A DNA stretch of 34,927 bases. Source: Candidatus Omnitrophota bacterium. GTDB taxonomy: Bacteria > Omnitrophota > JACPQZ01. The stretch is from assembly GCA_016190205.1 (NCBI GenBank), contig JACPQZ010000057.1, forward strand, positions 1-34,927, given 5' to 3'. Within the stretch, counting starts at the first letter, position 1, and each line of letters starts with the position of its first letter. The translations under genes were made by a program, and so were the position numbers. The notes beneath the pieces are model-generated. The model ran no database searches and had not been told where the DNA came from. It saw only the letters and a program-made list of their open reading frames with translations. Shown here in pieces: positions 1-34,927 of this stretch.

Positions 1-694
1 AACGGTCCTTGAGATCCGCCTCCCGGTACGCGGTACGCGGGGACAGGATGACCGTCTCCTTCAGATATAAATTCTGGGTGTCAATCGTGACACGCTGATT
101 CACGTTGACGTGAGGATAACGATTGGGGAAACAGTCCACTGTGCCTCCCCCGTCCGCCAGGTTGGTGGTGACGATGAACCCCATATAAAGGTCAGATGCC
201 CGGGAAAGGTCCAGCCCCAGGGCGACAAAATCTTTGGTCTCCTGAATCGTGGAGGGCTCGATGACCGGCATATAGAGGTGCTGAAAGGCATACCGGGAGT
301 CGGCCGGCACCTGCGTGGAATCGGACCAGGGATCATCCCCCACCACAATGAGGGCCCCGCCTTTCTTGCCGTATTTCGAGAGGTTTCCCAGGGCCAGGGC
401 ATCCATGGCCACGTGCAGCCCCACACTCTTCATGACCGTCATGGCGCGGATGTCATGCATCTGCGAGCCGTTGACCATGGCCGCGCTCAAGGCTTCGTTG
501 TTGGCCATGGTCGCGCAAATACCTTTTTCCTTCAAGAGTTCGCCGTTGGCCGTAAGTGAATCGAAAAAGGCCGCTACGGGTGACCCCGGATAGCCGGTCA
601 TGAGTCCCACTCCAGCCTCGAGCCCGCCTTTGAGCAGAAGCTCATTGCCCGTGAAGACCTGCAAACCTTCAGACTGCAAGAACCGTTCGTCCAT
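1..694 (-). CDS. Partial indolepyruvate/2-oxoacid:ferredoxin oxidoreductase alpha-like subunit (runs off the left edge)
   Basis: Open frame from ATG at 694 to the window edge without a stop (hence absent from the ORF track): MDERFLQSEGLQVFTGNELLLKGGLEAGVGLMTGYPGSPVAAFFD...MANNEALSAAMVNGSQMHDIRAMTVMKSVGLHVAMDALALG...VVGDDPWSDSTQVPADSRYAF; IorA-like GYPGSP and DDP...S.Q...DSR motifs. Confidence 0.8.
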   Translation of the reverse strand, partial: MDERFLQSEGLQVFTGNELLLKGGLEAGVGLMTGYPGSPVAAFFDSLTANGELLKEKGICATMANNEALSAAMVNGSQMHDIRAMTVMKSVGLHVAMDALALGNLSKYGKKGGALIVVGDDPWSDSTQVPADSRYAFQHLYMPVIEPSTIQETKDFVALGLDLSRASDLYMGFIVTTNLADGGGTVDCFPNRYPHVNVNQRVTIDTQNLYLKETVILSPRTAYREADLKDR

Positions 695-700
695 GACTCC

Positions 701-1537
701 TCAAACCTTCTGCCGGATGTTGAGATTTAATTTTTCATGCAGGAGCTGCCAGTACGAGCGCTTGGGGCTCTTGACGAGTCTCACCTTAAAAGGCGCGCGC
801 TCAATCCTGACGCGGGCGCGGGGCTTAAGCCTCTGCCCCCTCTGCCCGTCGATCGTGAGCCCCACCTCTGTCGCTTCGTCCCCCACGCCGATCTCAATCG
901 CGTGCCCCGCCGACAATACAATGGGGCGGTTCGAAAGCGTGTGAGGACAAATGGGATTAATGATGACCGCCTCCATGCCGGGATGTACGATGGGGCCCCC
1001 GCACGAAAGCGAATGCGCCGTCGAGCCGGTAGCCGTTGCCACGATAACCCCGTCACTCTGATAACACGCCACGCGCTCCCCGTCTACCCGTACGTCCAAT
1101 TTAAGGATGCGGGCCAAGGCCCCCCGGTTTACGACCACGTCGTTTAAGGCGTAATATTTCCTGCCCTGGGGCAGGACCGTGGCCTGAATGGGAAGCCGCT
1201 CGGACTCCTGGTATCGCCCTTCCAAAACCCGCGACAATACGGAAAAAAGCTCCTTCGTTGAGACCTCTGTGAGAAATCCCAGCCCCCCCAGGTTGACGCC
1301 CAGGATGGGGGGATTCCATGCAGGGCTCAAGTGCTGGACAGTGCTCAAGAGGGTGCCGTCTCCCCCCAGGGCAATGACGAGATCAGACCTCCGGATGACC
1401 TGGCCGCGGGGCGTCCTTAAGTCATCATGCACCCTGACCCCCCTCTTCCGAAGCCACGTGATGAGGGCCTTCCTCATGCGCTTGGCATCAGGCTTCGCGG
1501 CGTTCATGGAAAGCCCTACGTTTTTAAAGTGAGGCAT
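701..1537 (-). CDS. nadK: NAD kinase
   Basis: ALGGDGTLLSTVQHL, GVNLGGLGFLTEV, DGVIVATATGSTAHSLSCGGPIVHP motifs; likely start is the internal ATG at 1537 (MPHFKNVGLSMN) with a purine-rich SD (ggagaaggtgaagtcATG), overlapping dxs by 22 nt. Confidence 0.93.
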   Translation of the reverse strand: MPHFKNVGLSMNAAKPDAKRMRKALITWLRKRGVRVHDDLRTPRGQVIRRSDLVIALGGDGTLLSTVQHLSPAWNPPILGVNLGGLGFLTEVSTKELFSVLSRVLEGRYQESERLPIQATVLPQGRKYYALNDVVVNRGALARILKLDVRVDGERVACYQSDGVIVATATGSTAHSLSCGGPIVHPGMEAVIINPICPHTLSNRPIVLSAGHAIEIGVGDEATEVGLTIDGQRGQRLKPRARVRIERAPFKVRLVKSPKRSYWQLLHEKLNLNIRQKV

Positions 1538-3402
1538 GACTTCACCTTCTCCATGATAGAGCGCGCGCTTAAGCCGCACTTCGTTAAGAGGAGCCCCCGC
1601 TCCCCGTGCTCCACAAACAGGTCCGGAAGCCCCATGCACTCGAGCTGTACGCCCCTCAACCGCTGGCGCGCCAGACTCAAGGCCACCTGCGCCCCGTATC
1701 CATTCAAAATCGAGTGTTCTTCCACCGTAATCACGTGGCTCACGCGGTGTGCTACCCGCGAGATAAGTTCATCATCCAGGGGCTTCACGAAACGGGCGTT
1801 GACGAGCACCGGATGAATCCCTTCCGCGTGGAGCGCCGTGACCGCCTCGCGCGCAGGGGCTACCATGCTCCCCAGCGCGAAGATGGCTACGTCCTCTCCC
1901 TCCTCAAGAACCTCGGCCCTGCCTATCTTAAGAATCTGCACGTCTCTTAACGAAACCCCCAGGCCCCGGGACTTGGGATACCGGATCGCAGAGGGATGAT
2001 TCAAGCTCAAGGCCGTGGCCAGCATATCCCGCAACTCCTGCTCGTCCTTGGGAGCCATGAGGTGCATGTTGGGGAGATTACCCAGAAATCCCAGGTCAAA
2101 GGCCCCGTGATGCTGGGGGCCGTCCTCTCCCACGAGCCCCGCGCGGTCGATGCAAAAAACGACGGGAAGGTCCTGCAGGCACACGTCGTGAATCACTTGA
2201 TCCACAGCCCTCTGCATGAAGGTGGAATAGATGGCTGCGACCGGCCTCATGCCGCCCTTGGCGAGTCCTGCCGCAAAGGCCGTGGCAAACTGCTCCGCAA
2301 TCCCCACGTCGAAGAAGCGCTCTGGAAAGGCCTCGGCAAATTTGTCGAGACCCGTCCCGTCCGGCATGGCCGCTGTAATCGCCACGATCCGCGGGTCCCG
2401 CGTGGCGAGCTCAATCAGGGCTTCGCTAAAAACCTCCGTATACGACATCACGTTATACGACCCCGAGGGCCGGCTCACTCCGGTTAGCTTGTCGAAGGGC
2501 TTCGCCCCATGAAACTTGTAGGCATTTTTTTCCGCAGGGGGGTAGCCCTTGCCCTTCTTGGTCAACACGTGCACCAGGACCGGACGGTCCATCTTGAGGG
2601 CATTCGTCAGCGTGGATCTCAAGATATTCATATCGTGACCGTCGATGGGGCCCAGGTAACGGAACCCCAGCTCTTCAAAGATAATTCCCGGCACGAGGAG
2701 GTTTTTCATGGCCTCTTCGAAACGCTTGGCTGCCGTGAGCATGGACCCGCCTACCAGGGGGATGTGCTTAAGAAAAGTCTCGAGTTCCTTGCGCAGGCGG
2801 TTATAGAGGGGGGTACTCAAGACCCGGCTCAAATAATTGGAAATAGCCCCCACGTTCTTCGCAATGGACATCTCGTTGTCATTTAAGACGAGGAGCATCC
2901 TTCTTTTCAGATGCCCCGCATTGTTGAGTCCTTCAAACGCGAGCCCGCCCGTCAATCCGCCGTCTCCAATCACGGCCACGACGCGGCGGTCGGTCTCATG
3001 CTTAAACTCGCGGGCCATGGTTAACCCCGTCATATGCGCGATGGAAGGCGAGGCGTGAGAGGTCATGAAGGGGTCGTGCTCGCTCTCCTTGGGATCGGGA
3101 TACCCGCTGATCCCCCCGAACTGCTTCAAGGTCGAGAAGCGCTCATACCGGCCCGTCAGGATCTTGTGCGGATACGACTGATGCCCGATGTCCCAGATCA
3201 AGGTGTCCCTCGGAGAGTCCAGGATATAATGAAGCACGAGGGCGAGTTCCACCACTCCCAGATTGGGCGCAAAATGCCCTCCCACTCGCGAGACCGTGTC
3301 TATGATGGTCTCGCGGATTTCACGGGCCACCTGCGGCAGTTCCTCAAACGGGATTTCTTTAAGATCCGCCGGGGAATGAATGCGCGGCAAATAAACGGCC
3401 AT
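1516..3402 (-). CDS. dxs: 1-deoxy-D-xylulose-5-phosphate synthase
   Basis: 628 aa; GHQSYPHKILTGR, GDGGLTGGLAFEGLNNAG, GPIDGHD, EDGPQHHGAFDLGFL, typical DXS motifs. Confidence 0.97.
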   Translation of the reverse strand: MAVYLPRIHSPADLKEIPFEELPQVAREIRETIIDTVSRVGGHFAPNLGVVELALVLHYILDSPRDTLIWDIGHQSYPHKILTGRYERFSTLKQFGGISGYPDPKESEHDPFMTSHASPSIAHMTGLTMAREFKHETDRRVVAVIGDGGLTGGLAFEGLNNAGHLKRRMLLVLNDNEMSIAKNVGAISNYLSRVLSTPLYNRLRKELETFLKHIPLVGGSMLTAAKRFEEAMKNLLVPGIIFEELGFRYLGPIDGHDMNILRSTLTNALKMDRPVLVHVLTKKGKGYPPAEKNAYKFHGAKPFDKLTGVSRPSGSYNVMSYTEVFSEALIELATRDPRIVAITAAMPDGTGLDKFAEAFPERFFDVGIAEQFATAFAAGLAKGGMRPVAAIYSTFMQRAVDQVIHDVCLQDLPVVFCIDRAGLVGEDGPQHHGAFDLGFLGNLPNMHLMAPKDEQELRDMLATALSLNHPSAIRYPKSRGLGVSLRDVQILKIGRAEVLEEGEDVAIFALGSMVAPAREAVTALHAEGIHPVLVNARFVKPLDDELISRVAHRVSHVITVEEHSILNGYGAQVALSLARQRLRGVQLECMGLPDLFVEHGERGLLLTKCGLSARSIMEKVKSCLTLKT

Positions 3403-3405
3403 GGG

Positions 3406-4224
3406 TCAATTCTCCCTCACCAGCACACGGTCCGCAATGGCAGCCAGGACGCCGGCCCTGTCTTGAAGAAACGTAAGCTCGTCTTTAGCCTTCGCAATGA
3501 AAGCCCGCGCCTCTTCGCGCGTGGCTTCGGGGCCGCGGGTCCTTGCAAATCCCTCATGGTCCAGGATGTCATCTGTCATTTGGAACGCGAAGCCCAGATA
3601 TTCCCCGTAGCGCGTGAGCGAAGCAAGACTTTCGGGAGAGGCCCCCGCCGCCATCCCGCCCACACGCACGCTCGCGGCAATGAGCTGGCCCGTCTTATGC
3701 GTGTAAATATACTCGATCGTCGGCTGATCCATCTCCCCCCCGCGGCTCAAAACATCCACGGTCTGACCCCCCACCATCCCTAAGCTTCCGATACGCGCGC
3801 TCACTTCGCGAATGACCGCGAGAGATGTCGCCATGTCATCGGCACGAGACATGAGCTCAAAGGCAAACGTCAGGAGGGCGTCGCCCGCCAAAATCGCGAT
3901 GGCCTCTCCGAATTTTTTGTGACAACTGGGCTGACCGCGCCGAAAGGCATCGTTATCCATGGCAGGCAAATCGTCATGGACCAGGGAATAGGCATGGACG
4001 ATTTCCAGCGCCGCCGCAAACGGCAGGCAGGCCTCTTTTTGGCCTCCGCAGGCCTCGCTCGCCGATAAAGCCAGGATGGGTCTTAAGCGCTTTCCCCCCG
4101 GAAAGAGCGCATACAGCATCGCCTCGTGTATCTGGGGGGGGTAATGGCTCCTGGAGGGAAGTTTCTCCCGTAAATAAGCGTCAATCCGCTTTTTTTCCGC
4201 CTCGAGGTACACGTCAAGCTTCAC
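3406..4224 (-). CDS. ispA: Polyprenyl (farnesyl/geranylgeranyl) diphosphate synthase
   Basis: GGKRLRPIL, first Asp-rich motif HDDLPAMDND, second Asp-rich region FQMTDDILD. Confidence 0.94.
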   Translation of the reverse strand: MKLDVYLEAEKKRIDAYLREKLPSRSHYPPQIHEAMLYALFPGGKRLRPILALSASEACGGQKEACLPFAAALEIVHAYSLVHDDLPAMDNDAFRRGQPSCHKKFGEAIAILAGDALLTFAFELMSRADDMATSLAVIREVSARIGSLGMVGGQTVDVLSRGGEMDQPTIEYIYTHKTGQLIAASVRVGGMAAGASPESLASLTRYGEYLGFAFQMTDDILDHEGFARTRGPEATREEARAFIAKAKDELTFLQDRAGVLAAIADRVLVREN

Positions 4225-5009
4225 GATTCGAGCGCCTTTTCCACCCTCCGGATGGACACGGCCGAGCCATTCTGGGCATCCACTTCAATGAGCGCCCCCA
4301 TGAGCCGCGCGTCCTCCTGGGCCACATTGAGCCTACGGGGCATCTGGGTGAGGAACCGCTCCAGCACAGGCCGAATCTCGCGCCCCAGGACAGAATGGTA
4401 CGGCCCCGTCATGCCCGCGTCAGTCAGGTAGGCCGTCCCCTTGGGCAGGATCTTTTCGTCGGCGGTCTGGACATGGGTGTGACTCCCCACAATGGCGCTC
4501 ACGCGCCCGTCGAGGTACCAGCCTAGGGCAATCTTCTCGGAGGTAGCTTCAGCGTGGATGTCCACGACGATCACCTTAATCCTGGAGGGCAGGGCCTTAA
4601 GCTCCCGGTCCACCGTGCGGAAGGGACAGAGGAAATGCGGCGCCATAAACACGCGGCCGCAGAGATTGATCACCGCCGCCTCGCCCCCGCCCCGTGTCCC
4701 GATGACGGCCGTGCCTGACCCCGGACAGCCGTCCGGGTAATTGGCGGGTCTCAAGACGCGGTGGTTCGAGCGCATGACGGGAAGGATCTCTTCTTTGTCC
4801 CACGCGTGGTCTCCGTTCGTCAGGACATCCACCCCCGATTTCATAAGGTCATGGGCCGTCTCCGGGGTGAGCCCCCTCCCCCCCGCGACGTTCTCTGCGT
4901 TGGCCACGACCAAGTCCAGGGCCTCTTCCTCACGCAGCCGCGGGACCCATTTCTGGATGACGTCCCGTCCCGGCTTTCCCACCACGTCACCGAGCATCAA
5001 TATTTTCAT
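4221..5009 (-). CDS. YmdB-family metallophosphoesterase
   Basis: MKILMLGDVVGKPGRD, ANAENVAGGRGLTPETA, TNGDHAWDKEEI, HAEATSEKIALGWYLDGRVSAIVGSHTHVQTADEKILPKGTAYLTDAGMTGPY; typical neighbour of rny. Confidence 0.93.
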   Translation of the reverse strand: MKILMLGDVVGKPGRDVIQKWVPRLREEEALDLVVANAENVAGGRGLTPETAHDLMKSGVDVLTNGDHAWDKEEILPVMRSNHRVLRPANYPDGCPGSGTAVIGTRGGGEAAVINLCGRVFMAPHFLCPFRTVDRELKALPSRIKVIVVDIHAEATSEKIALGWYLDGRVSAIVGSHTHVQTADEKILPKGTAYLTDAGMTGPYHSVLGREIRPVLERFLTQMPRRLNVAQEDARLMGALIEVDAQNGSAVSIRRVEKALES

Positions 5010-5020
5010 AAATAACTCCG

Positions 5021-6694
5021 TTAGGAAGGAAGAGAGAAGACCGCTGCGCTCGGAGGAGGGACGACTTTACTTCCCTCCTCCTTCCTCTCTCTTCCTTCCT
5101 CCCTCGTAACTTTTTTACTGTGCGCGTACTCAACGGAGCGCGTTTCACGAATGACCATCACCTTAATTTCTCCCGGGAACGAGAGCTCCTTCTGTATGCG
5201 CAGCGAGAGTTCCCTGGCAAGCACGTGGGTCTCGCCTTCCGCGACCTCGCCCGGACGGACGATGACCCTGATCTCGCGGCCCGCCTGGATCGCAAACGAT
5301 TTCTCGACCCCCTGAAAAGAATTCGCTATCTGCTCGAGTTTCTCGAGCCGCTTTAAATAACGCTCGGGGCTCTCGCCCCGCGCCCCGGGGCGCGCGGCGC
5401 TCAAGGCATCGCAAGCCTGACACAGGACGGCAAGGAGTGAACGGTCTTCACAGCCTTCGTCATCGTGGTGCCCTGCGATTCCCTCCACCACCGGAGGGCT
5501 CTCCCCATATTTCTTGGCGAGTTCCCCCCCGATGGCCGCATGGGTCCCCTCTACCTCGTGCGAGACCGCCTTGCCGACGTCATGCAATAGCCCGATGCGC
5601 TTGGCCAGGGCCACGTCCCAGTCCAGCTGGGCCGCCATATTGGCCATGAGGTGTGCCGTCTCCTTGGAGTGCTCCAGGACGTTCTGGCCGTAGCTCGTGC
5701 GAAACTTAAGACGTCCCAGGAGCTTGACTATTTCAGGGTGAAGATCATGGATGCCCAGCTCGAAAGCCGCCTTTTCCCCCTCCGTTCGTATAGATTCCTC
5801 GAGATCCCTGCGCGCTTCGATGACCGCCTCCTCCACACGGGCCGGGTGGATGCGTCCGTCCGCCACCAGCCTCTCCATGGCCATACGTGCCACCTGGCGG
5901 CGCGCCGGATCGAAAGCGGATATCAGCACGGTTGACGGCGCATCGTCAATGATAATGTCCACGCCGGCGGCCTTTTCGAGGGTGCGGATATTGCGCCCTT
6001 CCTTGCCGATCACGCGCGCCTTCATCTCATCGCTCGGAAGGTGGACCGGGGTCACGGTGATGTCGGCCGTGTGCTCGGTCGCAAAACGCTCGATCGCGGT
6101 CACGATTATCTCACGCGCCTCCGTCTTCGCCCGCTCGCGCGACGCCTGGACCGTCCTCTGGATAAGCCCATCCGCTTCGCGGCGGATGTCCCGTTCAATT
6201 TGGGCCAAATAGGTCTTGGCAGCTGCCTCTCGCGTCAGGCCTGACGTCTGCTCGAGCTTTCGCTGGGCCGCGTCCACCAGTTCCTGCGCTTTTTTCTCCC
6301 TAAGCGCAATTTCCTGTTCCTTTTGGGCAATAGCCGCTTCACGCCGCGCCACCTCGTCGGCCTTCCGGTCCATGAGATCCATGCGCTTATCGAGATTGAC
6401 TTCCTTTTGGAGAAGCCGCCTCTCGAACTGGGTCAGTTCCCGCTTGCGTTCTTCCGTCTCGTTCTCGAAATCGGCGCGTATCTTGTGCAACAAATCCTTA
6501 TGCTTGAGCTCTGCCTCTCTCTGCTCAAGGACAGCCCTTTCCCTGGCCTGCTCAAGAATCTCCTGGGCGCGCTCCTCCGCCTTACGGATATGCACCTCCG
6601 CGACGTAACGCCGGAAGAGATAACCGAGCCATGCGCCCGCCACAACGGAAATCATAAGTGCAGGCAGGAGATAAGGTAATGAAAAGTCGCCCAT
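5021..6694 (-). CDS. rny: Ribonuclease Y
   Basis: N-terminal TM, long coiled coil, KH domain (EMKARVIGKEGRNIRTLEKAAGVDIIIDDAP), HD domain (GLLHDVGKAVSHEVEGTHAAIG), IKVMVIRETRSVEYA near the C-terminus; followed by an atypical low-complexity tail. Confidence 0.96.
   Translation of the reverse strand: MGDFSLPYLLPALMISVVAGAWLGYLFRRYVAEVHIRKAEERAQEILEQARERAVLEQREAELKHKDLLHKIRADFENETEERKRELTQFERRLLQKEVNLDKRMDLMDRKADEVARREAAIAQKEQEIALREKKAQELVDAAQRKLEQTSGLTREAAAKTYLAQIERDIRREADGLIQRTVQASRERAKTEAREIIVTAIERFATEHTADITVTPVHLPSDEMKARVIGKEGRNIRTLEKAAGVDIIIDDAPSTVLISAFDPARRQVARMAMERLVADGRIHPARVEEAVIEARRDLEESIRTEGEKAAFELGIHDLHPEIVKLLGRLKFRTSYGQNVLEHSKETAHLMANMAAQLDWDVALAKRIGLLHDVGKAVSHEVEGTHAAIGGELAKKYGESPPVVEGIAGHHDDEGCEDRSLLAVLCQACDALSAARPGARGESPERYLKRLEKLEQIANSFQGVEKSFAIQAGREIRVIVRPGEVAEGETHVLARELSLRIQKELSFPGEIKVMVIRETRSVEYAHSKKVTREEGRERKEEGSKVVPPPSAAVFSLPS
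5023..5104. repeat. Hairpin plus heptamer tract at the 3' end of rny
   Basis: aggaaggaagagagaaga (5023-5040) vs tcctctctcttccttcct (5083-5100), 17/18 complementary; inner ggaggaggga (5052-5061)/tccctcctcc (5072-5081) perfect; right side parses as cttccct|cctcctt|cctctct|cttcctt|cctccct (5070-5104). Confidence 0.88.
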
Positions 6695-6734
6695 ATGGAT
6701 CCCTATAGCTCTTATAGGTTATATTAAACCAATT

Positions 6735-6763
6735 ATTTTAACATCCGTGCGGGTTGAAATCAA
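6735..6763 (-). promoter_or_regulatory. Putative sigma70-type promoter for the rny operon (TTGATT-N17-TAAAAT)
   Basis: Minus-strand TTGATT (6763-6758), 17-nt spacer, TAAAAT (6740-6735), about 40 nt upstream of the rny ATG; the -35 overlaps the 3' end of the upstream gene. Confidence 0.5.
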
Positions 6764-7308
6764 CCGGCAATGATCTCGTGCACGCGGGCGTCATGGGGTT
6801 TTCGCGGAAGGCGCGCAACACGCTGACAGCGGAAGGCCAGGCCGACCACCTTTGTGCCGCGTTTGAGCGATTTCAAGAAGCGGTCATAGTAGCCGCCGCC
6901 CCGGCCCAGGCGTGTTCCGCCTAAATCAAAGGCCAGGGCGGGGCACAGCACAAGATCAAGCTGGGATTTTCGCATGCGAGGGAGCTTTTCGCCTGGCTCC
7001 ATAATGCCAAACGGCCCTTTGACTAGATCACGTTTCAAGTCGTGGATCTCGCGGATGAACATGCGGCCCTTAGCCGTTCCAATGCAGGGAAGCGCCACGC
7101 GCTTACCAAGTTTAAGCGCCCTGCGAATGGCTGGAAACGTATCTACCTCATCCCGCAGGGCAGCATAAAACAGCACTGTACTCGCGTCCTGGAATGCACT
7201 GATTCGATAAAGCTTCTTGAGCACCCTTACCGACGCATGCCTCCGGCCTACGGCAGTCATCCGACCCAGCCGCTTTTTCATCTCCTGGCGCCATTCCCTC
7301 TTAGTCAC
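6760..7308 (-). CDS. 5-formyltetrahydrofolate cyclo-ligase family protein
   Basis: MTKREWRQEMKKRL..., ATP-binding LGRGGGYYDRFL motif, ~180 aa. Confidence 0.9.
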   Translation of the reverse strand: MTKREWRQEMKKRLGRMTAVGRRHASVRVLKKLYRISAFQDASTVLFYAALRDEVDTFPAIRRALKLGKRVALPCIGTAKGRMFIREIHDLKRDLVKGPFGIMEPGEKLPRMRKSQLDLVLCPALAFDLGGTRLGRGGGYYDRFLKSLKRGTKVVGLAFRCQRVARLPRKPHDARVHEIIAG

Positions 7309-7356
7309 TCACCTTCTCCATAGTGAAATGCCCGTCTTGTCCCCCTCGGCCTCGTA

Positions 7357-7547
7357 CGGGCCGATCTCAAGCATCCGGGATTCAGCACCCGGGGCCGGCA
7401 CCCTTCTCCGCGAAACGCTCGGGCCCCAGCGTGGCCCTCGCTCTGCATTTTTTGCGCACCGCAAACTTCCTGACGAGACGGCGGACCCTGCTGCGCAAAA
7501 AATGAGGTTCGCTCCGAAGGGCGCCGCCCCCGGCTGCGATCGGCCCG
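7357..7547. repeat. Large nested imperfect palindrome (element A)
   Basis: cgggccgatc (7357-7366)/gatcggcccg (7538-7547); ccggggccggcacccttctccgcgaa (7389-7414)/ttcgctccgaagggcgccgcccccgg (7508-7533), 21/26 complementary; gcattttttgcgca (7445-7458)/tgcgcaaaaaatga (7492-7505). Confidence 0.85.
7493..7526 (+). repeat. Copy 1 of a 34-nt dispersed repeat (gcgcaaaaaatgaggttcgctccgaagggcgccg)
   Basis: Identical over 34 nt to 17784-17817; forms the right arm of element A. Confidence 0.9.
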
Positions 7548-7587
7548 CTCACCTTCAACATCTGTCCCATCCAGTTGAAAGGGAAAT

Positions 7588-7854
7588 GCCCGGCTCGGCC
7601 CCTGCAGGCCGCTTCGGCTGTTTTAGGTGTTCTCCGCAGACGGCGAGGGAAAGAGAACGGCTGCTGTTTGAGGCCCGATTCGAGCGCGATCCGCCGCAGG
7701 CGGAAAAATCAGCCAGTGAGCTGATTTTGGAAGCGCGAGTGCTTAATCGGGCCGAGTTCAGCCGTTCCCCGAGCCGGCCAGGAGAACACCGACCCCCTGC
7801 ATGCTTGGTGGTACGGGGGGAAAACAGACGGCGGCCAAAGGGGATGAGCCGGGC
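7588..7854. repeat. Large nested multi-arm palindrome (element B)
   Basis: Outer arms 7588-7624 vs 7821-7854; ggtgttctcc (7626-7635)/ggagaacacc (7781-7790) perfect; gaacggctg (7655-7663)/cagccgttc (7759-7767); gcccgatt (7673-7680)/aatcgggc (7745-7752); internal hairpins ccgcc-gca-ggcgg (7691-7703) and aaaatcagc-cagtga-gctgatttt (7705-7728). Confidence 0.88.
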
Positions 7855-7916
7855 CTTTCTAAATTGCGGGCCCGGCTCCGTGTCGCTCGGTGTAAGTGTG
7901 GTATGATAGATGAGGT

Positions 7917-8282
7917 ATGGCAGGAGAAGAGTTAGAGTTTATTTGTAAGGCCGACGAGGTCAAGGAGCGCGCGAGCGTTAAGTTCGCTTTTAGGCAGGGG
8001 GAGCTTGAGATCGAGGGTTTTTTAATCCGCATGGACGGCAAGTTCTACGCCTACGTCAACGAGTGCGCGCATCTCCCCATGAGCATGGACTGGGGAGACA
8101 ACGACTTTTTTACCCAGGATGGGGGCCGGCTCATGTGCAAGACCCACGGGGCGGTGTATGTTCCCGAGACGGGCCTGTGCGTGGACGGGCCCTGCCCCGG
8201 CCGCTCGCTCGTTCCCATTCCCATTGAAGTCAAGGACGGCTCCATTTGGCGCATCAAGAGGAGGATCCCGCGGGACATATGA
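7917..8282 (+). CDS. Rieske [2Fe-2S] domain protein
   Basis: Cluster-binding motifs CAHL (C-x-H) and CKTHGA (C-x2-H) in NECAHLPMSMDWGDNDFFTQDGGRLMCKTHGAVYVPETGLCVDGPCPGRSL. Confidence 0.88.
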   Translation: MAGEELEFICKADEVKERASVKFAFRQGELEIEGFLIRMDGKFYAYVNECAHLPMSMDWGDNDFFTQDGGRLMCKTHGAVYVPETGLCVDGPCPGRSLVPIPIEVKDGSIWRIKRRIPRDI

Positions 8283-8722
8283 AGCAGAGTGAAGAGGGCG
8301 CGAAGACCGACAAGAAAAAGAAGCGATTTATCGAAGCCTGCTGTGCCGTAATCGAGCGTGACGGAAAGATCCTCATCACCCAGCGCAAGGCCGACGACAC
8401 CATGGGGCTTCACTGGGAATTTCCGGGCGGCAAGATCGAGCCGGGGGAAAGTCTGGAATCCTGCCTCGTGCGGGAGATCGAGGAGGAGATCAATATCGTT
8501 ATCCGGGTTCGGGATTTTTTCAAGATGATCGAATATGAGTATGCCGAGTTCCGCATCCGGCTTCACTTTTTCCGCTGTGCGCTGGTGTCGGGAGAGGCCG
8601 AGGCGGTGGATTGCAAAGAAGTCCGCTGGGTGAAACCCTCAGAGCTTACCCAGTACCGGTTTCCGCCCGCCTCAAGCCCCATCGTAAGCGAACTCATGAG
8701 AACCGGCAGTGAAACTTTTTAG
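8279..8722 (+). CDS. NUDIX hydrolase (MutT/8-oxo-dGTPase-like)
   Basis: Nudix box GGKIEPGESLESCLVREIEEEINI; the ATG at 8279 overlaps the upstream stop (ATGA). Confidence 0.92.
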   Translation: MKQSEEGAKTDKKKKRFIEACCAVIERDGKILITQRKADDTMGLHWEFPGGKIEPGESLESCLVREIEEEINIVIRVRDFFKMIEYEYAEFRIRLHFFRCALVSGEAEAVDCKEVRWVKPSELTQYRFPPASSPIVSELMRTGSETF

Positions 8723-8735
8723 CTGACCTAAGACT

Positions 8736-9452
8736 GTGCGACGGGCCCTTTACTTACTGTTGCTCGATCTCTTGTGGCTTTTGGGAGCCGTCGTCGTTTA
8801 CGGCGCGCCCCTTAAGCTTGCCCTTGCCGCCGGGGCCTTGCTAGCCTCGCACGGTCCGCGCGTTTGGGCCCCTGCCCTGGGTTGTCTTGCCGGGTTTTTT
8901 GTATTTCTCGTTTCCCTTATTTTGGTAGTTGGGGTTTTCCGTCTCATCCTGCCTTCTGTTCCGACCGGTACTTATCCTATGCGCTCTGTGAAAGCCCTCC
9001 GGTTTTACCTTCAGCATGGTTTGAAGGGCTACATCAGCTCCACATTTTTGATCCGGGTCATTCATCACCTATCTATATTTAGAACTCTCTACTATTGGGT
9101 CATGGGGGCGAAGTACAGCCCCTCCGCGTTCGTGGGTCTGGATGCCGAGCTCCACGACCCGAGCCTTATTGAAGTTGGGGACAGGGTGTTTATTGGGGAA
9201 GGTGCGCATATCTACGGACATATGGTGATGGATGGGAGACTGCATGTGGCCAAAGTCAGGATTGGCCCAAAGGCGATGGTCGGGGCTCATACCTTGGTAG
9301 GTCCGGGGGTCGAAATGGGAGAGGGAGCCCAGGTGGCCGCATGCTCTGCTGTCCCAGCCGGCACCCGGATTGGGCCGGGGGAACTCTGGCTCGGCTCACC
9401 AGCCAAGAAAGTGAAAAGGCTTGGAGGTATCCGGGGTCAGGTCTTGCAATGA
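8736..9452 (+). CDS. Membrane-anchored left-handed beta-helix (hexapeptide repeat) acyltransferase-like protein
   Basis: N-terminal hydrophobic helices, then hexapeptide-like repeats (LIEVGDRVFIGEGAHIYGH...VRIGPKAMVGAHTLVGPGVEMGEGAQVAACSAV) and GSPAKKVKRL; GTG start. Confidence 0.8.
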   Translation: MRRALYLLLLDLLWLLGAVVVYGAPLKLALAAGALLASHGPRVWAPALGCLAGFFVFLVSLILVVGVFRLILPSVPTGTYPMRSVKALRFYLQHGLKGYISSTFLIRVIHHLSIFRTLYYWVMGAKYSPSAFVGLDAELHDPSLIEVGDRVFIGEGAHIYGHMVMDGRLHVAKVRIGPKAMVGAHTLVGPGVEMGEGAQVAACSAVPAGTRIGPGELWLGSPAKKVKRLGGIRGQVLQ

Positions 9453-9505
9453 TGCATTGTGTTATGGATCTCGAAGGCAAATGTGATATTGCAAGACCTG
9501 ACCCC
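9433..9505. repeat. REP-like inverted repeat between convergent genes
   Basis: ggggtcaggtcttgcaat (9433-9450) and its perfect reverse complement attgcaagacctgacccc (9488-9505). Confidence 0.92.
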
Positions 9506-11293
9506 CTAAGAGCTTTTTCGGAGGCGGATGTGCTTGGTGGTGATCTCAACGAGCTCATCCTCTTCGATGAACTCGAGCGCGAATTCAAGCGTCATCTCCC
9601 GGGGCGGGATGAGATGTATCGCTTCATCTGAACCCGAGGAGCGCATGTTTGTGAGCTTTTTTTCGCGGCTCGCGTTGACGACCAGATCGGGGCCTTTATT
9701 GTTCACGCCCACGATCATCCCCGGGTAAAGCTCATCGCCCGGGTGGGAGAAAATCTCGCCGCGGTCCTGCAGACGCCAAAGCGCATACGCCACCGCCGTC
9801 CCCGCCGTTTGTGAAACGAGAACTCCTAGCTTGCGCTTGGGCAGTTCCCCCATGTATTTTTGGTAGTCGTAAAAATTTTGATACATCGTACCGGTGCCCC
9901 TCGTCATGAGCAGGAGGTCGCTCCTGAAGCCCAAGAGGCCCCGGGAGGGAATCAGAAACTCCATGCGGGTGGTTCCCACGCTCGTCGTCGTCATGTTTTT
10001 CATTTCAGCCTTGCGCATGCCCAGGGCTTCTATCACGGCGCCTTTATAAGCGGGATCCGTTTCGACGACGAGTTCTTCAACCGGCTCCATCTTTTCGCCG
10101 CCTTCCGTTTTGAGAATGACCTCCGGTTTTGACACCTCCAACTCATAGCCTTCGCGGCGCATGGTCTCGATTAAAATAGAGAGGTGGAGCTCCCCGCGCC
10201 CGGAAACCTTGAATCGCTCCTGACCCTCGACTTCCTCGACGCGGATTCCCACATTCATCATGGCCTCGTGCGTAAGCCGTTCGCGGATATGCCGGGAGGT
10301 GAGAAAACGGCCTCCATCTTTTCCCGCAAGAGGGCTTGTATTGTGGGCAAAGTACATGGAGATGGTAGGCTCGTCTATTTTGACGGCCTGAACCGCCACG
10401 GGCCTTTCGGGATCCGCCAGGGTGTCGGCCACGCGCACTTCGGAAAACCCGCTCAAGGACGCGATGTCGCCCGCTTCGGCCGATACCGCTTCGATCCGTG
10501 AGAGGCCGCGGTATTTTAATATCTTGGTGACCTTGGCCTCGTCCCTGCCGCCGTCGCGTTTAACAACGGCCAGCAAGTCTCCCACCCTGACCTTGCCGTG
10601 AAAGATGCGCCCGGTCGCGATGCGCCCCATATAGGAATCATAATCCAGCATGGTCACCAGCATTTGAAAGGGGAGATCGGGATCGGCCACGGGGGGGAGG
10701 ACCCGGTGGAGAATCGTGTCCAGGAGCGGTTTCATGCTGTCTGTGGGCTCATCCAAGTCCAACGCGGCCCATCCTTCCTTGGCCGAGGCAAAGACGATGG
10801 GAAAATCCAACTGCTCATCCGTGGCATTGAGTTCACAGAAAAGGTCAAACGTCTTGTCGACCACTTCTTGAGGCCGGGCATGGGTCCGGTCGATCTTGTT
10901 GACGACGAGAATAGGCTTTAAATGCAGTTCAAGCGATTTGCGAAGCACGAATTTGGTTTGGGGCATGGGTCCGTCAAAGGCATCCACCAAGAGCAGGACG
11001 CCGTCGACCATCTTGAGAATGCGCTCTACCTCGCTTCCAAAATCAGCGTGGCCGGGCGTGTCGACGATATTGAACAGCGTGTCCTTGTAGATAAAGGAGG
11101 CGTTCTTGGAAAATATCGTGATGCCGCGCTCCTTCTCGATGGGATTGGAATCCATGACGGTCACTTCGCCGTCTTTAAACTTATGGGCGCCCGTCTGCTT
11201 TAAGAGGGCGTCAACCAGGGTCGTCTTGCCATGATCGACGTGCGCGACGATGGCGATGTTACGGACGTCCTTGCGTCTTTTCAGGGATGGCAT
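9506..11293 (-). CDS. typA: Translational GTPase TypA/BipA
   Basis: [37 protein letters not shown]-terminal [40 protein letters not shown]. Confidence 0.97.
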
Positions 11294-11298
11294 ATCGG

Positions 11299-14200
11299 CT
11301 ACACGCTTTGAAAGAGGCGGCGCACGCTTGTAAGGGCCGATTCCTTAAGGGAGTAGAGACAGGGGACGACGAGCAAGGTGAGGGTGGTTGAGAAGATGAT
11401 TCCCCAGCTAATCGCGAGCGCCGCGGGGGCCACGAAGGGGTCGGGATTCTTCGTTCCCCAGCCATAGGCCACAGGCATGAGGCCCGCCGCTGTGGTGAGG
11501 GTGGTGAGGAGCACCGGCCGCAGTCTCTTGCGGCAGGCGTCTACAATGGCTTCAAAGATTTCGAGCCCCGCCGCCCGCCTTTGCTGGATAAAGCTCACGA
11601 GCACGATGGCATCGTTTACCGCGACCCCGGCAAGTCCGATTGTTCCCAGGATGGCCATAAAGTTGAGCGGCTCGCCGTGCGCTAAGAACGCGATGACGAC
11701 CCCCATGACGCCAAAGGGAATGGATGCCATGACGATCACGGCGTCTGTCACGGAACGGAATTGGGCGGCCAAGGTAATAAAGATCAGGAACCCCGAAATC
11801 CAGAATGCCCGGAAAAGGCTCGACAAAGATTCCCGTGTTCTCTCCGCCTCGCCGCCGTATTTAACCGTGTAGCCGCTAAAGCCCTCGGGAAGCGACTTAA
11901 ACGCCTGCATGAGCCGGGCATTGGCCTCCTGGGATGTAACCCTTTTTTCGTCCACTCCCGCTGTGACGGTCACGGCGCGCTTTCCGTCCAGGTGTTTGAT
12001 GAAGTTGATTCCACCGGCCTCTTCCAGATGGGCGACCTCCCGTAAAGGAATAAGATTTCCTCGCGGGTTGGGGATAAGGAGCTGGTTAAAAGACTCCCGC
12101 GTCTTTCGTTCTTCTTCGGGCAGGCGTACCACAACGTCGATCTCCTCCTCCACGTCGCCGGTTTTGATGGTCGTGGCGACCCCGCCCTCAAAGGCGTTTC
12201 GGACAGCTGTCGCGATTCGGCGCGTGGTAAGCCCTGCCTGCGTGGCCGCGTTTGCATCGACGGAGACCCTAAGCTCCTCTTTCCCTTCCTCAAAATCATC
12301 TTTGATATCCGTCACTCCCTCTATCTTGGCGAGCTCCGTCTTGAAAACTCCCGCGAGGTCAAGGAGCTTTTCGAAATCATCCCCCCGCAGTGTGACCTCC
12401 ACGGCCTTGCCGGAGGGGGGGCCCGGGCGGCGCGTGTCCAGGACGATCGAATCGAATCCCGGCACGCCTTTTACCCCCTCTCTTAGAGCCGCGACGATCT
12501 CTTCCGTAGAGCGCTTTCTTTCTTTGCTGGGAGTAAGATAAATCTGAATTTGTCCCAGGTGGCTTCCCCGGTTCGTGGCGGGGCGGCTGGGGTCTTCAAG
12601 CTGTTTTCCGACTGCCGTGATGTAGTTTTCGAGCTCTTCCTCCTTGAGACCATCCACGATCTTTTCAAGCGGACCGAAGAGCGCCTCGGTTTTTTCAAGC
12701 CCCGTCCCCAGAGGCGCATCGGCGCGGATAAAGAGTTGTTCTATGCCACGGGAGGGGAAAAGGATGAATTTTAGTCCGAAGATGCGGCAGGCGAGGAACA
12801 GAAGCGGCACGGCCAGGACGAGGGCAGCCACCACGCGAAATCTGTGACTTAAGACGTGTGCGATGGTAGCTGCGTACATCCGGTCGAGTGCCTTGAACCA
12901 ATGGGTTTCGGATCTTGTCTTGGGATGGTCGTGCGCCCCCGGGCGGTGTTTGACGAAATCTGCGATATGGACGGGGAGCACCAGGACCGCCTCGGAGAGC
13001 GAGGCCGTCATCGCGATCATGGCGACGATCGAGATCTCGCGAACGTACTTTCCGATAATTCCGGTCATGAAAGAAAGCGCGAGAAAGGCCCAAATGGTGG
13101 TGAGTACGGTGGCTGTAACGGGGACAAGAACCTCCTGGGTTCCCAGGACCGCGGCGCGCTTGGGGTCCTCGCCCCGCTCGATGTGGGTATAGATGTTTTC
13201 CCCGATCACGATGGAGTCGTCGACGATTAGACCCAGCACCATGATGAGCCCGAACATGCTGATAAGATTTAAGTTGATCCCGCACGAGTGCATGACGATG
13301 AGCGTGAGAAACATGGCGAAGGGAATCCCGGCCGCGGTCATGAGGGCGACGGGCAGGCTTAGAAAAGCGATGAGCGATCCAACCACAAGGACGGCGCCAA
13401 AGATTCCGTTCGTGGTCAGGACATTGAGTCTGCGCTTGACGAAAAAGGAGATGTCGTCGATGAAGGCGGCCTTGATCTCGGGATGTTCCTTCTGATATGT
13501 TTGAGTGAGTTTCTTGACCCGGTCGACGATCTTGATGACGTCTCCGGCCCGTTTCTTGATCACGATGAGATTAATGGCCCGCTCACCGTTGGTGCGCTCG
13601 ATCGTGGCTTCCTCCTCAAAGGTGTCGCTCACTTGAGCCACGTCGCGCACGCGCACCCAATTGCCCTGGTCGTTCGCGCGGATCACGATATCCCGCACCT
13701 CTTCGGCTGTCTCGAATTCGCCCAGGGTGCGGATCAAGTACTCCCGGGCGGGGGTTTTGAGCGTTCCCCCGGGGAGATTTAAGTTTTTCTCGCTCACGGC
13801 CTGGATCACCTCTTCCAAGGAAAGGTGCCATTCGGCGAGTTTTGTGGTGTCGACTTCTATGGCGATCTCCTGCTCGCGCCAGCCGCGCCGCTCCACCTTG
13901 CTCACGTGCGGGATATCTTCAAGCTGGCTGCGCAGGGCCCGGGCGTGCTCTCTGAGCTCGCGCTCCGGCAAATCGGCCGTCAAGGACACTTCGATGACCG
14001 GCTGATCCTGGGTCCGCAGCTCCTCCACAAGGGGCTCATCCTCGAGGTCTGCGGGAAAGTCCTCCACACGGTCCACGGCCCTTTGAATGTCGTTTACCAC
14101 CTGCATCTTGTTCTTTACGTTGGGGTCGAGTTGTATCACGATGATGGACTGGCCCTCGGTGGAGATTGAGGTGATCTCGTCGATGTCGTCCACCTCTTTG

Positions 14201-14412
14201 AGTTCCTTTTCGATGGGGATGGTGACGTGCTTTTCCATGTCCTGCGGGGTGGCGCCGGGGAAGGCGGTTTGCACGGTCACGACGTCAAAGGTGACGTTCG
14301 GAAAGGCCTCGCGGTTTATTCTAAAAAGCGTGGAGAATCCCACGACGATGACAAAGAGGCTCACCAGGTTGACGAGGAGGGAGTGTCGAATGCTGAATTC
14401 AGCGAGACGCAT
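11299..14412 (-). CDS. RND family efflux permease (AcrB/HAE-like)
   Basis: ~1040 aa; ITSISTEGQSIIVIQLDPN, two large periplasmic loops, TM4 GLIVDDSIVIGENI, TM10 AGVAVNDAIVLV; preferred start MRLAEFSIRHSL at 14412 (track start 14466), overlapping tolC by 14 nt. Confidence 0.93.
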   Translation of the reverse strand: MRLAEFSIRHSLLVNLVSLFVIVVGFSTLFRINREAFPNVTFDVVTVQTAFPGATPQDMEKHVTIPIEKELKEVDDIDEITSISTEGQSIIVIQLDPNVKNKMQVVNDIQRAVDRVEDFPADLEDEPLVEELRTQDQPVIEVSLTADLPERELREHARALRSQLEDIPHVSKVERRGWREQEIAIEVDTTKLAEWHLSLEEVIQAVSEKNLNLPGGTLKTPAREYLIRTLGEFETAEEVRDIVIRANDQGNWVRVRDVAQVSDTFEEEATIERTNGERAINLIVIKKRAGDVIKIVDRVKKLTQTYQKEHPEIKAAFIDDISFFVKRRLNVLTTNGIFGAVLVVGSLIAFLSLPVALMTAAGIPFAMFLTLIVMHSCGINLNLISMFGLIMVLGLIVDDSIVIGENIYTHIERGEDPKRAAVLGTQEVLVPVTATVLTTIWAFLALSFMTGIIGKYVREISIVAMIAMTASLSEAVLVLPVHIADFVKHRPGAHDHPKTRSETHWFKALDRMYAATIAHVLSHRFRVVAALVLAVPLLFLACRIFGLKFILFPSRGIEQLFIRADAPLGTGLEKTEALFGPLEKIVDGLKEEELENYITAVGKQLEDPSRPATNRGSHLGQIQIYLTPSKERKRSTEEIVAALREGVKGVPGFDSIVLDTRRPGPPSGKAVEVTLRGDDFEKLLDLAGVFKTELAKIEGVTDIKDDFEEGKEELRVSVDANAATQAGLTTRRIATAVRNAFEGGVATTIKTGDVEEEIDVVVRLPEEERKTRESFNQLLIPNPRGNLIPLREVAHLEEAGGINFIKHLDGKRAVTVTAGVDEKRVTSQEANARLMQAFKSLPEGFSGYTVKYGGEAERTRESLSSLFRAFWISGFLIFITLAAQFRSVTDAVIVMASIPFGVMGVVIAFLAHGEPLNFMAILGTIGLAGVAVNDAIVLVSFIQQRRAAGLEIFEAIVDACRKRLRPVLLTTLTTAAGLMPVAYGWGTKNPDPFVAPAALAISWGIIFSTTLTLLVVPCLYSLKESALTSVRRLFQSV

Positions 14413-15880
14413 CCAGTCGCTTCTCGTATTTTTTGAGGAGGGTATTTTGGGCGCGGGAAAGCTCAATCAGCGCCTTTTTGTGGTCAATCGCAGCATCCAG
14501 GTCGGCCTCCGACGCATCCAAAACGTCCCGCTGAAAACGGATGATGGTGTCGGAATCCGAGCGGCCGTAGGAAAACTTCTTTTCCTCCTCGGCCAACTTC
14601 TCTTTTTGGAGCGATTCGATGGCGAGGCGTTTATCCGCCTGGACCGCCGCCAAGTTTACGTCGCGCACCCGGCTTTCGACTTCGGTTACAATTTTGAGCT
14701 CAGTCTGCTGGAACTCGAGGATTGCGCGCGCCTTTTCGAATTTGGCCCGGGCGTGTTCCGCGTTTTCCTCGCTGCGCTCAAGCGGGAAACTTGCGCTTAC
14801 TCCAACGAAATAGGTGGGGTTATCGCCCGCGTAAGACTCGCCTACAGCATCCTCCCAGTGCCGGTCGAGGCCGTTTCCGGTCAAGGTCGCCTCGAGGTCC
14901 AGCTGGGGCCAGCGCTCATTCCGCTTCATCGTGAGCTGGACCTCTTTCTCATCGATCTCCAGTTTTGCCTTTTGGTAGTCCCGGCGCGCGGATAGAGCCG
15001 TCACGAGGCTTTGGTCGAGATAGGCGACCTCTTTCTCAAAGGCGGGGGACTCGGTGGGGAGGATGCGCTCCTGGCCCGCCCAATTGAGCTTAAGCCTCAA
15101 CTCGTTCGAGGCGGACTGAAAGGAGTTTTCCGCTATGAGCACCTCGATCTCGCGCTGTTTGACGTTTGCCTCGGCGGCCAAAAGGTCCGGCTTTTCGATG
15201 AGGCCGGTTTGGATGCGCTCGCGGTTTATGTTTAAGAAGCGCTGGGCATCTTGGAGCGCGCGCGTCTTAATCTCAACGCGCTCGTGCTCGCGTACGAGCT
15301 CCCAGTAGGCCTCCTCGCAGGCGGCGAGGATTTCTTCAATGCGGTCCTGCGTATCTAAGTCAAACTGCTCGATGTCGACGCGGGTCATCTCGACCTCGGA
15401 GCGGTCGACGATCCCGGCCCAGTTCTTTAGGAGCGGCTGGGTGAGGGAGACCTCCACATCGGTATCGAAATGAGGGTTGACGGATGTAAAGGTGGAGTTC
15501 GTGGCGTTACGCTGGTTTAAAAAGCTCATGGCGAGCGTGGTCCCAAAACGAAGCAGGCGCTTTAAGGCGAAATTCAAGCGGGTCGTATCGGTCTTGGTGC
15601 CCACCACAACGCTCGATTTTTCAGCCTCGTCCTGCTCGAAATCGGCCTCAATATCCAGATCGGTGTCGTAACGGGCGAGCGCGGAGGGAAGGTCTGTTTC
15701 CTTGATGGAGAGGTCGAGTTGGGCGATCTGGATTTCGAGATTGTTCTGCCAGGCCAGCCGCAGGGCTTCATCCAGGGAAAGAAACGTCACCCCTTGGGCA
15801 AGCTGCGCATGGGAAGATGAAACAGCCAAGGGAGATAGGACAAGTCCCATGCACAAAAGTAGTGAAATGTAGGCGCGCAC
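14399..15880 (-). CDS. TolC-family outer membrane efflux protein
   Basis: Signal peptide (MRAYISLLLCMGLVLSPLAVSSSHAQ), two TolC-like helical repeats, 493 aa, directly upstream of the RND gene. Confidence 0.88.
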   Translation of the reverse strand: MRAYISLLLCMGLVLSPLAVSSSHAQLAQGVTFLSLDEALRLAWQNNLEIQIAQLDLSIKETDLPSALARYDTDLDIEADFEQDEAEKSSVVVGTKTDTTRLNFALKRLLRFGTTLAMSFLNQRNATNSTFTSVNPHFDTDVEVSLTQPLLKNWAGIVDRSEVEMTRVDIEQFDLDTQDRIEEILAACEEAYWELVREHERVEIKTRALQDAQRFLNINRERIQTGLIEKPDLLAAEANVKQREIEVLIAENSFQSASNELRLKLNWAGQERILPTESPAFEKEVAYLDQSLVTALSARRDYQKAKLEIDEKEVQLTMKRNERWPQLDLEATLTGNGLDRHWEDAVGESYAGDNPTYFVGVSASFPLERSEENAEHARAKFEKARAILEFQQTELKIVTEVESRVRDVNLAAVQADKRLAIESLQKEKLAEEEKKFSYGRSDSDTIIRFQRDVLDASEADLDAAIDHKKALIELSRAQNTLLKKYEKRLDASR

Positions 15881-15890
15881 GGGATATACG

Positions 15891-16823
15891 TTACACCAAG
15901 CGCTTTAGAAACTCAAGAACCTGGTCGGCAATGCGGCGGGAAGATAGGCCGTGTTTTTCCAAGAGCTCATCGGTCTCGCCGGATTCTCCGAAGTCGGTGA
16001 GGCCTATGCGCTTGATGGGTACGGGGTTTGTTTCAGAAAGGGCTTCTGCGACCGCGCCCCCCAACCCTCCGTAGATCGTGTGGTCTTCGATCGTCACGAG
16101 GCGGCGGGTTTTGCGGGCGGCCTCGGCGAGGAGCTCGGTATCGATGGGCTTTAAGGTGTGGATGTTGATGACCTGGGCGGATTTTCCTGCTTGGGCCAAG
16201 GCTTCGGCTGCGTCCAGGGCAGGTTTGACTGTACCGCCGGATGCAACGAGGGTCACATCTTTTCCCTCGCTCAGGATCACGCCCTTCCCCGGGATAAAAC
16301 GGTAGCTGTCCTTATTTACGGGGTGGAGATTGTGGCGTGTAAGGCGCATATAGGACGGTCCCTTGTGACTTGTCAGGTATTGGGTGGCCGCCTTGGTTTC
16401 GATTTCATCGGCCGGCTGGAGCACGAGCATGTGGGGCAGCGAGCGCATGAGGGCGAGGTCTTCCAAGCCCTGCTGGCTGTAGCCGTCGGCCCCGACCGCA
16501 ATGCCGCCATGCGTTCCAATGACATGCACGGCGGCGCGGGAGTAACACAGGGAGACCTTGATCTGATCAAAGCGGCCCGTGATGAAGCAGGCAAAACTAC
16601 AGACAAACGGGACCTTGCCTGCAAGGGCGAGACCCACGCCTGCCCCGATCATATTGGCCTCGGCGATCCCGAATTCAAAGGCCCGTTCCGGAAATTTCTT
16701 GGCGAAGGCCCCGGTCTTGGTGGATTCCCTTAGATCGGCGTCCAGGACGACGATGTTGGTGTTTTTCGCCCCCAGCTCCTCGATGGCTTCGCCAAACGCG
16801 GCTCGGGAGGCCTTGGGCTTCAT
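15891..16823 (-). CDS. Transketolase, C-terminal subunit
   Basis: MKPKASRAAFGEAIEELG...FGIAEANMIGAGVGLALAGKVPFVCSF...THGGIAVGADGYSQQGLEDLALMRSLPHMLVLQPADEIE; preferred start 16823, the track start 16859 reads through a tandem repeat. Confidence 0.93.
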   Translation of the reverse strand: MKPKASRAAFGEAIEELGAKNTNIVVLDADLRESTKTGAFAKKFPERAFEFGIAEANMIGAGVGLALAGKVPFVCSFACFITGRFDQIKVSLCYSRAAVHVIGTHGGIAVGADGYSQQGLEDLALMRSLPHMLVLQPADEIETKAATQYLTSHKGPSYMRLTRHNLHPVNKDSYRFIPGKGVILSEGKDVTLVASGGTVKPALDAAEALAQAGKSAQVINIHTLKPIDTELLAEAARKTRRLVTIEDHTIYGGLGGAVAEALSETNPVPIKRIGLTDFGESGETDELLEKHGLSSRRIADQVLEFLKRLV

Positions 16824-16858
16824 CGTCTCACGCCCTACGTCCCACATCCGACGTCCCA
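16824..16858. repeat. Five tandem degenerate heptamers, consensus CGTCCCA
   Basis: cgtctca|cgcccta|cgtccca|catccga|cgtccca on the plus strand. Confidence 0.85.
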
Positions 16859-16860
16859 CG

Positions 16861-16888
16861 TTCCTCCCTCCTCCCTCATCCTTCCTCC
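16861..16888. repeat. Four tandem degenerate heptamers, consensus YTCCTCC
   Basis: ttcctcc|ctcctcc|ctcatcc|ttcctcc. Confidence 0.75.
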
Positions 16889-17742
16889 TTCTGATCCTTA
16901 AGCTCTTGAATTGCTTTCTCGGCTTCCTCTTTAGAAGGTGCCTTCCCGTGCCAAGCGATGACGTTTTCCATAAAGGAAACTCCCTTGCCCTTCACCGTGT
17001 GCGCAATAATCATGGTGGGTCTTTCCTTGATGGTGCGGGCCTCCTTGAAGGCAGCGATCACTTTTTGGAAATCATGGCCGTCTATGGTGAGGACCTTCCA
17101 GTTAAATGCGCGCCACTTGTCGGCGATGGGCTCTAGGTCCATGACCTCCCACGTGTGACCGTCGATCTGACCCTTGTTGTAATCAATGATGGCAGTCAAG
17201 TTATCAAGCTTAAACTTGGGCGCGCTCATGGCGGCCTCCCAGACCTGACCTTCCTGTGTCTCGCCGTCGCCCATGAGGCAGTAGGTGTGCCAGGCGTTTT
17301 TCTCGAGTTTGCTCGCAAGGGCCATGCCGATCGCGACTGAAAGCCCTTGGCCGAGGGCCCCTGTGGCGGCCTCGAGGAACGGAAGGGCCGCTGGGTCCGG
17401 GTGGCCTTGAAGCCGGCTTCCGAGTTTTCTTAAGGTCATGAGCTCCTCGCGGGGGAAGTAGCCGAGACGCGCGAGGGTGGCGTAAAGGACTGGACAGGCA
17501 TGCCCCTTGGACAGAACAAAACGGTCCCGGTGGGGCCAGTCCGGTCTCTTAGGATCGTGCCGCATGATCTGGTAGAAGAGGCTCACCACGATTTCGACGG
17601 CAGAGAGCGACCCCCCAGGATGACCGCTGCCTGCTTCGGCAAGCATCCGGATGATGTCGATGCGAACCTCGCGGGCAATTTCCTTGAGTTCGCGGTAGGA
17701 GAGGGTTTGGCGCTGTGTCATGGATTCGATGGCCGGTGGCAT
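16876..17742 (-). CDS. Transketolase, N-terminal subunit
   Basis: AEAGSGHPGGSLSAVEIVVSLFYQIM, LSKGHACPVLYATLA, GDGETQEGQVWEAAMSA..., ~288 aa TPP-binding half. Confidence 0.94.
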   Translation of the reverse strand: MPPAIESMTQRQTLSYRELKEIAREVRIDIIRMLAEAGSGHPGGSLSAVEIVVSLFYQIMRHDPKRPDWPHRDRFVLSKGHACPVLYATLARLGYFPREELMTLRKLGSRLQGHPDPAALPFLEAATGALGQGLSVAIGMALASKLEKNAWHTYCLMGDGETQEGQVWEAAMSAPKFKLDNLTAIIDYNKGQIDGHTWEVMDLEPIADKWRAFNWKVLTIDGHDFQKVIAAFKEARTIKERPTMIIAHTVKGKGVSFMENVIAWHGKAPSKEEAEKAIQELKDQKEEG

Positions 17743-17783
17743 GAGAATGTAAGAGGCAATATCTTACACTATTTGGCCGTGCC

Positions 17784-17817
17784 GCGCAAAAAATGAGGTT
17801 CGCTCCGAAGGGCGCCG
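17784..17817 (+). repeat. Copy 2 of the 34-nt dispersed repeat
   Basis: gcgcaaaaaatgaggttcgctccgaagggcgccg, identical to 7493-7526; between divergent tktN and polX. Confidence 0.9.
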
Positions 17818-17935
17818 GTCCTATGTCTTAACTGCTTGTACCCCAAATAGATGCACGATTTTAAGCCTATTATGGTAGAATAAAGTGTTTAACCACTCCC
17901 CAAATGTAATCTTCCGCTTTAAGGATGATCATCGA

Positions 17936-19648
17936 ATGGCCCAGAGCGATATCACGGGAATTTTCCAGGAAATCGCGGATCTCATGGAGATCCTGGAAGA
18001 AAACACGTTCAAGATTCGCGCCTACCAGAATGCCGCCCGCACTTTGGGTGGAGTGTCGGACACCCTGGAAGATCTGGTCCGCGAGAATAAACTTCAGGAG
18101 CTCCCGGGAATCGGCGAGGGCATCGCAAAGAAGGTGGTAGAGTTCTTAAAGACGGGCAAGGTCCGATTCCACGAGGAGCTTCGAAAGAAAGTGCCCGAAG
18201 GGCTCCTCGAGATGCTTAGGATCCAGGGCATGGGGCCCAAAAAAGTAAAGGCCGTCTGGAAGGGACTAAAGATTAGTTCCATCAGCGACCTGGAACGCGC
18301 GTGCCGGGAGAACCGCCTGGCGAATCTCGAGGGGTTTGGGGCCAAGTCCCAGGAAAATATCTTAAAAGGAATAGGCTATCTTAAAAAGAGCAGCGGGCAG
18401 TTTCTCTTCGCCGTTGCCATCCAGTCGGCCGAACCCATCCTCAAGCGTCTTGAAAAGCATAAGGCGGTCCGGAGGGTGAGCCTTGCGGGGAGTTTGCGCC
18501 GAAGGAAGGAAGTCATCAAGGACATCGATTTCGTGGTCAGTACCGAAAATCCCGGCCGTGTCATGAAATTTTTCACAGAGATGGATGAGGTGGACGCCGT
18601 CACGGCGCACGGTGAGACCAAGTCTTCCGTGAAACTCAAGAACGGAATCAATGTGGATCTAAGGGCGGTGAGCGACAAGGAGTTTCCCTATGCCCTGCAC
18701 CACTTGACGGGGAGTGTGGAGCACAATACCGCCATGCGCACGCGCGCCAAGAAGGCCGGCTACAAGATGAACGAGTACGGCCTCTTTAAAGGAAGGCGTC
18801 TCGTTGCCTGCAAAGATGAGCGTGAGATCTTTGAAGAGCTGGGTCTGACGTATATCGAGCCGGAGCTTCGGGAGAACATGGGGGAGATCGAGGCCGCCAT
18901 GAAAGGTGGGAAACTCCCGCATCTCGTGGAAGAAAAAGACATCCGCGGCGTTTTTCACGTGCACACCACCTACTCGGACGGGAAGGCCCCGCTGGAAGTC
19001 ATGGTGCGCACTGCGGAAGAGATGGGCCTCGAATACGTTGGCATTTCGGATCATTCCCAAAGCGCCAGTTATGCAAACGGCCTCAAGGCAGACCGGGTGA
19101 GTAAACAGCAGAAGGAGATCGACGCGCTCAACAAAAAGCGGAACATTCGGATTTTTAAGGGCACCGAGTGCGATATCCTGGCCGACGGGGCGATGGATTT
19201 TTCCGAGAAGGTCCTGGCCTCATTCGACTTCGTCATCGCGAGCGTTCACAGTCTTTTTAATATGTCAAAACTCGAGATGACCAAGCGCATCGTGCGGGCG
19301 CTTAAAAATAAGCATGTGACGATGCTGGGTCATGCGACGGGGAGACTGCTTTTGTCGCGTGAGGAGTACGCGGTAGATTTAAACGAGGTGATCGAGGCGG
19401 CGGTCGGGGAGGGTAAGGTGATCGAGCTCAATGCGAACCCCTACCGGCTGGATCTGGACTGGCGAGTCCTCAAAGGGGCCAAGGAAAAGGGTCTTAGGGT
19501 TTCCATCAATCCCGACGCCCATAACACGGTAGGGCTGGCCGATATCGCCTACGGGGTGGGAATCGCGCGCAAAGGCTGGCTCGAGGCCAAAGACGTGATC
19601 AATACCATGCCCCTCAATAGGATGATCGCGTATTTGGCGGGCCGCTAG
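17936..19648 (+). CDS. polX: Bacterial PolX: family X DNA polymerase with C-terminal PHP domain
   Basis: HhH motifs (LPGIGEGIAKKV, IQGMGPKKVKAVW), nucleotidyltransferase LAGSLRRRKEVIKDIDFVV, PHP FHVHTTYSDGKAPLEVMV, GISDHSQSASYANGL; internal ATG at 17936 preferred over 17885. Confidence 0.95.
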   Translation: MAQSDITGIFQEIADLMEILEENTFKIRAYQNAARTLGGVSDTLEDLVRENKLQELPGIGEGIAKKVVEFLKTGKVRFHEELRKKVPEGLLEMLRIQGMGPKKVKAVWKGLKISSISDLERACRENRLANLEGFGAKSQENILKGIGYLKKSSGQFLFAVAIQSAEPILKRLEKHKAVRRVSLAGSLRRRKEVIKDIDFVVSTENPGRVMKFFTEMDEVDAVTAHGETKSSVKLKNGINVDLRAVSDKEFPYALHHLTGSVEHNTAMRTRAKKAGYKMNEYGLFKGRRLVACKDEREIFEELGLTYIEPELRENMGEIEAAMKGGKLPHLVEEKDIRGVFHVHTTYSDGKAPLEVMVRTAEEMGLEYVGISDHSQSASYANGLKADRVSKQQKEIDALNKKRNIRIFKGTECDILADGAMDFSEKVLASFDFVIASVHSLFNMSKLEMTKRIVRALKNKHVTMLGHATGRLLLSREEYAVDLNEVIEAAVGEGKVIELNANPYRLDLDWRVLKGAKEKGLRVSINPDAHNTVGLADIAYGVGIARKGWLEAKDVINTMPLNRMIAYLAGR

Positions 19649-19650
19649 GC

Positions 19651-20301
19651 ATGGCCCATCGTGGTGGTGCCGAGCTTAAGGCACGTGTCCGCACGGTAGT
19701 GTTAAGGTTGACCAAGGCCTACCCGAGGGCGCACTGCACCCTCGATTACAGAAACCCCCTGGAACTCATGGTCGCTACGATTCTGTCCGCCCAGTGCACG
19801 GATGAGCGGGTGAACAAGGTCACGCCCGCGCTCTTCAAGAAATACCGGAGCGCGCAGGATTATGCGGCAGCCCTGCCGGCCGAGTTGGAAAAAGACATCC
19901 GCTCCACTGGGTTTTACCGGAGCAAAGCCAAAAGCATACGCCTGGCATGCTCGGATATCGCAAAGAAGTATGCGGGCCGGATCCCCGACCAGCTCGGGGA
20001 CCTGGTCGAGCTCCACGGGATCGGCCGCAAGACCGCCAATGTCATTTTGGGGAACGCCTATGGCATCCCCGGGATGGTTGTAGACACGCACGTCAAGCGT
20101 CTTGCAAACCGTCTGGGCTTTACCCAACACAAAGATCCCGTCAAGATAGAATTCGATCTCATGCAGTTGATTCCAAAAGAGCGTTGGACCCAGTTTTCTC
20201 ACGTTTTGATTCAGCACGGAAGACGCTGCTGCACGGCGCGTCGGCCGGACTGCCCTCATTGCCCTGTCGGGAAGTGGTGCCCGTCGAATGGAAAGGTGTG
20301 A
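19651..20301 (+). CDS. nth: Endonuclease III
   Basis: HhH LVELHGIGRKTANVILGNAYGIPGMVVDTHVKRLANRLG and [4Fe-4S] ligands CCTARRPDCPHCPVGKWC. Confidence 0.96.
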   Translation: MAHRGGAELKARVRTVVLRLTKAYPRAHCTLDYRNPLELMVATILSAQCTDERVNKVTPALFKKYRSAQDYAAALPAELEKDIRSTGFYRSKAKSIRLACSDIAKKYAGRIPDQLGDLVELHGIGRKTANVILGNAYGIPGMVVDTHVKRLANRLGFTQHKDPVKIEFDLMQLIPKERWTQFSHVLIQHGRRCCTARRPDCPHCPVGKWCPSNGKV

Positions 20302-20928
20302 CTATGCCTTCAGCGCAACTATGAGCCCGTCGCGAATCGGCACGAGGGTAGCAACGAGCTCTTTGTCAGAAAATACGAGGCGGGTAAACTCGAGAATCCC
20401 GCGCGTGGGCGGGTCGGGATTTTTGTCAAAGACCTGACCAAACCACAAACAATTGTCGGCGATGAGGAGGCCCCCTTTATTGAGGCGGGCTTTAGCTTTT
20501 TTGAAACAGGCGGGGTAATCTTCTTTGGCGGCGTCAATGAAAATAATGTCAAAATCGCCGGGGACCTCATCGATAATGTTAAGGGCGTCTCCCGCATGCA
20601 CCGTCACTTTCTTTTCCAACCCGCCCCGTTTGAAGAAGTCTTTGGCCTGTTCGCAGTTGTCAGGATCGGTGTCCGTGTGGTGCACCCTCCCATCGCTCGG
20701 AAGGGCCTTCGCAAACCAGTAGGCCGAATAGCCGAAGCCCGATCCCATCTCAAAAACGGTTTTGGCCTTTGCTAGTTTGGCGAGTTGGAAAAGAAGCTGG
20801 CCCACCATCGGCCCTACGTAAGGAAAATCGAGCCGGCGGGCGAGTTTTTCCATCTCCTTAAGCACGGGGTCACTCACCGTGTACAAGGAGGCGATATAAT
20901 CTTCAACTCGGGGATTTACGAGTTCCAT
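20302..20928 (-). CDS. SAM-dependent O-methyltransferase (family 3/COMT-like)
   Basis: TVFEMGSGFGYSAYWFAKALP, DIIFIDAAKEDYPACFKKAKARLNKGGLLIADNCLWFGQV. Confidence 0.93.
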   Translation of the reverse strand: MELVNPRVEDYIASLYTVSDPVLKEMEKLARRLDFPYVGPMVGQLLFQLAKLAKAKTVFEMGSGFGYSAYWFAKALPSDGRVHHTDTDPDNCEQAKDFFKRGGLEKKVTVHAGDALNIIDEVPGDFDIIFIDAAKEDYPACFKKAKARLNKGGLLIADNCLWFGQVFDKNPDPPTRGILEFTRLVFSDKELVATLVPIRDGLIVALKA

Positions 20929-20947
20929 GATGAGTTCCGTATTTGCC

Positions 20948-20968
20948 GATAGCTGACAGCCGATGGCT
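20948..20968. repeat. Three tandem degenerate heptamers, consensus GATRGCY
   Basis: gatagct|gacagcc|gatggct in the divergent intergenic region. Confidence 0.6.
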
Positions 20969-20990
20969 CATTATAACATGGAGGTGAAAC

Positions 20991-21659
20991 ATGAAAATAG
21001 GCGTTGTTCTTTCGGGTTGCGGCGTGATGGACGGTTCCGAGATACACGAGGCGGTGCTCACACTATTGGCCATAGATAAGGCTGGTCACGAAGCGGTATG
21101 CATGGCTCCGAACGTGGAGCAGTCGGAGGTTATCAACCATGTGACGAACGCGCCTATGAAAGAGAAGCGCAATGTCTTGGTGGAATCCGCGCGCATCGCG
21201 AGGGGCCGCATCCGTGATATCAAGGGGGTGAAGGGGAGCGATATCGACGCCCTCATCTTTCCGGGCGGGTTCGGCGCCGCGAAAAACCTCTGCGATTTTG
21301 CGGCGAGCGGTCCTGATTGCAAGGCCCATCCCGATGTCGCGCGGCTCATCCAAGAGGTGCATCGGGCGGAGAAACCCATAGGGGCGATTTGCATAGCGCC
21401 CGCCCTCATTGCCAGGGTATTTCAGGGAAAAGGGGTCACACTCACTATTGGGAACGACCCCGAAACTACCGGGGCCCTCCAAAAAATGGGCGCCCGGCAT
21501 CGTGAATGCACGGTGAAAGAATTTGCAGTGGATGAAAAAAATAAGATCGTTTCAACGCCCGCCTATATGCTGGCGAGAAGCATCAAGGAAGCTCAACTTG
21601 GCATCGAAAAACTTGTCGGCAAAGTCATCGAACTCGCCCAAGTCCATCAAACAGCCTAG
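20991..21659 (+). CDS. elbB: ElbB-like DJ-1/PfpI family protein
   Basis: MKIGVVLSGCGVMDGSEIHEAVLTLLAIDKAGHEAVCMAPNV, LIFPGGFGAAKNLCDFA, KPIGAICIAPALIA; SD ggaggtg. Confidence 0.94.
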   Translation: MKIGVVLSGCGVMDGSEIHEAVLTLLAIDKAGHEAVCMAPNVEQSEVINHVTNAPMKEKRNVLVESARIARGRIRDIKGVKGSDIDALIFPGGFGAAKNLCDFAASGPDCKAHPDVARLIQEVHRAEKPIGAICIAPALIARVFQGKGVTLTIGNDPETTGALQKMGARHRECTVKEFAVDEKNKIVSTPAYMLARSIKEAQLGIEKLVGKVIELAQVHQTA

Positions 21660-21750
21660 TCCCATTGGGGAGAAACCCTCCTACATTTACTGCTTGTGCT
21701 ACCTCGTGTATTTCAACAAGTTATGATAATTTAGTCCATCCTCTTTTGAT

Positions 21751-21780
21751 TTGACTATACATACTATTGCATGTTACAAT
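21751..21780 (+). promoter_or_regulatory. Putative sigma70-like promoter for the giant ORF (TTGACT-N18-TACAAT)
   Basis: TTGACT 21751-21756, TACAAT 21775-21780, in a locally AT-rich patch. Confidence 0.5.
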
Positions 21781-21788
21781 ACCCGTCC

Positions 21789-21881
21789 ATGCATTCTCGC
21801 CCATCCATAAGGATTATCGCAGCGCTTACAACGGGTATTTTTCTTATTACCGCTATAGGCGTTGATCCATCATATGCACTC
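21789..21881 (+). other. Signal peptide or N-terminal TM helix of the giant ORF
   Basis: Positively charged n-region, hydrophobic IIAALTTGIFLITAIGV, then DPSYALS (possible A-x-A-like site). Confidence 0.7.
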
Positions 21882-24800
21882 TCCCTCAACCGGCAATCCC
21901 GGTTGGGGCCGCACACGATTTCCGCCACAAGTTACCTCACCCAGGAGCCTTTTCTTAAGGGCGCCGCATTCAGCCTCTATCTAGCTAAACTTCAGAAAAT
22001 TCTTGAATCAGGGGTCAAGGGACCAGGTGTTTACAGCGGGGGTTCTCTCTGGGCGCTCGGCTGGCGGGCCGTGCGTGATCTGCCGGAAGACTACCGCGGG
22101 GTAGGCGATCACGTGCGTGAAATTCGTTACGAGACGGGCGGTGAGATGACGGTTCTTCTCGACGACGGCCAATTAGAGATTCCGGCTGGGGCGACATTCG
22201 AGGAGATTGCCGAGCGCGTGCGTGCAGGCACGCAGAGGGTATCCGGCGGGCTCGTTTCTCCGGTCGAGCGGCTTGGCCCGTCTGCCGTGGATTTGCTCAA
22301 ATCTCGACTGGGGGCTTTAAACGAGGAATACGCGAGCCTTAACCCGGAGCAACGGCGTGCGGTGAGCGATGTCTTTGCCCGCGTGTCTGGCGGGGGAGAC
22401 ATGATCCAATCTCGGGTGGCGCATACCGTGTTAAGTGGCGCTGCCGTTGTGATGGAGGCCGACGTTATTCGGCCGGCCGGCGCGCCGCGCGGAGACGGTT
22501 TGCGCGAGGATGCAGCCAGGCTCGAGGTCGACGGTTGGAGCCTCGAGCAATTGCTGGACTACATGATTTCTTATCAGGTGCTGGATGAAAAACTGCTGGA
22601 AATGTTGATTATTTTAACGGATTCGGGCGGGTCTGTTCCTCGCACCGTCTGGCGCGAGGCCGTGGTTAAGTACAGGAAGGTGCTGAATCGCAGGGAGTTT
22701 AACCGGGTTTTGGTGCATCTCAAAGAGGAAGATCTGATCAAGGAAACAGGCGGCCTCTTTGTCGCAAACCTGGACGAACTGCGAGCGCAGGTCAAGTGGG
22801 ACATGGACCGGCGTCAGTTGAAAAAGATATTCCTGGAGGTCCTGGGAGGCAGGGGACTTGCGAGATGGAACTTAAATCCCGACGAGTGGAGAGGACAAAT
22901 ACAGGTTCTTTTGGGAAAGTGGGCACGGTTTTCTGTCTCCGGCGCCGTCATTGAAGAGCCGGAATCATTGACAAGCCTTAACCAGGAGCAACTGCTCGAG
23001 TTTTTATCAGACGCGCTGGCAGCCGAGCGTTATCTCATCCGTCATGAGCGGGCTATGAAATCTGCTCTTAAGCTCATGGGGGTGAGGGCCGATGCCTCCA
23101 TAGGCCAGATTGTATTTCGTTATGCCACCTCCCGGCACCTCCTCCATGTAGGACGCCGGCAGGGGGAAGACCCTTCCGCGCGCGTTCTCACGGTGGATCT
23201 GGGCAATATCTCTGCACATGCACTGCGCAATCCCCTGTATGTCCTGCACGCCCTTTCCCACAGCTTCATGAAACCCCGCACCGAAGTAGTATCTGCCCCC
23301 CCGTTTTCGATTGACGAGTTCAGACAGTATGGGTCTCCGGTCCTCCTCGAGGCAGTCGACGAGGTCATTGCGCACAAGCTCTCGGCTCAAATCGCACAGC
23401 GGCTTGATATCTCGGACAGGCAGTGGAGAGAGTACCTCACGAGCACGTTCGGATTCCATGACCGCCTGGCGGGCGGGCACGCGGTCAGATGGGCCATGCT
23501 CGCCGCGATTTACACCCAGAGCCGTGTCTTTGAAAGAGCCTCGTTCCTGGACAATTGGCTGATGGAGGCCACGGAGGCGGGAATAGATGACGATCTTGTA
23601 AATGCCTTGCGGACACTTTACAGGCAATCGGGGTTTAAGAATATCTCCGAGGCCGCGCGGCCCTGGCAGGAGATGCAAGAGACGGATCTGCTCCGGATCG
23701 CTGTACGGCATTATAAAACCGCGGCCGATATACTCGGCGTTTCTGAAAAACAGCTGAAGCCGCTTCTCACGTTCGACCGGAACTGGGAATCGGACATAAC
23801 GTTTCCGAGGGACAATGGCGAGCCCATGACGGTAAAGGGCTTCCGCGTCTGGCATCGCCGCGCCACCTGGACGGGGAGGCTCAAGTGGAAAGAATGGGTC
23901 ATCGAGCCCGCGAGCGTCTACGGGGGCGGTTTCCGGATCACTCCGAGCGTAGATTTAGAGGAATGTCAGGGTCTCTCCATGATGATGTCGAACAAGAGCG
24001 CTCTGTTGGGGCTTCCCGTGGGAGGGAGCAAGGGCGGAATCCGTGCAGATCTTAAGGAACTCTCCCTGAAGGAGCAATTCCGCATGATCCGCTCTTATGT
24101 GAATGCGCTCCGAAGGGACGAGGTGATCGGCCCGCATCCCGAGTATCCCGACAGGCACCTGGACCGGTTTGCCCCGGATCAGAACATTACTGAAGAAATG
24201 ATTCTCGTGTTTTTGGATCAGTACATCCGGCTGATGACAGAGGAGAGAAGATTAAGCCACCGCTTGTTCGAGTCGTCTCTTCAGGGCGTGCTGGAATCCG
24301 TGCGCGCACGTGAAGCACTTCTTTCGGTGCCGAATGATGAACCGGCGGAAACCCTCTTTCTGGATGCGTATCTTAAGGTACTCGGCCAGAATCCTAGACT
24401 TCCGGCGCCGGAGCTGGCTGTCATCTCGAGCAAGCCGGTCAGGGCGGGGGGGCTCGCTGTGCGTAAGTTGGCAGTCGGCTTGGGGGGCTCGGCGGTCCTG
24501 GATGAATTTTTAAGGCACTCAAGTATTCTTCGGCCCAAAAAAGGTGAGGCCTTGCGGGTGGCGATCCAGGGTTTTGGCCCAGCGGGCTATTCCATGGCGC
24601 ACTATCTGGCGCTTCCGGGCTGGAGGTACCGCTATCTTCTTCAATACCTAGGCGACATGAGCGGCTATTTTTACAAGGAGGCGGGGTTTGACCCTGAAGA
24701 CGTCGAGCGCGACATGCGGGAGCATGGCCGCAGGACCATAGGCGGTTATGGGCCGGTCGATCGCGTGATCGGCAGGGAAGAGTTTTTCAGTTCTGACGTA

Positions 24801-27800
24801 GATATCTTGATACCGGCGGCCACCGGAGGGGTGATCACGAGCGTGAACGAGGCCGATATCCGGGCGCCTGTAGTTGAAGAACTGGGCAATGGCGCGGTGA
24901 CCTATCCCGCAGCGAATGCCCTGGCCAGCCGGCCGAAGGTTGTGCTTTCGGGAGAACTGGCCAATTCGGGGGCATTCTTCGTTTCGAATATAGAGGCCGA
25001 TGCCAACGTCAAGGGCAGAACATGGGATGACGACAGGATTGGCAAACTTGTAGTCGCAGTCATGCGCGATACGACACGAAGGGTCATGGAGACCTCCAAA
25101 TCCTTCGACCCCACCATTCCCCTGTCGAACGCCGTCATGGTCTTTGCGCTCAAGCGCATGCTGGGGGGTCAAGTGGCGGAGCTCAACAACCAGGCGTCCG
25201 GAGACGGCATCGAGATGGAGGCGCTGGAGCGTGCGGATCGCACTCGACATCCCAATTGGCTCGAGAGCACTTTCTTGCCCGGCCGGTCATGGTCCCATAA
25301 AATGGATTTATCCCACGTTAAATGGGCTTACCTTCTGCCGGGGGTTATGGTTGGGGTCGTGACCCTCGCGGCCTATGTATTAGGTGTGATTGGAGTAACA
25401 GGCCTGGGTCATTCCCTTCTTGTTTCGATGCTGACATTTGCCGCCATTGATTCAAGCGGCCAATTATTCGGCCAGGACAGACGCGTCGATCTTCAGCAGG
25501 TGCTCGCAGCCATCACGGTCATCGGTCTTTATAACGGTCTTGCCATCCATTTCGTGTTTGCTTGGATGGAGCAGTTCCTGTGGCCGGTGCGGGTCCTGGT
25601 TGCTACGCTGCATGGTGCCATTTCTGGAGTGGCGTATCTGGGTCTTCTCCATACCCTTCATTATCGTATTCGAACACCTGAGCACTCTATCCGGTATGAC
25701 GAATTTAATGAAGCCGTGACTAAGAAAAAACTCATGCAAATGCTTCTGTACGTCGTCACATTGATCGATATTCCAAGACATGTCGTTGTCCAAGGCTTTT
25801 TGGAAGAGTCATCCCCGACAGTACGTGCTACTGTATCTCTTGTGACTGGTGCCCTTGTAGGCGTCACGTTGAGTTATATCACGAACAGGGTCCAATCCTC
25901 GGAAGATGGCGGAACCCATCTTTCAGGGGACGGTGTCCGCGATGCCACGATGAAAAACGCGGCGGTGAGATTGCACGAGCTCTCGACGTCGGAGAATAAG
26001 GCTGAGTTCCAGCGGTATGCCCTGGCACTCGTTCATGACGTCGTTCCATATTTTTTTGAGCAGGAGGAACAGCGCGTTTATCTCAAGCGCCTCGGCTGGC
26101 TTGCCCCGCATGACCTCCATGGACTCCGGCGCCTGTTGAGGGATCTCTCGTGGGAGTTAGGTCTGAAGCGCTTCCGGCGAAATGCGGCCATGATCAACTT
26201 AAGCCAATTGGCGCCCCAGCTCCTTGAGGAAGGCCGCATCTCCGAGGAGCAGGCGGAGGCGGTCAAAGCAGCGGTTCAAGAGAAGGAAGGAGTAATCCGA
26301 AGCACTCTCCTCGCGGGGAGGGCCGTCTGGGTCTACGGACAGGAGGTGCGGCTCGATCCGTTGACGGGACGGTTTTTCTTTGACGAGCCCTTTATGAGCG
26401 AAGGTTTCAAGAAGATCCCCCTTGTGGAGCGTGCCCCGCCCAAAATCGTGATCGGTGTGCTCGTGCACAATGGCTGGGATGACGTGAAGGCCCTGCTTCA
26501 GTCGCTCTGGCACATGGGGACGCCCAATGTCGAAGTTGTGGTTTTAGATAATGGCTCCGCCGAGAATCGCTTAAGGGAACTTGAGCGTTTTGCTGACGTA
26601 CCAGCCTACCGGTTGATGTTCATGCGCACTGAATCCAATCTGGGTTTTGACGAGGGGCATAACGCCGTTCTTGATTATGCCTTGGACGAGGCGCGCGCGG
26701 ACTACTATCTCGCTTTAAATGACGATTGCGTTGTTGGCCCCGGATTTATGAATGGGCTTCTGGCGGCATTCGAGGATCCTGAAACGCGGAAACTCATTGC
26801 GAGCGATCGGCCCATCGGGGCAGTGGGGCCGCTTGTATTTAATCTCGAAGGGGCTCAGCGCACGCCTGTGATTCAAAGCTACGGACGTCCGCATCTTCGG
26901 AAGGTTCTTTTCCAGAGGCAAAACACGGGGTTTGGGAGCAGCGATCCCAGCGCCTTCCCCAGCACCATGATAACGGACACGGTTGTGGGCCCTGCAGTGC
27001 TTTATCCCACTTCTGCCCTTAGGGCTATAGGCGGGTACGATCCCCGTTTCTTCATGTATGGCGAGGAGCCTGATATGGCGCTTCGTCTTGAGGATGCTGG
27101 ATACATCAGCGCGGTCACCCAAGGTTCCAAGATATGGCACAAAGGTTGGGGGAATTCGAGCGGCGGCGATCGTTCACGGATAATGTCCGATCTGGTGGTG
27201 CGTAATCGCTTCCTTCTGCTGCGTAAGCATGCCCAATTGCGAGACATGAAGACCCTCGTCAGCATTGCGATGCGCATCGTGTATTTTTCTTTCGGGCGCT
27301 TTTTAAGGGCGCTTGTCTATCAAGACGCCGCCTTGGCGCTCGCCCCGGTCAAGGGAGTTCTGGACGGTATGCTGGGCAGGTTTTCCACGGTCCAAGCGGG
27401 CCCCGTCGAGAGGGTCGTGCCCTTGCCGTCTGCCCGCCAACCGGCCGCCAAAATTCCAGAGGCCGTCGGGAGCAGGGTTTCCTCATCCGGAGACGGGCTT
27501 GCTTCGGGGGATGGCATTACGGATGAGAACGAATGGCGGCAAAGGATTGCTCGGGCGAGTTCGATCCATGAGCTGAACCAACTCCCCGCAGCCTTCGCTC
27601 AAGAAGGCCGGCCTCCCTTGGAGTCTAAAAGAAAATGGAGTCCTACCTGGAGTCACTGGTTTCGGACCCTTCCTTCTGAAGCGGAGAAGTTTGAACGGGC
27701 TGTGGCAAAACGGCGTGAGCAGATCGCCGCGGCGGCATATGATAGGGTGGCGAGGGCGGTGGAGGCGATGGATGACACTCCTGCCTTGGAGCTCGCATTG

Positions 27801-30800
27801 GCACTCATAAAAGCGCCAGGTGGAAACGCAGTTATTTACCTCCTGACCGACCCGCGCACTAAGGGGACAGTAGCCCCTCTGCTTCTGAAGGCTTTGCAGG
27901 TCAGCGACCATGGTGAGGCAGTGGATATCCTGCGTGATGCGGCGTTCGAGCAACAGGGGCCGTTTTACATTGAGGTTAAGAGTCTCATAGCCAACAGGAT
28001 CCGGAGGCTTGAAGACGAAGCTGCCGTTGAGGACAGGCTTGCGGAAGGCGCGAAGAATATGGGCGACTCCTGGCGCAAGGGAAGTTCGAGCGCGCCGCCC
28101 TCTACGGGCGCGGGGGATGGTATGCGGCAGCATAAGCCACGGACCATCTGGTGGCCCAAGCGGGATTTTGGTTACACCATTCACAATACGAATGTGGGAG
28201 AGCTCATGCAACAGCTGGGTTTCTCGCAATACAGCTCATTGTTGCGGTGGGCCAGCAGGAACCCCACGTCGTTTTACGACGCCATCGCGCGTCCGGACGG
28301 GCACCTGGGACTCGTGTGGGACACCCCTTATGAGAATGTTTTGAGCAAGTCGGGAGGTCCCTTTGGGGATATGAGATATCAGTGGTTTAAGGGGGGTCAG
28401 ATCAATCTCTACCGGAATGCGGTGGAAAGGCACCTCGGCCGGACCCGCGATCGCGGCAATGGGCATCATGGCAATAGTTACGACGGCGCGGATGATGATC
28501 GTGGCGATGATCTCGCCATCATCTGGCTCGGTGAAAACGGTGAGCGGAGCGAGCTCACCTATGCCGAGCTCGACGATGAGGTGGGAAACGTTGCGGCGGC
28601 TCTTCGGAAAATTGGCGTTGGGGAGGGCACGGCCGTGGGGGTTGTCATGCCTGCCCTTCCTGAAACCGTTATCGCGCAGCTCGCCCTGTGGAAGCTGGGC
28701 GCCGTGGCGGTTCCCATGTCGCCCGGGTCGGGAACAGCTCTGACGGCCCACCGCCTGCGCGAATCGGGGGCGCGCTTCGTCATCACAGTTGACGGAACGA
28801 CCCGCAAGGGAAGGGTGCAGAAGTTGGCGCACTTCGGGCGGAAAGAGGAAACGCCCGGCGAAACCGGTAAGGCAGGTTATGAGGTGGCGTTAGGAAAGGC
28901 GCTGGTTGATCAGGCGCTCGAGGAGATTCCCGGCGTCGAGCGCGTCGTGGTATTAAGAAGTCTCGACGAAGCCACGATGCCGATGGGTTCCGTCCCCATG
29001 CGGCCCGGCCGCGATCTTTGGTGGGATGAGTGGTTGGCCAAGGCCAAGGGCGAGCCAGTGCCCGATACGGTCGCAACCGATGCAGATCACCCTGCCATCT
29101 ATGCCTTTAGCTCCGGAACGACCGGGCTTCCCAAAGGACTCATTCACTCGCACGGAGGCCTCACCGTCAACGTCGCCAAGGAGCATGTCTACCACTTCGA
29201 CCTCCGGCGCGGCGATCGTTTTGCCGGGTGGGATGATATCCAGTGGATGATGGGCGATTGGAAGATCATCGGCACCCTGATGCGGGGGGCGACTCTCGTC
29301 ATGATGTACGGCGATCCGTTTGCCACGCCGGACCGGCTCTGGCAGGCTATGCAGGATGAGACCGTCACGCATCTGGGGTTAAGCCCCAAGCAGGTGCGAA
29401 AAAATATAGCAAGCGACCCTCGCCTCCTGAACATGATCAGGAAATATGACCTGTCGTCGCTTCACTTTTTTGGATCCACGGGGGGGCCCTGGGATGAGCG
29501 GACGTGGAGATTCCTCTTTGAGGAGGTGGGTCAAAGCCGCATCCCCGTCATCAATATCTCGGGAGGGACGGATTTATTTGGCGCGCTCATGGCGAACAGC
29601 CCCCTCGCACCGCTTAAACCCGGGACCTTATGGCCCGCGCTAGGGATGCATGTGGGGCTGTTTGATGATGAGGGTCACTCCACTAAGGAAGGGCATCTGG
29701 TTTGGTTCCCTCCATTTGGTCCCTCGCAGACGCACGGTATTTTGGGCGACGATACCGGTCATTCACGTTTCCGTAAAACCTACTTTTCGAAGTTTGCGGG
29801 CGTATGGAGCCATGGGGATTGGGCGAGCCGCAAGGGGAACATGTATACGATCCATGGCAGGGCAGACGGCACCTACCGCTATAACGATCAGTTCGTGAGC
29901 CCCGGAGTTGTGGAAAGCGCGGCGTTAAAGCACCCCGCCGTGGCCGAGGCTCTTAATGTCGGAGTGCCCAATCCGGAGACGGAAAGCGACATTGTAGTTT
30001 TTGCGGTGCTCAACCAAGGGTGGCGGCCTTCCCCGGAGCTTGCAGATGACATCAAAACACGGATCGTGCAGGACCTCGGGAAGACCTTCCGTGTCAGGGA
30101 TGTTCACTTTGTTATCGGCCTGCCCCAAACCCAGTCCGGCAAGGACGTGCATGATATTGTGCGCGCCGCGTATACCGGCGGGGCGATGCGCGACACGTCA
30201 AGCTTAAGCTTGGAGAGCGCAGGCTTCATAAAAGAGATTCGCAAGGCGGGACTAAACGCGCGCGGGGACGGCCTCACGGCGGGAGAAATACTCATTTACG
30301 GTGCCTGGACAGCCGCAAGCGGATTAGGCGTCTGGGTGTTTATCAAGGCGCATAGCGTTTATCAACAGCATCTCGCTCGGCGCATGAGGAGGGGTCTGGA
30401 GGATCAGTTATCCGACTTTCTCAATCAGAACATGAATGGTAAGTGGGTCGAGGATCCTAAAACCGCGCGTACCGCTCTTGACCAGTTGATCGATGGATAT
30501 GAAGATCTGCATCCGGCCGTCATGAAAGAGAGTGGCGCGGAACACGTCGTGACAGTCCTAAAGTCGATCAGGCAGCTGATGGATAAGCATGTGAGCATCT
30601 CTCACATCCTAAGAGATGCCCAAGAAGGGGTTATGAAATTCCGCAGGCAGCTCGACTATTTTAAGGAGCAGGATTTTAACGAACATGAGAAGAGACCCGA
30701 GATAAAGACAGCCGTTCTCAAAATCTGGGTGACGAAGGAAGAAAATTGGAAAGAGTTCGAGGCGTTTGTCGACCACAGCCTGACACTTTTTTCTGGGGCG

Positions 30801-33800
30801 GGAATACGCACGGATACATCAGTCTTTAGCGCCGCCAAAGAGTTTTTAAAGGGGATTCAGGCGGAGATCAAACGGATCGAAATGGACCCGGAGGTTCCTA
30901 GAGACCATTTATTCCAATTTGCTCATGAGGCGTTCAATATGGCGGATTTGGCTTTTCAGCGCGTTTTCGACTCCCAGGCGCAGGTGCTTAAGGAAGAATT
31001 TACCAGGTTTGCAGACGATCTCGCCCGGACCCGTCGGTGGGGTGGTCGTCCAACGGGGGATGGAGTAACCAGTGCGGAGCTTTTGGTGAACGGAGCCACC
31101 ACCTTGCTGCTGGGCGGGTTTTGGGTTTATTTTGCTGTTGAAGCATGGCGGTCTAACAAGGAGCAAATCTCTCAAAAGAAGTTTGATAACGAGTTCATTC
31201 GTTTCCTGGAACTAAACAGAGGGGGGGGCTGGACCCAGGCGCCTCTTGTAGCAGCAGACGCTCTTGGAAAGGCACGGACTCACTATAAAAATCGTCGTGA
31301 CCAGTCACAGCCAGCGGCCGAACGAGAACGTGTGATTTCAACACTTCAATCCATGCTGGAAATCAGCGAGCGCTATACCCGACTACAGACAGCGGTACGG
31401 GATGCCGAAGAGGGAATCCAGGCCTACCGGAGCCAACTCGATTATTTCAGGGGGAGCGGAAGCCGGCCTGCGGTCATAGACTCTTGGATTAATAATACCC
31501 GAGAAGAGTGGATGGGTTTTATTCAGCGTTCCGTTAGGTCGCTCATGGGTGCAGGTATCCCGATAGGGACGGTGGTCGCGATGGGTCTCGACGAGTTCTT
31601 GGTCGATGCGAATATTGCGATCGATCGCGAGGAAGGACGCCTGCCCCAGGTAGAGGAACAGCCGTATCAATACGTGTACGAGAGGTATGACCGGGCCATG
31701 AGGATGGTTCGCGATGCGCATTCGGTGGGCACGCAAATTCTGACGCGGGAGTTTACGGAACGTGCCGGCGAAATTATCCAAGCGCTGGGCAGTCCTTCGC
31801 AAGGCGACGGCGTCAAGGGGGAGGGCGAGTATTCTGCCGCAAGAGACAGCAGGTGGATCAATTACATTGTAATCAAGAAGATTGCCGTCTCGCATTCCAG
31901 CGCGTCGATGGCTGATTTCAACATTCTCCTTGATCTTAATGACTATGTGATCGTTCAATTTTCGGTAAGTCTCCCCGCACATGTCACCCCCAGCCAGATC
32001 TTTGATTTCATCGAGGGCTTTCTGGCTGAAAAAGAGCGTGGCGAGCCGGGCATCGCGCGTTCCATCCCGTACTTTAGGGAGAGATTGCCGGCAGAACTCA
32101 AGTCGGGATTTCATGCGCATTTCCCGTTGCGCGTCCTGGAACAGTTTCCCGGCCTTTGGGAAGCCATCCAACAGTACCCCAAGCCCGATGGAGTTACCAT
32201 CCGCTACACCGTCTCGGGAGGGCGCGGCCCGGCCAAGCATTTGAACCACGCCATGTTCCGCTTAGGTCTCCTTATGGCACTTTTGTCCATGAAGGAAGGC
32301 AAGATCACGGGGCTTGTGGTAACGGGTTCGCACAATCCGTCGAATGAAAACGGCGGCAAGGGAGTGGATGCCTTGGGCGAGATGATGCCTACTGCCTGGG
32401 AAGAGTATGCCCATGCCCTGATCAACGCGGACGATGCCGATGTGCCGGCGGTGCTTCAGACGATGATTGAGGGCGAAAGGATCTCCGTTCAGTTCGCCCG
32501 CTCCGCCCGGGTTTACCTGGGCCGGGACACCCGTCCGAGCAGCCCGCACCTGGCTGGGATTGTTCGGGAAGGCGTCGAGGCCCTGGGTGCCCATGCGGTA
32601 GATTTTGGTGAGATCACAACGCCCCAGCTTCACCATGCGGTGCGCGCCGTAAATACAGGAACGCTTGAGTCCGAGGAACATATGGAAGATGCTTACTTCT
32701 CCCAGCTCGTGCATTCATACGCCTCGGTACTCGCGGGTATCTCACGTCCCACACGGCACACCTTCCATGTAGACGCCGCATTTGGAGTGGGCGCGCCCAA
32801 ACTGGAACGTTTGAACGAGGAAATTAGTAGTGGCCAAATTCCCGGCGCCGCGTACTTTAGTATTTTTAACCGGGTGGGTGAAAGGCCGGTCAATGATCAT
32901 GCCGGCCAGGATTTTGTGGAAAAACTGCGCAAGTTGCCGCAGGGTGTTGACCCCGTGACGGGCCGGTATAAGGATTTCTTTACCATTGACGGCGACGTCG
33001 ACCGGCTGACCGGGTTTCGTGTGGGTAACGATGGAAATCCGATACTTTACCGCGGCGAGCGCATGGCGGCGCTTTTTGCGCAGTTTATCCAGGGGCAGTT
33101 GAAAGCGGCCCGCATGAATCTTTCTATCGGCATCGTCATGACACGCTACGCCAACGGCGCCGCGGAGGAGTATATTCGCAAGACCACCGGTCTCCAGCCC
33201 GTCTTCACGCGAACCGGAGTCAAAAACCTGTATCACGAAGCTAAGCGTTATGACATCGGAATTTATCTGGAGCCCAATGGCCACGGCACGATCCTTTTTA
33301 GTGACCGTGCGGTCGAAGCGCTTACGCAGGCCCTGCAAGGTGTAAAAGCGGCGCCTTCAGAACCGCAATCCGCCGAGCGGGAGCTGGCCATCACCCGCTT
33401 ATTGGGTGTCTCTCGCCTGATGAACCAGGCGATTGGTGACGCATTGCCCAACCTGCTTCTTGTCGCGGCCCTCCTGGCGCACCGGGGCTGGGACATGGAA
33501 GAGTGGGGCGCTCAATATGCGGATTTGCCCCAGGTTCAAGTTGTTGTTAGCGGCGTGCCGCGTGCCAGTGACCTCCGCACAAATGACGATGAATCACGCA
33601 TCGTTTCGCACGCCCATATCCAGGAGGATGTCGATGCCGCCGTCAAGCGGTACACGCACGGCCGCGCCTTCGCCCGCCCATCCAATACGGAATCCATCGT
33701 CCGCGTCCTGGCCGAAGCAGATACTTGGGAGCACGTGCAGTCTCTTGCCAGCGAAGTAGCCTACATCATCGAGCGGCATTTCAAGGAAAATCCTGCGAAA

Positions 33801-34577
33801 GGCGACGGCATCAGTGAGCCCGACCAAGAATTTCTTACCCAGCTTCACCCGAGGACCAATATCGTTCCCGTCGTCACCCCGCTTACGAGTGCGGGCGAAA
33901 TCGATAAAGGCGGGATTACCAGACTTGTGCAGCAGTTAGACGGAGTTTCAGAACACGATCGCCGTATTGCCCAAGAAGAAAACCGCGTGAGCGCCTTCGG
34001 CGGCGGGAAGTTTAGGGAGCTCTCGGCCCCACCCGCTACCCACCACCCACTACCCACTACTCAAACTGTTTTTGGAACAGTTCCTGCGCATTTGGGGAAT
34101 GGTTTTGCGCTGGTTGTTGACGACTCCGTCCTCTCGAGTGCGCCGAACAAGACCCAATACCAGATGCTCGTGGAACTTTTCGGGGGTGAGGGAATCTATC
34201 TATTCAGCGATTGGAAGAGGCGCTATCTTGAAGGCTCGGCTGAGCCGCAGGCAGGGTTTATTTTAAGTGCCGAGTCTAAAAAGGAGCTGGCCGGGTTTTT
34301 AAGTTACTGGGAGCAAAGTGAAATCCCCTGGGCCGAGGAATTCTCGGCAGGCGGAATGAGCCAGGGGTGGGCGGTGCCCTTCCACCGCCTGCTCACTGAT
34401 CTGGAGCTTCTCCAGGCTGCCATCAAGGCCTCGGAGGGCAATTTGCCTGACACGTGGAAGTCCTACCTTCTTCAGTCCGTTCTGGGCGACGTGGACGATA
34501 CCCCCATCAAAAGCGGGGAGCTTAAGATGATCGGGGACGGGCTCTTGGCCGTTTTGGATTTGATTATTCAAGCTTAA
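21789..34577 (+). CDS. Giant multidomain protein with N-terminal signal/TM segment and GDG-punctuated enzyme modules
   Basis: Single uninterrupted frame (track start 21771, 4268 aa; alternative Met at 21789 gives MHSRPSIRIIAALTTGIFLITAIGVDPSYAL); modules listed separately. Confidence 0.93.
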   Translation: MHSRPSIRIIAALTTGIFLITAIGVDPSYALSLNRQSRLGPHTISATSYLTQEPFLKGAAFSLYLAKLQKILESGVKGPGVYSGGSLWALGWRAVRDLPEDYRGVGDHVREIRYETGGEMTVLLDDGQLEIPAGATFEEIAERVRAGTQRVSGGLVSPVERLGPSAVDLLKSRLGALNEEYASLNPEQRRAVSDVFARVSGGGDMIQSRVAHTVLSGAAVVMEADVIRPAGAPRGDGLREDAARLEVDGWSLEQLLDYMISYQVLDEKLLEMLIILTDSGGSVPRTVWREAVVKYRKVLNRREFNRVLVHLKEEDLIKETGGLFVANLDELRAQVKWDMDRRQLKKIFLEVLGGRGLARWNLNPDEWRGQIQVLLGKWARFSVSGAVIEEPESLTSLNQEQLLEFLSDALAAERYLIRHERAMKSALKLMGVRADASIGQIVFRYATSRHLLHVGRRQGEDPSARVLTVDLGNISAHALRNPLYVLHALSHSFMKPRTEVVSAPPFSIDEFRQYGSPVLLEAVDEVIAHKLSAQIAQRLDISDRQWREYLTSTFGFHDRLAGGHAVRWAMLAAIYTQSRVFERASFLDNWLMEATEAGIDDDLVNALRTLYRQSGFKNISEAARPWQEMQETDLLRIAVRHYKTAADILGVSEKQLKPLLTFDRNWESDITFPRDNGEPMTVKGFRVWHRRATWTGRLKWKEWVIEPASVYGGGFRITPSVDLEECQGLSMMMSNKSALLGLPVGGSKGGIRADLKELSLKEQFRMIRSYVNALRRDEVIGPHPEYPDRHLDRFAPDQNITEEMILVFLDQYIRLMTEERRLSHRLFESSLQGVLESVRAREALLSVPNDEPAETLFLDAYLKVLGQNPRLPAPELAVISSKPVRAGGLAVRKLAVGLGGSAVLDEFLRHSSILRPKKGEALRVAIQGFGPAGYSMAHYLALPGWRYRYLLQYLGDMSGYFYKEAGFDPEDVERDMREHGRRTIGGYGPVDRVIGREEFFSSDVDILIPAATGGVITSVNEADIRAPVVEELGNGAVTYPAANALASRPKVVLSGELANSGAFFVSNIEADANVKGRTWDDDRIGKLVVAVMRDTTRRVMETSKSFDPTIPLSNAVMVFALKRMLGGQVAELNNQASGDGIEMEALERADRTRHPNWLESTFLPGRSWSHKMDLSHVKWAYLLPGVMVGVVTLAAYVLGVIGVTGLGHSLLVSMLTFAAIDSSGQLFGQDRRVDLQQVLAAITVIGLYNGLAIHFVFAWMEQFLWPVRVLVATLHGAISGVAYLGLLHTLHYRIRTPEHSIRYDEFNEAVTKKKLMQMLLYVVTLIDIPRHVVVQGFLEESSPTVRATVSLVTGALVGVTLSYITNRVQSSEDGGTHLSGDGVRDATMKNAAVRLHELSTSENKAEFQRYALALVHDVVPYFFEQEEQRVYLKRLGWLAPHDLHGLRRLLRDLSWELGLKRFRRNAAMINLSQLAPQLLEEGRISEEQAEAVKAAVQEKEGVIRSTLLAGRAVWVYGQEVRLDPLTGRFFFDEPFMSEGFKKIPLVERAPPKIVIGVLVHNGWDDVKALLQSLWHMGTPNVEVVVLDNGSAENRLRELERFADVPAYRLMFMRTESNLGFDEGHNAVLDYALDEARADYYLALNDDCVVGPGFMNGLLAAFEDPETRKLIASDRPIGAVGPLVFNLEGAQRTPVIQSYGRPHLRKVLFQRQNTGFGSSDPSAFPSTMITDTVVGPAVLYPTSALRAIGGYDPRFFMYGEEPDMALRLEDAGYISAVTQGSKIWHKGWGNSSGGDRSRIMSDLVVRNRFLLLRKHAQLRDMKTLVSIAMRIVYFSFGRFLRALVYQDAALALAPVKGVLDGMLGRFSTVQAGPVERVVPLPSARQPAAKIPEAVGSRVSSSGDGLASGDGITDENEWRQRIARASSIHELNQLPAAFAQEGRPPLESKRKWSPTWSHWFRTLPSEAEKFERAVAKRREQIAAAAYDRVARAVEAMDDTPALELALALIKAPGGNAVIYLLTDPRTKGTVAPLLLKALQVSDHGEAVDILRDAAFEQQGPFYIEVKSLIANRIRRLEDEAAVEDRLAEGAKNMGDSWRKGSSSAPPSTGAGDGMRQHKPRTIWWPKRDFGYTIHNTNVGELMQQLGFSQYSSLLRWASRNPTSFYDAIARPDGHLGLVWDTPYENVLSKSGGPFGDMRYQWFKGGQINLYRNAVERHLGRTRDRGNGHHGNSYDGADDDRGDDLAIIWLGENGERSELTYAELDDEVGNVAAALRKIGVGEGTAVGVVMPALPETVIAQLALWKLGAVAVPMSPGSGTALTAHRLRESGARFVITVDGTTRKGRVQKLAHFGRKEETPGETGKAGYEVALGKALVDQALEEIPGVERVVVLRSLDEATMPMGSVPMRPGRDLWWDEWLAKAKGEPVPDTVATDADHPAIYAFSSGTTGLPKGLIHSHGGLTVNVAKEHVYHFDLRRGDRFAGWDDIQWMMGDWKIIGTLMRGATLVMMYGDPFATPDRLWQAMQDETVTHLGLSPKQVRKNIASDPRLLNMIRKYDLSSLHFFGSTGGPWDERTWRFLFEEVGQSRIPVINISGGTDLFGALMANSPLAPLKPGTLWPALGMHVGLFDDEGHSTKEGHLVWFPPFGPSQTHGILGDDTGHSRFRKTYFSKFAGVWSHGDWASRKGNMYTIHGRADGTYRYNDQFVSPGVVESAALKHPAVAEALNVGVPNPETESDIVVFAVLNQGWRPSPELADDIKTRIVQDLGKTFRVRDVHFVIGLPQTQSGKDVHDIVRAAYTGGAMRDTSSLSLESAGFIKEIRKAGLNARGDGLTAGEILIYGAWTAASGLGVWVFIKAHSVYQQHLARRMRRGLEDQLSDFLNQNMNGKWVEDPKTARTALDQLIDGYEDLHPAVMKESGAEHVVTVLKSIRQLMDKHVSISHILRDAQEGVMKFRRQLDYFKEQDFNEHEKRPEIKTAVLKIWVTKEENWKEFEAFVDHSLTLFSGAGIRTDTSVFSAAKEFLKGIQAEIKRIEMDPEVPRDHLFQFAHEAFNMADLAFQRVFDSQAQVLKEEFTRFADDLARTRRWGGRPTGDGVTSAELLVNGATTLLLGGFWVYFAVEAWRSNKEQISQKKFDNEFIRFLELNRGGGWTQAPLVAADALGKARTHYKNRRDQSQPAAERERVISTLQSMLEISERYTRLQTAVRDAEEGIQAYRSQLDYFRGSGSRPAVIDSWINNTREEWMGFIQRSVRSLMGAGIPIGTVVAMGLDEFLVDANIAIDREEGRLPQVEEQPYQYVYERYDRAMRMVRDAHSVGTQILTREFTERAGEIIQALGSPSQGDGVKGEGEYSAARDSRWINYIVIKKIAVSHSSASMADFNILLDLNDYVIVQFSVSLPAHVTPSQIFDFIEGFLAEKERGEPGIARSIPYFRERLPAELKSGFHAHFPLRVLEQFPGLWEAIQQYPKPDGVTIRYTVSGGRGPAKHLNHAMFRLGLLMALLSMKEGKITGLVVTGSHNPSNENGGKGVDALGEMMPTAWEEYAHALINADDADVPAVLQTMIEGERISVQFARSARVYLGRDTRPSSPHLAGIVREGVEALGAHAVDFGEITTPQLHHAVRAVNTGTLESEEHMEDAYFSQLVHSYASVLAGISRPTRHTFHVDAAFGVGAPKLERLNEEISSGQIPGAAYFSIFNRVGERPVNDHAGQDFVEKLRKLPQGVDPVTGRYKDFFTIDGDVDRLTGFRVGNDGNPILYRGERMAALFAQFIQGQLKAARMNLSIGIVMTRYANGAAEEYIRKTTGLQPVFTRTGVKNLYHEAKRYDIGIYLEPNGHGTILFSDRAVEALTQALQGVKAAPSEPQSAERELAITRLLGVSRLMNQAIGDALPNLLLVAALLAHRGWDMEEWGAQYADLPQVQVVVSGVPRASDLRTNDDESRIVSHAHIQEDVDAAVKRYTHGRAFARPSNTESIVRVLAEADTWEHVQSLASEVAYIIERHFKENPAKGDGISEPDQEFLTQLHPRTNIVPVVTPLTSAGEIDKGGITRLVQQLDGVSEHDRRIAQEENRVSAFGGGKFRELSAPPATHHPLPTTQTVFGTVPAHLGNGFALVVDDSVLSSAPNKTQYQMLVELFGGEGIYLFSDWKRRYLEGSAEPQAGFILSAESKKELAGFLSYWEQSEIPWAEEFSAGGMSQGWAVPFHRLLTDLELLQAAIKASEGNLPDTWKSYLLQSVLGDVDDTPIKSGELKMIGDGLLAVLDLIIQA
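23800..25175 (+). other. Glu/Leu/Phe/Val dehydrogenase-like module in the giant ORF
   Basis: NKSALLGLPVGGSKGGIRADLKELSLKEQFRMIRSY (GDH-type GGxKGG), FAPDQNITEEM, Rossmann VAIQGFGPAGYSMAHYL, DVDILIPAATGGVIT, SGELANSGAFFVSNIE. Confidence 0.85.
25311..25905 (+). other. Multi-pass TM module in the giant ORF
   Basis: Several hydrophobic stretches: WAYLLPGVMVGVVTLAAYVLGVIGV, HSLLVSMLTFAAI, VLAAITVIGLYNGLAIHFVFAW, VLVATLHGAISGVAYLGLL, VSLVTGALVGVTLSYI. Confidence 0.75.
26439..27330 (+). other. GT2-family glycosyltransferase module in the giant ORF
   Basis: KIVIGVLVHNGWDDVKALLQSL, VEVVVLDNGSAENRL, ESNLGFDEGHN, YYLALNDDCVV, GGYDPRFFMYGEEPDMALRLEDAGY. Confidence 0.9.
28137..30200 (+). other. Acyl/acetyl-CoA synthetase-like (AMP-binding) module in the giant ORF
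   Basis: WFKGGQINLYRNAVERHL, AIYAFSSGTTGLPKGLIHSHGG, GGTDLFG, YRYNDQFVSPGVVESAALKHPAVAEALNVGVPN, C-terminal catalytic-Lys motif LPQTQSGKD. Confidence 0.9.
30264..31055 (+). other. TM-plus-helical module, duplicate 1, in the giant ORF
   Basis: GDGLTAGEILIYGAWTAASGLGVWVFIKAHS...RDAQEGVMKFRRQLDYFKEQ...SLTLFSGAGIRTDTSV...QVLKEEFTRFADDL. Confidence 0.85.
31056..31802 (+). other. TM-plus-helical module, duplicate 2, in the giant ORF
   Basis: GDGVTSAELLVNGATTLLLGGFWVYFAVEAW...RDAEEGIQAYRSQLDYFRGS...SVRSLMGAGIPIGTVV...QILTREFTERAGEI, colinear with duplicate 1. Confidence 0.85.
32170..33785 (+). other. Phosphoacetylglucosamine mutase (AGM1/PGM3-type) module in the giant ORF
   Basis: KHLNHAMFRLGLLMALLS, VVTGSHNPSNENGGKGVDALGEMMPTAWEEYAHALINAD, YLGRDTRPSSPHLAGIVREGVEALGAHAVDFGEITTPQLHHAVRAVNTG, DGDVDRL, MTRYANGAAEEYIRKTTGLQPVFTRTGVKNLYHEAKRYDIGIYLEPNGHGTILFS, RAFARPSNTESIVRVLAEAD. 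Confidence 0.92.
33838..33953 (+). other. Short DapA/NAL (class I aldolase)-like N-terminal remnant in the giant ORF
   Basis: NIVPVVTPLTSAGEIDKGGITRLVQQLDG, then the similarity stops. Confidence 0.55.
34031..34058 (+). repeat. Four tandem degenerate heptamers, consensus CCCACTA, inside the giant ORF
   Basis: cccgcta|cccacca|cccacta|cccacta, encoding PATHHPLPTT. Confidence 0.85.
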
Positions 34578-34583
34578 TGCCTG

Positions 34584-34859
34584 CTAAACGCCTTGCTGCG
34601 ATTCGACTCGAGTTAATCGTTTATCTAATGAAGGGAGAGTTACCCGAATAGCATCTTTAATGATGGCGACGTCGGATTTGACCTCTACCATGTCGTGTTT
34701 TAGTATCGCGACATCTTCTTTGACAGAGACTACGTCTTCAGCAATCGTTGAAATGTTGCTTTTTAGCGATTCTACTAAAGTAGCTACTTCGCGGCTAGAA
34801 AATTCTTTGTTCTCTCTGTTTGACTTAGAAGCTATCCCGAAACCCCCCTTCTGCTGCAA
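34584..34859 (-). CDS. Small coiled-coil protein with five consecutive heptads
   Basis: 91 aa; AEDVVSV-KEDVAIL-KHDMVEV-KSDVAII-KDAIRVT. Confidence 0.65.
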   Translation of the reverse strand: MQQKGGFGIASKSNRENKEFSSREVATLVESLKSNISTIAEDVVSVKEDVAILKHDMVEVKSDVAIIKDAIRVTLPSLDKRLTRVESQQGV

Positions 34860-34883
34860 TCGCTGCTTTTGGCCTGCGCCTTT

Positions 34884-34922
34884 GCGCCGCTCGGCTTGCG
34901 CACCGCTGCGGGTGCGCGGCGC
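34884..34922. repeat. GC-rich hairpin-forming sequence at the right edge
   Basis: gcgccgc (34884-34890)/gcggcgc (34916-34922) and alternative gcgcacc (34898-34904)/ggtgcgc (34911-34917). Confidence 0.6.
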
Positions 34923-34927
34923 CTCAC

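Follow-up and report, generated by a model that had tools for sequence, protein, structure and literature searches.

A eukaryotic-type mutase module in a bacterial giant ORF

Does a bacterial giant ORF carry a phosphoacetylglucosamine mutase of the eukaryotic AGM1/PGM3 type, and how would such an enzyme have come to be there? The window (the whole stretch of DNA analysed, 34,927 nucleotides) contains a long frame in which AGM1-like peptides had been claimed at 32170-33785. These peptides are in frame, and homology to AGM1 runs from 32157 to 33770 (residues 53-590 of P0002), close to the claimed range. The module is indeed embedded in a bacterial giant ORF, the parts of which are as follows.

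21771-34577, + strand: giant ORF of 4268 aa (12.8 kb), a multi-enzyme chain in one uninterrupted frame
21771-21878, + strand: signal-peptide-like N-terminus, with hydrophobic core IIAALTTGIFLIT then PSYA^LSL (hydropathy only)
23808-25157, + strand: glutamate dehydrogenase (GDH)-like module, ELFV N and C domains (Pfam; structure relatives)
25341-25649, + strand: three predicted hydrophobic segments, a membrane-like module between two GDG linkers (hydropathy)
26454-26786, + strand: glycosyltransferase family 2 module (domain search)
28230-30239, + strand: acetyl/acetoacetyl-CoA synthetase-like module (domain search; nearest solved relatives bacterial Acs)
30264-31055, + strand: module of no recognised family, copy A of a duplicated domain (similarity to copy B)
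31056-31802, + strand: module of no recognised family, copy B (similarity to copy A)
32157-33770, + strand: AGM1/PGM3-type phosphoacetylglucosamine mutase module (Pfam, phmmer, tree, motif positions)

The module matches A. fumigatus AGM1 (4bju) far beyond chance (phmmer E 1.6e-95, 324 bits, 538-residue alignment), and C. albicans AGM1 (2dka) nearly as well (E 1.4e-90). It is 38.4% identical to the A. fumigatus protein over 518 aligned residues and 35.9% identical to that of C. albicans, the two fungal sequences being 50.1% identical to each other; 143 of the 260 residues that they have in common are retained. In Pfam, AMG1_III (E 1.1e-42), PGM_PMM_I (1e-12), PGM_PMM_IV (5.8e-9) and AMG1_II (0.0033) are recognised. 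Bacterial and archaeal GlmMs belong to the same phosphohexomutase superfamily, but their similarity to the module is very weak (at most 49 bits among PDB sequences, E 3.5e-12 for the top GlmM) and their domain 1 is unpermuted. The GlmM models TIGR01455 and TIGR03990 score 84.9 and 87.2 bits, far below their cut-offs of 447.55 and 439. PGM3 is set apart from all of its paralogs by a circular permutation within domain 1 (PMC5570346), and domain 1 of the module is permuted in the same way, with SHNP at 32328 preceding RDTR at 32523.

The AGM1 layout that had been proposed in preference to that of GlmM is thus borne out by profile searches and domain order as well as by phylogeny (see below), and an identity as GlmM or ManB is ruled out by the scores, the model cut-offs and the tree. 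An AF2 model of the module alone, made without an alignment, has a pLDDT of 37; the module aligns over 538 residues with solved structures. Judged by its sequence, 32157-33770 is a full-length AGM1/PGM3-type phosphohexomutase with nearly all catalytic motifs.

A chain of modules joined by a repeated peptide

What the original prediction overlooked is the setting of the AGM1 module: it forms a single cassette in a series of enzymes joined by linkers, and series of this kind occur in several genomes of the phylum. The giant ORF, for which an alternative start is possible at the ATG at 21789, carries separable functional units in one frame, as a polyprotein does; its 12.8 kb is below the 20 kb that is the length criterion for Omnitrophota giant ORFs. 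Besides the parts listed above, it includes other modules of no recognised family. Signal-like N-termini similar to that of the window ORF are seen by hydropathy in six other giant ORFs from three genomes. Relatives of the N-terminal 243 aa, sought in the phylum, were found only in this genome (G000). The GDH-like module has Thermotoga GDH as its nearest solved relatives, and nothing supports a eukaryotic origin for the chain as a whole, as its GDH and Acs modules are nearest to prokaryotic enzymes among solved structures. Copies A and B lie in tandem and are 27% identical over 253 aa (E 5e-28), each opening with a GDG linker. The linkers of the window ORF are listed here.

22491-22502, + strand: GDGL linker
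25200-25211, + strand: GDGI linker
25926-25937, + strand: GDGV linker
27489-27518, + strand: double linker GDGLASGDGI
28113-28124, + strand: GDGM linker
30264-30275, + strand: GDGL linker
31056-31067, + strand: GDGV linker
31803-31814, + strand: GDGV linker opening the AGM1 cassette
33801-33812, + strand: GDGI linker closing the AGM1 cassette
34533-34544, + strand: GDGL linker close to the C-terminus

GDG[VLIM] occurs 11 times in this ORF, against a mean of 0.45 and a maximum of 4 in shuffled sequences. None of the 11 falls within the four recognised enzyme modules (P 0.0016); the motif sits between modules, and is thus a repeated motif at the joins, as is seen in polyproteins. In the giant ORFs of G000 together it occurs 45 times in 17,404 aa, against 0 in the 6,437 aa of the window's ordinary proteins. 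This joint enrichment is inflated, as a DNA pattern encoding SGDG and a following hydrophobic residue was used to collect the other giant ORFs; the bias has little effect on the window ORF, or on the 35 of the 45 linkers that have no Ser in front. A genome-wide search for the linker motif gave 23 matches, against 5 in a reversed control. Synonymous codons vary among the linkers while the peptide is constant, which points to conservation of the peptide and not of the DNA, and makes a DNA-level repeat unlikely as their origin.

Further giant ORFs of G000, found through motif and family matches only and so an incomplete list, carry modules for GAPDH, triosephosphate isomerase (TIM), phosphoglycerate mutase, PanB, CsrA, response regulators and PtsI-like and GlnD-like proteins. 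One of them, of 4657 aa with 8 GDG linkers (G000:C36:47330-61300; L035:331-14301), has PanB, PtsI/PEP-utilising, GlnD-like, uridine-kinase-like and glucan-phosphorylase-like parts. Another (L033:1-6006, G000:C31) has a GAPDH module and a TIM that may be circularly permuted, since its NWK strand appears, by eye, to come after the GGSV region. An ORF of 1151 aa (L030:12776-16228, G000:C34) has 8 GDG linkers, CsrA matches, a response regulator and a NAGPA domain.

Different linkers in different genomes

Giant ORFs with metabolic modules are also found in three other genomes of the phylum, with other repeated linkers: GLEE in G112, DQAM[VI] in G114 and RSE[TVA]R in G061. GLEE is the top 4-mer in the giant ORFs of G112 (10 observed, 0.48 expected), and GLEE-type sites number 230 in that genome against 102 in the control. 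The giant ORFs of G114 and G061 were picked by their GAPDH content, with no motif used; those of G114 carry two GAPDHs, PGK, enolase and an aldolase-like module, and those of G061 GAPDH, enolase, phosphoglycerate mutase and TIM. In whole-genome counts, in which some linker matches fall outside long frames, DQAM[VI] is found 15 times in G114, twice in G061 and not in G000 or G112, and RSExR 49 times in G061 (control 2), 6 in G000 (3), 11 in G112 (8) and 0 in G114 (3). The RSExR linkers of G061 (L077) have the Ser codon TCG in 10 of 10 copies, mostly with GAA.

Linkers end just before modules in these genomes as well: at 1187 and 1639 in G114, with the PGK domain from 1201 and enolase from 1657, and at 1109 in G061, with the GAPDH domain from 1117. 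Homologous PGI modules (L094 and L114, 49.6% identity over 246 aa) are preceded at the same place by DQAMVA in G114 and by RSEAR in G061; L114 also carries a phosphoglucomutase-like fragment. Because homologous PGI modules follow different linkers, the linker appears to belong to the genome rather than to the module, and we take the PGI join as the strongest sign of this.

The genome-typical short peptide, GDG[VLIM] in G000, may mark a processing or spacer site, in which case the chain would be a polyprotein. No processing protease for the linkers was identified. Alternatively, the linkers may be neutral scars, spacers that spread with their modules during fusion, in a chain that works intact with no processing. 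Their position at module joins is as this would predict, as is their likeness within one genome, which duplicated joins would share. However, the free variation of synonymous codons around a constant peptide in G000 argues against such scars, as do the different peptides at the homologous PGI join. The codon argument is weaker in G061, where the constant TCG makes DNA-level copying harder to exclude than in G000. Neutral scars are a serious contender, to which we give about one chance in three.

Retention of the active site

The motifs of the AGM1 module were located in frame as follows.

32205-32225, + strand: YTVSGGR motif (in-frame motif position)
32322-32339, + strand: phosphoserine loop TGSHNP (motif position)
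32523-32534, + strand: RDTR motif (motif position)
32988-33005, + strand: metal loop DGDVDR (motif position)
33270-33287, + strand: sugar loop EPNGHG, whose Asn is that of PGM3-type enzymes (motif position; PMC5570346)
33675-33692, + strand: phosphate loop RPSNTE, RASGTE in fungi (motif position)

The phosphoserine loop SHNP and the metal loop DGDxDR are retained, as had been predicted. The serine and three metal aspartates of the active site are known from the AfAGM1 structure (PMC3763426); all are kept in the module, together with the Glu and Asn of the sugar loop and the Arg, Ser and Thr of the phosphate loop. With the fungal enzymes (4bju, 2dka) it shares full-length homology, the permuted domain 1 and all four active-site loops. 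It differs from them in lying in a bacterial genome, inside a chain of 4268 aa whose N-terminus is signal-like, and in several residues: positions constant in the fungi are altered from GTAGFR to TVSGGR, SGTE to SNTE and AANG to AAFG, and the sugar loop is EPNGHG rather than EANGHG. RPSNTE is also present in the GlmM of G000 itself, so the change to SNTE alone need not abolish activity. As the catalytic residues are retained despite the altered loops, mutase activity of the module is likely.

The changed positions could also mean that the module is a pseudoenzyme, in which the fold survives for a structural or binding role within a giant surface protein. An attachment role has been proposed for Omnitrophota giant ORFs (PMC10066038), and the relative in G112 (described below) is clearly degenerate. 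Against this, the residues of the phosphoserine, metal, sugar and phosphate loops are kept over an untruncated 538-residue alignment, and the GAPDH modules of G000, G114 and G061 keep, by eye, the catalytic Cys and His. We regard a pseudoenzyme as improbable, at roughly one chance in four, and an active mutase as the better reading.

Origin of the module

PGM3/AGM1 has been reported as restricted to eukaryotes (PMC5570346). A scan of 85,488 prokaryote species for the sugar-loop and N-terminal motifs, which misses copies without both, gave as its sole match a 310-bp contig of Brenneria sp. 4F2, an AGM1 piece that is probably eukaryotic contamination. In the phylum, a full permuted AGM1 was found in one of 386 sampled genomes, G000, and AGM1-like matches in two of 286, counting the diverged G112. 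No relatives of the module were found in viral contigs and plasmid collections.

In a tree of domains II-IV, in which eukaryotic AGM1 is represented by two fungal sequences only, the module groups with the fungal AGM1s (support 95/96), the G112 module comes next (100/99) and all GlmMs fall outside. The branch of the G000 module is long (0.84), and it appears as sister to both fungi rather than nested. The horizontal acquisition that had been proposed stands in part: the near-uniqueness of AGM1 among sampled prokaryotes, together with its description as eukaryote-restricted (PMC5570346), favours transfer, whereas the sister position to two fungi does not place the module within the eukaryotes. 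A eukaryotic source is the simpler reading and is likely, although proof would take more than two eukaryotic sequences.

The phosphohexomutase module of G112 (L039:13539-19868) lies between two GLEE linkers. Its domain I resembles that of GlmM and lacks the permutation, its domains II-III are AGM1-like, and SHNP and DGDxDR are lost; it is a singleton among 293 genomes of its class. The unpermuted domain I and the lost active site rule it out as an AGM1 ortholog. Its AGM1-like domains II-III nevertheless leave some room for a bacterial relative of AGM1: in an old bacterial AGM1-like lineage, eukaryotic AGM1 and the G000 module would share a bacterial ancestor in or near the phylum. The position of the G112 module as sister to AGM1, and of the long G000 branch outside the two fungi, are consistent with such a lineage. 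However, the G112 module, a long-branched singleton without its active site, may be a chimera or misplaced, and AGM1 is found in no other sampled genome of the phylum. An old bacterial lineage is unlikely, with perhaps one chance in five, and transfer from a eukaryote is preferred. Eukaryotic DNA contaminating the assembly, real elsewhere as the Brenneria contig probably shows, is hardly credible here, as the module lies inside a 12.8-kb open frame without stops, is flanked by the genome's own GDG linkers and has a GC3 like the rest (0.661, against 0.642 in the ORF part upstream), which together also rule out a binning artefact within the contig.

A possible role for the chain

The explanation that we favour overall, and hold to be probable by a modest measure, is that an AGM1-type mutase, probably from a eukaryotic gene, joined a giant multi-enzyme chain as one of its cassettes, and that this chain would be an exported or membrane-targeted polyprotein. 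The module would most likely interconvert GlcNAc-6-phosphate and GlcNAc-1-phosphate, by way of the phosphoserine of SHNP, Mg2+ held by DGDVDR, the GlcNAc-selecting EPNGHG and the phosphate loop RPSNTE. The chain would be synthesised as a single polypeptide, and its N-terminal signal-like segment, predicted from hydropathy only, may target it to the membrane or to export. Against export, enzymes that depend on ATP, CoA or NAD would be unexpected outside the cytoplasm.

A separate, ordinary archaeal-type GlmM is encoded in the same genome (at G000:C13). The AGM1 module is therefore additional, and its use as a stand-in for a missing GlmM is ruled out. In G000 and G114, GAPDH likewise has ordinary genes in addition to the copies within giant ORFs. 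The chain would duplicate central metabolic activities for which there are ordinary cytoplasmic genes, and the retention of housekeeping GlmM and GAPDH suggests a separate purpose for it, which might lie beyond the cytoplasm or in contacts with other cells. Such a purpose would be in keeping with the dependence on hosts that has been proposed for Omnitrophota (PMC10066038). More broadly, the phylum may make exported glycolysis and sugar-nucleotide polyproteins cut at a genome-specific peptide, to which one lineage added a eukaryotic AGM1 cassette; this wider version is tentative, and we think it somewhat more likely to be wrong than right.

Omnitrophota giant ORFs have been described as having few annotated domains and as often adhesin-like, with a 39,678-aa protein in V. 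archaeovorus (PMC10066038). The ORFs here are also very long and, judging by the giant ORFs and the gene content of the genomes, probably from the same phylum, but differ in being chains of metabolic enzymes that can be recognised, linked by peptides specific to the genome. Viral and other polyproteins similarly have several functional units per frame and short repeated motifs at the joins, whereas the chains here are bacterial, are composed of metabolic enzymes and have a linker, a putative cleavage site, that varies by genome. No account of linker-joined metabolic chains was found in the open-licence literature.

AGM1 has been treated as a eukaryotic hallmark (PMC5570346), and an intact, permuted bacterial copy bears on its origin, as well as on gene flow from hosts or prey. 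Viewing giant ORFs as core-metabolic chains with genome-specific linkers makes their roles testable.
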